Below are positions 1 through 64,000 of a stretch of DNA of 64,000 nucleotides, piece by piece. Below the pieces are notes generated by a model. The model did no database searches and was not told the origin of the DNA. It saw only the letters and a program-made list of their open reading frames with translations. This stretch comes from Halanaerobium saccharolyticum. GTDB taxonomy: Bacteria > Bacillota > Halanaerobiia > Halanaerobiales > Halanaerobiaceae. The stretch lies in NCBI RefSeq assembly GCF_003053565.1, contig NZ_QAXS01000010.1:1-64000 (forward strand). Reading direction: 5' to 3'. Within the stretch, counting starts at the first letter, position 1; the number at the start of each line of letters is the position of its first letter. The position numbers and the translations under genes were made by a program.

Positions 1-27
1 ATAGGGGTGTTTTTGTATTTTTTATGA

Positions 28-1845
28 CTACTTTTTTGAGCTTCTTCCTATGTTTATCAAGGTTTTATTACTAAAACCTAACGCCGAAAGTTGAGTTATA
101 TTATTAAAGGTCTTACCCGTTTCAGATACTGAGGCAGCTCCGGTTTTAATCTGTTCATTGGTATTATTAATAACTCCAACAGTATCTTTAATTTCATCCT
201 GCAGATCATCTACCAGATTTCTAATTTCATCGGTTGAGCCCTTTGTTTCTTCAGCTAATTCTCTGATTTCATCTGCTACGACTGCAAAACCTCTACCGGC
301 ATCTCCAGCCCGAGCAGCTTCGATAGCAGCATTTAAGGCAAGCAGATTAGTCTGTTCAGCAATAGCAGAAATCATATTAACTATACCGTTAATTTTTCCA
401 GCAGACTCATTTAAATTGTTAATTTTATCAATAGATTCAGCAGATACATCCATTACTTCTTCCATTTCGTTTTCTGTTTTCTGCATTTCTTCCAGACCAC
501 TTACTGCAAGTTCGTTAACCTGATCTGTATAATTAGTAATCCCCTGAACATTTTCGTTAATCTCTGTGCTAGAAGAAGCAAATTCTTCGGCTGAAGCAGC
601 TACCTCTTCAATTGAAGCAGAAAATTCCTCTACTGAAGCAGCAACATTATCAATAGATCTGGATGTCTGAGCTGCAGTGTCCTTAAGTTCTTCTCCAGTT
701 TTATCAGTTCTTAAAGCTGAATCATTGATATTTACAACCAGCTTTTTAATATTATCTACCATCTGATTAAAGGCATCTGCAAGTTCTCCAATTTCATCTT
801 TATTTTCAATCTCAACTTTTTCTGTTAGGTCACCACCGGCTATGACATTAGCTGAATCGCGCAACTTTAAAATTGGTTTTGAAATATAACCGGCAATATA
901 ATAGGCAACAACCATCCCTATAATAACAGCAATGATCCCAATCAAAATACTCATATACCTCATGGTAGTAATTGGTGCCATCACATTAGCATTATTTGCC
1001 TGGATTGCAAGCTGCCAGTCAACAGATTCTAAAGGGGCAAAGGCTACTCCGCGCTCAGCACCGAGCAAATCATAGAACTCAATCTCGCTGACATCTGATT
1101 TCATTTTTTCAAATAAAGCTTCCATTTGAGCTCCCCCTGCTGCCAGCAGAGATTGATTACCCTGGTATTCAGGATTCTCATGGGCAATCACGTAATTATT
1201 TTCATTAATTATAAAACCTGATCCTTCACCATTAATATCCATTGAGGTACTCAGCTGATTGAATACAGCCAGCGGAATTGAACCACCAAAGATCATTGCC
1301 AGCTGATCCCCTACATAGTAAGGTTCCATTATTAAAACTGCATCTTCTTCTCCACCGGGAGTCTTAACCGGGTCACTGAGAAAAATTTCTTTACTTTCTA
1401 ACGCACGCTGAAAAACTTCTGTTTCTGAGATATCTACTTCATCTTCTGTATAGGTTGTACCCATCTTTCCATTTAAATCAACTATAAAAAGTGAAGAAAG
1501 ATAAGGATGTTCTTCTACTATGGTAGCAAAATGTTCATTATTACCCATATTAAAATAAAGCTCTCTTGCCAGTTCGGTATCCAGAGTTGTTCGGGTATCA
1601 AACCAGCTGTGATCTAAGTTTCTAACTGAACTGATGCTCTGATCAATAACCATATCAAGCTGCCTGGCATTATTCTGCACCTTATCTAAGGCTGCCTGAT
1701 AAATACTTTCCTCTAAAATACTTCTTGATTGAAAATATGTAAAAACTGAAGAAAGTAAAATTAAAGCTAAAACTAAGATACTAATAATTATAATTAATTT
1801 CGTTCTAATACTCTGCCAGTTTATTTTGTCGATGCTTAGGTCCAT
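28..1845 (-). CDS. Methyl-accepting chemotaxis protein, C-terminus abnormal
   Basis: Membrane chemoreceptor of 605 residues. An N-terminal membrane segment (about 17-39) precedes an extracellular Cache-type sensor (about 45-285), a second membrane segment (about 296-318), HAMP, and a cytoplasmic signalling domain whose tip (about 495-530) carries the conserved [11 protein letters not shown] and [12 protein letters not shown] motifs that contact CheA/CheW. The ATG has a good AGGGGAG site. It is the last gene of the flagellar/chemotaxis operon, 31 bases after cheA. The odd point is the end: the descending helix stops soon after the tip and finishes with about 20 residues unlike the family, so the membrane-return half of the hairpin is largely missing. 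Truncation by insertion or frameshift is likely. The class is secure; activity is doubtful. Confidence 0.9.
60..79. repeat. Perfect 20-nt palindrome in the abnormal receptor tail
   Basis: AGGTTTTA and TAAAACCT flank TTAC, inside the region coding the foreign-looking tail of the receptor gene. It could be a terminus or internal hairpin of an inserted element, or a terminator-like hairpin. The window edge prevents a decision. Confidence 0.4.
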
Positions 1846-1876
1846 CTTTTTATCTCCCCTATTATATATTTTTTAT

Positions 1877-3862
1877 TTAAGCTACAATATCCCTTACATC
1901 AATAATCAGAGCAACATCACCATCACCAATAATTGTTGCACCACTGATATATTCAGTGTCCTGCAGATAATTACCGAGAGATTTGATTACAATCTCCTGC
2001 TGATTTAGAAGTTCCTCTACTATCAAGCCAATAAAACGATCTCCACTCTTTAAAATAACAACTGAGAGATCCTCTTCTGACTTTTTAAATGAATCAATGT
2101 TTTTACTGCCGAAAATTTCGGAAGCAGAAACAAGTGGAATTGTATTTTTCCTTAAAACAATTACATCTTTTCCTCTTACCTTTTTGATATTTTCAGGACT
2201 GATAGTAAGGGTTTCACTTACAGCATTGAGAGGAATTGCAAATGTATCTCCATCGACTGTAATCATCAGTGCTTGAGTTATGGCCAGAGTTAGCGGCAGT
2301 GAAATAGTAAAAGTGCTGCCCTTTCCTAGCTCAGATTCAATACTGATCTGACCATCAAGTTTTTTAACTACATTCCGAACTATATCCATTCCAACTCCTC
2401 GGCCCGATACATCGGTAACTTCGGAGGCAGTACTAAAACCGGGATGGAAAACAAAATCAAGAATATCTCTTCTCTCCAGCTGCTCAAGTTCTTCTTCTCC
2501 GACAATCCCCTTTTCTACTGCTTTGCGACCGATTTTATCGGCATCAATACCGGCACCATCATCCTTAACCTCTATGATGATTTCACTACCCTTCTGGTAG
2601 GCTCTAAGTTCTATTCTGCCTTCCTCATCCTTACCCTTGGCCTTTCTGGCTTCCGGACTCTCTATTCCATGATCAATGGCATTTCTGAGCAGATGAGTGA
2701 GCGGATCAGATAATTCATCAATAATTGAGCGGTCCAGCTCAGTTTCCTGGCCTTCCATAATAAAATCAATCTCTTTATCCATTTTATTAGAAAGATCTCT
2801 GATCATCCTGGGAAATCTGCTGAACATTACTCCCACCGGTACCATTCTAATCTGCATTACAATATGATGTAATTCCATTGTCACCCGATCTAACTGGGGA
2901 ATTATCTCATTAAATTTTGATTTTTGAATGTCTAGTGACTGGAGTCGGGTTTTATTGATTAATAATTCTCCCACCATATTCATTAAAGTATCAAGTTTTG
3001 AAATATCAACCCGAACAGTCGAACTACTCTGGAAAGAATTAACTTTATGTTCTGCGTGCAGACTTCCCTCATCACTTTCGGAACTTTCTTCTTCCAGTTC
3101 CAGGTTTTCTATTTCATTAAAATTAGGAACATCTGCTCCTGATACCTCTGCTACTTCCTCTTTAAACTCTTCAGCAGGCAGCCAGCTTAAAGCATAAATA
3201 TCAAGTTCGGAAATTGGTTCCTCCGAATTTTCGATTTCTTCTTTTGCCGGCACAGATTTAAACAGAGTTCCAATCTCTTCTATCTTCTTAAGAACCATAA
3301 AGGCCCTTACACTCTGAAAATCCTGCTCATCTAGAACAACTTTTAAATGATAAATTCTTTCCTTATCTTTCTTTCTTTTTTCCAGCTCTTCTTTTTCAAC
3401 CTGACTAAGCTGCAGGCTGAAGTCAGCTTCTTTAGCTTCTAAATCATCCTGATTATTATCCATTTTAGCAGCAGCTTGTTGACCATAATTAGCCAGCTCT
3501 TTAATAAAACCTGCTAAATTTACATCGGCAGGTTCTTCTCCCTCATTTTCTCTAATTTTTTCTACTAAAAACTGAATATTATCCAGCCCCTGCAGCAGCA
3601 GATCAATAAAATCTGTTCTAACTTCAAGTTTACCTTCTCTAACTCGATCAAGCATATTTTCCATCTTATGAGTTAGTTCAGTTAAGTTTTCAAAGCCCAT
3701 TGTTGCAGCCATTCCTTTAAGCGAATGAGCTGCCCTAAATACTGCATCTATGGTTTCTTTATCCCCTGGATTATTTTCGAGGGTTAAGATACCGTTGTTC
3801 AGAGTTTCAACATATTCTTTTGCCTCATCAAAAAACATATCTAAATAACCATTGTCCTGCAT
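1877..3862 (-). CDS. cheA: Chemotaxis histidine kinase CheA
   Basis: Central kinase of chemotaxis, which autophosphorylates and passes phosphate to CheY/CheB. The 661 residues carry an N-terminal Hpt domain with the phosphorylated His in AAHSLKG (His46), a short P2-like region, a dimerisation helix pair (about 285-345), a HATPase domain with NAIDHGIE (N box) and DDGAGID and GRGVGMD (G boxes), and a C-terminal CheW-like domain (about 530-661). The start has an AGGGGGG ribosome site. It sits between the FliT/FlgN-like gene and a receptor gene, in the operon that begins near 5726. No cheY, cheB or cheW is present here, so the rest of the pathway must lie elsewhere. Confidence 0.97.
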   Translation of the reverse strand: MQDNGYLDMFFDEAKEYVETLNNGILTLENNPGDKETIDAVFRAAHSLKGMAATMGFENLTELTHKMENMLDRVREGKLEVRTDFIDLLLQGLDNIQFLVEKIRENEGEEPADVNLAGFIKELANYGQQAAAKMDNNQDDLEAKEADFSLQLSQVEKEELEKRKKDKERIYHLKVVLDEQDFQSVRAFMVLKKIEEIGTLFKSVPAKEEIENSEEPISELDIYALSWLPAEEFKEEVAEVSGADVPNFNEIENLELEEESSESDEGSLHAEHKVNSFQSSSTVRVDISKLDTLMNMVGELLINKTRLQSLDIQKSKFNEIIPQLDRVTMELHHIVMQIRMVPVGVMFSRFPRMIRDLSNKMDKEIDFIMEGQETELDRSIIDELSDPLTHLLRNAIDHGIESPEARKAKGKDEEGRIELRAYQKGSEIIIEVKDDGAGIDADKIGRKAVEKGIVGEEELEQLERRDILDFVFHPGFSTASEVTDVSGRGVGMDIVRNVVKKLDGQISIESELGKGSTFTISLPLTLAITQALMITVDGDTFAIPLNAVSETLTISPENIKKVRGKDVIVLRKNTIPLVSASEIFGSKNIDSFKKSEEDLSVVILKSGDRFIGLIVEELLNQQEIVIKSLGNYLQDTEYISGATIIGDGDVALIIDVRDIVA

Positions 3863-3886
3863 TAACTTCCCCCCTGAGTTTAATTA

Positions 3887-4276
3887 TTAGCTTTTTTCAT
3901 CAAAAAATTTGGCCTCATATTTATCAGAATTGAGATAGCCTTTAATACTTTTTTCACGGCTGTAAAGAGAAATCATTTTTTCTTTATTTTCTTTCTTTTT
4001 ATCTTCCAGAGCCTGCATATTTTGAGCCTGCAGTTTGCTTATCTCCTGCATCAGTTTATATAGCTCATCTTTTTTATCCTGCAGCTCATCTCTGTTTAAA
4101 GAAAAAGCAAGCTGAGCAAAATAATCCTGCTGCTCAACCTTATCAATTTCTGCCATTATCTCATTTTTCTGGGCCAATTTTTCTTTTAAAATGTCAAAAT
4201 CACCAGCTTCAATCAGATTTCTTTCTGCTTCAGTCAGTGATTTTAATTTTTGGTATAGTTTAAAAAGATCTTTCAT
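3887..4276 (-). CDS. FliT/FlgN-like coiled-coil flagellar chaperone
   Basis: A 129-residue, highly charged, almost wholly helical protein with long coiled-coil stretches, lying directly downstream of fliS (14-base gap) and upstream of cheA. Size, composition and place fit the FliT or FlgN families of export chaperones that hold the cap protein or hook-filament junction proteins before secretion. I chose the ATG at 4276 because GGAGG sits seven bases before it; a TTG two codons upstream lies inside that spacer. No catalytic motif is visible. The family call rests on context and shape, not on a diagnostic motif. Confidence 0.6.
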   Translation of the reverse strand: MKDLFKLYQKLKSLTEAERNLIEAGDFDILKEKLAQKNEIMAEIDKVEQQDYFAQLAFSLNRDELQDKKDELYKLMQEISKLQAQNMQALEDKKKENKEKMISLYSREKSIKGYLNSDKYEAKFFDEKS

Positions 4277-4290
4277 TATCAACCTCCAGA

Positions 4291-4698
4291 CTAAACTCCA
4301 ACATTTACTCTTTTTTCTTCTCCAGAATTTTGATTGATTATTATTTCTTTATAGGTTACAAATAATTCTTCTACCAGAGGAATTACATTATCAAGATGTT
4401 TTGTGTTTTTGTTAAGGTTGGCCTGGATTAGCTCTCTGTAAATAAAATCATAGAGACTTTCTAATTGAACAGCAATTTGTCCACCCTGTTCCTTGTTTAA
4501 AGTACTCTGCAGCTCTAAGATAATATTTTGAGCCTTAATTATATTTTTATGACTTTCTTCAATTTTTCCTTCTTTTATATTCTTTTTAGCCAGCTTCATA
4601 AACTTAACCGCACCCTGATAAAGCATCAGTAAAAGTTTGCCTGGACTTGCTGTTTTTATCTGCATCTGCTTGTACTGATCAGCGCTTCTTCCCTGCAT
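4291..4698 (-). CDS. fliS: Flagellin export chaperone FliS
   Basis: FliS binds the C-terminus of flagellin in the cytoplasm and keeps it unfolded for export. The 135-residue length is typical. The N-terminus carries the family pattern YKQMQIKTASPGKLLLMLY with helical bundle segments after it. An AGGAGGT site precedes the ATG. It lies downstream of csrA and upstream of the FliT/FlgN-like gene. FliW, CsrA and FliS together form the known flagellin homeostasis circuit, although the flagellin gene itself is not in this window. Confidence 0.95.
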   Translation of the reverse strand: MQGRSADQYKQMQIKTASPGKLLLMLYQGAVKFMKLAKKNIKEGKIEESHKNIIKAQNIILELQSTLNKEQGGQIAVQLESLYDFIYRELIQANLNKNTKHLDNVIPLVEELFVTYKEIIINQNSGEEKRVNVGV

Positions 4699-4752
4699 AA
4701 TAATTACCTCCTAAACATATTTTATATTTTTTTGCTTAAAATAGCAATAAAA

Positions 4753-4980
4753 CTAGAGCTCAAATTTAATATTATTTAATTCTTCCAGCAGTTTTTTGTT
4801 TTTAACTGCCTTTTTATTTTCTTCTTTTACATCTTCCAGCAGTTCTTTTCGCATAATTTCAATTTCCTGAGGTGCTTCAATTCCAAGCTGGACTTTTCCA
4901 TTTTCTATTCCAACAACAGTGACTTCTATCTGCCCATCAATAACTATTTTTTCATTTAATTTTCTCGTCAGTACCAGCAT
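4753..4980 (-). CDS. csrA: Carbon storage regulator CsrA
   Basis: RNA-binding translational repressor of 75 residues, beginning with the classic MLVLTRKLNEKIVI strand and containing GIEAPQEIEIMR, the second RNA-contact region. In flagellated Firmicutes CsrA represses flagellin mRNA until FliW sequesters it. Its ATG overlaps the fliW stop codon by one base (TAATG arrangement on the minus strand), so the two are translationally coupled. The C-terminal extension is lysine/glutamate-rich. Confidence 0.97.
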   Translation of the reverse strand: MLVLTRKLNEKIVIDGQIEVTVVGIENGKVQLGIEAPQEIEIMRKELLEDVKEENKKAVKNKKLLEELNNIKFEL

Positions 4981-5423
4981 TATTCTGCCACCTCTTCTAC
5001 AGGAGCAAAAATTTTATATCTCACCTGATAACGCTGATCATCAAGTATTACCTGTTTCCCAAGTTTATCCTCGATATTAATTACTATTGGAGCTGATAAG
5101 TTGGCTGTGCTCTTTTTGATTTCGTCTTTAAGTGTGATTATATTTAAGATCAAAAGATCCGAAATTTTTTCAATTTCTAACTCTTTTTCAGTTTTATCAT
5201 TAATTTCAAATTCATAATTCTGAATCAAATTCCCCGGTTCTACTGTTACAAATGCTATATCCGGATCATCAACCGACTGCATAACAATAAATGGTGAATC
5301 CTCCCCCAGGGGCAGTAAAACAAAATCCTTTAAACTTTCAAAGCCAGGCAGGCCTGATTTGAAAGAAATTATATCTGATTTTTTTATTTCTAATCTACCA
5401 AAATCACGGGTCATTATTTCCAT
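4980..5423 (-). CDS. fliW: Flagellar assembly factor FliW
   Basis: FliW is the CsrA antagonist that binds either flagellin or CsrA and so couples flagellin synthesis to secretion. The 147-residue protein shows the family signatures FKSGLPGFE near residue 25, PDIAFVTVEP around 60, and LNAPIVINI-like LSAPIVINI around 110. A GGAGGGA site precedes the ATG. It is coupled to csrA, as in Bacillus and many Clostridia. Confidence 0.96.
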   Translation of the reverse strand: MEIMTRDFGRLEIKKSDIISFKSGLPGFESLKDFVLLPLGEDSPFIVMQSVDDPDIAFVTVEPGNLIQNYEFEINDKTEKELEIEKISDLLILNIITLKDEIKKSTANLSAPIVINIEDKLGKQVILDDQRYQVRYKIFAPVEEVAE

Positions 5424-5456
5424 TTAAATCCCTCCAAATTTTTATTTATTAAAATT

Positions 5457-5726
5457 TTAAGCTTTAAAATCTATACTGGGACCCGGTTTATAGGCTATAA
5501 CCAGTTCTCTTTCTTCACTGTACATTATTTCCGCACCCAGATCAGATACTTTATAATTTTCAAAATCACTCAATTTATCTCCAGTTGATGCATAAAAAGC
5601 GGCTGCCTTCTGTGCTGTCTCCACAGCTTTTTTTGCATAATTACCTGTACTGTCTTTTAAGTTGTAAAAACCCATTGCTTTTCTGGATGGATAACTGTCA
5701 ATCTGCAAATCCAGGTTCTGCAGCAT
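5457..5726 (-). CDS. Short DUF6470/YviE-like protein
   Basis: An 89-residue protein directly upstream of fliW, where Bacillus places yviE (DUF6470). Features that match are the leading LQNLDLQIDSYPSR strand, a central AKKAVETAQKAA helix and the terminal YKPGPSIDF strand motif. It is about half the usual DUF6470 length, but its ATG has a convincing GAGAGG site, so it looks like a complete short gene. The function of the family is unknown; synteny points to flagellin or hook-associated protein biogenesis. It may be the first gene of the motility operon here. Confidence 0.5.
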   Translation of the reverse strand: MLQNLDLQIDSYPSRKAMGFYNLKDSTGNYAKKAVETAQKAAAFYASTGDKLSDFENYKVSDLGAEIMYSEERELVIAYKPGPSIDFKA

Positions 5727-5926
5727 TAGATCACATCCTCTCTACAAATAATTATCGTCAAAGACTGCTAAAATATTAAATCCAATTATCTGCTTTTAGA
5801 TATCTTTAAATCAGTTTAAATAGAGCATTCTTCAATTTACTGCTGCTTATCATTATTTAAAAAAGGTTTTAAAATATTAATGAAGAATATTTAAGTTAGG
5901 CAATTAAAAATTTGAGGTGATGAATT

Positions 5927-6697
5927 ATGAAAAATAAAAGTATAATTTTAATAGCTATTTTATTGATTGGATTTTTGACAGGTACTGTTTCAGCTTTGGA
6001 CACTGAATCCTTAGCAGAACTGGAATATAAAGTTCTGGATAGTTACAACCATGACCCCAAAGCTTTTACCCAGGGCTTAGAAATTCATGAAAACTATTTA
6101 TATGAAGGAACCGGACTTTATGGGAGATCAAGTTTAAGAAAAGTTGATATTCAGAGCGGCAGAGTCTTAAATAAAATCAAGCTGGAGTCCGAATATTTTG
6201 GTGAAGGCATAACTATCTTAAATAACAAAATTTATCAGTTAAGCTGGAAAGAGAATACAGCCTTTGTTTACGACCTTGATTTTAATTTACTAAAAAAATT
6301 CAGTTATCAGGGAGAAGGCTGGGGCCTGACTAATAATGGAGAGCAGATAATAATGAGTGACGGCAGTCAGTATCTTTATTATCGGGACCCGGAAACATTT
6401 GAAGTGCTCAAAAAAATCAGCGTTAAAAATAATAAGCAGCCGGTTAAAAATCTTAATGAACTGGAGTATCAGGAAGGGTTTATTTATGCCAACATCTGGC
6501 AGACAGATTATATTATAAAAATTGATGCTCAAAGTGGCGCCACTGCAGCCTATCTTGATTTGAGTGGGATTTTAAGTACAGACTATCAAGGAGAAATCGA
6601 TGTCTTAAATGGAATTGCTTATGATCCTCAGGCTCAAAACTTTCTGGTAACAGGAAAGTTATGGCCTAAAATGTACAGGATTGAATTTGCTGATTAA
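5927..6697 (+). CDS. Secreted glutaminyl-peptide cyclotransferase (glutamine cyclotransferase)
   Basis: Converts N-terminal glutamine of peptides to pyroglutamate, releasing ammonia. The 256-residue protein has a signal peptide (about 1-23, cleavage near VSA) and then a five-bladed propeller typical of type-I (plant/bacterial) cyclases: HDPKAFTQGLE, YEGTGLYGRS, FGEGIT, and GWGLTNNGEQIIMSDGS, ending NGIAYDPQAQNFLVTGKLWPK in segments that are hallmarks of the family. The start has a TGAGGTGAT site. It is monocistronic, divergent from the flagellar operon and convergent with the TPR gene, with a shared terminator. Confidence 0.9.
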   Translation: MKNKSIILIAILLIGFLTGTVSALDTESLAELEYKVLDSYNHDPKAFTQGLEIHENYLYEGTGLYGRSSLRKVDIQSGRVLNKIKLESEYFGEGITILNNKIYQLSWKENTAFVYDLDFNLLKKFSYQGEGWGLTNNGEQIIMSDGSQYLYYRDPETFEVLKKISVKNNKQPVKNLNELEYQEGFIYANIWQTDYIIKIDAQSGATAAYLDLSGILSTDYQGEIDVLNGIAYDPQAQNFLVTGKLWPKMYRIEFAD

Positions 6698-6704
6698 AAA
6701 TAGA

Positions 6705-6747
6705 AAACCCTTAGGAAAGTGTTTGCTGAAAAATTTCCTAAGGGTTT
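6705..6747. terminator. Bidirectional terminator
   Basis: Fourteen-base perfect arms AAACCCTTAGGAAA and its complement with a 15-base loop, between two convergent genes. A/T-rich tracts lie on both sides, stronger for the plus-strand cyclotransferase reading into the TPR gene end. Confidence 0.8.
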
Positions 6748-6760
6748 GATTATGCTCTAA

Positions 6761-8122
6761 TCACTGGTTTAAAATATCATAAACATGAGAATTATTATAT
6801 TCACTGTATGGGTTTTCTTCTCTTAATCTTTTTAAGACTTCCCTGCTCTTTTCTTCTTCTCCTGCTTCATTGAGCATCAGGCCGAGATTATAAAGGGCTT
6901 CATCATAATAGTTGCTCTCATTATATTCATTTAAATAAATTCGATAAAAATGCTCTGCTGACTGATAGTTATCCATTTTCTCGTGACTTCTGGCAAGCAG
7001 AAATAAGCTCTCCCGCCTCAAATAATCCGTTTCTGTTAGACTATATATACTGTTAAAAATGTCGGCAGCATCCTGATAATCCTGACGAGAAAAATAATCC
7101 ATTCCCAGATTAAATAACTGCTGTTCGGTACCTTCCTCTAAAAAAGTATTTGCTTCTTCCAGTTTATCCTTTTCTCTTTCCCGTGCTTTAATTTCTCTCA
7201 GCTCTTCAATTGAAATCAAAGCTGAACTGTTCTGATATTCGAGTAAGTTCATCTCATTTAAAATTTCTGAACTGCTCCCCTGTGTTTTATCCTCTTTATT
7301 TTTATTCTTTTCTGCAAAATCATCGCCAGCTTCATCGGTTTGGGGGCTATTCGCTCCTGCTTCAAGCTGACCGCCTTCGGAAGCAACTGGGTCAGCAGTT
7401 TGATTTGAAGTCAAATTATCAGTAGTCTCTTCAGAATTTTCCCTGTCTGCAGGCTCAGAAAACTCAAATCCCCGAATATTACTTTCAATCCAGCTTAAAG
7501 GACTAACTCCACTTAAATTTAGAAAAACTGCAAACAGAACTACTGCAATCACTCCAGCTATTAAAGCACTCTGTTTATTCGTCTTTGACTGAAAGTTAAA
7601 AGCACTGCTTTCCTTATCTTCCTCTTCACACTGCATAATATAATTTTTAATGTTCTGATTACCGCTGTCTAATTCATATGCCTGATAGAAATATTTTAAA
7701 GCTTCTTCGTAGTTCTCCTCTTTTTTATATAAAAGACCAAGAATCACATAAGGTTCAATTAATTCATCATATTCTTCAATCAATTTTTTTAAAAATTTTA
7801 TCTTTTGACTTTTTTCTGCTTCATCACTAAAAAGGATATTTCTATATTCTTTTCGAATCTCTTTAAAATCCTGTTTGGTAATTAACTCTAAATAATCGCG
7901 AGCCTTATTTTTATCCTTCTGTAGTGAGAGACTTTTACGCCAGGTCTTTTCCGCCTTATCAAATCTGCATTTAAGATAATAGGCCAGCCCAAGCAGGTTA
8001 AGAGCAGATACACTTTTCGAATTAAATTTTAAGCACAATTTTAATTCATCAATTGCATCTGACACATTATTATTTTTGATTAAATTCATTGCCTCTCTAT
8101 AATGAGCATTATTTTTCTTCAT
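6761..8122 (-). CDS. Membrane-anchored tetratricopeptide-repeat protein
   Basis: A 453-residue protein of unknown specific role. Residues about 1-165 form TPR helices (ALNLLGLAYYLKC and PYVILGLLYKKEENYEEALKYFYQAYELD style repeats). One membrane helix follows (about 184-205), then an acidic, Ser/Thr/Asn-rich low-complexity linker (about 215-300), and a second TPR block (about 335-453) resembling YbgF/BamD-type repeats. The topology is probably cytoplasmic N-terminus and extracellular C-terminus. It is a single gene with an AGAGGT site. Such proteins scaffold envelope complexes; no partner is indicated by neighbours. Confidence 0.75.
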   Translation of the reverse strand: MKKNNAHYREAMNLIKNNNVSDAIDELKLCLKFNSKSVSALNLLGLAYYLKCRFDKAEKTWRKSLSLQKDKNKARDYLELITKQDFKEIRKEYRNILFSDEAEKSQKIKFLKKLIEEYDELIEPYVILGLLYKKEENYEEALKYFYQAYELDSGNQNIKNYIMQCEEEDKESSAFNFQSKTNKQSALIAGVIAVVLFAVFLNLSGVSPLSWIESNIRGFEFSEPADRENSEETTDNLTSNQTADPVASEGGQLEAGANSPQTDEAGDDFAEKNKNKEDKTQGSSSEILNEMNLLEYQNSSALISIEELREIKAREREKDKLEEANTFLEEGTEQQLFNLGMDYFSRQDYQDAADIFNSIYSLTETDYLRRESLFLLARSHEKMDNYQSAEHFYRIYLNEYNESNYYDEALYNLGLMLNEAGEEEKSREVLKRLREENPYSEYNNSHVYDILNQ

Positions 8123-8199
8123 TATAACAACCTCTCCAGAGCAGTATCTGCTGCTTTTTTATTATTCTATCATATAAAAAGCTGTCTGAAAAGAAAAAG

Positions 8200-8230
8200 A
8201 GACAGCTGAAAAGTGATAGCTCAGCTGTCT
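8200..8230 (-). terminator. Terminator of the xylFGH-type operon
   Basis: Perfect 10-base arms AGACAGCTGA and TCAGCTGTCT with an 11-base loop, followed on the minus strand by CTTTTTCTTTT. It stands 26 bases past the permease stop. Confidence 0.85.
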
Positions 8231-8255
8231 TAAATATCTATTTATTAAATTTAGA

Positions 8256-9368
8256 CTAGGCAGTCTCTCTTCTATTTAGGACATCAATCATTACAGCCAG
8301 AATTATAATAAAGCCTTTGACTATCATCTGGTAAAATGAATTGATTCCAAGAAGACTCATACCATTATTAATTACACCAATGATAATAGCACCAATTACT
8401 GTTCCTGTAACAGTACCAACACCACCCATAAAACTTGTTCCACCAATAATTACTGAGGCAATAGCGTCAAGCTCAAAACCATCACCTAAGTTAGGGGAAG
8501 CTCCATTTAGACGGGAGGCAAGCAGAATACCTGAAGCAGCACTTAAAACACCTGTGATTACAAAAACCATGGTTTTAGATTTCAAGATATTAATCCCTGA
8601 TAACCAGGCTACTTCTTCGTTACCACCGATTGCATATAGTTTACGGCCAAAGCGAGTTTTACGCAAAGTATAAGCTCCTGCCATTACAACTACTGCAAAA
8701 ATAGCCACCGGAATTGGGATCCCCTGATAGCCGATAAAAGCATAAAAACCAGCGATAAATCCAACCACAATTAAAATTATACCTACTGTTAATTTTGCCT
8801 TATTTCTAACCTTTTCGCCTTTTCTAATCTCAACACTTGTTTTAAAGACAGCGAAAATACCAAGTGCCAGCGCAATTACCAGAATTATCAGAGAAGGTAA
8901 TTTGGGTATGTAGCCACTGCCAATTACAGCAAAGGTCATATTTGTTACCGGTATTGATACTCCCTGGGTTAAAACCAGACTTAAACCTCTGGCAATGGTC
9001 ATTATTCCTAAAGTGATAATAAAGGGATGAATATCAAATTTCGCACTCATAAACCCATTGAAAAATCCAATAACTCCACCAACACCAACTAAGGTGATTA
9101 AAATTGCCAGCCAGATTCCGAGGCCAGCCTGCATTAATAAAGTTACGGTTACAGCTGATAATCCTACAACTGAACCAACCGAAAGATCAATCCCGGCCAA
9201 AAGGATTACCATTGTCATTCCAACCGCAATAATACCATTAATTGTAACCTGGCGAATCAGGTTGGTCAGATTTCTTGAACTTAAAAATGAAGGTGAAGCA
9301 ATACTTAAAATAATTACTAAAACAATTAAAGCTATAAATGTACCATTATTTTTGATAAACTTCTTCAA
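8256..9368 (-). CDS. xylH: Sugar ABC transporter permease (XylH/RbsC family)
   Basis: Membrane subunit of a xylose/ribose-type ABC importer. The 370 residues have about ten hydrophobic segments and the family signatures GITIAVGMTMVILLAGIDLSVGS-like GIIAVGMTMVILLAGIDLS, FGRKLYAIGGNEE, LASRLNGASPNLGDGFELDA and GGTSFMGGVGTVTGT. The extra central hydrophobic stretch (about 175-235) is shared with XylH/GguB-type permeases rather than the shorter RbsC. The reading frame opens with TTG (9368) preceded by AGGAGT. It is the last gene of the operon. Xylose specificity is inferred from overall resemblance to XylFGH; another aldose is possible. Confidence 0.9.
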   Translation of the reverse strand: MKKFIKNNGTFIALIVLVIILSIASPSFLSSRNLTNLIRQVTINGIIAVGMTMVILLAGIDLSVGSVVGLSAVTVTLLMQAGLGIWLAILITLVGVGGVIGFFNGFMSAKFDIHPFIITLGIMTIARGLSLVLTQGVSIPVTNMTFAVIGSGYIPKLPSLIILVIALALGIFAVFKTSVEIRKGEKVRNKAKLTVGIILIVVGFIAGFYAFIGYQGIPIPVAIFAVVVMAGAYTLRKTRFGRKLYAIGGNEEVAWLSGINILKSKTMVFVITGVLSAASGILLASRLNGASPNLGDGFELDAIASVIIGGTSFMGGVGTVTGTVIGAIIIGVINNGMSLLGINSFYQMIVKGFIIILAVMIDVLNRRETA

Positions 9369-9370
9369 AA

Positions 9371-10903
9371 TTATTCAACTCCTTTATTACCGGTTGCATA
9401 TTTCATTATAGTTTCCTGATCTGCTTCAGAACGATCCAGCTCAGCAGTTTTCTTTCCTTCTGACATAACAACTATTCGGTCACTCATTCCCATTATTTCT
9501 GGCAGTTCAGAAGAAATCATGATTACAGTTACTCCTTCTTCAACCAGCTGGTTCATCAGTCTGTAAACTTCTGTTTTGGCACCAACGTCAATCCCTCGGG
9601 TTGGCTCATCTAAAATCAATACATCAGAATCTGTGATCAGCCATTTACCAATAACAACTTTCTGCTGATTACCTCCACTTAGTTTTTCTACAAAGACATC
9701 AAGGGAAGGGGTTTTTATATTCAACTCATCTACATACTTTTCAGCCACAGTTCGCTCTGCATGGTTATCCATGGCCATTTTGGAACTGAATTTTTTAATT
9801 GACGGCAGAGTCATATTCATCACTAAATTTTTATCAAGCAGCAGTCCTAATTCTTTTCTATCCTCAGTAACTAAAGCTATTCCATTTTTTATTGCATCAG
9901 CAGGAGATTTAATCTTCAATTTTTGACCATTTAGGTAAATTTCACCCTCACGTTTTTTGCCATAAACTCCAAAGATTGCGTTAACCAGCTCTGTTCTTCC
10001 AGCTCCCATCAGACCTGAAATACCAAGAATTTCTCCCTTATAAGCTGAAAATGAGACATTATCAACTAATTTTTTGTCAGGACTAAATGGATCAGGTACA
10101 GAAATATTTTTTACTTCCAGCGTTTTTTCTCCTCGCTGAAAATCTTTTTTTGGAAAAAGGTCATTAATATCTCTTCCAACCATTCTGGTAATAATTTCAT
10201 CTAAAGTAACCTGATCAATATTAATTTTTTCGCCAATAGTTGCTCCATCTCTTAAAACAACAACCGAATCTGCTATTTCTTCGATTTCTTCCATCTTGTG
10301 AGAAATATAAATAATAGAAACTCCACTGGCTCTTAATTCATTAATTACTGTAAATAATTCATTTACTTCCGATTCAGTTAGGGCAGAAGTTGGCTCATCA
10401 AAAACTAAAATTCTGGTATCTAAGGAAAGAGCTTTTGCAATCTCAACCATCTGCTGTTTACCAACTGTTAGATCTCCAAGTTCAGTTCTTGGATCAATAT
10501 TCATATTTAAACGTGCTAAAACTTTTTCGGCATTGTGATATAATTCTTCCCATTTAATTCCACCAAATTTATTCAAAGGTTGTCTATCTAAAAATATATT
10601 TTCGGCAACAGATAGGTCAGGCAGCAAATTCAATTCCTGATGAATAATTCCAATCCCTGCTTCTTCGGCTTCTCTTGTATTTTCAAAGCGAACAAGCATG
10701 TCATCAAGATAAATGTCTCCTTCATAAGTAGGATAGGGCCAGACACCACTTAAAACTTTCATTAATGTTGATTTTCCAGCACCATTTTCTCCAACCAGCG
10801 CTAAAATTTCTCCTTTTTCTAGAGCAAAATTAACATGATCAAGAGCTCTAACACCGGGGAAATCTTTAATAATATTTTTCATTTCCAGAATTTCTTCAGC
10901 CAT
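9371..10903 (-). CDS. xylG: Sugar ABC transporter double ATPase (XylG-like)
   Basis: Cytoplasmic ATPase with two fused ABC domains, 510 residues. The first half has Walker A GENGAGKST (about 38-46), the phrase SGVWPYPTYEGDIY that resembles XylG, and Walker B ILVFDEPTSAL. The second half has the degenerate Walker A GLMGAGRTE, the signature LSGGNQQKVV and Walker B LILDEPTRGID. It lies between xylF-like and xylH-like genes with two bases between its stop and the permease start. An AGGAGG-type site (TGGAGGT) precedes ATG. Confidence 0.93.
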   Translation of the reverse strand: MAEEILEMKNIIKDFPGVRALDHVNFALEKGEILALVGENGAGKSTLMKVLSGVWPYPTYEGDIYLDDMLVRFENTREAEEAGIGIIHQELNLLPDLSVAENIFLDRQPLNKFGGIKWEELYHNAEKVLARLNMNIDPRTELGDLTVGKQQMVEIAKALSLDTRILVFDEPTSALTESEVNELFTVINELRASGVSIIYISHKMEEIEEIADSVVVLRDGATIGEKINIDQVTLDEIITRMVGRDINDLFPKKDFQRGEKTLEVKNISVPDPFSPDKKLVDNVSFSAYKGEILGISGLMGAGRTELVNAIFGVYGKKREGEIYLNGQKLKIKSPADAIKNGIALVTEDRKELGLLLDKNLVMNMTLPSIKKFSSKMAMDNHAERTVAEKYVDELNIKTPSLDVFVEKLSGGNQQKVVIGKWLITDSDVLILDEPTRGIDVGAKTEVYRLMNQLVEEGVTVIMISSELPEIMGMSDRIVVMSEGKKTAELDRSEADQETIMKYATGNKGVE

Positions 10904-10939
10904 CTATTTTACCTCCAGAATTGATTATTGATAGAGCAA

Positions 10940-10959
10940 TCCCATCCAATTGGATGGGA
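10940..10959. promoter_or_regulatory. Intercistronic 20-nt palindrome between xylF and xylG
   Basis: A perfect palindrome, TCCCATCCAA joined to TTGGATGGGA, with partly complementary flanks (GCA...TGC). No T-run follows on the minus strand, so it is more likely an mRNA-stabilising or attenuating hairpin that keeps the binding-protein message abundant relative to the transporter genes than a full terminator. Confidence 0.55.
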
Positions 10960-10992
10960 CTGCCTGTAATTTTATTGCTTATAAGCTTATAT

Positions 10993-12087
10993 TTACTCTT
11001 CGCTAAAAATATCTGTTGCTTCGTGATAACCATCAGCAACAACAGTATCCATAATATTATCCTGATTAACTACTACAATTTCGGTTACTACAGTAGGAAC
11101 TTCAACCTGACCATTGTCTACATAACGTGTAATATCTACAATTTCATCGATTGGTCTGTCTGGGTTTTTAGCAAGTGCTACTGCAGCTCTTGCAGCTTCA
11201 TATGCTAGAGGTTTAACTTTCTTAAAGATATCAATTGTCTGCTTACCCTGAGCAATATATCTCATATTAATTAAATCAGCATCAGAACCGGCAACAAATA
11301 CCTTATCTGTGTCTGCCATACCCTGAGCTTCTAAAGCTCTAACTGCACCGGAAGCCATACCACTGTTGTTAGCTACTACAGCATCAATTTTATTATCATA
11401 TCTGGTTAATGCATTCTCTGTAGTTTCCATAGCTAAGTCAGGTGACCAGCCTTCGTGACTCTGATCCACTACTAATTCTAAGCCTTCATATTCTGCAACT
11501 GTATCTAAAACTCCCTGAGAAAATGCATTGGCGTTGGAGTCACCAGGCTGTCCTCTTAAAAGAACTACATTACCTTTAACTTCACCGCGGTTTTCTTTAA
11601 ACCATTCAACCATAGCTTCTCCCTGAAGTTCTCCAACTGCCCAGCTATCCTGAGTTAAGAATAGATCTACATCACTGTTCATAATTAATGAATCATAATT
11701 TACTACAGCAACCCCGGAATCATGTGCTTTTCTAACCATATTACTTGCAGTACCTGTGTTAACTGGCTGTAATACAATTACATCAGCACCCTGGGTTAAC
11801 ATATTTTCAAATTTAGAAAGCTGTTCATTTTCATCATTATTAGCTGCATCAAAGATAACCTCATCAGCACCTAATTCTTCTGCTTTTTCTATAAAAGCAT
11901 CTCTATCTGTCTTATATCTTTCTTCCTGCATTGTCTTTAACAGAAAACCTACCTTGATTACTCCATCATCTTCTCTTTCATTATCTCCTAAGAGATTGTC
12001 TAACCAGCCGCCGTCCTGAGCAAAAACTGTCATGGACATTGAGGAAACGAGTAAAACTACTACCAACAAAATACTTAACTTTTTCAT
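10993..12087 (-). CDS. xylF: Xylose-type sugar-binding protein (XylF-like)
   Basis: Extracytoplasmic receptor of the ABC importer, 364 residues. A signal peptide (about 1-23, ending VFAQ) precedes a type-I periplasmic-binding fold: VGFLLKTMQEERYKTDRD, the VIVLQPVNT loop, SYDSLI-like VNYDSLIMNSDVDLF, GQPGDSNA and VFVAGSDADLINMRYI. The pattern of Asn/Asp residues and ILRGQPGDSNA-like segment match XylF/ChvE-type aldopentose binders. The start has AGGGGGT. It is the first gene of the operon, so its mRNA is the most exposed to the palindromes upstream and downstream. Confidence 0.9.
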   Translation of the reverse strand: MKKLSILLVVVLLVSSMSMTVFAQDGGWLDNLLGDNEREDDGVIKVGFLLKTMQEERYKTDRDAFIEKAEELGADEVIFDAANNDENEQLSKFENMLTQGADVIVLQPVNTGTASNMVRKAHDSGVAVVNYDSLIMNSDVDLFLTQDSWAVGELQGEAMVEWFKENRGEVKGNVVLLRGQPGDSNANAFSQGVLDTVAEYEGLELVVDQSHEGWSPDLAMETTENALTRYDNKIDAVVANNSGMASGAVRALEAQGMADTDKVFVAGSDADLINMRYIAQGKQTIDIFKKVKPLAYEAARAAVALAKNPDRPIDEIVDITRYVDNGQVEVPTVVTEIVVVNQDNIMDTVVADGYHEATDIFSEE

Positions 12088-12127
12088 TATTTACCCCCTA
12101 ATAGTTTTCTCAATGCGAACCATTATT

Positions 12128-12149
12128 AACTTATAATCGCTTATAATCC
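12128..12149 (-). promoter_or_regulatory. Tandem direct repeat upstream of xylF
   Basis: On the minus strand GATTATAAGC is followed at once by GATTATAAGT, two ten-base repeats one helical turn apart. This spacing suits AraC-type activators such as the nearby YesN-like regulator. It is an inference only; the repeat lies in the 40-60 bases before the xylF start and could be in the leader. Confidence 0.35.
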
Positions 12150-12183
12150 TCAAAGAGTTATTTGATTTATCTAAATTGTATAT

Positions 12184-12213
12184 AATTAAGCGAATTTCAT
12201 AATACGCTTAATT
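12184..12213. promoter_or_regulatory. 30-nt interrupted palindrome upstream of xylF
   Basis: AATTAAGCG and CGCTTAATT flank a 12-base spacer, overlapping a possible minus-strand promoter (TTGAAT, 16 bases, TATTAT). The left 17 bases of this palindrome are also found inverted at 13708-13724, just across the right end of the insertion sequence. It may be an operator for sugar control or sequence copied during insertion. Confidence 0.45.
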
Positions 12214-12361
12214 TAGTTTAATTCAAAAAAATATTGTCTACGAATCATAAAAATAAGCCTTTTAACTTGAAATTATAGGTTTTAATGATTTACCATAGAT
12301 TTACTGCTAAATTTAGACGCACTTAGCTTGGGTATCTTAAAATCATGTTTTAAAAAGATAT

Positions 12362-13597
12362 TTAAGCAGCTAAAACTTGATTTTGGAGTTTGATTTTCTC
12401 GGCTGCAATTCTTGCAGCTATCAAACTGATAGAACTTAATAGCAGATGAGTTTTAACTTTTTTAGTTCCCATTACAGTTAAGTTTTCTAAATTTAAATGC
12501 TCTTTTAGTCTGGAAAAAGTTCTTTCAACACTGGTTCTTTTGTTGTAGATCTTTCTCCAGGTTCTAGAATCTCTATGTGGAGTTGAAATATATCTTGGGT
12601 TCTCTTTTGGTCTGGTTTTAGTTACTCGACCATAGTTGCTGTTAGAACACCACTTAGTACCATGAATACAATCAACTTTACCACATACATGTGGGCATCT
12701 AAATTTGTTGACTCCCTTGTAATGACCCCAGTAATACATTTTGTGGCCTCCACTGCAGACTGGTGTTCCTTTAAAATCATAGAATCCAGCTGGTGGCTGT
12801 TTAGCATTACGCTTGTTAATTGGGATAATAGCCTGAGACTCCTGCTCAAAGAGAATATGTTCATAGATATCAGTATAATCATAGCCTGAATCCATTGTCC
12901 AGTATTTAGGTTTAGTTAAATCTCTTTTAGCTAAAAAGTCATTGACTTTTTCAACTAATGGTATTGCCTGAGTTTTATCTGCATGATTAGCTGGAGTTAA
13001 AGTTAAAGCAATTGGTAATTCTGATTTAGTTTCAACTGCAGCATGTATCTTCCAGCCATACCAGGTTATCTGATTTTTATGGGAGTCAAATTTAGTACCC
13101 CAATCAGGGGTAAAAGAATTTTCCTTATCTATCTTTGACCTTGGCTTAGCTCGTTCATAAGCTTCCAGTTTTGAAGCATCAATAGCCATTGTCTCAGTGT
13201 CCAATAAGTCAAAATCTATACATTGATCCAAAAGATTATTCATCAGTATTTCCAGTTCATCAGTCTCAGATAATTTGCTGTAATATCGGCTAAAAGTTGA
13301 CTCGCTGGGCACCCTGCCAGTGGTAGAAAAACCACAAACATATCTGAGGTATGGACTTCTATCAATTTTGCTTACTAAGTCTGCTCTAGTAGGAATCTTT
13401 TCGATCTGTTGGACCAGAAAAGCTCTTAAAATAGCTTCTGGATTGTATCCAGTAGGACCTTTATTAGACTTAGGTTTTATCTTTTCAACAACAGGTTTAA
13501 GATCAATAGGATCTAAAATACAAATTAATTTGTCTGTTTCCGATAAATTTACTAATTCTTCAAAGGGAAAGAGACACTCTTGTCGAATATTATTAAT
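12362..13597 (-). CDS. DDE transposase, probable AUU start
   Basis: Transposase of 411 residues if started at ATT 13597. The N-terminal domain resembles DUF772 (segments CLFPFEELVNLSETDKL, NPEAILRAFLVQQIEKIPTRAD, DRSPYLRYVCGFSTTGRVPS), followed by the catalytic core with IDASKLEAY, MDSGYDY and RTSVERTFSRLKEHLNLENL, where the last motif supplies the glutamate. The frame is open through 13604 with no ATG, GTG or TTG until a GTG at 13312, which would delete the conserved N-terminal 95 residues. AAGGTG stands seven bases before ATT 13597, so initiation at AUU is the simplest reading. The gene looks intact. Confidence 0.8.
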   Translation of the reverse strand: MNNIRQECLFPFEELVNLSETDKLICILDPIDLKPVVEKIKPKSNKGPTGYNPEAILRAFLVQQIEKIPTRADLVSKIDRSPYLRYVCGFSTTGRVPSESTFSRYYSKLSETDELEILMNNLLDQCIDFDLLDTETMAIDASKLEAYERAKPRSKIDKENSFTPDWGTKFDSHKNQITWYGWKIHAAVETKSELPIALTLTPANHADKTQAIPLVEKVNDFLAKRDLTKPKYWTMDSGYDYTDIYEHILFEQESQAIIPINKRNAKQPPAGFYDFKGTPVCSGGHKMYYWGHYKGVNKFRCPHVCGKVDCIHGTKWCSNSNYGRVTKTRPKENPRYISTPHRDSRTWRKIYNKRTSVERTFSRLKEHLNLENLTVMGTKKVKTHLLLSSISLIAARIAAEKIKLQNQVLAA

Positions 13598-13664
13598 AGG
13601 GCTTCACCTTCTTTCGAGTTTTTTGGGTGCTACTATTAAATTCGACAAGATTGGGGTGAAGCCC
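13578..13664 (-). promoter_or_regulatory. Pseudoknot-forming leader of the transposase
   Basis: In mRNA order the leader holds GGGCTTCACC (13664-13655), TCTTGTCGAAT (13650-13640), then GGTGAAGCCC (13608-13599) and ATTCGACAAGA (13588-13578). The first pairs with the third and the second with the fourth, so the order is a-b-a'-b', as in a pseudoknot or two exclusive helices. The ribosome site overlaps a' and the AUU lies between a' and b'. Confidence 0.6.
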
Positions 13665-13667
13665 TTT

Positions 13668-13697
13668 TTATATCATTAAATTCTTTGTTATATCAAG
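13668..13697 (-). promoter_or_regulatory. Promoter of the transposase
   Basis: On the minus strand TTGATA, an 18-base spacer and TATAAA stand just inside the right terminal repeat, so transcription would begin close to the start of the structured leader. Confidence 0.55.
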
Positions 13698-13759
13698 GCT
13701 TATTTTTATGAAATTCGCTTAATTATCTGAGGATTAACCATAGAATATTTTTTTAAACC

Positions 13760-13982
13760 CTTGAATATTTTTTGTGTTAATGAATTATATCTTTTTTATA
13801 AGTTTTTCAAAGCTATTATCTTTTTTCCTTTGTCGTTCACTCCGCCTCCTGCTCCGTTTACTGTCAGAGAAATTAACTTCCGCCATCCTTGACTACAGTT
13901 AATTTCTAGAGTCATCCAAAAAGATAATAGCTTTGAAAAAAATTATTTTGTTTAATAATTCATTAATACAAAAACTTTCAAG
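13760..13982. repeat. MITE-like long imperfect inverted repeat
   Basis: Outer arms of about 65 bases (13760-13826 and 13918-13982) are near-complementary, with a perfect 23-base core at 13803-13825 and 13918-13940. An inner pair, AGAAATTAAC (13868-13877) and GTTAATTTCT (13898-13907), is nested inside. The sequence CCTGCTYCRYTYAYTGTCA plus AAATTAACTTC recurs near 14024-14050. A non-autonomous mobile element or a structured RNA would both fit. Confidence 0.6.
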
Positions 13983-14059
13983 AACTTAGCAAAAATTGGG
14001 AGAGATTATTCAACCGCGTCCTGCTTCACTCATTGTCAAAAATTAACTTCTTCGATCAA

Positions 14060-14099
14060 AAAACGGCTAAACCTTCAGTATTTAAAGGCTTAGCCGTTT
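14060..14099 (-). terminator. Terminator of the response-regulator operon
   Basis: AAACGGCTAA and TTAGCCGTTT form the stem, with a further partial AAGG/CCTT pairing; the minus strand continues with TTTTTTGAT. Confidence 0.8.
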
Positions 14100-14134
14100 G
14101 GTTGATTTCTATTTTACTGGAAATTTCAATCATT

Positions 14135-15283
14135 CTACAAAAGATTTATATTATCTCTATAAGTTGTGGGAGAAGCTCCGACCAGTTTTTTAAACCAGGA
14201 ACTGAAATAATAGGCATCATTAAAACCAAGCTGGTCAGCAATCTGATAAATTTTATCATCAGTAGTTTTTAACAGCTCTTTTGCCTTATTTAATCTGATC
14301 ATATTAAGGTAGTCACTAAAACTTTCTCCACTTTCTTCGTGAAAAAGGTTGCTTAAATGACCCGTACTTAAATTAAATTTACGGGCCAGCTCACTTAAAG
14401 TAATTCCATCCTGATAATTTTCTGCAATATAGGCCTTCATTTCACTGATTATTTCAGCATTCTTTTCACCAGGAGTAAAGGAAATTAAATCATGCAGCCT
14501 CAGCAGAAATTCCTTGAGTATAATCTCAACTTCCTTTATTTCCCCATAGTTTAAATTTTCTATGCGCTCTTTATCAATTATTTCCATTAAATCTTCTGCT
14601 TGATAGTCTAAATCCTTGATAATCTTAAAACTTTCTAAGATTAGATTATTCAGGACAACAAATAATTTTTCTTTATTGAGTTCTACCGCTTTTAATTCTT
14701 CAATAATTTTATTTACTGTCTGCAAAACATCCTCTTTACTGCCTCTTTTTAAAACAGCATTTAAATCAATTCTATCCATTATCAAAGACTGATGCTGAAA
14801 AAATTGATCATCTATTAACCAATTATAAATTGTATTCAGTTTGTTTTCATTAATATAATTGGATATTTCCCCTCTTAATGCCGCCAGTCTCTGTTCATTA
14901 TTTTTCTCCCTAACCAGCTCATCCCTGGCTTTATTGACAACTTCCAGCAGTTTCTCTGAGCGAAAGGGTTTTAATAAATAATCATTAACACCAAAACGAA
15001 TTGATTTTTGAGCATATTCGAATTCTGCAAAACCAGAAATCACAATTACCTTTAAATGATTCCCATTTTTGCGGGCTTTTTCTATCAAATTCATACCACT
15101 CAATTTGGGCATCTGGATATCAGTTACCAGAATATCGATTCCATTTTCTCTAACAAATCTTAAAGCTTCTTCTCCATTTGCAGCAGCAAAGATCTGATAA
15201 CCTTCCTTTTCCCAGTCAGTATTATTAATTAATTTTTCTCGAATTGGTTTTTCATCATCAACAAGCAGTAAATTAAAGTTCAA
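14135..15283 (-). CDS. YesN-type response regulator with AraC DNA-binding domain
   Basis: Transcriptional regulator of 382 residues from TTG 15283. The N-terminal receiver has the acidic pair DDE, the phosphorylated Asp in ILVTDIQMPKLSG (about residue 55) and the conserved Lys in YLLKPF. A helical linker follows, then a C-terminal pair of AraC helix-turn-helix motifs (LSELARKFNLSTGHLSNLF and QIADQLGFNDAYYFSSWFKK). I prefer TTG 15283 because GGAGG sits seven bases before it; an ATG at 15307 would overlap the kinase gene. It pairs with the adjacent kinase and probably controls sugar uptake genes. Confidence 0.9.
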   Translation of the reverse strand: MNFNLLLVDDEKPIREKLINNTDWEKEGYQIFAAANGEEALRFVRENGIDILVTDIQMPKLSGMNLIEKARKNGNHLKVIVISGFAEFEYAQKSIRFGVNDYLLKPFRSEKLLEVVNKARDELVREKNNEQRLAALRGEISNYINENKLNTIYNWLIDDQFFQHQSLIMDRIDLNAVLKRGSKEDVLQTVNKIIEELKAVELNKEKLFVVLNNLILESFKIIKDLDYQAEDLMEIIDKERIENLNYGEIKEVEIILKEFLLRLHDLISFTPGEKNAEIISEMKAYIAENYQDGITLSELARKFNLSTGHLSNLFHEESGESFSDYLNMIRLNKAKELLKTTDDKIYQIADQLGFNDAYYFSSWFKKLVGASPTTYRDNINLL

Positions 15284-15284
15284 A

Positions 15285-17039
15285 TCAATTTCCTCCTCTC
15301 TGATCAATCCTAATAATCACAGTAGTTTTCTCACCTTCAACACTTTCAACCCTCAGGCCAGAACTGCCTCCGTACATTAATTTTAAGCGCTGGTCCACAT
15401 TGCGCAGGCCAAAATATTTCTGCTGATCATCAGTTTTCAGCCTGCCAGTTAAAATCTTATTTATCTCTTCTACCTTTGCAGCTGGAATACCAACTCCATT
15501 ATCTGCAATTTTAAAATATATATTCTTATTTTCCCGGTAGCCTTTTACAATAACCAGTCCTTTTTTCTCAGACGGCAGCAAACCGTGGTAAATAGCATTT
15601 TCAACAATCGGCTGCAGTATTAATTTTGGAATATGCTTATCCATAATTTCATGATCTTCAACATCAATTATATATTCATATTCTTCTCCATGCCGAAACT
15701 GCTGAATAAAAAGATAATTTTTTACATGTTTAATTTCATTTCTAATTAAGACCATTTCTTTACCGTGGCTTAAACTGAGGCGAAAGAACTTACCAAGAGC
15801 CTCAACCATATGAGTTGCTCTGTCAAAATCTTTGTTTTCCAAAAGTCCAATTATTAGGTCAAGAGTATTATAAATAAAGTGAGGCTTAATCTGGTTATCA
15901 AGACTCTCCATCTCCAGTTTCCTAAGCAGCTTCTGTTCTCTAACATTTTGTTCCATCAATTTATTAATCCGCCTGATCATCTTATTGAAACTCTGACCCA
16001 GCTCAGCTATTTCATCATTACCACTCGTATCAATTTTAACTGACAGGTCATTTTCGGAAGCCCGGTGAGTTAACTCCTGCAGCTTCTGGATTGGCCTTGA
16101 AAGTGAGGATGATAAATAAATGGTCAGCAAAATAATAATTAAGAGTACCACTAAAGTCATATATAATGTAATATCAGTTATATAATTCAACTCTGCTTCT
16201 ACCTCATCTGCCGAGGCCATACTGATTATATACCAGCCAGTTGCATAGGAAAAAGTAGAAGTCAAAATATACTGTTCTCCATTTAGATTAAGCTTGCGGT
16301 CTGGAAAACCAGCATTATATAAGAGGCTCCTCTCACCTATCAGTTCCTGGTTGGGGTGATAAATAATATCACCATTTTGATCAGCAATTAAAAAGTAACT
16401 TTTTTCTCCCAGATTAAAATCGGTTAAATTTGCCAGTACATCCAGATCAATATCTGCAGAAATCAAAACATTTTCCTCGGCAATTTCGGGATAATATGAA
16501 CTGACAATAGTAATTACTTCCTGCTGCAAATAATTTGTATAGGGAGAAGTAAAAGATATGTCTCCACTTGAATCAGAATACATCCTGGCTCTAAAATTTT
16601 CCAAATCAATATTATAAGTCCCATAACTGCTGATTCTGCGTCCATCCTGAAAGGTTATTGCAATATCCTCCAGTCCGGGCTTCATCTGTTTTAGATTATT
16701 AAAATCCTCCCAGATTCTAAAAGCATACTTCCTGTTATTTCTAAAATCATTGGCCTGGGTTAATTTTATAAATTGATTAATATAAAAATCCTGCTCCCGG
16801 CTTAAAAAAGTTTCAATCTCACTAATATAGTCTTCCAGATCTCTTTCCATTCTATTTACCATTTCCTGTGAGTAAGCACTGATTCGATCATTAATTGCCC
16901 CCCGATAAATATTAAAAGAAAGCAGCCCGGATAATAAAATTGGCAGCAGACCAATTATCAGAAAAGAAATAATCAATTTTGTTCTGATCGTATGAATCTC
17001 TATTTTATTAAATAATTTTTTAAAAAGATTATTAAACAT
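15285..17039 (-). CDS. YesM/LytS-type sensor histidine kinase
   Basis: Membrane sensor of 584 residues. A first membrane segment (about 20-42) is followed by an extracellular dCache-type domain (about 45-275), a second membrane segment (about 280-305), HAMP (about 308-360), a His_kinase domain with the phospho-acceptor in NQIKPHFIYNTLDLI, and a HATPase with LILQPIVENAIYHG and DNGVGIP. Neighbours are an extracellular sugar-binding protein upstream and an AraC-type response regulator downstream. This layout matches known three-component sugar-sensing systems in which the binding protein presents the ligand to the kinase. Confidence 0.93.
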   Translation of the reverse strand: MFNNLFKKLFNKIEIHTIRTKLIISFLIIGLLPILLSGLLSFNIYRGAINDRISAYSQEMVNRMERDLEDYISEIETFLSREQDFYINQFIKLTQANDFRNNRKYAFRIWEDFNNLKQMKPGLEDIAITFQDGRRISSYGTYNIDLENFRARMYSDSSGDISFTSPYTNYLQQEVITIVSSYYPEIAEENVLISADIDLDVLANLTDFNLGEKSYFLIADQNGDIIYHPNQELIGERSLLYNAGFPDRKLNLNGEQYILTSTFSYATGWYIISMASADEVEAELNYITDITLYMTLVVLLIIILLTIYLSSSLSRPIQKLQELTHRASENDLSVKIDTSGNDEIAELGQSFNKMIRRINKLMEQNVREQKLLRKLEMESLDNQIKPHFIYNTLDLIIGLLENKDFDRATHMVEALGKFFRLSLSHGKEMVLIRNEIKHVKNYLFIQQFRHGEEYEYIIDVEDHEIMDKHIPKLILQPIVENAIYHGLLPSEKKGLVIVKGYRENKNIYFKIADNGVGIPAAKVEEINKILTGRLKTDDQQKYFGLRNVDQRLKLMYGGSSGLRVESVEGEKTTVIIRIDQRGGN

Positions 17040-17051
17040 TAAATTTCCACC

Positions 17052-18080
17052 TTATTTAACCCTCCAGGGTCGATGAGTTTGCAAAAGCCGCTCTAAATTA
17101 TCATCATCAGCAACTTCTACGCCCGTTTCAATATATTCTCTCGGTTCAGCTCCATATTTTATATAGTTATATAATGTAGAAAGACCTTTAGAACCCATTG
17201 TGGCCATATCCTGACCAACCAAATACTGCAGTAGTCCCCTTTCCTGTAGTAAGAGCGCATCATAAAAGATATCTATACCTACAGCAACTCCTCCGTTTTT
17301 CGACCACTGCTGAAAATTAGGCAGAGCCTCTGCCGGTACATAAAAGGGCCAGCCGCCTACAAAAAATATAATATCAATCTCAGGATTTTGCTGTAAATAC
17401 TGTTCCAGCAGTTCCACCGAAAGATTAACACTATCCTGATTCTCAACTATATCCTGCACTCTAATATTTGTAGCTTCAACAGTGTCCAGAAAACCTTCAA
17501 TCCGACTGTCGAGATTAAGCGCACCCCGGACACCTGTCATAATCATAGTATCCAGTTTTTTCTCCTGCTGGTTGTAATCAATATTTCTGTTTTCTAAAAC
17601 TGTAAGTAAACCTTCTGCAGTAACTTTTCCCGCCTCATAATTATTGATTCCAATATGAAAAAGCCTTCTACTGTCAGGAGCGTCAGCATCAAATGTTGCT
17701 ACTGCAATTCCTGCCTCTATAGCTCTGTTAATTACATCTATATATTCAGGTGTATTATTAACACTTACCACCATTCCATCCACTTTTCTGGCAATCAAAC
17801 TCTCAATTATTTTTATCTGTGCTTCTTCATTGTAGACAAAAGGAGCAACCCACTCAATATTAATTCCCAGGTCAATGGCTTTTTCCTGGGCATGTTCAAA
17901 AGCATCTAAAAAAATTGGATTGTCAAGTGACCGCGGAACATAAGCAATAGTAATTTCTTCATCATTTTCATTTGCCTGAATATTTTCTGCTCCAGCTGCA
18001 GAAGTCAAAAGCGCTGGCAAAATTATAATTACAATTAATACAAATAAAAGCCTGTTTTTTTGAGCAAACAAATTTTTCAC
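17052..18080 (-). CDS. Sugar-binding protein of a three-component sensor
   Basis: Type-I binding protein of 342 residues with signal peptide (about 1-30, ending near AAGAEN) and the RbsB-like core: ITIAYVPRSLDNPIFLDAF, KVDGMVVSVNNT, AVATFDADAPDS and GVAVGIDIF. It is encoded next to the sensor kinase and regulator, not next to a permease, so a sensory role like XylFII of Clostridium is likely. The start is uncertain: GTG 18080 keeps a basic N-terminus, but GGGGTG is well placed for TTG 18071. No terminator separates it from the kinase gene (12-base gap). Confidence 0.85.
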   Translation of the reverse strand: MKNLFAQKNRLLFVLIVIIILPALLTSAAGAENIQANENDEEITIAYVPRSLDNPIFLDAFEHAQEKAIDLGINIEWVAPFVYNEEAQIKIIESLIARKVDGMVVSVNNTPEYIDVINRAIEAGIAVATFDADAPDSRRLFHIGINNYEAGKVTAEGLLTVLENRNIDYNQQEKKLDTMIMTGVRGALNLDSRIEGFLDTVEATNIRVQDIVENQDSVNLSVELLEQYLQQNPEIDIIFFVGGWPFYVPAEALPNFQQWSKNGGVAVGIDIFYDALLLQERGLLQYLVGQDMATMGSKGLSTLYNYIKYGAEPREYIETGVEVADDDNLERLLQTHRPWRVK

Positions 18081-18130
18081 CCCGCTTATTTCTTAGCTAT
18101 CACAAAATTTCAAAAATTTAAACAGCACAT

Positions 18131-18158
18131 AAAAAAAGGCCCGATAAAGGCCTTTTAT
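18131..18158 (-). terminator. Terminator downstream of yjfB-like gene
   Basis: AAAAGGCC and GGCCTTTT form a stem; on the minus strand a TTTTTTT run follows. It lies between the motility peptide gene and the sugar-sensor operon. Confidence 0.7.
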
Positions 18159-18175
18159 CTTTAAGTTAACGCGTT

Positions 18176-18379
18176 CTATGCCATCAGATTAATATTTTGG
18201 CCTCTGCCCGGTCCGGCAGCTCTAGCCTGCTGCACAGCCTGGGAGGTTTCTTGCATACCTTCAACAAGTTTAGAGACCTGATCAGCACTCTGACCCATTG
18301 CCTGCCTCATTCCAGAAATACTCAAAGCCTGCTGAACACTTGCTATCTGATTCTGCATTGCAGCATTTATACTGCTCAT
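18176..18379 (-). CDS. YjfB-family putative motility protein
   Basis: A 67-residue helical protein matching the YjfB family: INAAMQNQIASVQQALSISGMRQAM near the start and the terminal NINLMA, which parallels the NVDIKL-type end of YjfB. In Bacillus yjfB belongs to the sigma-D motility regulon; its molecular role is unknown. Upstream on the minus strand CAAA, 14 bases and GCCTGAAA could be a sigma-D-like promoter. It is a single gene. Confidence 0.75.
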   Translation of the reverse strand: MSSINAAMQNQIASVQQALSISGMRQAMGQSADQVSKLVEGMQETSQAVQQARAAGPGRGQNINLMA

Positions 18380-18551
18380 TATATCAACTCCCTTGAGAAT
18401 TAATCTTAATTAAACTAATCAGTATTTTAATAATAGCAGATTTCAGGCTTTTTTTCCACTATTTTGAGTAATTAATTAAATAAAGCAGGTAATTTGAGTA
18501 CTTTTGTACAATTATTATTAGTGAGGAATAAATATTGAAAGGAGAATTTTT

Positions 18552-19187
18552 ATGAGTGCAAAAAAAGAATACTACAGAATTAAAGCGGAAAATTTAATTA
18601 GAAATTTTGAGAAAAGAAATATTGAAGGTTTTTATGTAGAAGATTCAAAAGCAGCCACAGCAAAAGTGCTTGAGCTAATCAAAGAAAGAACATCAGTCTC
18701 CTGGGGAGGCTCAATGACTCTAGCTGAAATTGGAATTTTTGATAAGTTAAAAGCTGGTGATTATAAGCTGCTTGATCGGGCAGAAGCTAAAAATTCAGCC
18801 GAAAAAGAAAAAATTTATCATCAGGCTTTAAGTGCTGATTACTACTTAATGAGTTCAAATGCAATTACTCAGGCTGGAGAACTGGTAAATGTTGATGGTA
18901 ACGGCAATCGACTGGCAGCATTAATTTATGGTCCCAAAAATGTGATTATTGTAGCTGGAATGAATAAAGTTACAGTTGATCAGGAGAGTGCAGTTAAAAG
19001 AGTCCGCAACCAGGCAGCTCCTGCCAATTCTGTTCGACTGGACCAAAAAACTCCCTGTGCTAAAACCGGTTACTGTAACAGCTGTCAGATAGATGATACA
19101 ATCTGCTGCCAGACTGTTATTACCCGCCGTTCCCGCCAGGATGACAGAATTAAAGTTATTCTGGTTGGCGAAGAACTGGGATTTTAG
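18552..19187 (+). CDS. LUD-domain protein (LutC/YkgG-like)
   Basis: A 211-residue protein of the lactate-utilisation LUD family. It has VSWGGSMTLAEIGI, LMSSNAITQAGELVNVDGNGNR in two overlapping segments, and the terminal RNQAAPAN pattern, all typical of stand-alone LUD proteins in anaerobes. A Cys-rich segment near the C-terminus (CAKTGYCNSC and ICC) could bind a metal or Fe-S cluster. No LutA or LutB partner is adjacent, so a role in lactate oxidation is not supported by context. An AAAGGAG site precedes the ATG. Confidence 0.85.
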   Translation: MSAKKEYYRIKAENLIRNFEKRNIEGFYVEDSKAATAKVLELIKERTSVSWGGSMTLAEIGIFDKLKAGDYKLLDRAEAKNSAEKEKIYHQALSADYYLMSSNAITQAGELVNVDGNGNRLAALIYGPKNVIIVAGMNKVTVDQESAVKRVRNQAAPANSVRLDQKTPCAKTGYCNSCQIDDTICCQTVITRRSRQDDRIKVILVGEELGF

Positions 19188-19258
19188 AATGTTAATCTAT
19201 TTACAGTAATAACTGAGTAATTGTGTTAAATTTAGTATAGTTATGGGAGGTGTTCTTT

Positions 19259-20782
19259 ATGAATCAAACAATAGATAAACTTTATAATAATCCAGACGAT
19301 AAAAATATCGAAGATAATTTTCAATTTATATTATTTGGTGGTACAGGTGATCTGGCACATAATAAAATCATTCCTGCTTTTTATAATTTAGCAGCCAAAG
19401 ATATACTGCCGGATCATTACACAATAATAGCTACCGGCCGCCGTTATGACAACAAAAATGAATATCTTAATAATTTATATGCTTCACTTGAAAATAAAAA
19501 AGAAAAAATTGATAACCGGATCTGGCAGTCACTTACAGATCATATCGAATATTTTCAGCTCTCTTTTAAAGAACCAGATGACTTTGAAAGGCTCCGCCAG
19601 AGACTTTTAGAAAAATCTAAAAGAGAGAAAATCTCTAACCGTATTTTCTATCTGGCGACTGCACCGAAATTCTTCTCAGAAATTGCAGAAAATTTAAAGG
19701 AATATAATCTTTTAAATGCTGGTTTTGAGCACAGTGATTCCAGACTGGTAATTGAAAAGCCCTTTGGGCACGATTTCGAGTCAGCTCAAAAATTAAATAA
19801 TACTCTCAGCAATATTTTCTCTGAGAAAAACATCTTTAGAATTGACCACTATCTGGGCAAAGAAATGATTCAGAATATCATGGTTATCAGATTAAGCAAT
19901 CCAATTTTTAGAGCACTCTGGAATAAGGACCACATCGACAATATTCAGATTTATCTAAATGAATCAGAAGGTGTTAAAGATCGCGGAAAATACTATGATG
20001 ATACCGGAGTAATCAAAGATATGTTTCAAAATCATATCCTCCAGGTTTTATCATTAATAGCAATGGAAGAACCGGAAAATCTAAGTGCTGAAGAAATCTC
20101 TGCGAAAAAGGTTGAAGTTTTTAAAGAACTTGCTGACAATGATTTAAGTGATATAGATAAACACATTGTTCGGGGACAGTATGACTCAAACACCGTCAAT
20201 AATGAAAAGATCAAAGCCTACCGCGAAGAAGATCAAATTGATCCTAACTCTCAGACAGCTACCTTTATGGCACTTAAATTATTTTTAAATAATGAGCGCT
20301 GGCGTGATGTCCCAATTTACCTTAAATCTGGTAAAAGATTAAGTAAAAAAGAAGCTGCAATCGCAGTCGAATTTAAAGATAATTTTCACTCTTCCTATCT
20401 GCAGAACCAGAACCTGGACAGTAATCTGCTGCTGATTAAAATTCAGCCTGAGGAAGGTGTTTCTTTAAGATTTAACACCCGCAAACCGGCCAGTAATAAT
20501 AAGATTATTCCGGTTGAAATGGAATTCTGTCAGAGCTGTCAGCAGTTTTTCAACTCACCTGAAAATTATGAGGGCTTAATCTATGATATGATAGCCGGGG
20601 ACAAAACACTCTTTACCAGCTGGAAAGAGGTATCTTACTCCTGGAAGTTTATCGATAAAATCCAGCAGAAATGTGTAGATGAAAATATTGAATTGCATCA
20701 ATATCCAGCTTTAAGTGAAGGGCCTGATGCAGCTGACAGACTCCTGGAGGCAGATGGTCGAAGCTGGCTGGATAACGAATAA
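19259..20782 (+). CDS. zwf: Glucose-6-phosphate 1-dehydrogenase
   Basis: First enzyme of the oxidative pentose phosphate pathway: glucose-6-phosphate plus NAD(P)+ gives 6-phosphogluconolactone. The 507-residue protein has the dinucleotide motif LFGGTGDLAHNK, the active-site RIDHYLGKE (about residues 195-204) and the substrate-binding region VIEKPFGHD. I chose ATG 19259 because GGGAGG ends eight bases before it; the GTG at 19250 overlaps that site. It lies three genes from gnd on the same strand. No lactonase gene is present between them, although the cyclase-family hydrolase might be considered. Confidence 0.95.
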   Translation: MNQTIDKLYNNPDDKNIEDNFQFILFGGTGDLAHNKIIPAFYNLAAKDILPDHYTIIATGRRYDNKNEYLNNLYASLENKKEKIDNRIWQSLTDHIEYFQLSFKEPDDFERLRQRLLEKSKREKISNRIFYLATAPKFFSEIAENLKEYNLLNAGFEHSDSRLVIEKPFGHDFESAQKLNNTLSNIFSEKNIFRIDHYLGKEMIQNIMVIRLSNPIFRALWNKDHIDNIQIYLNESEGVKDRGKYYDDTGVIKDMFQNHILQVLSLIAMEEPENLSAEEISAKKVEVFKELADNDLSDIDKHIVRGQYDSNTVNNEKIKAYREEDQIDPNSQTATFMALKLFLNNERWRDVPIYLKSGKRLSKKEAAIAVEFKDNFHSSYLQNQNLDSNLLLIKIQPEEGVSLRFNTRKPASNNKIIPVEMEFCQSCQQFFNSPENYEGLIYDMIAGDKTLFTSWKEVSYSWKFIDKIQQKCVDENIELHQYPALSEGPDAADRLLEADGRSWLDNE

Positions 20783-20844
20783 GTTTGACAAATAATTAAG
20801 ACATTTTCAATAAAATTAATTCCACTAATCTAAGGGGGATTTTT

Positions 20845-21501
20845 ATGTATGATATCTCAATGACAATCAGAAAAAATATGTTAGTTTATAAAGGTAAAGA
20901 TGAGATCAGGCCCAGGTTGAGTACTGTTAGGGATTTCTCTCAAGGAGACGCCCACGAATCCGAGCTGCAGATGAATGTCCACACCGGGACTCATGTGGAC
21001 GCTCCTCTGCACATGCTGGAAGACGGTGAAAATGCCAATCTCTTTTTTGCTGAGAATCCATTTTACAGAGCTCAGCTGATAGATCTGACTGAGCTGGAGG
21101 AAAAAATCACTGCTGAAGATTTAAAAGAATATAATATTGAAGAAAATTCATTTTTAATTTTAAAAACCAAAAACTCTCAACCCGGATTTCTGGAAAAAAC
21201 TCCAGAAAAATTTATATACTTAGCCGAAAGTGGAGCCGAGTACCTGATTGACAAAAAAATAAAGGGAGTCGGAATTGATACCAACGGCATAGAAAGAGCT
21301 CAATCCGAGCATCCAACTCACAAAAAACTGCTGCGAGAGAAAATTATGATTTTAGAGGGCCTGCGTTTAAATGAAGTACCGGCAGGTGACTATATCCTGC
21401 TGCTTTCTCTCCTAAAAATTGCAGAAAGTGATGGGCTGCCCGGTAGAGCTTATTTGTTTGAGCAGGGAGAAATCGAAACCATGCTTAAGTTATTCAAATA
21501 G
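20845..21501 (+). CDS. Cyclase-family metal-dependent hydrolase
   Basis: A 218-residue member of the kynurenine-formamidase-like cyclase family. The metal-binding motif HTGTHVDAPLH (about residues 47-57) and the later GVGIDTNGIE are diagnostic. These enzymes hydrolyse amides or esters in various pathways. Its place between zwf and gnd is suggestive: a 6-phosphogluconolactonase function would complete the pathway, but nothing in the sequence demonstrates that. An AAGGGGGA site precedes ATG. Confidence 0.85.
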   Translation: MYDISMTIRKNMLVYKGKDEIRPRLSTVRDFSQGDAHESELQMNVHTGTHVDAPLHMLEDGENANLFFAENPFYRAQLIDLTELEEKITAEDLKEYNIEENSFLILKTKNSQPGFLEKTPEKFIYLAESGAEYLIDKKIKGVGIDTNGIERAQSEHPTHKKLLREKIMILEGLRLNEVPAGDYILLLSLLKIAESDGLPGRAYLFEQGEIETMLKLFK

Positions 21502-21537
21502 ATTATTAAAGTTAGGATTTTAAGGAGGTAGTTATAA

Positions 21538-22935
21538 ATGAAAAAATATGAGATTGGACTGATCGGGCTTTCGGTAATGGGGCAGAATCTTGCTCTTAAT
21601 ATTGCCCGCAATCACTCAATTGCAGTTTATAATCGTACAGAAAGCAAAACTAGAGCTTTTATGAAAGATAAAGTGAAAAATCAGGATCTTAAAGCAGCTT
21701 ATGAGCTGGAGGATTTTGTTGCTTCATTAGAAAAGCCGCGCAAAATTATGCTGATGATCAAAGCCGGAAAACCTGTAGACTTAGTTATTGACAGCCTGCT
21801 CCCCTATTTAGAAGCAGGTGATATAATTATTGATGGTGGAAATTCTCATTTTGATGATACAAATAGAAGATTAAATAATCTTAAAGAAAAAGATATCCGC
21901 TATCTTGGGGTAGGTATTAGTGGTGGTGAATATGGTGCTCTTCACGGACCATCGATTATGCCCGGAGGTAATGAAGAAGCTTATGCCGAAGTCTCAGAGA
22001 TTATGGAAGATGCAGCTGCCCAGACTGAAAAAGGCGCCTGTGTCAGCTATTTAGGACCAAATTCGGCCGGCCATTATGTCAAAATGGTCCATAATGGTAT
22101 CGAATACGGGATCATGGAGGTTCTGGCTGAAATTTATGATTATATGCGCAAAGTCCTGCAGCTTAAGCCAGAAGAAATGGGAGATATTTTTGCTGAATGG
22201 AATCAGGAATTTGATTCCTATCTGGTAGAAATCACTGCTAAAATCATGAAAAAAGATGACCCTAAAACAGGCAGAAAGCTAATTGATTTAATTCTGGATA
22301 AAGCCAAACACAAAGGCACTGGTAAATGGAGTGTTCAGAGTGCTTTAGATCTCGGTACTGCAATCCCAACAATTAATGCCGGGGTTAATGCTCGCTTAAT
22401 GTCTGCAATTAAAAGCGAAAGAGTCGAAAATGCAGCTCAGTTTGCAGATGACACCAGAGCTGTAGTCAGTAAAGACGAAATGCTGCCGGTACTTAAATCT
22501 GCTCTCTATTTTGCTTCAGTAATTGCTTATACAGAAGGCTTTAAACTCTTAAAAACAGCTTCAGAAGAATATAATTATCAGCTGAATTATAAAGAGATTG
22601 CCCGCATCTGGGAAGATGGCTGTATAATTCGCTCCGGACTCTTAGAGCCAATTCAGGCAGCATTTGCCGATGATATGCAGTTGAAAACTTTAATCACAGC
22701 TCATCAGTTTAAAGCTCAACTTAATGCAGCTGCAGAAGAAATTGAAAAACTAATAACAACTGCTGCTCAATCAGGATTACCCTTAACAGCAGTCCATTCT
22801 GCTCTCGATTATTTTAACAGCTTAAAATCTGAAGAACTTCCCGCTAATCTAATCCAGGCCCAGCGTGACTTCTTTGGTGCTCATACCTATCAGCGCCGGG
22901 ATGAAGATGGCATTTTCCACACCGAGTGGGAATAA
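21538..22935 (+). CDS. gnd: 6-phosphogluconate dehydrogenase, decarboxylating
   Basis: Oxidises 6-phosphogluconate to ribulose-5-phosphate with CO2 release. The 465-residue protein has the N-terminal Rossmann motif GLIGLSVMGQNLALN, the signature GISGGEYGALHGPSIMPGG in two parts, the catalytic Lys and His in YVKMVHNGIEYG, and a long helical C-terminal domain with the usual ending near RRDEDGIFHTEW. The Shine-Dalgarno AAGGAGGT is strong. It follows the cyclase gene at 36 bases, consistent with cotranscription from zwf. Confidence 0.96.
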   Translation: MKKYEIGLIGLSVMGQNLALNIARNHSIAVYNRTESKTRAFMKDKVKNQDLKAAYELEDFVASLEKPRKIMLMIKAGKPVDLVIDSLLPYLEAGDIIIDGGNSHFDDTNRRLNNLKEKDIRYLGVGISGGEYGALHGPSIMPGGNEEAYAEVSEIMEDAAAQTEKGACVSYLGPNSAGHYVKMVHNGIEYGIMEVLAEIYDYMRKVLQLKPEEMGDIFAEWNQEFDSYLVEITAKIMKKDDPKTGRKLIDLILDKAKHKGTGKWSVQSALDLGTAIPTINAGVNARLMSAIKSERVENAAQFADDTRAVVSKDEMLPVLKSALYFASVIAYTEGFKLLKTASEEYNYQLNYKEIARIWEDGCIIRSGLLEPIQAAFADDMQLKTLITAHQFKAQLNAAAEEIEKLITTAAQSGLPLTAVHSALDYFNSLKSEELPANLIQAQRDFFGAHTYQRRDEDGIFHTEWE

Positions 22936-22942
22936 TAATTTT

Positions 22943-22980
22943 TGAACCAGGTCCAAAACAGCGCTTTTGGACCTGGTTCA
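22943..22980. repeat. Dispersed GAACCAGGTCC palindrome, copy A
   Basis: Sixteen-base perfect arms (TGAACCAGGTCCAAAA and its complement) with loop CAGCGC, just after gnd. No T-run follows and a separate terminator stands downstream, so it is treated as a repeat-family member, not a simple terminator. Confidence 0.75.
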
Positions 22981-23007
22981 AATAAATGATTTCACAAACA
23001 TATAATA

Positions 23008-23045
23008 AAAAGTGCAGAGCTTTAATTTTTAAGCTCTGCACTTTT
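23008..23045. terminator. Bidirectional terminator
   Basis: Fifteen-base arms AAAAGTGCAGAGCTT and complement with an 8-base loop and flanking A/T runs, between convergent gnd and the DUF523-DUF1722 gene. Confidence 0.9.
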
Positions 23046-23050
23046 TTTAT

Positions 23051-24025
23051 TTAAATTCTACCATTACCTGAGTCACTTAAGTCAATCAATCCTTCTGGAT
23101 AAGGCTTGAAAATGGTCTGAGGCATTAAATACTCTACTTTAAACCTGATAATCCAGGACCTCAGCAGTGCCAGCGGTAAGGAAAATGGAACTTTATCATT
23201 CCTAAAATCTTTCAGAGTCTCTAAAAAATATTCCCTTTCATCTCTACTGATGTCAGAAGAAACATAACCAAAAATATGCTGCAGCATATTCACTCTTTTA
23301 CCTGTGTCAGGCAGCACATCTAAAGTTTTCAGCATCTGCTCTCTATAATTATGCATCGTCTCTTCTGTCTTTCCTTTTTCATGGGCAGCAACTATTCTCC
23401 CCAGCTTATTTAAACCATTCTGATTATAAGACATTATTAAATATTTATTATTGCTGTGAAAATCAATTAAATCTTTAATCTTCCCACCCTCAATCACATG
23501 CCGCAGATCGGCCAGCAAAAATATCTTAATCAAAAAATTTTCTCTCAGCTTGAAGTTTTTAAGTCGACCTTCATTCTCAATAACTAAAGAAGGAAAATTC
23601 TGGGCCAGATTGTCTGTAAAATAACCGGCTCTTTTCTCTCCCAGCGCAGGCACTTTACCTGCCTTGGGATAAACTTTTGAATCATTTGTCCCACAGGATG
23701 GTGAGCGATTTTTGGCAATAAAGCCCTCAATTTCTTCCTCATTTAAATCAGAAACAAGCTTTTCAAGATAGCTGTCCATCTTTTCTGTATGATCCTCTCC
23801 TGTCATCGAATCTACAAGCCGATATTCAGAGTCTTTTTTAATTAAGCGCACAGAGTTGCGGGGAACTCCAAGTCCGATCTCAACTTCAGGACAAATTTTA
23901 ATATAATTAACATGTTTTTCTAAAGCACGGACAAATTTATCAGGAATACTATCACCATTATAGCGGCATTTACAGTATTCAAGGCATTTACTTAAAATCA
24001 GATTGGGTTTTTTAAATTCTCTCAA
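23051..24025 (-). CDS. DUF523-DUF1722 (YbgA/TudS-like) fusion protein
   Basis: A 324-residue two-domain protein. Residues about 8-150 are a DUF523 domain, the family that includes the Fe-S thiouracil desulfurase TudS; cysteines 14, 18, 20, 45 and 111 (SKCLEYCKC, ICPEVE, SPSCGT) include likely cluster ligands. Residues about 195-310 are DUF1722, with NQNGLNKLGRIVA and FPLPL-like PFSLPLALLR. Such fusions are common but their substrate is uncertain; desulfuration of thiolated bases is a reasonable hypothesis. It lies directly downstream of the DUF1295 gene. Confidence 0.85.
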   Translation of the reverse strand: MREFKKPNLILSKCLEYCKCRYNGDSIPDKFVRALEKHVNYIKICPEVEIGLGVPRNSVRLIKKDSEYRLVDSMTGEDHTEKMDSYLEKLVSDLNEEEIEGFIAKNRSPSCGTNDSKVYPKAGKVPALGEKRAGYFTDNLAQNFPSLVIENEGRLKNFKLRENFLIKIFLLADLRHVIEGGKIKDLIDFHSNNKYLIMSYNQNGLNKLGRIVAAHEKGKTEETMHNYREQMLKTLDVLPDTGKRVNMLQHIFGYVSSDISRDEREYFLETLKDFRNDKVPFSLPLALLRSWIIRFKVEYLMPQTIFKPYPEGLIDLSDSGNGRI

Positions 24026-24049
24026 AATAAATTCCTCCTGTTTCTATCT

Positions 24050-24826
24050 TTATTTTTTAGGAAACCAGGGAAAAAATATATTTGTTTTTTCCGCATATTC
24101 TTGATATTCCTCATCATCAGCATAGCGTTTTTCTAAAAGTGGTACTCCCGAAACAAAACGCAGCAGATAGGTCATAATTATTGGACTAAAGATAAATTTC
24201 CAGCCTCCACTTACCGCCAGGGCAATAATATAATATCCCCACCAGACCGCAGCATCACCAAAATAATTGGGATGGCGGGTGTACTTCCAGACTCCTTCTT
24301 TCATTACATGTCCATCTTTTTCTGAAGCAGGTCTGGACTTAAAATCTTTAAGCTGTTTATCACCAGCTGCCTCAAAAGCAAAACCGATTCCCCAGACAAA
24401 TAGACCAATAAAATCAATTATTTTCAGGCTGTGATAAGGAGCAGAAATAATCTTAATTATCGGAGTAGAAATTATAAATAAAAGAACACCCTGAAGCATA
24501 AAAACTCTTAAAAATGATTTTAAATAAAAATTATCCCATTCTTCTCTCCATTTTGCATAACGAAAATCTTCACCCTTACCAAGATTACGTTTAAAAATAT
24601 GGTAACTTAATCTCAAACCCCAGATTGTCACCAGAAAAGTAATGATAAATGATCTAAGATTATAATTATTTGTTAAATAGAGAGCCATATTTGCGGTATA
24701 GACATAACCCAGGCCCCAGCCAATATCAACAATTGAGTTATCTTTTTTTAAAACAGCAATCACAAAGAATATTGAAAAATAAAGCAGGACTAAAAGAAAT
24801 AACTGAAAATAAATTGAGTTCAACAT
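24050..24826 (-). CDS. DUF1295 integral membrane protein
   Basis: A 258-residue membrane protein with about seven hydrophobic segments. The C-terminal pattern WKYTRHPNYFGDAAVWWGYY, followed by VSGVPLLEKRYADDEEYQEYAEKT in pieces, is characteristic of the DUF1295 / steroid 5-alpha-reductase-like and ICMT-like group. Substrate unknown in bacteria; a lipid is likely. It is followed by the DUF523-DUF1722 gene at 24 bases, suggesting one transcript. Confidence 0.88.
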   Translation of the reverse strand: MLNSIYFQLFLLVLLYFSIFFVIAVLKKDNSIVDIGWGLGYVYTANMALYLTNNYNLRSFIITFLVTIWGLRLSYHIFKRNLGKGEDFRYAKWREEWDNFYLKSFLRVFMLQGVLLFIISTPIIKIISAPYHSLKIIDFIGLFVWGIGFAFEAAGDKQLKDFKSRPASEKDGHVMKEGVWKYTRHPNYFGDAAVWWGYYIIALAVSGGWKFIFSPIIMTYLLRFVSGVPLLEKRYADDEEYQEYAEKTNIFFPWFPKK

Positions 24827-24867
24827 TTTAACAACTCCTCATTTCTGATCTGTAAATAATGATCAGA

Positions 24868-26661
24868 TTATTTTTCCAGCAAAGCTACAGCGGTACTTCC
24901 TCTCCCGGCATTCATCGCCACAATCGGAGAAATCGCTTCCAAAAATTCTACCTCTATATCCAATAATTCTCTAAAACTTTCCAGATACCTTTTTGCCCGC
25001 TCAAGATCATCACCATGGACAACTGCAAAGCGTTTAATTCCATTTTCGCTTTGATGATCTTCTAAAATAGATTTTATCTTTTTAAAATTACCTTTTTTGC
25101 TGAAAGCGGTGGCAAAAGCTATCCCATTACCTTCTCGATCAATTGAAATAATCGGTTTTAGGTTAAGAAATCCGGCCAGTTTTCCTTTTAGCGGACTGAC
25201 CCGACCGCCGCGAACCATATATTTGAAATCACTTACACTGACATAAATATAGAGCTTTTCTCTAATTGATTTTAGATAGCTTACAGCCTCCTCAAAACTT
25301 TTCCCTGCTTCTATCTGTTCAACTGCCTCCATAACTAAGAGGCCTTCAGCGCCAGAGTTTGTTTTGGAATCAATAACTTCAATTTTAAGCCCCTCATTTT
25401 CTTTTTTAACATTTTCTGCTGCTTTAGTTAGATTATCATAGGTTCCACTCATTTTTGCCGAGACGGTAATTGCAATAATCGAATCATAATGTTCTGCCAG
25501 GTAATTAAGCTGATCCTCAATTTTCTTAACAGCCGGCTGGGCAGAAGATGGATACTCCTCCGCCTCATCAATAATGTCAAAAAAGTTTTTGCTGTCTATT
25601 GTTACTTTATCTAAATAATTGGTGCCAGCAAGCAGTATATTTAAAGGCAGCAGATGAACCTGATGCTGATCACGATATTCTTCCGGTAAATCTGCAATTG
25701 AATCTGTCAGCACTGCAATCTCAGATTTTCTATTATATTTAACTGCCTGCTGCAGCAGCATATCATCAGCTTTTTGATCTAGAATAGTTGCAAATTTCTT
25801 TAATCTAATAAAAAGTTCAGGTGGATTACTGGTATGAATATGAACCCGCAGCTTACTCCTGTCACCGGCTACAATTAAAGAATCTCCGAGATCAGAGATC
25901 TTTTCTCTCAGTTCAGGAATTTCAATCTCCAGGTTTTCAAGGTAGGCTTCTGTGCAGTAGCGGTATTTAATCTCCGTTTCTTTACCAATCTCTTCTTCCT
26001 GAGCAATCTCAATTTTTGCTGTAGAATTAATTTTTAAGTCTTTTAAATCACCAGTTTTGATAAAACCTACAATTCCTTCTAAAAAAAGTACAAAAGCCTG
26101 AGCTCCAGAATCAACCACATCCGCTTCTCTTAAAACTGCAAGCTGGTTTTTAGTATTTTCCAGAGAACTGGAAGCACTTATTAGAGATTCCTCCATCACT
26201 TCTGCAAAGTCACTGCTCCTATTTTTTAATTTTTTTAAGGAATCCGCCCAGTCTTTCATCACTGTCAGAATTGTTCCTTCAACAGGATTATTAATTCCCT
26301 GGTAGGTATAATTGACTGCATTATCTACTGCCTGCGCAAATTTGCTGACATTAACACTTTCAGCTCGATCAATACTATTTTTTAAACCATTGATAAACTG
26401 TGCAAAAATAATCCCCGAATTACCAATAGCCCCTCTTAAAGCCGCATCCCCCATAGAATTTAAAGTCACAGTCAAAGAATCATCCTTTACTGCTTCACTT
26501 CTAACAACACTCAGAGTGCGTGACAGATTACTCCCGGTATCTCCATCTGCAACCGGAAATAAGTTGATTCTATTTAATTCCTTTTTATTGGCAATAACTT
26601 CTTTTGCTCCAGATAAAAAAGCATAATATAATCTTTTTCCATCAAGATAGGTTATTTTCAT
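24868..26661 (-). CDS. DAK2 (FakA-like) and DegV (FakB-like) fusion protein
   Basis: A 597-residue protein joining two activities usually on separate chains. The N-terminal 200 residues are a DhaL/DAK2 kinase domain (NLFPVADGDTGSNLSRT and GAIGNSGIIFAQFI, nucleotide and Mg contacts). A middle domain (about 210-300) contains VHIHTSNPPE. The C-terminal region (about 310-590) is a DegV fatty-acid-binding domain (IAVLTDSIADLP, TVSAKMSGTYDN, YMVRGGRVSPLKG). Known FakA phosphorylates fatty acids held by FakB. I use ATG 26661 with AGGAGGA upstream; a longer 628-residue frame has no ribosome site and an unrelated N-terminus. Confidence 0.88.
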   Translation of the reverse strand: MKITYLDGKRLYYAFLSGAKEVIANKKELNRINLFPVADGDTGSNLSRTLSVVRSEAVKDDSLTVTLNSMGDAALRGAIGNSGIIFAQFINGLKNSIDRAESVNVSKFAQAVDNAVNYTYQGINNPVEGTILTVMKDWADSLKKLKNRSSDFAEVMEESLISASSSLENTKNQLAVLREADVVDSGAQAFVLFLEGIVGFIKTGDLKDLKINSTAKIEIAQEEEIGKETEIKYRYCTEAYLENLEIEIPELREKISDLGDSLIVAGDRSKLRVHIHTSNPPELFIRLKKFATILDQKADDMLLQQAVKYNRKSEIAVLTDSIADLPEEYRDQHQVHLLPLNILLAGTNYLDKVTIDSKNFFDIIDEAEEYPSSAQPAVKKIEDQLNYLAEHYDSIIAITVSAKMSGTYDNLTKAAENVKKENEGLKIEVIDSKTNSGAEGLLVMEAVEQIEAGKSFEEAVSYLKSIREKLYIYVSVSDFKYMVRGGRVSPLKGKLAGFLNLKPIISIDREGNGIAFATAFSKKGNFKKIKSILEDHQSENGIKRFAVVHGDDLERAKRYLESFRELLDIEVEFLEAISPIVAMNAGRGSTAVALLEK

Positions 26662-26779
26662 CCCAATCTCCTCCTGCGTACTCAAATTAATAATCTTTAC
26701 TGTTAAATTTATTATATCCTTAAATGCTAAAAATTGAAAGTTATTTGAAAACAAATTTTTAAAAAATTTAAAATTTAAC

Positions 26780-26808
26780 TTGACATTAGATGAGTATCTA
26801 ATTATAAT
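26780..26808 (+). promoter_or_regulatory. Promoter with built-in operator for the ArsR-type regulator
   Basis: TTGACA, a 17-base spacer and TATAAT form an ideal sigma-A promoter. The palindrome TTAGAT-GAGT-ATCTAA (26786-26801) occupies the spacer, so a bound repressor would block polymerase. The same palindrome occurs at 27930-27945. Confidence 0.8.
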
Positions 26809-26842
26809 ATAGTTAGAAGTTAATCAAAAGGAGATGTTTTTG

Positions 26843-27913
26843 ATGGGTTCGAAAAAATATCAGCTTGATAGATCAATAATTTATGAGTTTTTATTGAGTC
26901 TTTTTCGTCTGGAAAATGATGAAGGAATGAAACTTAAACAGCTTGACCTGGAGAAAGAAATAAAATTGGAGAAGGAAATTGTTAACTGGGTCGAGGAAAA
27001 ACTTGCAAAAATCCCAGAAACTAAAAAGAAATTAATAGCCAAATATTTCAATAAAGAAAGCTATTTTGGCCTCTGTCTTGTTTCCGAAATACCACAGCTT
27101 GAACTGACAACTATTGCAGAATATTTAGAATATCTAAAAACAAAAGAACCGGCAGATTTTATCAAGAGATTTACTCAGTCAGGCTACGGCCCGGCTCCTT
27201 CAGAAAATATTGATCTAAAAAAAGTTGAGGAGCTAATTAACAGCGAAAAAGAAGCTGCAAAATTTGTAAATGATAAGATTAATTTAGCCTCTGATCAAAA
27301 ATGGAATTTACTTCAGTTTTATTTTAATCCGGAAACAATGAAGGAAGAATTTATTGGTCTGCTTGAATGGTATTATGAAGAGCTGTTTAAGGAAGATCAG
27401 GATTGGATAAGTGATAAATCAGAGAAAATTAATGATACTTATCAGGAAAATTTAAACCGCTATGGAGAAAAATATTTAAAAAACATCTTAGAAAAATTAA
27501 TAGATGAACCATTAAGTGCAGAAGAAAACTATATTGCCTTTTCTTATTTTTACGAAACTTCTCTTTTAAACAGCAGCACAAAAAATGGAGGCAATTTTTA
27601 TTTGATCGGATTTCGATTCCCGGAGATCTTTGCCGCCGATGAGGAAGGAATTTTGGGAAGTCTGGAAATATTCAAAGCTCTGGCAGATGAAACAAGGTTA
27701 AACATCATTTCTCTTCTGGGAGAGAAAACTATGTACGGTAATGAGATAGCTGAAAAATTAAATCTAACTAATGCTACTATCTCTCACCATGTCAGCAAAT
27801 TATTGATGAACAACATTATTCAGGCCCACAAAGAAGATAATAAATTATATTTTCAATTAAATAAAAAAAATTTCAAAAAAACAATTTTAAAGTCTATTGA
27901 CAATCTAATCTAA
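26843..27913 (+). CDS. ArsR-family regulator with large N-terminal domain
   Basis: A 356-residue regulator. Only the last 90 residues are a recognised ArsR winged helix (IFKALADETRLNIISLLGE, then NEIAEKLNLTNATISHHVSKL). The first 265 residues are charged and helical and I do not recognise them; they may bind a ligand or partner. I use ATG 26843, nine bases after AAAGGAG; the ATG at 26834 touches that site. The TTAGAT-N4-ATCTAA operator in its own promoter and in that of the following gene suggests autoregulation and control of the membrane protein. Confidence 0.8.
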   Translation: MGSKKYQLDRSIIYEFLLSLFRLENDEGMKLKQLDLEKEIKLEKEIVNWVEEKLAKIPETKKKLIAKYFNKESYFGLCLVSEIPQLELTTIAEYLEYLKTKEPADFIKRFTQSGYGPAPSENIDLKKVEELINSEKEAAKFVNDKINLASDQKWNLLQFYFNPETMKEEFIGLLEWYYEELFKEDQDWISDKSEKINDTYQENLNRYGEKYLKNILEKLIDEPLSAEENYIAFSYFYETSLLNSSTKNGGNFYLIGFRFPEIFAADEEGILGSLEIFKALADETRLNIISLLGEKTMYGNEIAEKLNLTNATISHHVSKLLMNNIIQAHKEDNKLYFQLNKKNFKKTILKSIDNLI

Positions 27914-27929
27914 TTTTTTTAAAACAATA

Positions 27930-27945
27930 TTAGATGTATATCTAA
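27930..27945 (+). promoter_or_regulatory. Second TTAGAT-N4-ATCTAA operator
   Basis: TTAGAT-GTAT-ATCTAA lies 47 bases before the membrane-protein start. The sequence after it, GTTAGAAGTTA, also recurs after the first operator, so the two promoter regions look like duplicates. The promoter hexamers here are weak. Confidence 0.75.
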
Positions 27946-27991
27946 AGTATCTATGTTAGAAGTTAGTCTTAATTAAAAAGGAGGGTCCAAA

Positions 27992-28564
27992 ATGACTCTT
28001 AAGCAAAAAAATCTTAAACTCAGCCATTCCGGCCACTTTGTTCTTAATCTATGTATCTATTTCTTTATGAGCACTGTAATCTATTATCTTTTAAGCTCCA
28101 ATATTAATCTAGCTAAACTATCTCTGATCTTAGCATTATTTGTTCTGAGCTTTCTTTTCAGTGCCCGAAAATCTGAGATAATTATTCAGAAACTCAAACT
28201 GAAAAATACGCTTATATTTACTAAATGTACTCTGGCACTGATTACATTTACTGCAGCTCTGCTAATCTATAATAGTTTTACTTTGAATACAGCAGCCTTT
28301 TATCTGCTTGTTCTGAGTACAGCACCTGTCTATGGAGTTTTAAACAGAGCTTACTGCAGTTATTATCAAAAATCAAAAAGACAAAATAATCACCAGAAAA
28401 TTAAAGAAATTATTCTTCAGCACAATTTAGAAAAATTATTAATTGTAATTCTGGCAGTTAGTATTGTTAATATAATTGAAGTAAATACTATTCCCGTCAT
28501 TCTTTCGATAACTGCAGCCTATTATCTGCTCTCAGCCTATATCAATACCTTTCAGGAAATATAA
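27992..28564 (+). CDS. Integral membrane protein, function unknown
   Basis: A 190-residue hydrophobic protein with five or six predicted membrane helices and a short basic cytoplasmic loop (about residues 125-140, YYQKSKRQNNHQK). The size resembles half of an MFS carrier, but I see no diagnostic MFS motif. An AAGGAGG site precedes ATG. It shares a promoter-operator design with the preceding regulator gene, so it is probably the regulated output: an efflux or stress membrane protein by inference only. Confidence 0.65.
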   Translation: MTLKQKNLKLSHSGHFVLNLCIYFFMSTVIYYLLSSNINLAKLSLILALFVLSFLFSARKSEIIIQKLKLKNTLIFTKCTLALITFTAALLIYNSFTLNTAAFYLLVLSTAPVYGVLNRAYCSYYQKSKRQNNHQKIKEIILQHNLEKLLIVILAVSIVNIIEVNTIPVILSITAAYYLLSAYINTFQEI

Positions 28565-28568
28565 TATC

Positions 28569-28608
28569 CTGAACCAGGTTCAAAACGGCCGTTTTGAACC
28601 TGGTTCAG
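28569..28608. repeat. Dispersed GAACCAGGTTC palindrome, copy B
   Basis: A perfect 40-base palindrome: CTGAACCAGGTTCAAAACGG and its complement meet with no loop. It lies between convergent genes. Its core matches copies at 22943-22980 and 31587-31618. Confidence 0.8.
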
Positions 28609-28618
28609 ATGAATAATA

Positions 28619-29656
28619 TTATGCACTTTTTATTTCTGCGAGTTCCTCACTGATTCTTGATAAATTCTTACCATAACGAAGATCATCTCTTAAATCTGTC
28701 AGAACCTTGTCCAGAACCTTCAATTCCTGCATTAATTCCTTTTCTTCTGCAGTTGTATCGATAATATCTTTGATTCCACCATTATTAATGATAATCCTTT
28801 TATCTCCCATTAAAGCCAGAATTGGATCATGGGTGGCCATCAGCACAATTTTTTCCTCTCCCACCAGCAGCTCCAGCGCTTTTTCGCGGTCTATACCGGC
28901 ATTTTCAATCTCATCAATCAAAATAATTGGAGAGGAACTTAAAATTGCAGTATCTGCAATCATCAGGGCCCGTGACTGACCTCCACTCAAACTGGTAATC
29001 TGAGCCTCGCGGCCAAACTGTTCTCCAGCCAGTTGATTGGCCTCTCTAAAAATTCTTTCCACAACTTCTGCCTGATTATCAATTAAGCGGCTCTCTGCAT
29101 GCAGATTCAAAAATTCGATTACCGACAGATCCATGACAAAATTCATATTCTGTGAGAGCTGAGCAACCAGTTTTTTACCGCCGGTAAAGCGCCACTTTTT
29201 ATCAGGCACCTCATCATTGATTAAAATTTGTCTTTCAGTCGGAGTATCCCCCTGAGCAGTCCATTCTATATCTGCCAGCAGTCTACTTTTACCGGAGCCG
29301 GTAGGACCAACAATCGAAATTATCTCTCCACTGTGAATATCCAGCTTCTCATAATTTTCTTTTTCGCCATCCTTATTATTCCCGGCCAGAATGGAAAGTT
29401 TGGCGACAATCGAATCATTTTCACCCAGAAATTCCTGCATATTTCTGATGTGAGAAGATAGACTATCGGCAAACTGGTCCAGATCAAATACCACATCTTC
29501 CATTTCTTCAATGGTTAATTCTGAAAAAATTTCCTTTAAAGTTTTTTCTTTGTCATCAACAGCCAGCTTCTGGTCTTCAAAAAAGCTCTCTGTATAGGGA
29601 TATTCCTCTATAATTTCCTTGATGCTTGAATTCTTTAATTTATCTTTACTGATCAT
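28619..29656 (-). CDS. Soluble ABC-type ATPase with DUF1858-like N-terminus
   Basis: A 345-residue ATPase, third gene of an unrecognised operon. Residues 1-80 are helical and resemble the DUF1858/ScdA N-terminal fold (SIKEIIEEYPYTESFFEDQ). The rest is a full ABC ATPase: Walker A GPTGSGKS (117-124), signature LSGGQ (213-217), Walker B IILIDE (234-239) and H-loop His266. No membrane segment and no permease gene accompany it, so transport is unlikely; a mechanical or assembly role is inferred. Its start overlaps the GTPase stop codon, so the two are coupled. Confidence 0.8.
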   Translation of the reverse strand: MISKDKLKNSSIKEIIEEYPYTESFFEDQKLAVDDKEKTLKEIFSELTIEEMEDVVFDLDQFADSLSSHIRNMQEFLGENDSIVAKLSILAGNNKDGEKENYEKLDIHSGEIISIVGPTGSGKSRLLADIEWTAQGDTPTERQILINDEVPDKKWRFTGGKKLVAQLSQNMNFVMDLSVIEFLNLHAESRLIDNQAEVVERIFREANQLAGEQFGREAQITSLSGGQSRALMIADTAILSSSPIILIDEIENAGIDREKALELLVGEEKIVLMATHDPILALMGDKRIIINNGGIKDIIDTTAEEKELMQELKVLDKVLTDLRDDLRYGKNLSRISEELAEIKSA

Positions 29657-30351
29657 TATTCATCACCCAGTTCTATTTTTCTGACATTACCCAACTGATG
29701 TTCTTCACCAATTCTAGTTTCACCAAGGCAGTAAGAACACATAGCAGAAGGCATGGAAAATCTTAGTTTTTTACCGGTTACAGTGTCGATATGGTCATCT
29801 TGATCATAGAGCAGAGTTGAAAACTCAAAAGCTCCCTGACCGGTTAAACCATTAACATTCATTACCATTGCATCAGGATTAACTGTGCTCACCCGGGAGG
29901 CAAAAACTTCTCTTTCCGCCTGAGAAACAATATCTCCTTTAGTAATTACCACAATATCTGCAGTTTTCAGCATTGGGCCAATTTTTTTTGGGGTGTTAAT
30001 TCCACTTAAATTATCAATAACACAGATTGCCTTAATGTCCTTGATATAAGGGGAGCAGCGGTTGCACAAACCGGCACTTTCTGTAATTAACAGATCTAAA
30101 TCTCTTTCTCTACCCCACTGCACAACTTCTTCGATATTGCTCACAAAATAATGGTCAGGACAGAGGGAACCGGATAAACCCTTTTTGACCGGCACTCCTG
30201 CCTTACGGTAGAGTTCATCATCATCTGTATATAAACAGTCAAACTTAACCACCCCAACTTTTAATCCCTGCTGCTTAATTGCTTCTATTGTTTTTAAAAT
30301 AACAGCAGTTTTACCTGAGGAAGGTGGTCCTGAAAAAGTAACTAAATTCAT
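29656..30351 (-). CDS. HypB/UreG-like GTPase with cysteine motifs
   Basis: A 231-residue P-loop GTPase of the SIMIBI type. Walker A is GPPSSGKT (8-15), switch-like ESAG (91-94) and base-specificity TKGD (137-140). Cysteines cluster as SLCPDH (Cys64), LCNRC (Cys96, Cys99) and the C-terminal MCSYC (Cys205, Cys208), suggesting metal or Fe-S binding as in nickel metallochaperones. It overlaps both neighbours by a few bases. No hydrogenase or urease gene is near, so the client is something else. Function is inferred from family resemblance. Confidence 0.8.
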   Translation of the reverse strand: MNLVTFSGPPSSGKTAVILKTIEAIKQQGLKVGVVKFDCLYTDDDELYRKAGVPVKKGLSGSLCPDHYFVSNIEEVVQWGRERDLDLLITESAGLCNRCSPYIKDIKAICVIDNLSGINTPKKIGPMLKTADIVVITKGDIVSQAEREVFASRVSTVNPDAMVMNVNGLTGQGAFEFSTLLYDQDDHIDTVTGKKLRFSMPSAMCSYCLGETRIGEEHQLGNVRKIELGDE

Positions 30352-31556
30352 ACTGAAGCCACCTCCACAGCTTTGTTAAATTCTGCTTCCAGATCTCTTA
30401 ATAATTCACCTGGATTTTCTCCTCTTAAGAAATCCCATCCCGGCCACATAAACTGAGCCTTTTCGGGCAGTCCATTATCTACTTCCGGCAGCACACTCGG
30501 GAATAATCCCTGTTCAGCCAGAATCTTACCCATTTTTTCGGAAGCCATTAAATCAATTAAAGGCTGCATTTTTTCATTTTTCTCTTTTTTAGTCAGCATA
30601 AATATTGGCGAAACAATTGCTCCATCTTCAGGCCAGACAAACTCCATGTGGGGGAAGCGCTTTGCCATTCTGGTAAAGAAATAGGGCATGATTGTAATTG
30701 CAGGCTGATCATCAGCTTTGCGTCCACCCTCTTTAACCATCTGAGATGGGTGCAGGGCTTTTTTCATTGAGCGGCCGAGCTTCTGAACTCCTTCTCTGCC
30801 GTATACTTTATAAATATTTAATAAAATTGCATTAAAGAGGTCAAAGTCACTGACCGGGAGGCTGACACTGTTGGCAAATTCTTCGCTTAAAATTTCTTCC
30901 CAGCTTCTGGGGACCTCTCTCCCGTCTAATTCTTCTTTGTTTACCAGGAAAACTGCCGGCACAATACTTAAAACTGAGTAATCTCCCTCTGGATCAAGTA
31001 AATCAACACCTGCTTCAGTGAAATCACTATTCAGTTCTTTGATCCCAGTCGCATCTTTAAAAACATTCTGGCGGCGGAAGCGGTCCATTAAATCCTTATC
31101 AAAGAAAAGGTCAAAACCGGCAGAAATAAAGATATCCGAAAGTTCATCCGGAGATGTTATCTGGTCAAATCCATCCTGCAGCCACTCCAGTCCCTGAGAA
31201 GCTGATTTGAGATCAAGTTCAACCTCATAATCAAGTTCCTGGGAAGCTTTTTCCAGTTCCTCGGTCATCGGGATCTTCACCGGACAGGGTAAAGAGCCGG
31301 AGACTTTTATTTTAGCTCCACCTGTTTTTTGAGTCGAACTTTTTTCAATTTCTGCTTCCATCAGCTCTACCAGCTTCTCCAGATCCAGGTTTTTAAGTCC
31401 TGCCGCCTGCTTTAAAGTAATCTGTTTACCAAAACTCTTTCTCTTTGCCTCATCATCTAATTGATTAAAACCTTTATTAACCAGTACCGAAATAACTGCT
31501 GGATATTCCTCAGTTATCTCAAATAAATTTTTATTAACATCAATTTTTCTTTCCAT
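30348..31556 (-). CDS. Cytoplasmic binding-protein-like protein with DUF1858-like N-terminus
   Basis: A 402-residue protein, first gene of the operon with the GTPase and ATPase. Residues 1-65 resemble DUF1858 (NLFEITEEYPAVISVLVNKG, then ITLKQAAGL and LEKLVELM) but lack the usual cysteine. Residues about 85-390 look like a type-2 solute-binding fold of the iron-binding-protein class (GSLPCPVKIPMTEEL, DELSDIFISAGFD, SWEEILSEEFA). It has no signal peptide, so it works in the cytoplasm. I start at ATG 31556; a longer frame begins inside palindrome copy C. It probably handles a metal or anion with its operon partners; this is inference. Confidence 0.72.
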   Translation of the reverse strand: MERKIDVNKNLFEITEEYPAVISVLVNKGFNQLDDEAKRKSFGKQITLKQAAGLKNLDLEKLVELMEAEIEKSSTQKTGGAKIKVSGSLPCPVKIPMTEELEKASQELDYEVELDLKSASQGLEWLQDGFDQITSPDELSDIFISAGFDLFFDKDLMDRFRRQNVFKDATGIKELNSDFTEAGVDLLDPEGDYSVLSIVPAVFLVNKEELDGREVPRSWEEILSEEFANSVSLPVSDFDLFNAILLNIYKVYGREGVQKLGRSMKKALHPSQMVKEGGRKADDQPAITIMPYFFTRMAKRFPHMEFVWPEDGAIVSPIFMLTKKEKNEKMQPLIDLMASEKMGKILAEQGLFPSVLPEVDNGLPEKAQFMWPGWDFLRGENPGELLRDLEAEFNKAVEVASV

Positions 31557-31586
31557 TTTAACAAACACTCCTTTATATTTAATGGT

Positions 31587-31651
31587 ACCAGGTCCAAATG
31601 AGTCCATTTGGACCTGGTTTAATTAAGTTCATTTGGACCTGGTTCATTTGT
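31587..31651. repeat. Dispersed ACCAGGTCC palindrome, copy C, with extra half-site
   Basis: Thirteen-base arms (31587-31599 and 31606-31618) with the same core as copies A and B, followed by a half copy at 31629-31651 (TTCATTTGGACCTGGTTCA). This copy lies in the leader of the three-gene operon, so it may affect its expression. Confidence 0.7.
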
Positions 31652-31950
31652 ATAAGTTCATTTGGATAATTATTTACTATTTAAAGTTTAGCATTTTACT
31701 CAACTTTGTTCTGTGACCTGTGTCACCCAGCTAAAACTTTTTTTAGCTTTCTATATTTGTTATAATAATTGATAACAATAACATTTTAATTATATCAGTC
31801 TAAATATATTTTTTCTGCGTTTTATCTCACAAAAATCAAAGTTTTTTATTATTTAGCAGAGAAATTTGCTTAATGTTGAGCAAATTACTTGCTTTTATAA
31901 AAATTATTGCTTATTATAGAACATATAGAATAAATTAGAGGTGGTAATAG
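31621..31950. other. Divergent regulatory region between unknown operon and Crp/Fnr gene
   Basis: No gene seen. It contains the repeat half-copy, a Crp-type palindrome (31713-31726), the palindrome AGCTAAAA-CTTT-TTTTAGCT (31729-31748), a TATAAT at 31761-31766 and ATTTGCT-N8-AGCAAAT (31864-31885) nearer the regulator start. Confidence 0.6.
31713..31726. promoter_or_regulatory. Crp/Fnr-type operator (HcpR-like)
   Basis: GTGAC-CTGT-GTCAC, a perfect 14-base palindrome of the Crp/Fnr class between the divergent three-gene operon and the regulator gene. Related sites stand before the hemerythrin operon and hcp. Confidence 0.7.
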
Positions 31951-32619
31951 ATGAGTGTAGTTAAAGAAATACCTTTTTTTAGTTTACTAACAGAAAAAGA
32001 ACTGGATTTAATTGATGAAATTGCCAGTGAAACTGAATTTAAAAAAGGAGAATATATCTTTTTTGAGGGTGAAGAAGGAGATAAATTTTATATTATTAAA
32101 AATGGTCAGGTCAAACTGACAAAAATGATCAAAAATGGAGATGAACAGATTTTAAATATTTTTAGTGACCATGATATAATTGCAGAAATAGTTGCTTTTG
32201 ATAAAGGTAATTATCCGGCATCTGCTGTAACAATGACCGATACTGAAGCTATTGTCTTTGATCAGTCTGAATTAGAAAATCTAATTTTAAAACATCCTTC
32301 AATTGGAGTTAAACTGCTGAGAGAAATGAGTGGACGCCTGCGCCGGGCACAGCAGAATGTAAGAGACCTGGCCTTAAAAGACAGCTCTGCCAGAGTGGCC
32401 GGACTTTTAATTTTTCTGGCTGAAAAATATGGCAAAAAGAAAAAGGACAGAATTATTTTAGATATTTCTCTAACCCAGCAGGAATTAGCCAGTATGATCG
32501 GCAGCAGTCGAGAAACTGTATCCCGGGTTCTGGGACAGTTCGAAAGTGAGGATCTGATTAAAACCTCCCGCAAAAAAATTATTATCTATAAATTAGATAA
32601 AATTAAAGCTTACACTTAA
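31951..32619 (+). CDS. Crp/Fnr-family transcriptional regulator, HcpR-like
   Basis: A 222-residue regulator. Residues about 8-125 form a cyclic-nucleotide-type effector domain (FEGEEGDKFYIIKNGQVKL); a dimer helix follows; the C-terminal winged helix has LTQQELASMIGSSRETVSRVL (recognition part GSSRETVSRV). It contains no cysteine, so it cannot bind an Fnr Fe-S cluster; heme-based NO sensing as in HcpR is plausible. Neighbouring hcp and hemerythrin genes with matching operators support control of nitrosative-stress genes. An AGAGGTGG site precedes the ATG. Confidence 0.87.
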   Translation: MSVVKEIPFFSLLTEKELDLIDEIASETEFKKGEYIFFEGEEGDKFYIIKNGQVKLTKMIKNGDEQILNIFSDHDIIAEIVAFDKGNYPASAVTMTDTEAIVFDQSELENLILKHPSIGVKLLREMSGRLRRAQQNVRDLALKDSSARVAGLLIFLAEKYGKKKKDRIILDISLTQQELASMIGSSRETVSRVLGQFESEDLIKTSRKKIIIYKLDKIKAYT

Positions 32620-32738
32620 AGGCAGCTTAATTAATTTTTTTGTTAGCTGTTTTACTTGCAAGAATCAAATAAATTTATATAATAATCTCAACAACCTTTT
32701 ATAAGCCTATAAGAATATAAGAAAGGGAGGTTGATATA

Positions 32739-32825
32739 ATGAGAGATTTTCTAATATCAGCTGTAATGGTGGGGATAGTAATAATTCCACAATTAGCTGA
32801 ATTGTACTTTTCTAAAAACAACTAA
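32739..32825 (+). CDS. 28-residue hydrophobic small protein
   Basis: ATG 32739 follows a strong AAGGGAGG site at nine bases and opens a 28-codon frame with one hydrophobic helix (MVGIVIIPQLAELYF) and a short basic tail. It is followed by a strong terminator. The helix could span or bind the membrane. I do not recognise a family, but ribosome site, frame and terminator together support a real gene, perhaps cotranscribed with the Crp/Fnr gene. Confidence 0.55.
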   Translation: MRDFLISAVMVGIVIIPQLAELYFSKNN

Positions 32826-32847
32826 GAAATAAACTAATGCAGAATTC

Positions 32848-32890
32848 AAAAAGGGTCCTAAACAGTTTTTGCTGTTCAGGACCCTTTTTT
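32848..32890. terminator. Strong bidirectional terminator
   Basis: AAAAAGGGTCCT...AACAG and CTGTT...AGGACCCTTTTTT form an 18-pair stem with one bulge, between the small-protein gene and the convergent pyrophosphatase. Confidence 0.9.
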
Positions 32891-32897
32891 AGTTATT

Positions 32898-33386
32898 CTA
32901 TTTATTTTGATAAGCTTTTTTGGACTCTTCAATTACTGCAAGTGCTTCTTCAACACCGGCCCAGCCGATAATATTTACTTCTTTTTCTTCTAAATTTTTA
33001 TAAACTGAAAAGAAATGCTCGTATTCTTTGAGCAGATGCTCTTCTAAATCATATAAGGTATTAGTATTTCTAAAACGCGGGTCATGTTCGGGAACTGTAA
33101 ATATTTTTTCATCTCTTCCCTTTTCATCTTCCATAATAAACATCCCAATTACTCTTGCAGTAATAATACAGCCAGGAAAGGTCGGAAATGTAGTTAAAAC
33201 CATTGCATCAAGGGGATCACCATCATCAGCCAAAGTTTCTTCTAAATAACCATAATCTGCTGGATAATAAACCGGTGAATACATTACCCGATCCAGTCTA
33301 AACTTCCCCTTTTCCTTATCATATTCATACTTGTTGTTGCTGCCCTTTGGTATTTCAACAAAAACATCAATTACATTATCACTCAT
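32898..33386 (-). CDS. ppa: Inorganic pyrophosphatase (family I)
   Basis: Hydrolyses pyrophosphate to phosphate in the cytoplasm. The 162-residue length and the signature DDGDPLDAMVLT with active-site aspartates identify family I; EIPKGSNNKYEYD at the start and YGYLEETLADDGD fit as well. A GGGGGAG site precedes ATG. It is a single gene with its own terminator. Confidence 0.96.
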   Translation of the reverse strand: MSDNVIDVFVEIPKGSNNKYEYDKEKGKFRLDRVMYSPVYYPADYGYLEETLADDGDPLDAMVLTTFPTFPGCIITARVIGMFIMEDEKGRDEKIFTVPEHDPRFRNTNTLYDLEEHLLKEYEHFFSVYKNLEEKEVNIIGWAGVEEALAVIEESKKAYQNK

Positions 33387-33456
33387 TTTTACTCCCCCAA
33401 TTATAAATTAAATATACTCTTTAATTAAATTTAGACAAAGATATTTTAAAGTTGTT

Positions 33457-34299
33457 CTAATTAATAAGTTCTGAAAGTCTTTCTGCCATCTGCGTAATTT
33501 GGTCAGCTGCATTATGTAGTTTTTCAGTCATTAATTTTTCGTTTTCAGTAAAAGATTCGACCTTCTGGTTCATTTTATCGATATTTTCTTTTGTATTTTC
33601 AGTTGACTGATTTAGATTATCTATAAAACCAGTAATCTCTTTGACTGAGGAGCCTGTCTCATCGGCAAGTTTTCTAATCTCATCAGCAACTACATTAAAC
33701 CCATTGGCATTGACATCAGCCCGGGCAGCTTCGATTGCTGCATTAAGGCCCAGCATTTTAGTCTGGTCAGAAACAGTTTTAATAAATTTAACTATTTCGT
33801 TTGTTTTCTCCAGATTAGCCTTGCTGTTTTCTGATGCCTGCTGTAATTTTTCTGCTGTCTGATCAAGTTCTGCTATATTTTGAGTGTTGCTGCTGCTAAT
33901 TTCTTTAATTGTTCCTCCGATATCAGCGGCCAGATTGCAGAGTTTATCTGCTTCTACTTCCATTCTATTTAACATTTCTTCTCTGGAGTTTACAATTTTA
34001 AAGAGAATTAAAGAAGTCTCAGAATCAATTATTTTTGTTTTTTGATCAGCTGCCTCTTTAACCAGCTCAGAAAGTTTTTTATTACCTGTAACCTCCAGTA
34101 TAACCTTTTCTCTATTTATTTTTAAAAGATCATTAAAATCTTTGTAGACTGAAATATTATTTTCCTCTGCCTTTAAAATCCCGGGAGCTTCCAGATTTTT
34201 GTCACAGATTCCAATAACTTTTACATCTTCCATATCTAAAAAAGTTTCTAAAATTGAAGCTCCACCGTCACCGGCCCCAATGATTCCTATATTAAGCAT
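33457..34299 (-). CDS. Soluble chemoreceptor with NAD(P)-binding-like Rossmann sensor
   Basis: A 280-residue cytoplasmic receptor. Residues 1-110 form a Rossmann-like domain ([19 protein letters not shown], then IGICDKN and [11 protein letters not shown]) as in dehydrogenases and CoA-binding proteins. Residues about 125-280 are a short methyl-accepting signalling domain whose tip reads [20 protein letters not shown] and [12 protein letters not shown]. No membrane segment or HAMP is present. I use ATG 34299 after GGAGGA. It may couple redox or metabolic state to chemotaxis or to a dedicated kinase. Domain fusion is clear; the ligand is inferred. Confidence 0.85.
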
Positions 34300-34641
34300 A
34301 AATAATTCCTCCACTTATTAAATTTGATTACTTTACTAATATTTATTTCTAGGTCAGGATAATTAATCCTGCTTTTTGAACAGAATCAGAGAGGAATGGG
34401 CTTTAAACTCTGCTTAATTAATATATAACTTCATCTCTAAAAAATCAACACTTTTTGCCAAAAACTTTTTTTCACAATTAATTACGAAATTTCACTCTAA
34501 AATTATATGATAAAATGGACCTAATTTCAGGCTATTTTCTTTCAAATTTATTTAAAAGATCTTCGATATATGCTATAATAGAAATACTATTTTTAATTTT
34601 TTACATTTTATAATTCTTAAGGAATATAAGGAGGAAAGTAG
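34300..34641. other. Divergent promoter region between two receptors; no gene
   Basis: No coding frame seen. It holds an inverted repeat CAGGAT-N5-ATCCTG near 34354-34371 and a probable plus-strand promoter at 34551-34579. Confidence 0.6.
34551..34579 (+). promoter_or_regulatory. Promoter of the sCache receptor gene
   Basis: TTTAAA, 17 bases and TATAAT, 62 bases before the receptor ATG. An overlapping TTCGATAT with CAAA 15 bases upstream also resembles a sigma-D motility promoter. Confidence 0.5.
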
Positions 34642-36417
34642 ATGTTTTTTAAAAATTTGAGTATTGCTAAAAAAATCTTCTTAGTAATTGGGCTAAGTTT
34701 TTTAGTTTTAGTATTAATAATGGGATATTTTTTAAACTACCAATTTAATAAGCTCAGCCATGACAACACAGAAACCGTAAGTAGATATTTACTGGATTCA
34801 GAAAAAGAAAGAATTCAGCATGCAACAGAAACTGCTGCTGGTTTTATGGAAGAACTGGTGGCTGAACGCGAAAACAACCTCAGTTTAGAAGAATTAACTT
34901 CTCTAATCAGAACCTATAATCAGGACCTGGAATTTGGTGAGGTTGGTTACTTTTTTATTTATGACTCTGACGGAAATACAGTCTCATTACCACCAACACC
35001 TGAAATCGAGGGCACAAATCGCTGGAACCTGCAGGACGCAAATGGAAAATATATATTAAGATCTCTGGTTGAAGCCGCTAAAAGTGGGGGGGCTTTTGTA
35101 GATTATATTTACGCCAACCCTGATACAGGTGAAGAAGAAAATAAAATTAGTTATGTTGCCCCAATTGAGGGCACAAATTACCTCATCGGCGCTGGAACCT
35201 ATGCCGGCATAATTAATAGTGAAGTAAATTCTGTGCAGAATGAATTAGATGGTTTTATTGCTAATATTTCAAGTTCATTATTAATTTTCGCAGTAATTAC
35301 AGCTCTGATTTTTGCTTTAGTAATATTCTTTATTTCCCGCTACATTTCTAAAAATATAAATAAGATTTTAACTGGAATGGATCAAATGTCTGAAGGAGAT
35401 TTAACCTACAGATTGGATATTAGAAGTGAAGATGAAATTGGAAAACTTGCTCAGGCCTATAATCAAACTGCTTCTGCTCAGAAAAAAATGGTGGAAGAAA
35501 TTCAAATGGAAGTAAGTGAACTCAGCGCTCAAAGTGAAGAGCTTGCAGCTTCAGGACAGGAAGTAGAAAGAGCTGCTGAACAGGTAGGGGGAGCTATTGA
35601 AAATGTTGCCTCTGGAGCTGAAGAACAATCAGCCCAGATTTCTGAAACCAGCAGGAACTTACATCAATTGATTAGCAAGATTCAAAACACCAGAGAAAAA
35701 TCAAAAAAGATGGATCAATCTTCTGAGCAGGTAATAAAAAATGTTAAAACTGGTACCGAATCAATGCAGAGCTCAATTAAAGAGGTCAATAAAGTTAAGG
35801 ATAATTCTGCAGAAATTGGAGTTACTATCAATAATCTTGGGGATTTATCAGAAGAAATTGGAAATATTGTTCAACTGATTAATAATATTTCTCAACAGAC
35901 AAATTTACTGGCTTTAAATGCAGCTATTGAGGCTGCCAGAGCTGGTGAAGCTGGCCGCGGTTTTTCTGTTGTAGCTGATGAAATCAGACAGCTGGCTGAA
36001 GAGTCTGCCGAAGCAACAGATAATATTTCCCAGTTAATTGATAAGATTCAGGCTGGGGTCGATAATGCAGTTCAAAAGATGGATGGAACTGAAACTGCCG
36101 TCAACAGCAGTGTAGAAGTAATCGAAAATACCGGTGAAGTGTTCAATAATATTGAAAAAGCTGTTGCTAATTTAAGCAGTTTAATTACTGAAATTGACAG
36201 TGAAACCAGCGAAATGGCAGCTGTTAGTGATGATGTTAATAATATGATTAATAATGTAGCTGCAGTAAGTGATGAAGCAGCAAGCAATGCTGAAGAAGTT
36301 GCCGCTTCCAGTGAAGAACAGATTGCTTCTACTGAAGAAATTGTCTCCGCTGCCCACAGACTATCTGAAATGTCAGATAACCTGAAAAATATGATTGCTA
36401 ACTTTAAAGTAGAGTAA
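34642..36417 (+). CDS. Methyl-accepting chemotaxis protein with single Cache domain
   Basis: Membrane chemoreceptor of 591 residues. Membrane helices at about 10-30 and 205-228 bracket a single-Cache sensor (about 35-195) with [13 protein letters not shown] and [14 protein letters not shown], typical of small-acid sensors. HAMP follows (about 230-285), then a complete signalling hairpin whose tip reads [20 protein letters not shown] and [13 protein letters not shown]. Unlike the receptor at 28-1845 the descending helix is complete. Start ATG has AAGGAGG. It is monocistronic with its own terminator. Confidence 0.95.
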
Positions 36418-36451
36418 GAGTTAGCTACTCTAATTTAATAATTAAAACAAT

Positions 36452-36494
36452 TAACCCCCTGCCCAGGAGCAAAATTCTCCAGTCAGGGGGTTTT
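36452..36494. terminator. Bidirectional terminator
   Basis: AACCCCCTG with AGGAG in one arm pair with CTCC and CAGGGGGTT in the other; T-runs flank the plus-strand side. It separates the receptor from the convergent Ric gene. Confidence 0.85.
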
Positions 36495-36525
36495 GATATT
36501 AAGTTATACTATTTTGATTTATATT

Positions 36526-37239
36526 TTACTTTTTATTATTTTCCAGCCGGGCAAATAAAATATTGTTCTCCAGATGAATATGCTGGAAAAGATCAGATTC
36601 TAAATCTTCAAGCAGACTGTAGCATAGTTTAAATGAATTACAGGCGTCTTCGGGCAGCTGATAATCAGCTGTAACTTCTCTCAATTCTTTGATTATCTCA
36701 CCTGCTGTATCATGTTCAGTTTCTAATTCCAGAATTCCATTCAGAGTTTCTTCATTTTCGCCACCATTTTCAGCCTGTGAATACTTTATAATTAGAGGAA
36801 AAATTTCCTCTTCTTCTTTGATTAAATGTTCTTCAAGCTCCATTCTTAAAGTATTAAATAGACGGTGAACCTTTTTCAAAACCTGACCGTGCTTTTCTCG
36901 ATGGGCCCGCAGAATCTTTTTTGTCAGCTCTGAAAGCTGAGGCAGAGTCTGCTGTAAAAATCCGTGGTGTTTATCTATTATATATTCTATCAGCTGTGAC
37001 TGGGATAAATTCTTCGGGTCTTCTATTTCCTGATAATAGTCATTTTTGTCAGAGTAATTTTCATTTATCTCTTTCAGTATTTCTGCTGCCTTAGAATCAT
37101 CATTTAAATCTTCTTTAACAGCGAGCTTTAATTCTCGATCTCCGCCACAACAAAAATCAATCTTATTTTCCTTTAATATTTCTGCAGCACCCGGAAATTC
37201 CGTTACAATATTTCCAACTGTATCATTTAATTTAAACAT
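36526..37239 (-). CDS. ric: Iron-sulfur cluster repair di-iron protein (Ric/ScdA/YtfE)
   Basis: A 237-residue protein that repairs Fe-S clusters damaged by nitric oxide or oxidants. The N-terminal DUF542 domain carries the diagnostic CCGG motif (IDFCCGGDREL, about residues 28-38). The C-terminal hemerythrin-like domain carries the di-iron His/Glu set (HHGFLQQTLP, HLIKEEEEIFP, HIHLENNILF). It lies 51 bases after the second hemerythrin-type gene and is likely cotranscribed with it under the Crp-type operator at 38145. Confidence 0.93.
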   Translation of the reverse strand: MFKLNDTVGNIVTEFPGAAEILKENKIDFCCGGDRELKLAVKEDLNDDSKAAEILKEINENYSDKNDYYQEIEDPKNLSQSQLIEYIIDKHHGFLQQTLPQLSELTKKILRAHREKHGQVLKKVHRLFNTLRMELEEHLIKEEEEIFPLIIKYSQAENGGENEETLNGILELETEHDTAGEIIKELREVTADYQLPEDACNSFKLCYSLLEDLESDLFQHIHLENNILFARLENNKK

Positions 37240-37290
37240 TTTTTCACCTCTTTTGTAAAATTATATACTTTTAATTTATCAGCCTAAAAT

Positions 37291-38061
37291 TTAGTTAGCT
37301 GCCAGTTCCGCTTCCGGTGTAAAGCTGCAGTAACCAATCTGATCACTCTGAGCCTTTATTTCTTCCCACTTTTCCTCTGCAATCATATCTTTAGCTGTTG
37401 GATATAAAATATTATTTTCTTTAAAAATATGGTCTCTTAAAGTAACCACAACATATTCTGAATGCATCTTTAATTCTTCCTTAAACCGATCAAAATTCAT
37501 CTCGTCAGCATTTTCTGCCAGCTTCATTATTTCTTCCTTGTGGGGCCAGAGATCATCGTGCTCCATCCGCATAATTCTGGTTGGCCCTGTTACTCCGCCT
37601 TTATCCACCTCAGGGAAAAGAGTTTCTTCTTCTCTGGTGTGGTGTTTTTCTGTATCCAGCAATTTAGTTCCGATCTCTTTTAATTCCTCAAATAGAGGGT
37701 TATCTGCCTCAAATTTATTTAGCTTTTGAATTTCTGCATTTAATTCATCCAGACGATCTAATATTTTCAGAATTTCTTCATGTTCAGAAATTAAAGTACT
37801 TAAAGGATGGCCAACTGGAACATTAGCCTTCAATGCCTTTAATTCCTCTGCCATCGCTTCAATATGAGCAGTACAGAGGTGTCTTAATTCAGTTTCTTCT
37901 AAACCATCATTTATTAATTCCTGTTCAGCTTCAGATAATTCTTTAGCACTAATGCTGTTTATTAACTCCTGGGCCTCTTTTTTTACCTTTTCAGTTGCCT
38001 CACCACTATTTAATCTTTCTAAAAGATTCTTAAGTTCTTCTTTTCTTGTTTCTGCAGTCAT
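37291..38061 (-). CDS. DUF438/hemerythrin domain protein
   Basis: A 256-residue cytoplasmic protein. The N-terminal 65 residues match the DUF438 helical domain (LKNLLERLNSGE). The rest is hemerythrin-like with metal-ligand motifs HEEILKILDRL, HHTREEETLFP, RMEHDDLWPHK and HIFKENNILYP. Family members bind di-iron and respond to O2 or NO. It is the first gene of an operon with ric, and a Crp-type operator lies 84 bases before the ATG. Confidence 0.88.
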   Translation of the reverse strand: MTAETRKEELKNLLERLNSGEATEKVKKEAQELINSISAKELSEAEQELINDGLEETELRHLCTAHIEAMAEELKALKANVPVGHPLSTLISEHEEILKILDRLDELNAEIQKLNKFEADNPLFEELKEIGTKLLDTEKHHTREEETLFPEVDKGGVTGPTRIMRMEHDDLWPHKEEIMKLAENADEMNFDRFKEELKMHSEYVVVTLRDHIFKENNILYPTAKDMIAEEKWEEIKAQSDQIGYCSFTPEAELAAN

Positions 38062-38144
38062 TGTACTGCCTCCTTATATTAATTATATTTAAACTTGAGT
38101 AATTTACTATGTTTTAATTATGACATTAATTTTAAGGCAGTACT

Positions 38145-38158
38145 ATGACATATATCAC
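38145..38158. promoter_or_regulatory. Crp/Fnr-type operator upstream of hemerythrin-ric operon
   Basis: ATGAC-ATAT-ATCAC, same spacing and half-site design as 31713-31726 and 40127-40140. Confidence 0.65.
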
Positions 38159-38249
38159 ATAAATCATTATATTTTAAAATTAATTTACTGCTGTCTTCTG
38201 AGTTTAGGCTTGAAGATTAAGTTTTAAAATTAATGACTGCAATAAAAAA

Positions 38250-38278
38250 AGACCTGCCTACATAATGCAGACAGATCT
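38250..38278 (-). terminator. Terminator of hcp
   Basis: An imperfect stem (AGATCTGTCTGC and GGCAGGTCT on the minus strand) is followed by a TTTTTTT run, about 50 bases past the hcp stop. A separate GGTACC-based palindrome lies at 38306-38318. Confidence 0.65.
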
Positions 38279-38328
38279 CTAATAGGCATATTTACATTTT
38301 TCTCCAGGTACCCGGTACCCTCCTGGTT

Positions 38329-39999
38329 TTACTCACCAGCCATGATTGCGGCAACATCTTCTTTAACATCACCGGTTGGCTTAATATCAAACTTATCAAC
38401 CAATACATTAAGCACATTTTCGGAAACAAATGCTGGCAGTGTGGGTCCAAGACGGATTCCTTTGACTCCTAAGGATAGCAGTGCAAGTAATACTGCTACA
38501 GCTTTCTGCTCATACCAGGCAATATCATAAGAAATTGGGAGGTCATTAATATCATCTACACCCATAGCTTCTTTCAGCTGTAAAGCAATATAAGCTAAGG
38601 AATAAGAGTCATTACACTGACCTGCATCTAATACTCTTGGGATGCCACCGATATCTCCCAGGTCAAGCTTGTTGTAGCGGTACTTAGCACAACCAGCGGT
38701 TAGAATTACAGCATCTTCTGGTAATTCTTTAGCTACATCTGTAAAGTACTCTCTATCTTTAAAGCGGCCGTCACAACCACCCATTACTACAAAGCGGCCG
38801 ATATCTCCATTTTCAACAGCTTCAATCACCTTGTCAGCAACGCTCATTACTGTATTACGAGCATAACCACCAGGGATTGTACCTTCTTCTAACTGAACTG
38901 GAGAATCACAGGTTTTAGCCATTTCGATCAGCTCGGAGAAGTCTTTGCTTTCTCCTTCTTTACGGTCAGGAATATGAGTAACCTCAGGATATCCTGCCAT
39001 ACCTGTTGTAAAGATCCGATCCTTATATGAATCTTTAACAGGGGTAATACAGTTTGTTGTCATCAGGATTGGACCATTAAATGATTCAAATTCCTTATCC
39101 TGGTGCCACCATGAGTTACCATAGTTACCAACAAAGTGATCATACTTTTTGAAAGCCGGATAGGAGTTAGCAGGCAGCATTTCACTGTGAGTATAAACAT
39201 CTACTCCAGTACCTTCTGTCTGCTCTAATAACTCTTCCATATCTTTTAAGTCGTGACCACTGATTAGAATACCGGGGTTATCGCGAACACCAATATTTAC
39301 ATCAGTTGGCTCTGGGTGACCATAAGTAGAAGTATTAGCTTCATCTAAGAGAGCCATTGTTTCTACAGCCATCTCACCGGTTTCCATAACTAAACCTACA
39401 AGATCATCAACACTCATGCTGTCATCTGTTGTAGCAGCAAGACATTTTTGAGTAAATCTATCAATTTCTTCTTTATGCTTACCTAAAACTCTTGCGTGGT
39501 CACCGTAAGCTGCAATACCTTTAAGACCGTATGTAGCAAGCTCACGTAATGATCTAACATCAACATCTTCAGTTTCTAGAACCCCAACATCAGTACCCTT
39601 ATCATAATAATCGCTTACATCATCACTATACCAGGTAGCATGTTCAGGTAACTCACCACTAAATTCTTCACCGTGATTTTCTTTATATGCTTTTTCAAAT
39701 TCAGCCTTAACTTCATCTCTTAAAGCAAAAGATTCTTCAATTAAATCTTCAAATCTTTCAGCATCAAAGTTAGCATTAGTAATTGTGGCAAAAAGACCTT
39801 CCATAATAAATGGTGCAGTCTTATCTGACAGATCAACACCCTCAGCCTTAGCTTTTTCTGCATAAACAGAAATACCTTTGAGAACAAATACTAATAAATC
39901 CTGTAGATTAGCAACATCTGCATCCTTACCACAGACACCTCTTACAGTACAGCCTTCATTCTTTGCTGTTTCCTGACACTGATAACAAAACATGGACAT
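38329..39999 (-). CDS. hcp: Hybrid cluster protein (hydroxylamine/NO reductase)
   Basis: Hcp reduces nitric oxide or hydroxylamine with an unusual Fe-S-O hybrid cluster. The 556-residue length and N-terminal ligands [13 protein letters not shown] and VCGK (Cys5, Cys8, Cys17, Cys23) give the cubane site; later [35 protein letters not shown] and [10 protein letters not shown] supply the hybrid cluster ligands. An operator of the Crp type lies about 130 bases before its ATG. It is monocistronic. Hcp, Ric and hemerythrin genes adjoining a Crp/Fnr gene form a typical nitrosative-stress set. Confidence 0.97.
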
Positions 40000-40126
40000 A
40001 AATTATTCCTCCCTTGAAATAAATATATTCTGCAGTTTATGTAATTTATTTTCTGCAGTTGAAATTAAATTTGAATTACAAGTGCTTTACTCAAGTATTA
40101 TTATATAACTTTGAATATATTCTTCT

Positions 40127-40140
40127 ATGATATAAGTCAC
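40127..40140. promoter_or_regulatory. Crp/Fnr-type operator upstream of hcp
   Basis: ATGAT-ATAA-GTCAC, third member of the RTGAY-N4-RTCAC set in this window. Confidence 0.65.
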
Positions 40141-40166
40141 AGAAGAAAAATTTTCTTAACAAAAAC

Positions 40167-40310
40167 ACCTGCAGCAGGAATAACTTAAACTTACACTTAC
40201 AATTATCTATCTAGCTTTACAATTGAATCAAATTGACTGAATTCGATACAATTAATCTCAGCAAATAATAATCTTTTAATGCAAAATCTATTTAAATTCC
40301 GGCTGCAGGT
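40167..40310. repeat. Separated inverted repeat (possible MITE or structured RNA)
   Basis: ACCTGCAGCAGGAAT (40167-40181) and ATTCCGGCTGCAGGT (40296-40310) are complementary with one mismatch; weaker pairing extends a few bases outside. The 114 bases between are A/T-rich and noncoding. Confidence 0.45.
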
Positions 40311-40362
40311 ATTGTTGAAAATATTTTATTAGTTATCTAAATTGTTATTATTAATTGTTATT

Positions 40363-40854
40363 TTAATAATCTTCTAAGTGATACCACTCAGCATCTTCTA
40401 ACCAGGTATTAGGACGATCTACCATTTCGGTAATATTATCCATGATTTTTTCGTGCTTCTTTTCTTCTTCTGCCAGACGCTTAAAGGTCTTTTTGACAAG
40501 CTCAGAATCTGATTCTTCCGCTTTTTCGGTATAGAATTCATAACTCTTTCTTTCTAAATCAATTGCCTTTTTATAAACATCTACCTGTTCTTCCGGCATT
40601 ACATCATCACCAGTAGGCATATTATCAGCAATTTTATCAAAGGCTTCCTTGGCTTTAGGCAGAATTCCGGACTCTACTTCGTCAACCTCTTTGTTTTCTT
40701 TTAACTGGCGCACAATATTTTCATGCTTTTTTTCTTCCTCTGCCAGTTCTAAAAATACCTTTTTTAAATCCTCATGACTGGTATTGGCTGCACACTCTTC
40801 GTAAAACTCACGATTTTCAATTTCAAAGTCAATAGCAAAATCATAAATATTCAT
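40363..40854 (-). CDS. Ferritin-like (rubrerythrin-type) diiron protein
   Basis: A 163-residue protein built of two ferritin-like helical repeats, each with the diiron motif EEEKKHE (about residues 39-45 and 129-135) plus upstream Glu residues (IENREFYEE and LERKSYEFY). It lacks a rubredoxin domain, so it is an 'erythrin'-type member; peroxide reduction is likely. An AAGGAGG site precedes ATG. It stands alone next to hcp. Confidence 0.88.
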   Translation of the reverse strand: MNIYDFAIDFEIENREFYEECAANTSHEDLKKVFLELAEEEKKHENIVRQLKENKEVDEVESGILPKAKEAFDKIADNMPTGDDVMPEEQVDVYKKAIDLERKSYEFYTEKAEESDSELVKKTFKRLAEEEKKHEKIMDNITEMVDRPNTWLEDAEWYHLEDY

Positions 40855-40944
40855 AATTATAAGCCTCCTTAAATATTTTTATCTCCATTTTATTTTCTCC
40901 ATCTTACTGGACAATTAATTTTTATTCAGAATTAAATCAGCTTC

Positions 40945-41796
40945 TTATTTGAATTCATCAATTAAGAATTTCAGATCATCAACTTCAACATCACGCTCAA
41001 CTAAGGCTTTATCCTCTAAGTAAGGCATTCGATCCCTGAAGGTCGGCTTTTCTTCTCTGTAGATAATTCCAATTGGAATTTTATCTCCAAATTCCTGAGC
41101 TACCTTCATTGCAGCTGCGTGGTCAGTTGGATCATGATCTTCTAATTTATAGACTCGTTTATTGTACCACTGATAGGTATTAATTTTATTAAAGGAAACA
41201 CAGGGCTGGAAAATATCAATTAAAGCATAACCCTTGTGCTTTTTAGCTTCTCGAATCATTTCTTTAAGGTGCTCCCGGTCACCAACACTACTGCGGGCAA
41301 CAAAGCTGGCCTTCATTCCAACTGCAAATTGAACTGGATTTAAGGGCTCAGCGTTAACTCCATGAGTCTGAACTGGAGTTCTCAGCTCCGGCACACTTGT
41401 TGGAGAAGCCTGGCCTTTGGTTAAACCATAAATCTGGTTGTCGTGGACCAGATGAATAATATCCGGATTCCTTCTTATATTGTGCAGAATATGATTTCCA
41501 CCCTCACCATAACTGCAGCCATCTCCAGATTCAACAATTACTGTCATCTTAGGATTGGCAACTCTCATTCCGATTGCAGGTGGTAGTGAGCGTCCGTGCA
41601 GTCCATTGAAACCATTAACTTTAATATAATGAGGCATCTTAGCTGCCTGTCCGATTCCGGTATACATTGTAACTTCTTCCGGTTTTAAATCCATCTCAGC
41701 TAAAGCATCAGCCAGAGCGGTTCTTAAAGGAAAGTTACCACAGCCCGGACACCAGGCAGTTTCGCGGTCAGCTTGATAAATATTTTTATCTACCAT
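40945..41796 (-). CDS. 2-oxoacid:ferredoxin oxidoreductase, beta subunit
   Basis: TPP-binding subunit of 283 residues. AWCPGCGNFPLRTAL opens the protein, and ESGDGCSYGEGGNH with VHDNQIYGLTKGQ supplies the TPP/Mg site. It oxidises a 2-oxoacid with CoA to acyl-CoA, passing electrons to ferredoxin. Its ATG overlaps the alpha-subunit stop by one base, so translation is coupled. Substrate is not certain; the two-subunit form with fused gamma domain is used for 2-oxoglutarate or pyruvate. Confidence 0.92.
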   Translation of the reverse strand: MVDKNIYQADRETAWCPGCGNFPLRTALADALAEMDLKPEEVTMYTGIGQAAKMPHYIKVNGFNGLHGRSLPPAIGMRVANPKMTVIVESGDGCSYGEGGNHILHNIRRNPDIIHLVHDNQIYGLTKGQASPTSVPELRTPVQTHGVNAEPLNPVQFAVGMKASFVARSSVGDREHLKEMIREAKKHKGYALIDIFQPCVSFNKINTYQWYNKRVYKLEDHDPTDHAAAMKVAQEFGDKIPIGIIYREEKPTFRDRMPYLEDKALVERDVEVDDLKFLIDEFK

Positions 41797-43472
41797 TATT
41801 TACTCACCTCTTCTTTAAATCTTCTGTAGATTTCCTGACCTGAGAAAGGTCTTCCATCATCTTTTAAGATATTGTAGTCTGCTTTGATTCCTGTTTCACT
41901 GCGTACAAGTCTGTCAAATTGAGCACCAGCATTATTTTCTACAAAGACCAATTTAGCATCTGTTGCTGCCAGCTCTTCTAATTTTTTAGTCGGCAGCGGC
42001 CAGAGATCATTAAATTCTAAATGTCCTACATTATATTCATCAGAAAGAATCTTTCTTCCTTCTCTAAGTGGACCGGCAGTTGAACCCCAGCCAACTAAAA
42101 TATAATCAGGCGCTTCTGGACCTGTATATTCTGGCTCCAGCAGATCTTCTGCTGCTAATTTTTTCATCTTTTTAGTTCTTTTGGCAACCATCTTATCTCT
42201 TGTTTCTCCGTCTTCTACAATATGAGCATATTCGTCATGCTCATCACTGTCTAATAAAACTATATTATCTTTAAGCTGGCCCGGATAGGCGCGGGGAGAA
42301 ATTCCATCTTCAGTATATTTATAGCGCTTATACTCTCCTTCTACCTCTGCCGGATCAACTAAATGTCTTTCAATTTTCATCTCAGATGTATCTATTACTG
42401 GAATAGTTTTAGAACCATCACCAATAAACTGATCGGAAAGAATAATTACTGGAATCTGATATTTATCAGCCAGATTCATCGCTCTAAAGGTCTGATAAAC
42501 TGCATCTTCCTGATCCTTGGGCGCTAAAACCATCAGTGGAAACTCATCCTGAGCAATATTAACTGCAAAAAGCAGATCTCCCTGACCGGTTCTGGTAGGT
42601 AAACCTGTGGCCGGGCCCGGACGCTGTACATCGGCAATTACAATTGGGGTCTCTGTAATTCCAGCCAGTCCAACTCCTTCAGCCATTAGAGCCAGGCCTC
42701 CACCTGAGGTACCTGTCATCGAGCGCATGCCTGCATAGGAACCACCAAGTGCCATATTAATCGAGGCAATCTCATCTTCAGACTGCTCAACAACTATGCC
42801 CAGTTCTTCCTGTTTACCGGCTACATAATGTAAGATACCAGTTGAAGGTGACATCGGATAGGCTGTATAGTAACTTAAGCCACCAAGTAAAGCACCTAAA
42901 CCAACTGCACTGTTACCGTCAATCACCATTCTATCTTCTTTTTTACCGAGGTCTTTAAGATTATATAATTGATCTACTGCTTCATAACCTTTTTTAAGTA
43001 ATTCAAGATTGTCATCAATAACTGATTCTTTTTTAGCAAAGTGTTCTTTTACTGCTTCTTCAGCCTGATCTGTAGGCAGTCCCATAATTTTAAAAGCAGC
43101 ACCAACATAGACAGTATTGACCGCTCGGGGGTTAACCTCTTTCGCCATTCCCCTGGCATCAATATATACCATCTCATCCTTATCTGATTCAACTTCAGAA
43201 AGAATTGTTCCATCTTCATTCATTTCTGAACGGTGAATCTCTACACTTTCGTCATTTAAAGCTAAAAGTAAATCTATTCCCTCATCCGGTCCTTCTACTT
43301 TTTGATCACTTATTCTGATCTGCATAAAGTTATGGCCACCTCTAACACGTGACATATAATCTTTAGTGCTGTATAAGTAATAACCGTGACGGGAAAAAGT
43401 TTTGGTCAGCATTGCTTCTACTGTTTTTAAACCCTGACCTGCTTCTCCAGCAATTACAATGTTAAAATCCAA
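41796..43472 (-). CDS. 2-oxoacid:ferredoxin oxidoreductase, gamma-alpha fused subunit
   Basis: A 558-residue subunit. Residues 1-180 are the gamma domain (DFNIVIAGEAGQGLKTVEAML, SRVRGGHNFMQIRIS), and the rest the alpha pyrimidine-binding domain (GNSAVGLGALLGG, YPMSPSTGILHYVA, MRSMTGTSGGGLALM). I place the start at TTG 43472, which has AAAGGAGGT eight bases before it; an ATG at 43523 adds 17 unrelated residues and no ribosome site. First gene of the pair with the beta subunit. The reaction is acyl-CoA formation from a 2-oxoacid. Confidence 0.92.
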   Translation of the reverse strand: MDFNIVIAGEAGQGLKTVEAMLTKTFSRHGYYLYSTKDYMSRVRGGHNFMQIRISDQKVEGPDEGIDLLLALNDESVEIHRSEMNEDGTILSEVESDKDEMVYIDARGMAKEVNPRAVNTVYVGAAFKIMGLPTDQAEEAVKEHFAKKESVIDDNLELLKKGYEAVDQLYNLKDLGKKEDRMVIDGNSAVGLGALLGGLSYYTAYPMSPSTGILHYVAGKQEELGIVVEQSEDEIASINMALGGSYAGMRSMTGTSGGGLALMAEGVGLAGITETPIVIADVQRPGPATGLPTRTGQGDLLFAVNIAQDEFPLMVLAPKDQEDAVYQTFRAMNLADKYQIPVIILSDQFIGDGSKTIPVIDTSEMKIERHLVDPAEVEGEYKRYKYTEDGISPRAYPGQLKDNIVLLDSDEHDEYAHIVEDGETRDKMVAKRTKKMKKLAAEDLLEPEYTGPEAPDYILVGWGSTAGPLREGRKILSDEYNVGHLEFNDLWPLPTKKLEELAATDAKLVFVENNAGAQFDRLVRSETGIKADYNILKDDGRPFSGQEIYRRFKEEVSK

Positions 43473-43669
43473 TCTTATTACCTCCTTTGCGAATTCCCAA
43501 ATCTTATTTTCTCTTTTTAACAAAACTTGAGTTATACTCTCTGTCTAATATATATTATTCAAGAGAGAGCTGGTAAATCCTGCTTGCGAATGGAAATATT
43601 TTGGCTTGATTTTAGAAAGATTTTGATTTATCTAATACTAAAAATAATTATTGTTACTGACAACAAAAA

Positions 43670-43700
43670 GCTCTCGGTTAAAATAATTTTAACTGAGAGC
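43670..43700 (-). terminator. Terminator of wecB
   Basis: GCTCTCGGTTAAAA and TTTTAACTGAGAGC form a 14-base stem with one mismatch and a 3-base loop; TTTTTG follows on the minus strand. Confidence 0.8.
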
Positions 43701-43726
43701 CCTCTAAAAAATCTCATATTTTATTA

Positions 43727-44881
43727 TTAATTAAAATCATTCGGCCTTTGTTGACTAAATTCAAAATGAAAATTCATCGCTTTTATAATTCTTTCTACAG
43801 CCTTACCATCCCCATAGGGGTTGACAGCTGCCGCATGTTTATTATACTCCCTGCTGTCAGTTAGTAATTTATAAGCCTGCTGATAAATATCATCATACTC
43901 AGTTCCAACTTTAAGCACTGTTCCAGCTTCTACAGCCTCCGGTCTTTCGGTTGTATCTCTTAAGACTAATACCGGTTTACCGAGTGAAGGCGCTTCTTCC
44001 TGAATCCCACCGGAATCGGTAAGCACCAGGTTAACTCTGGCCATCAAATTGGCAAAGGGTAAATAATCAAGCGGCTCAATTAAATGGATCTGATTATTCT
44101 CTGCCAGCATTTTTTTACTCAGCTCTCGAATCACCGGATTTAGATGGACTGGAAAAATAACTTCTAAATCTGAAATCTGCTCTGTTAAGTCTCTCACCGC
44201 TCTAAAGATATTTTCCATCGGCTGGCCTAAATTCTCCCGGCGGTGAGCTGTCAGCAGTATTACTTTTTTCTCTGCAAAATTAATCTTTTTAAGCAGCTGA
44301 TTTTCAAACTGATAATCCTCATCTACCACAGAAAGCAGAGCATCAATAACAGTATTTCCGGTCACAAAAATTTTATCTTCTGCAGTGTTTTCCAGCAGCA
44401 AATTAGCTTTTGCTTTGCTGGTAGGGGCAAAATTGAGGTCAGCCAGCACTCCTGTCAGCTGTCTGTTCATCTCCTCTGGAAAGGGTGAATATTTATTATG
44501 AGTCCTTAAGCCTGCCTCCACATGAGCAATATCTATCTGATTGTAAAAAGCAGTCAGGGCTCCAATAAAGGTGGAGGAAGTATCTCCATGGACCAGTAAA
44601 AGATCGGGTTTTTCTTCACTCAAAATGCCATCCAGTTTGTTAATTATTCTGGCAGAAAGGCCGCTTAAAGTCTGCCTGTCCTGCATGATATCCAGATCAT
44701 AATCAGCTTCCAGTTTAAAAAGTTCCATCACCTGATCCAGCATTTCTCTGTGCTGAGCAGTTACTGTAATTATTAATTTATAGTTTTCATTTTTCTTAAC
44801 TGCCTTCAGGAGAGGCGCCATCTTAATTGCTTCCGGTCTGGTCCCAAAAACAGCCATGATTTTTTTCTGCATCTTAACCAT
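43727..44881 (-). CDS. wecB: UDP-N-acetylglucosamine 2-epimerase
   Basis: Interconverts UDP-GlcNAc and UDP-ManNAc for cell-surface polysaccharide. The 384-residue GT-B-like enzyme has VFGTRPEAIKMAPL at the start, VHGDTSSTFIGAL, HVEAGLRTHNKYSPFPEE in two parts, TAHRRENLGQPM and DSGGIQEEAPSLGKPVLVLRDTTERPE segments, all classical. It begins three bases after the DUF6530-like gene's stop, forming a two-gene operon behind the TTGACA promoter near 45440. Confidence 0.95.
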   Translation of the reverse strand: MVKMQKKIMAVFGTRPEAIKMAPLLKAVKKNENYKLIITVTAQHREMLDQVMELFKLEADYDLDIMQDRQTLSGLSARIINKLDGILSEEKPDLLLVHGDTSSTFIGALTAFYNQIDIAHVEAGLRTHNKYSPFPEEMNRQLTGVLADLNFAPTSKAKANLLLENTAEDKIFVTGNTVIDALLSVVDEDYQFENQLLKKINFAEKKVILLTAHRRENLGQPMENIFRAVRDLTEQISDLEVIFPVHLNPVIRELSKKMLAENNQIHLIEPLDYLPFANLMARVNLVLTDSGGIQEEAPSLGKPVLVLRDTTERPEAVEAGTVLKVGTEYDDIYQQAYKLLTDSREYNKHAAAVNPYGDGKAVERIIKAMNFHFEFSQQRPNDFN

Positions 44882-44883
44882 CT

Positions 44884-45363
44884 TTAATACCCCATATCTT
44901 TTAGAATTCTTGCCAGCACCGATAACCTCTCACCAATCAGTTCACTGTCATTTCGCAGTGCCTGATCAAAAAGTTTAATATCTTCTTCCAGATTTTCATT
45001 ATCTTCTGCAACTGCAACTGTCATTGCATCACCCTGGAGACCAACTCTGTCCAGCTGTGGATTTTCCTGGTCATATAAATTCTCGTAGCGGTAAGCTTCT
45101 CTAAAATGCTTGGAAGTCCTGGCAACTAAAATTGCAAGGTCAAGCACCCGATGTAGGGGTAACTCCTCTGACTGCCTGGACCATTTATTTCCTGTATGGC
45201 GCCAGACTTTGGCGGAAATATCTACTTTACCGCGGTCATTCCACTGAGCTAAACCTAAAGAAAGTCCTTTAGCATCAGAATCATAAGCATTCCTGCCGTC
45301 AATATTTTCGTAATTCTCACAGACTATTACCGGCTTGTGTTTTAAACTTGTTGGTATTTTCAT
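44884..45363 (-). CDS. DUF6530-like protein
   Basis: A 159-residue protein of unknown function with LKHKPVIVCENYENIDGR, AKVWRHTGNKWSRQSEELP and HRVLDLAILVARTSKHFREAY, which I associate with DUF6530. It has no signal peptide or membrane helix. It is the first gene of an operon with wecB and is controlled by a strong promoter carrying the TTTAGTAA palindrome. Family assignment is from memory of its conserved start and is moderate. Confidence 0.6.
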   Translation of the reverse strand: MKIPTSLKHKPVIVCENYENIDGRNAYDSDAKGLSLGLAQWNDRGKVDISAKVWRHTGNKWSRQSEELPLHRVLDLAILVARTSKHFREAYRYENLYDQENPQLDRVGLQGDAMTVAVAEDNENLEEDIKLFDQALRNDSELIGERLSVLARILKDMGY

Positions 45364-45389
45364 TTTCAGACCTCCATTTTATTTACTAG

Positions 45390-45406
45390 TTTAGTAAATT
45401 ACTAAA
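45390..45406 (-). promoter_or_regulatory. 17-nt operator-like palindrome
   Basis: TTTAGTAA-A-TTACTAAA lies immediately after the -10 element of the DUF6530-wecB promoter, with a further partial copy TTACTAC beside it. It is typical in size and place for a MarR or ArsR-type repressor site. Confidence 0.65.
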
Positions 45407-45416
45407 TTACTACTTA

Positions 45417-45445
45417 AGTATAATCCCCTTTTTGCTTTCTGTCAA
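45417..45445 (-). promoter_or_regulatory. Strong sigma-A promoter of the DUF6530-wecB operon
   Basis: On the minus strand TTGACA, exactly 17 bases and TATACT. Confidence 0.8.
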
Positions 45446-45465
45446 GACTCTAAAAAAAATAAAAA

Positions 45466-45486
45466 CTGCAGTCATTTAAACTGCAG
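45466..45486 (-). terminator. Terminator
   Basis: CTGCAGT and ACTGCAG stem with a 7-base loop, followed on the minus strand by TTTTTATTTTTTTT. It closes the radical-SAM-associated operon. Confidence 0.75.
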
Positions 45487-45495
45487 CAAAAAATT

Positions 45496-46297
45496 TTATT
45501 CTAATTTATAATTCTGGCTGCTGCCCGGTCTTTCAATCAGGTGCTTCCAGTATTTTTTGGGCATAAACTGCTGCTGAACTTTTCTGTTCTTTCGATTTTG
45601 AATACTAACTGCAGAGAAAAATGCCCGCCAGAGATCCTGAACTTCTGCTTCTCTGCTTGAAAGTTGCGGCTCAAATCCCTTTTCTAAATCAATTAAAAGC
45701 CACTCCTTATCCTCAGCAGAATAAATTACAGCTTCCTCTCGTTTGTGATCATGGATTATCCAGTCCATAGTTGAAAACCTACTTTTGAAATGCGGTGCCA
45801 GCAAAATTAGAGTTTTATAGTCAGGTTCAACTGCTGCATAATATTTACCTCCGACAGCCTCCTTAAGTCTGATCAAACCCTTTAAGCGGTGACTCTCATG
45901 CCTCACCCTGTGGGCCAGATCGTGAACCTGGCGGATAAAATCTTTAGTTAAAAGTTCGTCCACACTTTTACCAACCTTAAAACCGGTAAATAAATAACGA
46001 AAGATATATAATTCCATTTTTTCTGCTTCCGACAGATAACAGTAGAAAATATTGTTCAGCGCCTGAGCTGAAATATGCTTTTTAATCTGTCCGGCAAAAA
46101 AAATCTGATTTTTCCTGATCAGTAATAATTTTTTTCTTTTGATAAAATAAATCATCACGAAATTCTGATTCAGCCAAAATTTTAACTGGTGCCTCTCTAT
46201 TTTTGAAAGCAGTATAAAGAGATGTCATTAACCCCTGATAGCTGCCGTCATAAATATATACTTTTTTTGAATCATTACTGCTATCCATTCTCATCAA
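45496..46297 (-). pseudogene. TIGR03915-type DNA-repair partner, split by a frameshift
   Basis: Partner of the radical-SAM DNA repair protein immediately upstream. The N-terminal part (46297 to about 46096) reads VYIYDGSYQGLMTSLYTAF, the typical start of this roughly 260-residue family, and stops at 46082. The remainder (IKKHISAQALNNIFYCYLS onward, down to 45496) continues in another frame. The break falls in a run of eight T on the coding strand (46096-46103); seven T would restore one continuous frame. It may be a real mutation, a slippery-site switch, or a sequencing error. Apart from this, both parts look well conserved. Confidence 0.8.
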
Positions 46298-46329
46298 ACC
46301 TTTTTTAGATTGATATCCTCAAAAATAAC

Positions 46330-47601
46330 TTAATTAACTAAATCTAAATCCCATTCTTTTTCCTGGCTCTGATCGGCGCTGAATAAGGACAGCTGTTCAC
46401 TTTCCTTTTCAGCCAGCCGGTTGTAAATAACCTCGCTCTCAAAAGGAACTGCGGCTGCATACTTGCCGTCACAGGTGATAAAGAAATTTGCCCGCTTTAA
46501 AACAATTCTCATCTTTTTTAAGTTATAATGGCTTAAAGTCTTTTCTTTTCTGGCCTTTACAATTTTAGCAGCTGAGCGGAGTCCAATCCCTGGAACTCTA
46601 AGCAGTATCTCATAATCAGCAGTGTTGACTTCTACCGGAAATTTATCCAGATTGTTTAAGGCCCAGTCAGCTTTGGGATCAATTTTTAAATCAAAATTTT
46701 CTCTGCCGGGAGTTAACAATTCTCCCGCCTTAAAACCGTAAAATCTCAATAACCAGTCTGCCTGATAGAGCCGGTGCTCGCGTTTTAGTGGTGGTCCTGG
46801 TAAAGCAGGTAAAAGTGAAGAATTATTAACCGGTAAATAGGCCGAATAATATACCCGCTTTAAATTAAAATGGTCATATAAGCCTTCTGATAAAGAAATA
46901 ATCTGCCTGTCTGATTCGGGGCTGGCCCCTACAATCAGCTGAGTTGACTGACCGGCCGGCACAAATTTATCTTTCAGCTTATATTTCTTGCGCTCTATAA
47001 TATTATTTTCTATTCCCTCTCCGATCCCCTTCATCGGAGCTAAAATTCCTGCTTTTTTCTTCTGGGGAGCCAGCTTTTCCAGGCTGCTTTCGCTGGGCAG
47101 CTCAATATTGACACTCATCCGATCCACCAGCAGTCCCGCCTGATAAATCAGTTTAAAATCAGCGCCCGGAATTGCTTTAAGATGAATATATCCCTGATAA
47201 TTATGTTTGTTGCGCAGAAGCTGCACAGTTTTTAGAAGCTGCTCCATGGTCCAGTCGGGATCTCTATTAACCGCTGAACTCAAAAACAGACCTTCAATAT
47301 AGTTGCGCTTATAAAAATCAACAGTCAGCTGGGCCACCTCTTCCGGAGTAAAAGAAGCACGCGGTCGATCATTGCTGGCCCTATTTACACAGTACTGACA
47401 GTCATAGATGCAGTAGTTAGTAAATAAAATTTTGAGCAGGGAAACACAGCGGCCATCATCAGTCCAGCTGTGGCAGATTCCGCCTGCGGCAGTATTGCCA
47501 AGACTCGAGCTGTCACCACGCCCACTGCTGCCGCTTGAAGAACAGGAAACATCATATTTAGCTGCGTCACTTAAAATTTCAAGTTTTTTCTGAAGATCCA
47601 T
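46330..47601 (-). CDS. Radical SAM DNA modification/repair protein (TIGR03916-type)
   Basis: A 423-residue radical SAM enzyme. The cluster motif is CIYDCQYC (about residues 63-70). A helix-hairpin-helix near residues 320-355 (VNTADYEILLRVPGIGLRSA) suggests DNA binding. It is the putative DNA repair/modification protein that normally pairs with the TIGR03915 family, here encoded 32 bases downstream but frameshifted. An N-terminal Ser/Gly-rich, His/Cys-containing segment (about 18-50) is usual in this group. Start ATG has AAAGGAA, modest. Confidence 0.88.
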   Translation of the reverse strand: MDLQKKLEILSDAAKYDVSCSSSGSSGRGDSSSLGNTAAGGICHSWTDDGRCVSLLKILFTNYCIYDCQYCVNRASNDRPRASFTPEEVAQLTVDFYKRNYIEGLFLSSAVNRDPDWTMEQLLKTVQLLRNKHNYQGYIHLKAIPGADFKLIYQAGLLVDRMSVNIELPSESSLEKLAPQKKKAGILAPMKGIGEGIENNIIERKKYKLKDKFVPAGQSTQLIVGASPESDRQIISLSEGLYDHFNLKRVYYSAYLPVNNSSLLPALPGPPLKREHRLYQADWLLRFYGFKAGELLTPGRENFDLKIDPKADWALNNLDKFPVEVNTADYEILLRVPGIGLRSAAKIVKARKEKTLSHYNLKKMRIVLKRANFFITCDGKYAAAVPFESEVIYNRLAEKESEQLSLFSADQSQEKEWDLDLVN

Positions 47602-47615
47602 CTTTTTTTCCTTTC

Positions 47616-47996
47616 TTAATCTCTTTTCATTTCACGATTTAATTTCTTATCAAAAGAAAAGACATCAAATTTTTTAATCTGATTATAAGAATATAAAATA
47701 CAATCTACAAAATCCAAGTTAACCTCTTTATATTTTTTTAAAGAATTAATTATGAGTTCTTCTTCTTTTATATTAATATTATCATAGTCAATTAATTCCA
47801 ATATGGTATTTGATATTTTATTTTTATCAAGATTATATACTCCTTCTAGTACATAAACAACTTCAGCTATCACTTCAGATAAAAGCAAAATATTTTCAGA
47901 TTCAATAATTTGAGCAGCTTTTTTTGACATATCTTTAGAATCATTCATAAAATATCTTAAAATCACATTTGCATCAATTATCAGCATTTTTTTCAC
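47616..47996 (-). CDS. PIN-domain toxin (VapC-like)
   Basis: Predicted Mg-dependent ribonuclease of 126 residues. Conserved acids appear at DANVILRYFM (Asp8), SEVIAEVVYVLE (Glu near 44) and LDFVDCILYSYN (Asp near 94 and 97), with a final DVFSFDKKL, the usual PIN layout. Its start overlaps the upstream antitoxin gene by 23 bases, as in type II toxin-antitoxin pairs. Codon use is more A/T-rich than the flanking genes, consistent with mobility. Confidence 0.85.
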   Translation of the reverse strand: MKKMLIIDANVILRYFMNDSKDMSKKAAQIIESENILLLSEVIAEVVYVLEGVYNLDKNKISNTILELIDYDNINIKEEELIINSLKKYKEVNLDFVDCILYSYNQIKKFDVFSFDKKLNREMKRD

Positions 47997-48222
47997 TCAC
48001 CGCATTTCTCCATGCATTCTCCTCTTTTTTAATTAAATAAGGATTGGCATATTCCTCAAAAATGCCAAATAATTTTTTTTCTTTTTGTGATTTCTCATCT
48101 GTCTCGACCTCATTTTCGATCGGAAGAATAATAATTTCTACTCTTTTATGTTTTAATTCGTCAGGAATATTAATGATTGTCTCTAAAATTTCACTATCTA
48201 TTATTTTTCTAATATATTCCAT
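47974..48222 (-). CDS. Probable antitoxin of the PIN pair
   Basis: An 82-residue protein whose N-terminal half has beta-strand-rich MEYIRKIIDSEILETIINIP, resembling AbrB/DUF2281-like antitoxin starts, and an acidic C-terminal tail that could wrap the toxin. It overlaps the PIN gene. GGAGGGA precedes its ATG. The role is deduced from arrangement. Confidence 0.7.
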   Translation of the reverse strand: MEYIRKIIDSEILETIINIPDELKHKRVEIIILPIENEVETDEKSQKEKKLFGIFEEYANPYLIKKEENAWRNAVSEKNADN

Positions 48223-48639
48223 TATTTCTCCCTCCTTTATTAAATTTTCCTATTTTTAGTATACTACATTTAAGTAATTAAATCATAAATTATATTAAAT
48301 TTTGAGGTTTATGGCTCTCCTCTGTCTGACTAAAAGGAGTTAGGAAAACTCCTGCCCCTCATAATTAGACAGTTTCAAATAAATGATTACATCGAAATAG
48401 CTTTAAATAATCCATAATAGGGAATTAGTTTTTTGCTGTTTAATAATCTTAACCCAGTAATTAAAAATAACAAAATATACGTTAAATGAAGATTGTATTA
48501 CTATTGATATCTTTAATTACATTATACTATACTTACACAATTTTTTCAAACAAATGTTTGTCGAGGAAGTAAAAAAAATACCGCCCGCTAAAATTATTCA
48601 GCAGACGGTAGTTTAGATTCTATATTATTTAGATTTGAT
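48223..48639. other. Intergenic region between antitoxin and encapsulin genes; no gene
   Basis: No coding frame supported. It holds a nested hairpin (48322-48372) with AGGAGTT/AACTCCT inside and CTGTCT/AGACAG outside, and the encapsulin terminator. Confidence 0.6.
48580..48609 (-). terminator. Terminator of the encapsulin operon
   Basis: On the minus strand ACCGTCTGCT pairs with AGCGGGCGGT through two G-U pairs, followed by ATTTTTTTT. Confidence 0.75.
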
Positions 48640-49440
48640 TTACTTTAAGACAACAGCTGCTTCTGGACCATTAACTCTAAAGGTAAAGGTTTCAAGGAAG
48701 AATAATTCTACCTCATCACCATTTCTATCTTCATATCCTAGAGAAATGTCCTGACCAACTGTTAATTCAAAGTCTCCACCGCGCTCGGAAATTAATAGAC
48801 CTCTGTTGCCGAGATCAGGTACTAAGACAGCACCATTATCAACCATTTCTTCAACCTTACGCTTTAGTGGATAACCTTTATCATCTAATTCATAAAGCAG
48901 AGAATAAAGTTCAGGTCCTAAGAGTAAACGCTTGGATCCACCAACACTATTTTCTTCAAATAAGGTTAGCGCTCTCAAGAGACCAGAAATCAGTTCTTTT
49001 TCGCCACCGGAAACACTAACTTCATCATATTCTGAAGCCTCAACAATACCTTCAATTCCTACTTCATCAAGACCATAGAATACAGCTTTATTTTCAGCTT
49101 TAGCCAGTTTAGAAGCAGCATCAACTAAATCATCTGTGTCAACATCTTCTGCTCCTCTAGCCAGCGCTTCTATCTCACTGAGCTTCATTGTAAATGGAAC
49201 TTTTAATTCTACTAAAGGTAGAACCTCTCTGGTGGAATAAGTTACACCTTCCACATCTTCAATTCCTACCGGACTAAAGCGGCCGGTGTTTATTGAAGAA
49301 AGTTCTAAGCCTTTAGGTCCCAGAAAATCAACTTCCTTACGAGCCTTTAATTTCTGGCTCAGTACGTCAGTTGCCTCTTCATCTAAGAAATTCCAGGCTT
49401 CTGCTGCAAATGGTGCTAAAGAGCGTTTTAAAATATCCAT
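48640..49440 (-). CDS. Encapsulin shell protein, family 1
   Basis: HK97-fold protein that self-assembles into a protein nanocompartment. The 266-residue length and motifs LKRSLAPFAAEAWNFLDEEA, VDFLGPKGLELSSINTGR, KVPFTMKLSEIEALARGAEDVD in pieces, and C-terminal ELFFLETFTFRVNGPEAAVVL identify a family-1 encapsulin. It follows directly the ferritin-like cargo gene, whose stop adjoins its start. The shell would hold mineralised iron. Confidence 0.96.
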   Translation of the reverse strand: MDILKRSLAPFAAEAWNFLDEEATDVLSQKLKARKEVDFLGPKGLELSSINTGRFSPVGIEDVEGVTYSTREVLPLVELKVPFTMKLSEIEALARGAEDVDTDDLVDAASKLAKAENKAVFYGLDEVGIEGIVEASEYDEVSVSGGEKELISGLLRALTLFEENSVGGSKRLLLGPELYSLLYELDDKGYPLKRKVEEMVDNGAVLVPDLGNRGLLISERGGDFELTVGQDISLGYEDRNGDEVELFFLETFTFRVNGPEAAVVLK

Positions 49441-49821
49441 TTATTCTCCTCCTCTCATACTGCCTAAACCAAGTGATTTGCTGGAAGCAGGCGCTTCTTC
49501 TCCGCCGCCTTCTCCACCTTCTTCACCTTCACCCTCTTCTTCTATTTCAGTTATTTTTGCTGTTTGAAAAAGGAAAGTTCTTAACATTTCATCCCAGACA
49601 GGATTTTTACGGCGCAACCATTCTAGACCCATACAGGCATGTTCAATCTCTTCGTCACGGTTATGTTCTACAATTGCCTGAACATCGGGATCATTTGTTG
49701 CTTCAGCACGCTGATTATACCAATCAACGGCTTCTAACTCCTCAATTACACTTTTGATAACACGATGATAATCAATCGCTTCTTCAGATAATTTTTCCTC
49801 TGGTTCATGATATTCGCTCAT
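49441..49821 (-). CDS. Encapsulated ferritin-like cargo protein
   Basis: A 126-residue encapsulated ferritin. Metal residues by alignment with EncFtn are Glu28, Glu58 and His61, with Trp34 conserved (VIEELEAVDWYNQRA and NRDEEIEHACMGLEWL). The C-terminus has an acidic/Gly-rich linker followed by SKSLGLGSMRGGE, a typical cargo-loading peptide that docks inside the shell. It oxidises Fe2+ for storage. The ATG has AGGGAGG. The promoter has a Fur-like site. Confidence 0.95.
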   Translation of the reverse strand: MSEYHEPEEKLSEEAIDYHRVIKSVIEELEAVDWYNQRAEATNDPDVQAIVEHNRDEEIEHACMGLEWLRRKNPVWDEMLRTFLFQTAKITEIEEEGEGEEGGEGGGEEAPASSKSLGLGSMRGGE

Positions 49822-49862
49822 AAATCTAACCTCCCTTAAATTTTAATACCTAAATTTAAACG

Positions 49863-49917
49863 GAAAATTGATATTCATTTTCAAATTAATTATATCTTCA
49901 TTTTCTGCTGAAGTCAA
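49863..49917 (-). promoter_or_regulatory. Encapsulin promoter with Fur-like palindrome
   Basis: On the minus strand TTGACT, 17 bases and TATAAT form a strong promoter (49889-49917). The near-palindrome GAAAATGAATATCAATTTTC (49863-49882) just after it resembles a Fur box, fitting an iron-storage operon. Confidence 0.65.
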
Positions 49918-50001
49918 ATTTTAACTTTGTCGAAAAATGTTGATAAACCCTGTCCTGATAGTATTTAAAAAGTGAGCTTCACAGATTTAATCCAATTCTA
50001 A

Positions 50002-51399
50002 TCAGGCATTGAGAGACCCATCGCCAAGGTCTAAAGCAGCTTCGTGAACAACTTCTGCTGTTGTCGGATGAGCATGAATGGTCTCCCTCAAGTTTTCTGC
50101 AGTTAGACCAAGATTTACCGCCAGAGTCAGTTCGGCAATCAAATCACTGGCTTCAATTCCAATCAGAGCCGCTCCAATAATTTTATCACTTTCTTTTTCA
50201 GTAATCAGCTTAATTTTACCTTCTCTTTCGCCCATGGCCATAACTTTACCGCTGGCTGCAAAGGGGAAACTACCGACCTCATAATCTATGCCTTTTTCTT
50301 TCGCTTCTTCTTCACTCAAACCAACTGTTCCAATTTCAGGTGAAGTAAAAATAGCACCAGGTACAGCCTGATAATCCATCTTTTTATCCATTCCCATTAT
50401 ATTTTCTACCGCAATAACTCCCTGATGAGAAGCTACATGAGCCAGCAGAATTTTATCTGTCACATCACCAACCGCATAAATCCCCGGAACATTTGTCTCC
50501 ATTTTTTCATTTACCTGAACTGCCCTTCTTTTTTCAGAAAGATTCACCCCTACATTTTCCAGATTAAGGCCCTCAGTATATGGTCGGCGGCCGACTGCCA
50601 TCAGAACTTTTTCGGCTGCAGCGGTTTTTTCTTTTCCTTTCTGCTGGTAGACTACCTCAAAAGCATCAGCCTGCTTTCTGATTTCTTTGACCTCAGCAGA
50701 AGTTTTAACACTTATCCGGCGGCGGCGGGCAGAGCGGTTTAGTTCAGAAGCAATTTCAGAATCGACTCCGCTTACCAGCTGATCTAAGTATTCAACTACT
50801 GTTACATCAACCCCAAAATTGCGGAAGATAAAAGCAAATTCCATCCCAATTATTCCACCACCAACAATAACCATTGATTCCGGCAGTTCATTCAGATCAA
50901 GGGCAGAGCGGCTGTCTAAAATCCCGTCCAGATCCGCACCCGGAATTGGAAGAGCAGCAGTTTCAGACCCGGTCGCTATAATAATATTCTCAGCTTCAAT
51001 TTCTATAGTTTCCGCTTCTTTTTCTATTTTTATTTTGTTCTGATCAATAAATGATGCCCTGCCGTCGATTCGATCTATGTTTTTTTTGCCGAGCAGATGA
51101 TCAATCCCTCTTACCAGCCGCTTAACTATTTTATCTTTTCTTTTTACAACTGCTGGGAAATCGAGCTCAGCCTTTTCTACCTTAATTCCAAAATCTTCAG
51201 CATTCTGAATATCGGCAAAAACCTCTGCCGAACGAACAAAAGCTTTGGTTGGGATACAGCCCCAGTTCAAGCAGGTCCCTCCCAGAGCTTCTTTCTCGAT
51301 TAAAACAGTATCCGCACCCAGCTGACCGGCTCTTAAAGCGGCTGTATAGCCTCCGGGCCCACTTCCTATGATTGCAATTTTATATTTTTTGTCTGCCAT
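50002..51399 (-). CDS. lpdA: Dihydrolipoyl dehydrogenase
   Basis: FAD disulfide oxidoreductase of 465 residues that reoxidises dihydrolipoamide. FAD motif IAIIGSGPGGYTAALRAGQLG near the start in two parts; redox disulfide GGTCLNWGCIPTKA; second nucleotide motif IVGGGIIGMEFAFIF; C-terminal HAHPTTAEVVHEA with the active-site His-Glu. No 2-oxoacid dehydrogenase or glycine-cleavage genes adjoin, so its partner is elsewhere. AGGAGCT precedes ATG. Confidence 0.95.
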   Translation of the reverse strand: MADKKYKIAIIGSGPGGYTAALRAGQLGADTVLIEKEALGGTCLNWGCIPTKAFVRSAEVFADIQNAEDFGIKVEKAELDFPAVVKRKDKIVKRLVRGIDHLLGKKNIDRIDGRASFIDQNKIKIEKEAETIEIEAENIIIATGSETAALPIPGADLDGILDSRSALDLNELPESMVIVGGGIIGMEFAFIFRNFGVDVTVVEYLDQLVSGVDSEIASELNRSARRRRISVKTSAEVKEIRKQADAFEVVYQQKGKEKTAAAEKVLMAVGRRPYTEGLNLENVGVNLSEKRRAVQVNEKMETNVPGIYAVGDVTDKILLAHVASHQGVIAVENIMGMDKKMDYQAVPGAIFTSPEIGTVGLSEEEAKEKGIDYEVGSFPFAASGKVMAMGEREGKIKLITEKESDKIIGAALIGIEASDLIAELTLAVNLGLTAENLRETIHAHPTTAEVVHEAALDLGDGSLNA

Positions 51400-51459
51400 T
51401 TTTTCAGCTCCTTTTATTTTTAAATTATTATTATTGTCTATTTTAATTGCTCTAATTTA

Positions 51460-52662
51460 TCAATCATTTTGATAGATATAATCTCTCGTCAGGGGGAGAT
51501 CAGTATTTTTACCTTTTGAGAAAAGCAGCTGGTGGACTGAAGTTGAGGCAAACCTAAAAGTAAATACAGCCCCCATTAAAAAAGTCTGCCACATGCGATA
51601 AAAATGATCATCAAACTTTTCTTTAACTGCCTGACTGACCTCTTCGTAATTATCAAGCCATCTTTCTGCAGTCAGTGAATAATGATAGCCAATATCCTCG
51701 ACATCGACAAGATGAAAGTTTTTTTCGGGCAGCTCCCAGACTATTTCTCTCAGGGACGGAATATAGCCCCAGGGGAAAATATATTTCTGCAGCCAGGGAT
51801 GAGTTGGCTTTTCTTTTAAGTGAGTAATACTGTGCAGCAGTGAAAGCCCCCTGTTTTTTAACATCTTATCTACAGCTTCAAAATATTGGGGGATATTATC
51901 TTTACCCACATGTTCAAACATTCCTACACTTACTATTTTATCAAATTTTTGTTCTTCCTCAGCCAGCCTGCGGTAGTCCTGTCTTCTGATTTCTATCTTA
52001 TCAGCCAGACCTGCCTCAGCGGCTCTCTTTTTGGCTTCTATCTCCTGTTCCTTACTCAAAGTAATCCCCATTACACCTACTCCATATTTTTCAGCAGCAC
52101 GCAGGGCAAGTGAACCCCAACCGCAGCCAATATCGAGCAGTCTTTCGCCCGGTTTTAAATTTAATTTCTTCAAAACATGGTCAAGTTTCTGCAGCTGTGC
52201 TTTTTTAAGCTCATCATTTTCATCTTTAAAATAAGCACAGGAATAGGTCATTGTCTCATCCTGCCAGAGTTTAAAGAAATCATTGCCGAGATCATAATGT
52301 TTTCTAACTCCTTCTTCCTCTTCTGCCAGCGAATCAGAAGTTTGAAAGTTGAGCGGCTGATCAACTTTATATTTTTTAATTTCTTCCATCAGCTCGAAAA
52401 CATTGTCACCTGCTGTTTCAATCAGATTTTTGATATCACCTTCAAAATTGATTTTTTCTTCCATATAGGCTTCTGCAAGTTTAAGCTGTGGACTTTTTCT
52501 AATTTCATTTAAACTTAATTTTTCTGAGAAAATTATTTTAAATGCAGGTTTAGACTTAAGTTCTGAATTAAAAACTTGAGTTTCTCCGTCCCAGTATTCA
52601 ATTTCAAATTTTTGCCCGTCAACTCTTTTAAAAACAGCATTCAGAATTTTCTTTGTCAGCAT
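51460..52662 (-). CDS. cfa: Cyclopropane-fatty-acyl-phospholipid synthase
   Basis: SAM-dependent methyltransferase of 400 residues that converts unsaturated acyl chains of phospholipids to cyclopropanes. N-terminal domain about 1-110, then QSDSLAEEEEGVRKHYDLGNDFFKLW, SAM motif LLDIGCGWGSLALRAAEKYG and the acidic GMFEHVG. C-terminal FRFASTSVHQLLFSKG fits the family. A patatin-like phospholipase gene precedes it by 30 bases, suggesting coordinated membrane lipid remodelling. Confidence 0.93.
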   Translation of the reverse strand: MLTKKILNAVFKRVDGQKFEIEYWDGETQVFNSELKSKPAFKIIFSEKLSLNEIRKSPQLKLAEAYMEEKINFEGDIKNLIETAGDNVFELMEEIKKYKVDQPLNFQTSDSLAEEEEGVRKHYDLGNDFFKLWQDETMTYSCAYFKDENDELKKAQLQKLDHVLKKLNLKPGERLLDIGCGWGSLALRAAEKYGVGVMGITLSKEQEIEAKKRAAEAGLADKIEIRRQDYRRLAEEEQKFDKIVSVGMFEHVGKDNIPQYFEAVDKMLKNRGLSLLHSITHLKEKPTHPWLQKYIFPWGYIPSLREIVWELPEKNFHLVDVEDIGYHYSLTAERWLDNYEEVSQAVKEKFDDHFYRMWQTFLMGAVFTFRFASTSVHQLLFSKGKNTDLPLTRDYIYQND

Positions 52663-52692
52663 CTTTATAACCTCCTCTTGCCTGTTTTTGAG

Positions 52693-53442
52693 TTATAAAT
52701 CAATCTCTAAGTTTTTACAGTAATTATAACCGAGATCATATAATTCCTGACTGTATTTAGTATTTAAAATATTATACTTTTCTATCCCTGTCGGCTCAAT
52801 ATAAATATCTGCCTTTTCTCTCAGTTCCATGGCATTAACAACTTTCTTCAGCTGAAAGGTTCTGACAGCAATATCTGTAATACTCTCCATTTTTTCTTCT
52901 AAATTTACCGGCATTACATTGACAGCGATCAGTTTATCACATTTATTAATTAGTGGGTTAACCGGAAGATTTTCAAATAAGCCGCCGTCAACATAGAGAT
53001 CTCCGTTAATTTCAACTGGAGAAAAGAGCACAGGGATTGAAGAAGAAGCCTGAATAATCTTCACTAACTCCCCACTGCTGAAATATTCCATTCTCGCTTT
53101 TTCAATATTTGCTGCACCAACATAAAATGGAATTTTTAATTCTTCAAAAGTCTTAGCTCCGAGTGATTTTTCTAAGTTTTCTGTCATATTATCTAAGGTA
53201 AAAATACCTCGGTCTGGAATACTCAGCTTGGCGAAATCAAAGAAATCATTTTCATTAATTAATTCCATCACCTCTGCTGGACTTTTTCCGGCTGCAATAA
53301 AAGAACCCACAATAGCCCCGGCACTGACTCCTGCCAGCAGATCTGGCTCAATCCCCTTTTCTTTTAAGGCCTGCAGAACTCCTAAATGAGCAAAACCCTT
53401 AACTCCTCCCCCGGATAAGGCAATTCCTATCTTTGGTGCCAT
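52693..53442 (-). CDS. Patatin-like phospholipase
   Basis: A 249-residue RssA/YchK-type acyl hydrolase. Oxyanion loop SGGGVKGFAHLGVL, nucleophile GVSAGAIVGS (GXSXG) and the catalytic Asp in DGGLFENLPV are all present. Cytoplasmic, no signal peptide. It heads the two-gene unit with cfa. Confidence 0.93.
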   Translation of the reverse strand: MAPKIGIALSGGGVKGFAHLGVLQALKEKGIEPDLLAGVSAGAIVGSFIAAGKSPAEVMELINENDFFDFAKLSIPDRGIFTLDNMTENLEKSLGAKTFEELKIPFYVGAANIEKARMEYFSSGELVKIIQASSSIPVLFSPVEINGDLYVDGGLFENLPVNPLINKCDKLIAVNVMPVNLEEKMESITDIAVRTFQLKKVVNAMELREKADIYIEPTGIEKYNILNTKYSQELYDLGYNYCKNLEIDL

Positions 53443-53499
53443 AAAATCATCCTCTCTTTATATTTATCTAATAAAATTAAATTTTTAAAAAATTACTGG

Positions 53500-54270
53500 C
53501 TAAAAGAGCTTCCTAATATCTTCAACTGCATAATCTAAATCAGAGACTAAACTGGTAAAAATATTCATTATATTTTCCAGCTGCTGATAAAGCTCAGGAT
53601 CAGCTAGTTTACGATTTTCCCGCGGCTCTTCTACCCTGATTTCTTTTAGGATCCCCTTTTTTTCGGCTGCTAGAATATAAATTCTGTCAGCAAGCAGGAG
53701 GGCTTCTTCCGGATCATGGGTGATCAAAAAAATTGAGATTCCACTTTCTCGCTGAATTAAACTGATCAGTTTTCTTAAATTAACCCTGGTTTTCATATCT
53801 AAGGATTTAAACGGCTCATCTAAAAACACTAAATCTGGCTTTACTGCAAAGGCTCTGATCAATTCAAGCCGCTGCTGCATTCCTCCCGATAATTCATGCG
53901 GGTAGGAATCCTTAAAATCTTCCAGTCCGGATAATTTAAAAAGTAAGTTTCTGAGTTTCTCTTCTTTTTCCAGACCATAATTTTTTTGAACAAAAATTAA
54001 ATTTTCTGCAGCTGTTTTCCAGGGTAAAAGTCGTGGGCTTTGAAAAACATAAGCAAAACGAGGCCTGTTCTTTTTAATTATCTGCCCCGAATCTGCTGCC
54101 TCGAGCCCGGCTGCAATACGAAAGAGGGTTGTTTTACCGCTGCCTGAAGGTCCTAAAAGACAGCAAATTTCTCCCTGGTTGATTTCCAAATTCAAATTCT
54201 GCAGTACCTTTAAATCCTGAAATGATTTATTGATATTATTGAGTTCTAAAATTTTTTCTTGATCAGTCAT
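53500..54270 (-). CDS. ABC transporter ATPase (TauB/SsuB-like)
   Basis: A 256-residue ATPase: Walker A GPSGSGKTT, Q-loop YVFQSPRLLPWKT, signature LSGGMQQRLEL and Walker B LVFLDEPFKSLD, the last two typical of nitrate/sulfonate/taurine importers. I use ATG 54270, preceded by AGGTGG; an in-frame ATG at 54288 precedes that site. It overlaps the permease gene by a few bases. Substrate unknown. Confidence 0.93.
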   Translation of the reverse strand: MTDQEKILELNNINKSFQDLKVLQNLNLEINQGEICCLLGPSGSGKTTLFRIAAGLEAADSGQIIKKNRPRFAYVFQSPRLLPWKTAAENLIFVQKNYGLEKEEKLRNLLFKLSGLEDFKDSYPHELSGGMQQRLELIRAFAVKPDLVFLDEPFKSLDMKTRVNLRKLISLIQRESGISIFLITHDPEEALLLADRIYILAAEKKGILKEIRVEEPRENRKLADPELYQQLENIMNIFTSLVSDLDYAVEDIRKLF

Positions 54271-55015
54271 TTTTCCACCTGCTGACATGAGCTTTTAATT
54301 TTTCTAAAAGATAGTATTCCACAAAAAGCATAAACAGTACTAAAACTATGGTCCAGGCAAAAAGGCGGTCTGTTGCCATCATAGAATTAGCCCGACTGAG
54401 CTGATAACCGATCCCACTCGAGGAAGCAATAAACTCTGCAAAAACTGATGACTTCCAGGCAAAGGCAAAAGCTACACTTAAAGCAGAAACCAGAGCCGGG
54501 AGTAGTGAAGGTAAATATATCTCCTTTAAAATTCTTAAGCGTGGGGTTGAATAGGCCTTCGCCATCTCAATTAGATCGGTATTCATCTCCTCCAGCCCCT
54601 GAAAGATATTAACGAAAATCACAGGCAGCGAAACGGTGAAAATCAAAAATATTGGTGTCAGATCATCAGCTACACCAAACCAGACAACAGCCAGTGAAAC
54701 CCAGACAACTGGTGGGGTAGCCTGAATAATTGTAATCAGGGGTCGAAATGTCCGCTGCAGCAGAGAGAAGCGGTGCAGTAGAAGTGCCAGAATTATTCCA
54801 GCCAGCACCGCAGCCCCATAGGCAATAAGTGTTCTTCTTAAAGTTATGATAAAGCTTTTAACTAAAATTCCTGAAACTGCAATTTCTTTTAAAGCCTGAT
54901 AACTTTCTCCAATCGAGGGCAGGATGAGGCTGTTTAAGCCGGCCGCACCCCTTTCCCAGATCAGAAAAATTACTATTAATAAGAGCCAGAATGGTTTAGT
55001 AATAAAATTCTTCAT
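54263..55015 (-). CDS. ABC transporter permease (TauC/SsuC-like)
   Basis: A 250-residue membrane protein of six segments with the EAA loop EMAKAYSTPRLRILKEIYLPSLLPAL in pieces, typical of the BinPDT family of nitrate/sulfonate permeases. ATG 55015 is preferred to a GTG at 55030, which lacks a ribosome site. The gene overlaps the binding-protein gene by about 20 bases, implying coupled translation. Confidence 0.92.
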   Translation of the reverse strand: MKNFITKPFWLLLIVIFLIWERGAAGLNSLILPSIGESYQALKEIAVSGILVKSFIITLRRTLIAYGAAVLAGIILALLLHRFSLLQRTFRPLITIIQATPPVVWVSLAVVWFGVADDLTPIFLIFTVSLPVIFVNIFQGLEEMNTDLIEMAKAYSTPRLRILKEIYLPSLLPALVSALSVAFAFAWKSSVFAEFIASSSGIGYQLSRANSMMATDRLFAWTIVLVLFMLFVEYYLLEKLKAHVSRWKND

Positions 55016-55946
55016 CGGGCAGACTTCCACCTAATAAGTCTGGATACATCTCCAAAATCTCACCAAAGTAGAGTTCTGTCAACTCACGGCTTTCTGCTTC
55101 AGAATAAATATTTAAGTTAACTCTGCTATATGACTTTTTCAAAACAGGTGCCGGCATCTCAAAATTTTTGGAAGCAAGCTGAGCTGCTGCTTCTGGATTG
55201 TTATTTACCCATTCCACACCCTGTTTATAATAACCATTAATTATATTTGTAAACTGGGGATTTTCTTCGGCAAAATTTCCATTTACAAAAAGTGCTACAA
55301 AAGGAATTCTCTCATCACCATGAATTTTAGCCCACTCTTTTTGAATATCCATTGATAGTTCTGCGCTTTCTCTATTAGCCAGGCTGACAGTTGCCAGCGG
55401 CTCAGGGAGAATAATAGCATCAAGCTCTCCAGCCATAAATAACTGAGCAGCACCAGGCAGGGCTCTATAAACCAGGTTGAGATCGGTTTCTGGATCAAGT
55501 CCATTTTCTGAGGCCAGATAGCGGGCCAGAAAATCCAGCGGACCTCCCTGCAGCGGCAGTGCCAGATCTTTTCCTTTTAAATCTTCCCAGCTTTCTGCTT
55601 TAAAACCATCGGTCAGCAGATAATCAATCGCCCAGGTATTAACATTAAGCATCTTTATATTAATTCCTCGATTATAGGCATTAGCACCAAGATTAGAACC
55701 AGTAACTAAAAAGTCTATATCATTCTGGGCCAGCAGTGAAATACCGCGCTGATGATCAGAAGACAGATTAATATTTAGGTCAACTGCCTCCGGTAATTCA
55801 GCTTCTTCCTGCATCCATAAAAATGGAAGTGCAGCTGGAACAGTAGGTGTCTGAATATTTATTTCCCTGGCAGCAGCAGGTAATACTGCTAAAGCCATAA
55901 TACTTACTAATAAAATTAATGTTAATAATCTCTTTTTCTTTAACAT
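54996..55946 (-). CDS. ABC transporter substrate-binding protein (NMT1/TauA-like)
   Basis: A 316-residue binding protein with signal peptide (about 1-25, ending AAAREIN). The core is a type-2 fold with ALPFLWMQEEA, GISLLAQNDIDFLVTGSNLGA and LAGELDAIILPEP-like FMAGELDAIILPEPLA. There is no lipobox cysteine; it may be anchored otherwise. It leads the operon behind a structured leader (55995-56095). No neighbour hints at substrate: sulfonate, pyrimidine or aromatic acid are all possible. Confidence 0.88.
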   Translation of the reverse strand: MLKKKRLLTLILLVSIMALAVLPAAAREINIQTPTVPAALPFLWMQEEAELPEAVDLNINLSSDHQRGISLLAQNDIDFLVTGSNLGANAYNRGINIKMLNVNTWAIDYLLTDGFKAESWEDLKGKDLALPLQGGPLDFLARYLASENGLDPETDLNLVYRALPGAAQLFMAGELDAIILPEPLATVSLANRESAELSMDIQKEWAKIHGDERIPFVALFVNGNFAEENPQFTNIINGYYKQGVEWVNNNPEAAAQLASKNFEMPAPVLKKSYSRVNLNIYSEAESRELTELYFGEILEMYPDLLGGSLPDEEFYY

Positions 55947-55994
55947 AAATTATTCCTCCTGTATTTTCGTTTATGTTTATTTGTGCTCATTTAT

Positions 55995-56095
55995 GTGCAC
56001 GCACCGTGAACCTGTCGGTTTTTATGTTTTTTTGTCTAAAACACCCTATTTTCGACTAATTGTGACATAAATCGGGTGGTTCCCGGTGCATGTAC
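55995..56095 (-). promoter_or_regulatory. Structured leader between sufB-like and transporter genes
   Basis: Eighteen-base arms, GTGCACGCACCGTGAACC (55995-56012) and GGTTCCCGGTGCATGTAC (56078-56095), match at 15 positions, and an inner pair CCGATTTATGT with ACATAAAAACCG extends it on the minus strand. No T-run follows. It precedes the transporter start by about 50 bases, where a riboswitch or attenuator would sit. Confidence 0.5.
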
Positions 56096-56096
56096 A

Positions 56097-57035
56097 TTAA
56101 TCGTTTAAAAGGCCCTGAATAATTACATCAGAAGCTTCTTCTTCATCTAAGCCGTGTGCCATCAGAGTCTGCAGCTGGGTGCTGTCTACACTACCAATTG
56201 CTGCCTCATGAGTCACCTTTGCCTCAGGATGGCGGACATCTACTATTGGAATTGCCCGCGCAACTGCCTGATCCTTAATAATCTCAGTACAGTCCACATG
56301 TCCCATCGCATCTGCCGCATCTGCTGTCAGCTCATTGTAAATTTCAGCTTCTGCCTGATCCTTTATAGCAATCTTAGAATCCAGAATTCCTCTGGCTGAC
56401 TCACCATTTAAATGAGCTGCCTCCCGTATTTTAATCAGGTCATCTTTTTGACCGCTGATCCGGGCCAGCATTTCAACAGTTCCATGCTCTGCTATCTCAG
56501 CTTCATAATCAAAATCAATTTTTCCAACTCTACCTTTAAGCAGATCAAATTTGGTCACCAGTTTTCCGTAGGCTTCAACATTAATATCAGATTTAGCAAT
56601 TACTTCTACCCCACCATTATCTCCGTGAAAATGGTGCTCCTTATAAATGTAGCTGCCGCCTTCACCAATATTAATCACCGCATCCATGATATGCTGAACT
56701 TTAACAGCGTTGGGAAATACACAGTCAGCTCTTACTTCTACCTGGGCATCTTTTTGGATATCAACATTCATATCTATAATTTGCTTGCCTTCTTTAGGCA
56801 GAACTCCAAAACACATATGCACCGGGTTTTTGATTTTATATCCTTCTCTGACAGTAACCTTAACCCGTACTTTATTAGCTTCGACTTTATCAGCTTCAAC
56901 TTCCAGTCCTTCAACAGCATGCATACCGAGAATTCTGTCCTGTTCTAAAACAACATGTGCTACTTCACTGTCAGAAAAAATATCATCCCCACCTGCATCT
57001 TTGTAGGCATCGACCATCATTTCGTAGTCATTCAT
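56097..57035 (-). CDS. SufB/SufD-family scaffold (SMS-type SmsB)
   Basis: A 312-residue SufBD-family protein, shorter than classic SufB (about 470). The beta-helix core includes YIYKEHHFHGDNGGVEVIAKSD in pieces, RISGQKDDLIKIREAAHLNG and DCTEIIKDQAVARAIPIVDVRHPEAKVTHEAAIGSVD in pieces. It ends in the conserved helical GLDEEEASDVIIQGLL. With the adjoining ATPase it fits the minimal SufBC (SMS) Fe-S assembly type of anaerobes. No sufS or sufU is adjacent. Confidence 0.88.
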   Translation of the reverse strand: MNDYEMMVDAYKDAGGDDIFSDSEVAHVVLEQDRILGMHAVEGLEVEADKVEANKVRVKVTVREGYKIKNPVHMCFGVLPKEGKQIIDMNVDIQKDAQVEVRADCVFPNAVKVQHIMDAVINIGEGGSYIYKEHHFHGDNGGVEVIAKSDINVEAYGKLVTKFDLLKGRVGKIDFDYEAEIAEHGTVEMLARISGQKDDLIKIREAAHLNGESARGILDSKIAIKDQAEAEIYNELTADAADAMGHVDCTEIIKDQAVARAIPIVDVRHPEAKVTHEAAIGSVDSTQLQTLMAHGLDEEEASDVIIQGLLND

Positions 57036-57787
57036 CAGCTGGCCACCTCCGTCTCACAGTCTTCTTCTTTGGCACAGGGGAAACAGAATGATTTAAAATA
57101 TTCGCTGATATCTGCTGGGTCACCCTGACGAATGATTTCTCCTTCACAGACTAAGGCAGCCTTATCTGCATACTGCAGCATCTCCTCAGAATGAGTTATT
57201 AAAAGCAGGCCGCTGCCTGAATCCTTAAAATACTTAATCATATCTGCAATATTATTTAAAGCAACTATATCAACTCCAGAATCCGGTTCATCTAAAATTA
57301 TCAGCTCCGGATGCATTAAAATTAAGGAAGCCAGCTCAATCCGTTTTCTTTCTCCTCCACTCAAACTTTTATCGACAAAGCGGTTTAAATACTGATAAGG
57401 ACTGATTGCCACCTTATTTAAGGCATCCCGCAGCTTTTCTTCTGTTACTTCTTCACCTTTGCTTCTTAAACCTAATGCTAAAAACTCTCTCACAGTTACT
57501 CCCTGATAGCGGGCAGGTTCCTGCCAGGCTAGGGTGATTCCTTTTTTTGCTCTCTGATTAATTTTCAGGTCATTAATTTTTTCACCCTTATAAAGAATTT
57601 CTCCTTTTTGCGGGTGGTAATTATTAATCCCCATCAGAGTGTAGGCCAGTGTTGATTTCCCACAGCCATTTGGTCCAATTAAGGCAAATACTTCTCCTTT
57701 TTCCAGGGAAAATTCCATCCCTCTTAAAATTTCTGCATCTTCAATTTTTAAATGCAGGTCTTTAACTTCTAATAATTTCGACATCAT
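57035..57787 (-). CDS. SufC-like ATPase (SMS-type SmsC)
   Basis: A 250-residue ABC ATPase driving Fe-S scaffold function. Walker A GPNGCGKST, signature SLSGGERKRIEL and Walker B LIILDEPDSGVD are SufC-specific. Residues near the end add FCFPCAKEEDC, a cysteine-rich tail that could bind metal or cluster. Its stop overlaps the SufB-like start by one base. It forms the first gene of the pair. Confidence 0.9.
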   Translation of the reverse strand: MMSKLLEVKDLHLKIEDAEILRGMEFSLEKGEVFALIGPNGCGKSTLAYTLMGINNYHPQKGEILYKGEKINDLKINQRAKKGITLAWQEPARYQGVTVREFLALGLRSKGEEVTEEKLRDALNKVAISPYQYLNRFVDKSLSGGERKRIELASLILMHPELIILDEPDSGVDIVALNNIADMIKYFKDSGSGLLLITHSEEMLQYADKAALVCEGEIIRQGDPADISEYFKSFCFPCAKEEDCETEVAS

Positions 57788-57813
57788 ATTCCTCCTGTGA
57801 ATTTATTTGCTTT

Positions 57814-59037
57814 TTATTCCATTCCTAAAAATTCATTAATTTTATCTGCATGATAACCGGGTATAATCAAATGATGATTACCAATCGCATCATTTAAGAA
57901 ATAGTCCGAACTCTGCGGCAGCGATATTTTAAGCTGAGTCCTGCAGGCGTTGGGAGAATCCATATTTTCAATAATTTCTCCTTCTGCCACAAAATACTGC
58001 TCCAGTCCGGCTCCACCAATCTTAAATACTGTAACCGGCCCCTCTTCTAAAATACCCTGAATTCCAACTCCAATACCAGTTTCAAAGTGAGAGCGGATAA
58101 TATAATCCTTGCTGATATCTGTAGCTACAGTGCAGTGGGCAAAAAGAATCTCATCATTCTTTTTATCTATTGCCGCCGGGTTAGCCATAAAGGGCATCTG
58201 ACCGGTTAACTGATGGGCTAAAAACATGGTGAAAGCAGCCGGAACATCACCCTCACAGCCAGCAACCAGTCCTTCATTATTTAAAAGGGCCAGGGCCAGG
58301 CAGCCGGTGGTATTTAATTCCATTACAATATCAAAACAGCGAATTGTCAGTGCATCTAAGTCATTAGCATAAATTACTTCTTTTAAAGCCAGATAAATTT
58401 TTGCAGCCTCAACCAGGTCAGCTTCATTGCTCTCCACAATTTCTGCAGCATTTTCTAAGAAATCAGCTGCTATCCTTTTAGCCTTAGCAGAATCGACCTG
58501 CTCCAGAGCCTGATAAACTTCCTCAAGTTCGACATCCACAAATTCAGTCCCCCAGTGGTGAGCAGCATGCTGATAATCAACCTGACTTCCGATCAGCCAG
58601 TCTGAAGGCTTGCCAATAACTCCAAGTCTTGCCTCAGCAATTCGGTCCCTTACCTGCTTATAGGCAGCAAGTTCTTCAATTTCTCCAACCAAATCTTCCA
58701 TTTCTCCGTGCAGAATTTTACCATCCAGACCTTCAGCATTCAAAAAGCTCAATATTTCTAAAGCTGCCGGAAGCGAATTATGCAGCTCAGTCGCTAATAG
58801 GTAGGCCGGCTGGGGCAGATACTCAACATTTTCTGCAAAAATACTTTCTGAGCCCCCTGATTTAATAAAATTGATTGTTAAATCATATTCACCAAAATCA
58901 GTGAAGGGAATCTCATCAACCCTTATTTCTTCCAGTTCAAAGTTATCATTTAATACCTTATACTTATCCTCTAAAGTCTCATCTATTCTATCTTCATCAT
59001 GAATCTCAGACAGAATAGAAACCAGTGCTATTTTCAT
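57814..59037 (-). CDS. L-fucose/L-arabinose isomerase-family protein
   Basis: A 407-residue cytoplasmic protein resembling the fucose isomerase superfamily: DLTINFIKSGGSE at the N-terminus, GVIGKPSDWLIGSQVD in the middle, and the C-terminal FAHCTVATDI and FKIGGAGLEQYF segments that line the active site. It lies upstream of the Suf-like pair with a 26-base gap, but a functional link is unclear. The substrate sugar is not determined. GGAGGT precedes ATG. Confidence 0.8.
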   Translation of the reverse strand: MKIALVSILSEIHDEDRIDETLEDKYKVLNDNFELEEIRVDEIPFTDFGEYDLTINFIKSGGSESIFAENVEYLPQPAYLLATELHNSLPAALEILSFLNAEGLDGKILHGEMEDLVGEIEELAAYKQVRDRIAEARLGVIGKPSDWLIGSQVDYQHAAHHWGTEFVDVELEEVYQALEQVDSAKAKRIAADFLENAAEIVESNEADLVEAAKIYLALKEVIYANDLDALTIRCFDIVMELNTTGCLALALLNNEGLVAGCEGDVPAAFTMFLAHQLTGQMPFMANPAAIDKKNDEILFAHCTVATDISKDYIIRSHFETGIGVGIQGILEEGPVTVFKIGGAGLEQYFVAEGEIIENMDSPNACRTQLKISLPQSSDYFLNDAIGNHHLIIPGYHADKINEFLGME

Positions 59038-59184
59038 TTTATTACCTCCAGCTTAGATAAATGTTTTTTAATTTAAGTTCTAAGTTTACTCTACATCTAT
59101 TATATTTAATCTATATGCTTTAAGCAAACAAAAGTGAAAATTTCTACTGGCTGTGATTTTTTTATCAATTATCAACAAGAAAAA

Positions 59185-59204
59185 GACCGCCCTTAAAGAC
59201 GGCC
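59185..59204 (-). terminator. Terminator of glgA
   Basis: On the minus strand GGCCGTC pairs with GGGCGGTC (one G-U), followed by TTTTTCTT. Confidence 0.7.
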
Positions 59205-59230
59205 TCAATCCTTTTTTGATTGTCTAATCC

Positions 59231-61009
59231 CTAAACAGTTAACATAGCTGAAATTTTTTGATATTTTTTCTTACCAATTCCTTTAACTTTAGTTAACTCA
59301 GATTTCTTTTTGAAATCTCCATTTTCTTCCCGGTAGACAACTATTCTTTCCGCATAGGCATTACCAATACCCGGGAGTTCTGCCAGTTCCGAAACTGAAG
59401 CCTGGTTGATATTAATCTGTTTTTTCTTTTTAGGTCCCGGCTTCTTTTTGGCAGCCTCAGCTTTTTTAGCCTTAGGTCTGGCTGCTTTGCTTTCTTTACT
59501 TTCAGGTTGATAAACCTTGATCTCAAACTCTGAGTCTCCAACAGGCTTAGACTTCTTTTCTCCAGCCCCTGTCAGCTGGTTATAAAGTTTGGAATATTTC
59601 TTGGCTGAATTATGCCAGCTGTAGTCAAGATCCATCACCCGATTGACCAACTTGTTCCAGACTCCCTTCTGATCATAGAAGGAAACTGCTCTTTCAATTG
59701 TATGCAGCATATCGTGGGCATTATAATTGTCGAAGCTGAAACCTGTGCCTTCTCCAGTTTCTTCATTATAAGGAATTACAGTATCATTTAAACCGCCGGT
59801 TTCCCTAACAACCGGAATTGTACCATAACGGAAACTAATCAGCTGACTTAAACCACAGGGTTCAAAACGTGAGGGCATTAAGAACATGTCACTACCTGCA
59901 TAAATCTGATCTGCCAGCTGAGCATCATATTTAATATTTACAGAAAGATTATCCGGATATTCATGCTGTTTGGCTTCAAAAAATTCCTCATATTCTCTCT
60001 GTCCTGTCCCCAGAATCAAAAACTGAGCTCCGGTTGCCATAATCTCATCAAAAACAGTCCTTACCAGATCCAGTCCCTTCTGTTCAACCATTCGCGAAAT
60101 AAATCCGATAAGTGGTTTATCACCGTTTACTTCCAGCCCAAGTTTCTGCTGAATATGAACCTTATTGGCCAGTTTTTTGTCAATCTCACCTTTTGAAAAG
60201 CGCACTGCCAGGTTCTTATTTGTCTTGGGATCAAACTTCTCATAGCTGATACCGTTTAAAATACCGCTTAAGTCGTCTCCGCGCATTCTTAGAGCATAAT
60301 CAAGTCCTTCACCATAATACGAGGTCTGTATTTCATTTGCATAACTTTCACTTACTGTTGTAACATGATCAGCATACACAATCCCTGTCTTCATATAGTT
60401 TAAAAGACCATTGTGTCTGATATTTCCACTTTCCCAGTGGTGTGGTGCCACTCCCAAAACATCCCCGGCTGAATGGCCGGCAAACTGTCCCTGATATTTA
60501 AGATTATGAATAGTAAAGACAGTTTTAATATCCTGATAATAACTCTGCTGACGATAACGGTCGGCAAAAAGCAGTGGTAGTGGACCTGTCTGCCAGTCAT
60601 TGGCGTGAATAATGTCCGGCTTAAAACCAATTACAGGCAGCATATCTAAAACAGCCTGTGAGAAAAATGCAAACTGCTCATGCTTATCTTCATTTTCATA
60701 GATTGAATCGCGATCAAAATAATATCTATTGTCTATAAAATAAACTGGAACTCCATCCTCTTCCAGTCTGTTAACACCTAAATATGTATCTCTCCAGGCT
60801 AACTTTGTTCTAAAATGGCAGACTGATTCCATTCTTTCTTTATATTCTTCCGGAATCTGCCTGTACTGTGGAATAACCAGCCTTACATCATGGCCTTCTT
60901 CTCTGAGAGCCTGTGGTAATGAACCAGCTACATCAGCCAGCCCCCCAGTTTTAATAAATGGGTCCGCCTCTGAAGCAACAAATAAAATTTTCTTTTTTTC
61001 TTTTTTCAT
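59231..61009 (-). CDS. glgA: Glycogen synthase with C-terminal helix-hairpin-helix domain
   Basis: ADP-glucose glucosyltransferase of 592 residues. The N-terminal KTGGLADV nucleotide-sugar site, HANDWQTGPLP, and C-terminal EPCGLSQLI identify GlgA, which normally ends near residue 480. Here a Lys/Pro-rich linker (about 475-525) is followed by a ComEA-like double helix-hairpin-helix: NQASVSELAELPGIGNAYAE and ELTKVKGIGKKKY. Such a DNA-binding fold on a glycogen synthase is unusual. It is divergent from glgB and glgC. The start has AGGAGGT. Confidence 0.93.
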   Translation of the reverse strand: MKKEKKKILFVASEADPFIKTGGLADVAGSLPQALREEGHDVRLVIPQYRQIPEEYKERMESVCHFRTKLAWRDTYLGVNRLEEDGVPVYFIDNRYYFDRDSIYENEDKHEQFAFFSQAVLDMLPVIGFKPDIIHANDWQTGPLPLLFADRYRQQSYYQDIKTVFTIHNLKYQGQFAGHSAGDVLGVAPHHWESGNIRHNGLLNYMKTGIVYADHVTTVSESYANEIQTSYYGEGLDYALRMRGDDLSGILNGISYEKFDPKTNKNLAVRFSKGEIDKKLANKVHIQQKLGLEVNGDKPLIGFISRMVEQKGLDLVRTVFDEIMATGAQFLILGTGQREYEEFFEAKQHEYPDNLSVNIKYDAQLADQIYAGSDMFLMPSRFEPCGLSQLISFRYGTIPVVRETGGLNDTVIPYNEETGEGTGFSFDNYNAHDMLHTIERAVSFYDQKGVWNKLVNRVMDLDYSWHNSAKKYSKLYNQLTGAGEKKSKPVGDSEFEIKVYQPESKESKAARPKAKKAEAAKKKPGPKKKKQININQASVSELAELPGIGNAYAERIVVYREENGDFKKKSELTKVKGIGKKKYQKISAMLTV

Positions 61010-61273
61010 GGAGCCACCTCCTGTGATTATAAAAAATGATTCTAGCTACTGTCTGCTTATTTACAAAATCAACTAAATTATATTCTTATCCTTAGTTTAA
61101 TAAAAGTCAAGAATAATGTCAACTAAATCGTTTTTTTAGGAAATAGTAATAATTTGACAGATATCAGCTGATTAATTAAAGGAAATTTAGAGGAAATAGA
61201 GAATAAATACAATACAACAGCAGATTTATAAATACTTAAAATAAATTTTTTTTAGATTTAAGGAGGGAGTTTA
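61010..61273. promoter_or_regulatory. Divergent glgA/glgB promoter region
   Basis: A/T-rich stretch with TTGACA at 61154-61159 reading toward glgB and TTGACA/TTGACT motifs on the minus strand reading toward glgA; matched -10 boxes are weak. Confidence 0.4.
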
Positions 61274-63253
61274 ATGCCAAAAAATAATTATCCTGGTGAT
61301 TATGACAGATATTTATTTCATCAGGGCAGACATTATGAGAGTTATGATTTTTTAGGCTCACATATTACAGAGGAAAAGGGAAAAAAAGGAGTTCGCTTTA
61401 CAGTCTGGGCACCAAATGCAGAAGAAATAAGTGTAATTGGTGATTTTAATGACTGGAATAAAAGTAAAAACCCAATGCAAAAAATCGAAGACTCCGGTAT
61501 CTGGACTACATTTATTGAAGGTGCAGAAAATAAAATGCACTATAAATACTGGATTCGAGGCTACAGGGGTGTTGTTCGGGTTAAAACAGATCCCTATGCA
61601 AAAAGACAGGAAACACCTCCCAAGACCGCTTCTCAAATCTATGAGCCTGATACATACAGCTGGAATGACCAAAAATGGCTTAAAAAGAGGAAAAACTCCA
61701 ATCACCTCAAGGAGCCGCTGAGCATCTATGAAATGCATCTTGGTTCCTGGAAGCAGGATGATGGAGAATTGATGAATTACAGAGACATTGCTGATGAACT
61801 GGTTCCCTATATTAACGAAATGGGCTTTACCCATGTCGAGCTGATGCCTTTAACTGAATATCCATTTCCCGGCTCCTGGGGATATCAGACCACAGGCTAT
61901 TTTGCTCTCACTTCTCGTTATGGAACTCTCGAAGACTTTATGTATTTTGTTGACCAGCTGCACCAGAATGATATCGGAGTAATTATGGACTGGGTGCCCA
62001 GCCATTTCTGTAAAGATGATCACGGCCTGCGTTTATTTGACGGCTCCCATCTTTTCGAAAGCTCTGATCCGAGAAGAGCAGAAAATATTCAGTGGGATAC
62101 TTTAAATTTTGATTTTGCTCAAAATGAAGTCTGGAGCTTTTTGATTTCCAGTGCCAATTACTGGATCGATAAATTCCATATAGATGGTTTAAGGGTTGAT
62201 GCAGTCAGCAACATGCTCTATTTAAATTATGAAAAAGAGGACGGCCAGTGGGCTGCCAATGAGTATGGAGGCTTTGAAAATCTGGAAGCAATCGAATTCA
62301 TTAAAGAATTGAACAGTGAAATGTTTGAGCGCTACCCCGGCATCTTAATGATTGCCGAAGAATCCAGTGCCTGGCCGCTGGTTACAGCTCCTGTTCATGA
62401 TGGCGGTCTCGGCTTTAATTTCAAGTGGAATATGGGCTGGATGAATGATACTTTAGATTATATGGAGAATGATCCGGTTTATAGAAAATGGGAACATAAC
62501 AAGCTAACCTTCTCCAGTATGTACAGTCAGAGTGAGAATTATGTGCTGCCAATGTCACACGACGAAGTCGTCCACGGTAAAAAATCACTGCTTGATAAAA
62601 TGCCTGGAGATTACTGGCAGAAGTTTGCCAATTTACGACTTCTATTTACCTACATGTACGCCCATCCCGGCAAAAAGCTTCTCTTTATGGGCGGAGAATT
62701 TGGTCAGTTTATTGAATGGAATTATAAGCAGGATTTGGACTGGCTTTTACTTGACTACGAAAAACATCAGCTAACCCAGGACTTTATGCAGGAGTTAAAT
62801 CAGGTTTATCGTAAAGAAAAGGCTCTCTGGGAACTTGATCATGAACATGCAGGTTTCCGCTGGATAGAAGCAGATGACTATGAACAGAGCGTAATTAGTT
62901 TTATCAGAAATTCTGAAAACGAAGCCCAGCAGCTGGTTATTATTTTAAACTTTACTCCAATTCCCAGAGATAAATACCGGATTGGAGTACCTGGACCCGG
63001 AGAATATGAGTTGCTCTTAAACAGTGATCAAAAAGTTTTTGGTGGTTCAGATTATGAAACTGCTGCCAGAGTTAAGACTGAAGAAATTCCTTATCACGGT
63101 TTTGATCATTCTATCAGCATCAATCTGCCACCCCTGGCTGGAATCTACTTAAAATACAAGCAGCCAACCAAAAAGAAGGAAAAAATAAAGAAAGTCAAAA
63201 AATCAACCCAGGAAAAGAAAGTATCCGAAACTAAAAAATCTAAGAAAAAGTAG
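61274..63253 (+). CDS. glgB: 1,4-alpha-glucan branching enzyme with Lys-rich tail
   Basis: GH13 branching enzyme of 659 residues. It has an N-terminal CBM48 (VRFTVWAPNAEEISVIGDFNDW), the catalytic barrel with FHIDGLRVDAVSNMLY (nucleophile Asp), MIAEESSAWP (acid/base Glu) and MSHDEVVHGKKSL, and a C-terminal domain. The last 30 residues are nearly all Lys, Thr, Ser and Glu, an addition beyond the enzyme fold; glgA also carries a basic extension. AAGGAGGGAG precedes ATG, and glgC follows at 32 bases. Confidence 0.95.
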   Translation: MPKNNYPGDYDRYLFHQGRHYESYDFLGSHITEEKGKKGVRFTVWAPNAEEISVIGDFNDWNKSKNPMQKIEDSGIWTTFIEGAENKMHYKYWIRGYRGVVRVKTDPYAKRQETPPKTASQIYEPDTYSWNDQKWLKKRKNSNHLKEPLSIYEMHLGSWKQDDGELMNYRDIADELVPYINEMGFTHVELMPLTEYPFPGSWGYQTTGYFALTSRYGTLEDFMYFVDQLHQNDIGVIMDWVPSHFCKDDHGLRLFDGSHLFESSDPRRAENIQWDTLNFDFAQNEVWSFLISSANYWIDKFHIDGLRVDAVSNMLYLNYEKEDGQWAANEYGGFENLEAIEFIKELNSEMFERYPGILMIAEESSAWPLVTAPVHDGGLGFNFKWNMGWMNDTLDYMENDPVYRKWEHNKLTFSSMYSQSENYVLPMSHDEVVHGKKSLLDKMPGDYWQKFANLRLLFTYMYAHPGKKLLFMGGEFGQFIEWNYKQDLDWLLLDYEKHQLTQDFMQELNQVYRKEKALWELDHEHAGFRWIEADDYEQSVISFIRNSENEAQQLVIILNFTPIPRDKYRIGVPGPGEYELLLNSDQKVFGGSDYETAARVKTEEIPYHGFDHSISINLPPLAGIYLKYKQPTKKKEKIKKVKKSTQEKKVSETKKSKKK

Positions 63254-63285
63254 TTTAGCTTCAATTTTCAAAGGAGGTAATAAAT

Positions 63286-64000
63286 ATGCCAAAAGAAGAA
63301 ATGGTGGCCATGCTGCTTGCCGGCGGTAAAGGTACACGGCTGGGGGTTTTAACAAAAAACATTGCCAAACCTGCAGTCCCCTTTGGTGCCGAATACAGGC
63401 TAATTGACTTTCCTTTAAGTAACTGTACAAATTCTGGGATCACAACTGTTGGTGTATTAACTCAGTATAAACCACTGGTTTTAAACAGCTATATAGGAAG
63501 CGGCAGCTCCTGGGACCTCGACCGCCACAATGGTGGAGTCACAGTCCTTCCTCCTTATGTTAAAGAAGGGGGAGGCTCCTGGTATAAAGGAACTGCAGAT
63601 GCAATTTATCAAAATATTGAATTTATCGACATCCATGATCCAGAATATGTACTGGTGCTTTCTGGCGACCACATTTATAAAATGGACTATGCAGAAATGT
63701 TAAATTACCACAAGGCTAAAAATGCTGATATCTCTATTGGAGTTCTCGAAGTTCCCTGGGAAGAAACCCACCGCTTTGGGATAATGAACACCAATGAAGA
63801 TCAAAAAATCATTGAATTTCAGGAAAAACCAGAGAATGCTAAAAACAATCTGGCCTCAATGGGAATTTATATTTTCAACTGGGAATATTTGCGTAAATAT
63901 CTGATTGAGGAAGCCGAAGCAAATGATGATTCAGCCGGTGATTTTGGCCACAATATTATTCCCAAAATGATGGCTGATAATCTCAACTTCTATGCCTATA
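63286..64000 (+). CDS. glgC: Glucose-1-phosphate adenylyltransferase, partial (window end)
   Basis: ADP-glucose synthesis, first step of glycogen formation. The frame from ATG 63286 (AAAGGAGGT upstream) runs to the window end, giving 238 residues. Visible are the nucleotide motif [32 protein letters not shown] in parts, [12 protein letters not shown] and the active-site [11 protein letters not shown]. It forms the glgBC operon, opposite glgA. The missing C-terminal part is the beta-helix allosteric domain. Confidence 0.95.

What the first reader, a model, noticed from the sequence alone, without database searches (positions are those of the whole stretch)
33457..34299. Soluble chemoreceptor with a dehydrogenase-like Rossmann sensor
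A GAGDGG dinucleotide-type motif at the N-terminus is fused to a short receptor signalling tip without membrane or HAMP parts. Sensing NAD(H) or an intermediate would give metabolic-state chemotaxis. It lies among stress genes and beside a membrane receptor.
Basis: partly seen in the sequence, partly recalled or inferred. Interest (0 to 1): 0.52.

Follow-up and report, generated by a model that had tools for sequence, protein, structure and literature searches.

The report
Soluble chemoreceptor with dehydrogenase-like sensor domain
A bacterial chemotaxis receptor without membrane parts carries, instead of an ordinary sensor, a domain built like the cofactor-binding half of metabolic enzymes; the same domain is attached to many other signalling proteins, so it looks like a little-noticed internal sensor of the cell's metabolic state.

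Summary
Window 34299→33457 (-) encodes a 280-residue protein without membrane segments: residues 1-92 form a Rossmann domain (Pfam GFO_IDH_MocA and NAD_binding_3 above cut-off), and the rest is a short chemoreceptor hairpin (MCPsignal, E 1.8e-24). It is no chance or assembly fusion: I held 66 distinct intact ORFs of this layout, and all 74 genomes with such a receptor that I tested also encode CheW. The domain lacks an enzyme's second half and is reused as input module on sigma-54 activators (one BkdR-like), PAS-HTH proteins, a PP2C phosphatase and an HD-GYP protein. In the model its last strand runs into one unbroken 101-residue hairpin helix, so ligand binding could move the signalling helix directly. 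Of 30 sigma-54 relatives examined, 16 sit beside succinyl-CoA ligase, fumarase or fumarate-reductase genes. Best reading: a cytoplasmic receptor sensing a dinucleotide-type ligand, most likely NAD(H), feeding CheA/CheW. The ligand is inferred, not shown; CoA-type ligands remain open. I found no description of the domain in the papers searched.

The parts
33457..34299 (-). Rossmann-MCP gene, 280 aa, ATG start, stop included
34308..34312 (-). GGAGG ribosome-binding site, 8 bases before the ATG
   Evidence: read from the sequence
34024..34299 (-). Rossmann sensor domain, residues 1-92
   Evidence: Pfam; AlphaFold model of the domain pLDDT 96.4, pTM 0.88
34261..34278 (-). GAGDGG (GxGxxG) glycine loop, residues 8-13
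   Evidence: G8 104, G10 103, G13 103 of 105 non-redundant domains
34201..34203 (-). D33, acidic residue at the end of strand 2 (position that favours NAD over NADP in relatives; recalled)
   Evidence: D in 100, E in 2 of 105
33721..34023 (-). First signalling helix, residues 93-193, continuous with the Rossmann domain
   Evidence: AlphaFold model
33697..33726 (-). Hairpin turn [10 protein letters not shown], residues 192-201; differs from the GRGF turn of the other 11 receptors found in this genome
33460..33705 (-). Second signalling helix, residues 199-280
   Evidence: AlphaFold model; MCPsignal
1877..3862 (-). CheA on the same contig, the likely downstream kinase
   Evidence: Hpt, P2, H-kinase_dim, HATPase_c and CheW domains

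Best explanation
A cytoplasmic chemoreceptor whose input is a stand-alone, non-catalytic Rossmann domain. The domain most likely binds an NAD-type dinucleotide, reading redox state or NAD(H) occupancy. Shown here: the fusion, its wide conservation, the predicted fold, the conserved binding loop, the absence of an enzyme's second domain, and CheA/CheW in the genome. Inferred: ligand identity, helix coupling (from a monomer model), and effect on CheA.
For: Pfam NAD-binding matches above cut-off. Domain model pLDDT 96.4; best structural matches include NAD-bound Gfo/Idh enzymes (GenD2 with NAD, Z 12.4, rmsd 2.9, 106 aligned; KanD2 with NADH) and acylating acetaldehyde dehydrogenases (Z 12.3 and 12.2). 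The family profile matches acetaldehyde dehydrogenase (7.7e-8), inositol dehydrogenase (5e-5) and the NADH sensor Rex (2.7e-4) by sequence. GxGxxG and D33 kept in 95-99% of 105 domains with mean column identity 40%. Single helix 93-193 in the model, and a narrow distance from domain to tip: 111, 115, 117, 118 or 121 residues in the 55 of 66 long receptors that could be measured. CheW in all 74 Rossmann-MCP genomes among 78 tested. The same module sits on other outputs; 16 of 30 sigma-54 relatives lie beside C4-dicarboxylate or methylmalonyl-CoA pathway genes and one lies 21 bases after a nicotinate phosphoribosyltransferase gene.
Against: No ligand was observed or docked. CheW is common anyway (337 of 398 genomes), so co-occurrence is weak evidence. 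Residue 11 in the glycine loop is Asp here but Lys or Arg in 57 of 105 relatives, which may mean ligand differences. The hairpin turn departs from all 11 other receptors found in the genome, so its place in the array is uncertain. Only a minority of the genus carries the gene (3 of 12 genus genomes, own included). The neighbours of the receptor genes are not conserved. The model is a monomer (full-length pTM 0.55), so the receptor dimer was not modelled.
Confidence: 0.55

Rival explanations
1. The domain senses coenzyme A or an acyl-CoA rather than NAD(H). Its nearest sequence relatives are acylating acetaldehyde dehydrogenases, which use both NAD and CoA (recalled), and several sigma-54 relatives sit by acyl-CoA pathway genes.
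For: Best PDB sequence match acetaldehyde dehydrogenase 7.7e-8; weak CoA_binding Pfam matches below cut-off; neighbours succinyl-CoA ligase, methylmalonyl-CoA mutase and phosphate butyryltransferase; Lys/Arg at loop position 11 in 57 of 105.
Against: The match covers only the NAD-binding half of those enzymes; D33 is kept in 100 of 105, a residue that in relatives binds the ribose of NAD (recalled); other neighbours (fumarase, NAD biosynthesis) are not CoA enzymes.
Confidence: 0.2
2. The domain senses a small metabolite (keto acid, aldehyde or dicarboxylate), with NAD bound as a fixed structural cofactor.
For: Neighbour pathways differ between sigma-54 relatives (dicarboxylates, branched-chain amino acids, other oxidations), as expected if each reads its own substrate.
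Against: The domain of about 92 residues has no substrate domain; the conserved surface is the dinucleotide loop. In many relatives a PAS domain is present and could read the substrate instead.
Confidence: 0.15
3. The Rossmann domain is only a dimerisation or protein-docking scaffold and senses nothing directly; signal comes from a partner protein.
For: Some Rossmann-type input domains take signals from partner proteins: the start of the abstract of PMC9650030 (seen in the listing) reports that RtcAB bind the CARF domain of RtcR.
Against: Glycine loop and D33 would not need 95-99% conservation in a mere scaffold.
Confidence: 0.08

Closest known systems
Soluble chemoreceptors of the YfmS size class (Bacillus subtilis YfmS, PDB 9a72)
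   Same: Soluble, 286 residues, signalling part superposes at rmsd 1.4 over 170 residues; PMC7542364 (passages read) calls YfmS a soluble chemoreceptor.
   Different: The YfmS sequence itself was not held.
Gfo/Idh/MocA oxidoreductases and acylating acetaldehyde dehydrogenases (N-terminal NAD domain)
   Same: Fold, glycine loop, acidic residue after strand 2 (Gfo/Idh).
   Different: No C-terminal substrate domain and no EKP motif in the window protein; the chain continues as signalling helices.
Rex redox repressors
   Same: A Rossmann domain used as a sensor; weak sequence match 2.7e-4.
   Different: Rex has a winged-helix DNA-binding domain and represses genes (recalled); here the output is a chemoreceptor hairpin.
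BkdR-type sigma-54 activators
   Same: The relative at L112 has the same N-terminal domain and the gene order spo0A, phosphodiesterase, DUF2627-like, EBP, ptb (first three named by eye; the B. subtilis order is recalled).
   Different: Output is transcription with two PAS domains between; PMC4428206 (passages read) names only PAS/PAC input domains for BkdR of B. thuringiensis.

Membership tests
Chemoreceptor (MCP) | MCPsignal domain above curated cut-off | tested here: met
   86.9 bits against 34.6
Chemoreceptor (MCP) | Antiparallel helical hairpin with conserved tip ([14 protein letters not shown]) | tested here: met
   Model helices 93-193 and 199-279; N186, I189, E190, G200, F201 and V203-A205 invariant and R193 nearly invariant in 46 aligned relatives
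Chemoreceptor (MCP) | Common GExGRGF hairpin turn | tested here: not met
   DVNANGF here; the 11 other receptors found in the genome end the turn in GRGF. A variation at the turn, not a feature that defines the family
Chemoreceptor (MCP) | CheA and CheW in the genome | tested here: met
   CheA in the window; 4 CheW-domain matches in the genome
Chemoreceptor (MCP) | Methylation sites and adaptation | not tested
   No site search was made
Gfo/Idh/MocA oxidoreductase | N-terminal NAD-binding Rossmann domain | tested here: met
   28.4 bits against 24; folds
Gfo/Idh/MocA oxidoreductase | EKP motif (recalled) and C-terminal substrate domain | tested here: not met
   Absent from the sequence; residues 93-280 are receptor helices. 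Hence not filed as an oxidoreductase
Rex redox sensor | Winged-helix DNA-binding domain plus Rossmann domain | tested here: not met
   No such domain
Rex redox sensor | NADH/NAD+ binding | not testable with these tools
   Needs a binding assay
YfmS-type soluble receptor | Same N-terminal domain as YfmS | tested here: inconclusive
   9a72 aligned only over the signalling part and is not among the 50 rows shown for the N-domain

The most novel reading that the evidence does not exclude
This is a widespread but unnamed intracellular sensory domain of this phylum (by its genera, Bacillota in the broad sense), comparable in use to PAS or GAF, that reads the NADH/NAD+ state and plugs the same signal into chemotaxis, sigma-54 transcription (BkdR-like and propionate or fumarate pathway activators), PP2C and HD-GYP outputs, in receptors by direct helix continuation from the cofactor pocket. 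Anaerobes would then steer swimming and catabolic gene expression by one redox reading.
Probability: 0.33. Interest if true: 0.76.

Novelty: new variant of a known kind. Interest (0 to 1): 0.6.

Why it matters
Ligands are unknown for most chemoreceptors, and energy or redox taxis is usually explained by PAS-FAD receptors (recalled). A receptor that binds NAD(H) itself would be a direct route from metabolism to swimming. The same module on sigma-54 activators gives a testable guess for the unknown input of BkdR-like proteins and for regulators of propionate oxidation in anaerobes. The domain is small, conserved and soluble, so the ligand question is open to simple experiments.

Tried and rejected
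Chance fusion or assembly error: rejected, because 66 distinct intact ORFs have the layout. Member of the oxidoreductase family: rejected, second domain absent. Identity with YfmS: not supported, though the YfmS sequence was not held. PrdR as a relative of the domain: suggested by an NCBIfam match of L128; tested on the 9 readable ORFs out of 12 fetched PrdR-like loci (only 2 of the 12 loci exceed the PrdR cut-off): no match to the domain profiles, and several N-termini read by eye like CBS repeats; rejected. Conserved neighbours of the receptor gene as a clue to the ligand: led nowhere; only local patterns such as a place between spmB-like and rluB-like genes in some genomes. CheW co-occurrence as proof of function: weak, since 337 of 398 genomes have CheW. 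Heptad-step test of the helix length: length classes are few, but a step of 7 holds only between 111 and 118; mini-receptors do not fit. Plasmid collection: one hit, in a 2.6 Mb record. Literature: ten searches; none of the titles and abstract starts listed describes a Rossmann-type chemoreceptor, two gave zero papers, and most subscription papers are not held.

Full report
WHAT IS THERE. The open frame at 33457-34299 on the minus strand encodes 280 residues from an ATG with a GGAGG eight bases upstream. Pfam places MCPsignal at 138-278 (1.8e-24) and two NAD-binding Rossmann families, GFO_IDH_MocA (2-90) and NAD_binding_3 (8-91), at the other end, all above their curated cut-offs. No NCBIfam model reached its cut-off. 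No membrane segment is predicted by hydropathy. The assembly (3.2 Mb, 94 contigs) holds one such gene; the 11 other matches share essentially only the signalling part. Named relatives are a Halanaerobium MAG (98%) and H. kushneri (85%).

NOT AN ACCIDENT. The N-terminal domain was found in 20 of 61 related genomes (the weakest hits, L031, L032 and L034, read as ordinary dehydrogenases), and by profile in 127 of 398 genomes of the phylum at E 1e-6 (the weakest hits there probably include full-length enzymes). From the loci fetched I held 144 distinct homologous ORFs: 66 long soluble receptors like the window's, 14 receptors with an extra insert of about 200 residues, 9 mini-receptors, 40 sigma-54 activators with PAS, 1 without, 8 PAS-HTH proteins, 1 PP2C/HATPase, 1 HD-GYP, and 4 others (a frameshifted receptor, two short ORFs, one full enzyme) (Pfam of representatives). 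A tree of 105 domains groups these layouts with 9 changes where 7 is the least possible and shuffled labels need 52 (114 columns only, many forks unresolved). 64 rows, nearly all receptors, form one supported branch; three long receptors (L107, L122, L173) fall outside it. So the fusion to receptors is old and mostly inherited.

THE BINDING SITE IS KEPT. In 105 non-redundant domains G8 is kept in 104, G10 in 103, G13 in 103 and Asp33 in 100 (Glu in 2); mean column identity is 40%. Exceptions are L030, L114, L117, L118, L127 and L198, plus L197, whose domain start lies beyond the contig end. Against a simple NAD story, loop position 11 is Lys or Arg in 57 of 105 and Asp in the window. Position 92, at the end of strand 5, is Asp or Glu in 82 of 105.

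STRUCTURE. AlphaFold gives a confident domain alone (pLDDT 96.4, pTM 0.88) and a full-length monomer with pLDDT 85 and pTM 0.55: strands 2-7, 26-32, 65-69 and 88-91, then one helix 93-193, a turn, and helix 199-279. Structural matches of the domain are Gfo/Idh enzymes, several with NAD bound, and acylating acetaldehyde dehydrogenases (Z 12.4 to 12.2 at the top). A profile search of PDB sequences gives acetaldehyde dehydrogenase 7.7e-8, inositol dehydrogenases from 5e-5 and Rex 2.7e-4. In 55 of the 66 long receptors whose motifs could be located, the distance from the conserved Thr71 to the tip Asn is 111 (9), 115 (13), 117 (3), 118 (29) or 121 (1). Few length classes and no sign of a floppy linker agree with direct coupling, but do not prove it.

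SIGNALLING PARTNERS. CheA lies in the same window (1877-3862), and the genome has four CheW-domain matches. Of 78 genomes tested, 77 have CheW; the one without (G007) has no such receptor, and all 74 with a Rossmann-receptor (one of them frameshifted, G039) have it. Since 337 of 398 genomes in the phylum have CheW, this is consistent rather than strong. The window's receptor has the turn DVNANGF where the 11 other receptors found in the genome end in GRGF; whether it packs normally into arrays is unknown.

WHAT THE RELATIVES SAY. I examined neighbours of 30 of the 41 sigma-54 relatives. Eight have succinyl-CoA ligase genes next to them (seven of these also methylmalonyl-CoA mutase), six have fumarase, five a fumarate reductase or succinate dehydrogenase set: 16 of 30 together. 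Three have branched-chain amino acid genes (ptb or an amino acid dehydrogenase), one (L112) in the order I recall for bkdR of B. subtilis. One lies 21 bases after a nicotinate phosphoribosyltransferase gene. Representative neighbours were checked by NCBIfam; the others, including the reductase subunits and most copies, were named by eye or by similarity to those. These are pathways where the redox poise limits flux, which suits an NAD(H) signal; many also handle CoA esters, which suits the rival.

WHAT IS KNOWN. The survey of sigma-54 activators in Clostridiales (PMC6615313, passages read) names PAS, GAF, HPr, PrpR_N, ACT, CBS, iron-sulphur, V4R and receiver domains as inputs, not a Rossmann domain. 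PMC4428206 (passages read) gives BkdR only PAS/PAC domains. PMC4324140 (passages read) describes PAS-sigma-54 regulators in a syntroph. Ten searches of open papers listed nothing on a Rossmann chemoreceptor; subscription papers are mostly not held, so this is not proof of absence. The soluble receptor YfmS has the same size and signalling part, but eleven soluble receptors of about that size from Bacillaceae-like and Paenibacillus-like genomes lack the domain.

VERDICT. The architecture is certain and the NAD-type binding site probable. NAD(H) as the signal is the best guess (0.55 for the whole chain); CoA-type ligands are the chief rival. The finding matters less as one odd receptor than as a member of a reused, apparently undescribed input module.

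Noticed in passing
L021-L029 (for example L137:7021-7692): Mini-receptors of about 213-231 residues in relatives of the same class: the same Rossmann domain plus only about 105 residues of signalling hairpin, shorter than any receptor class I recall.
   Followed up: partly
L109, L111, L126 and 11 more ORFs: Receptors of about 490 residues with the Rossmann domain, an unassigned insert of about 200 residues and an MCP part; by eye the insert resembles the N-terminal domain of the soluble receptors at L207-L218.
   Followed up: partly
L020, 986-1857 (G039): In a single-contig genome the Rossmann-receptor gene is split into two overlapping ORFs by a frameshift; pseudogene or sequencing error.
   Followed up: no
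L078 and about six similar loci: The receptor gene lies between a spore-maturation (SpmB-like) gene and a pseudouridine synthase (RluB-like) gene (names by eye).
   Followed up: no
31951-39999: Crp-type regulator, pyrophosphatase, two receptors, ScdA/hemerythrin, DUF438/hemerythrin and a Prismane-family protein (by eye hybrid-cluster protein) lie together; looks like a nitrosative-stress neighbourhood.
   Followed up: partly
48640-49440 (-): Encapsulin shell protein (Linocin_M18, 249 bits); its cargo was not looked for.
   Followed up: no
30348-31607 (-), 29656-30351 (-), 28619-29656 (-): DUF1858 fused to a solute-binding-protein domain, followed by a CobW/HypB-type GTPase and, by eye, an ABC-type ATPase; an unusual trio.
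   Followed up: no
46330-47601 (-): Radical-SAM-like protein with a helix-hairpin-helix motif.
   Followed up: no
57814-59037 (-): A 407-residue ORF without any Pfam match at 1e-5, next to what reads by eye as a Suf-type ABC ATPase.
   Followed up: no
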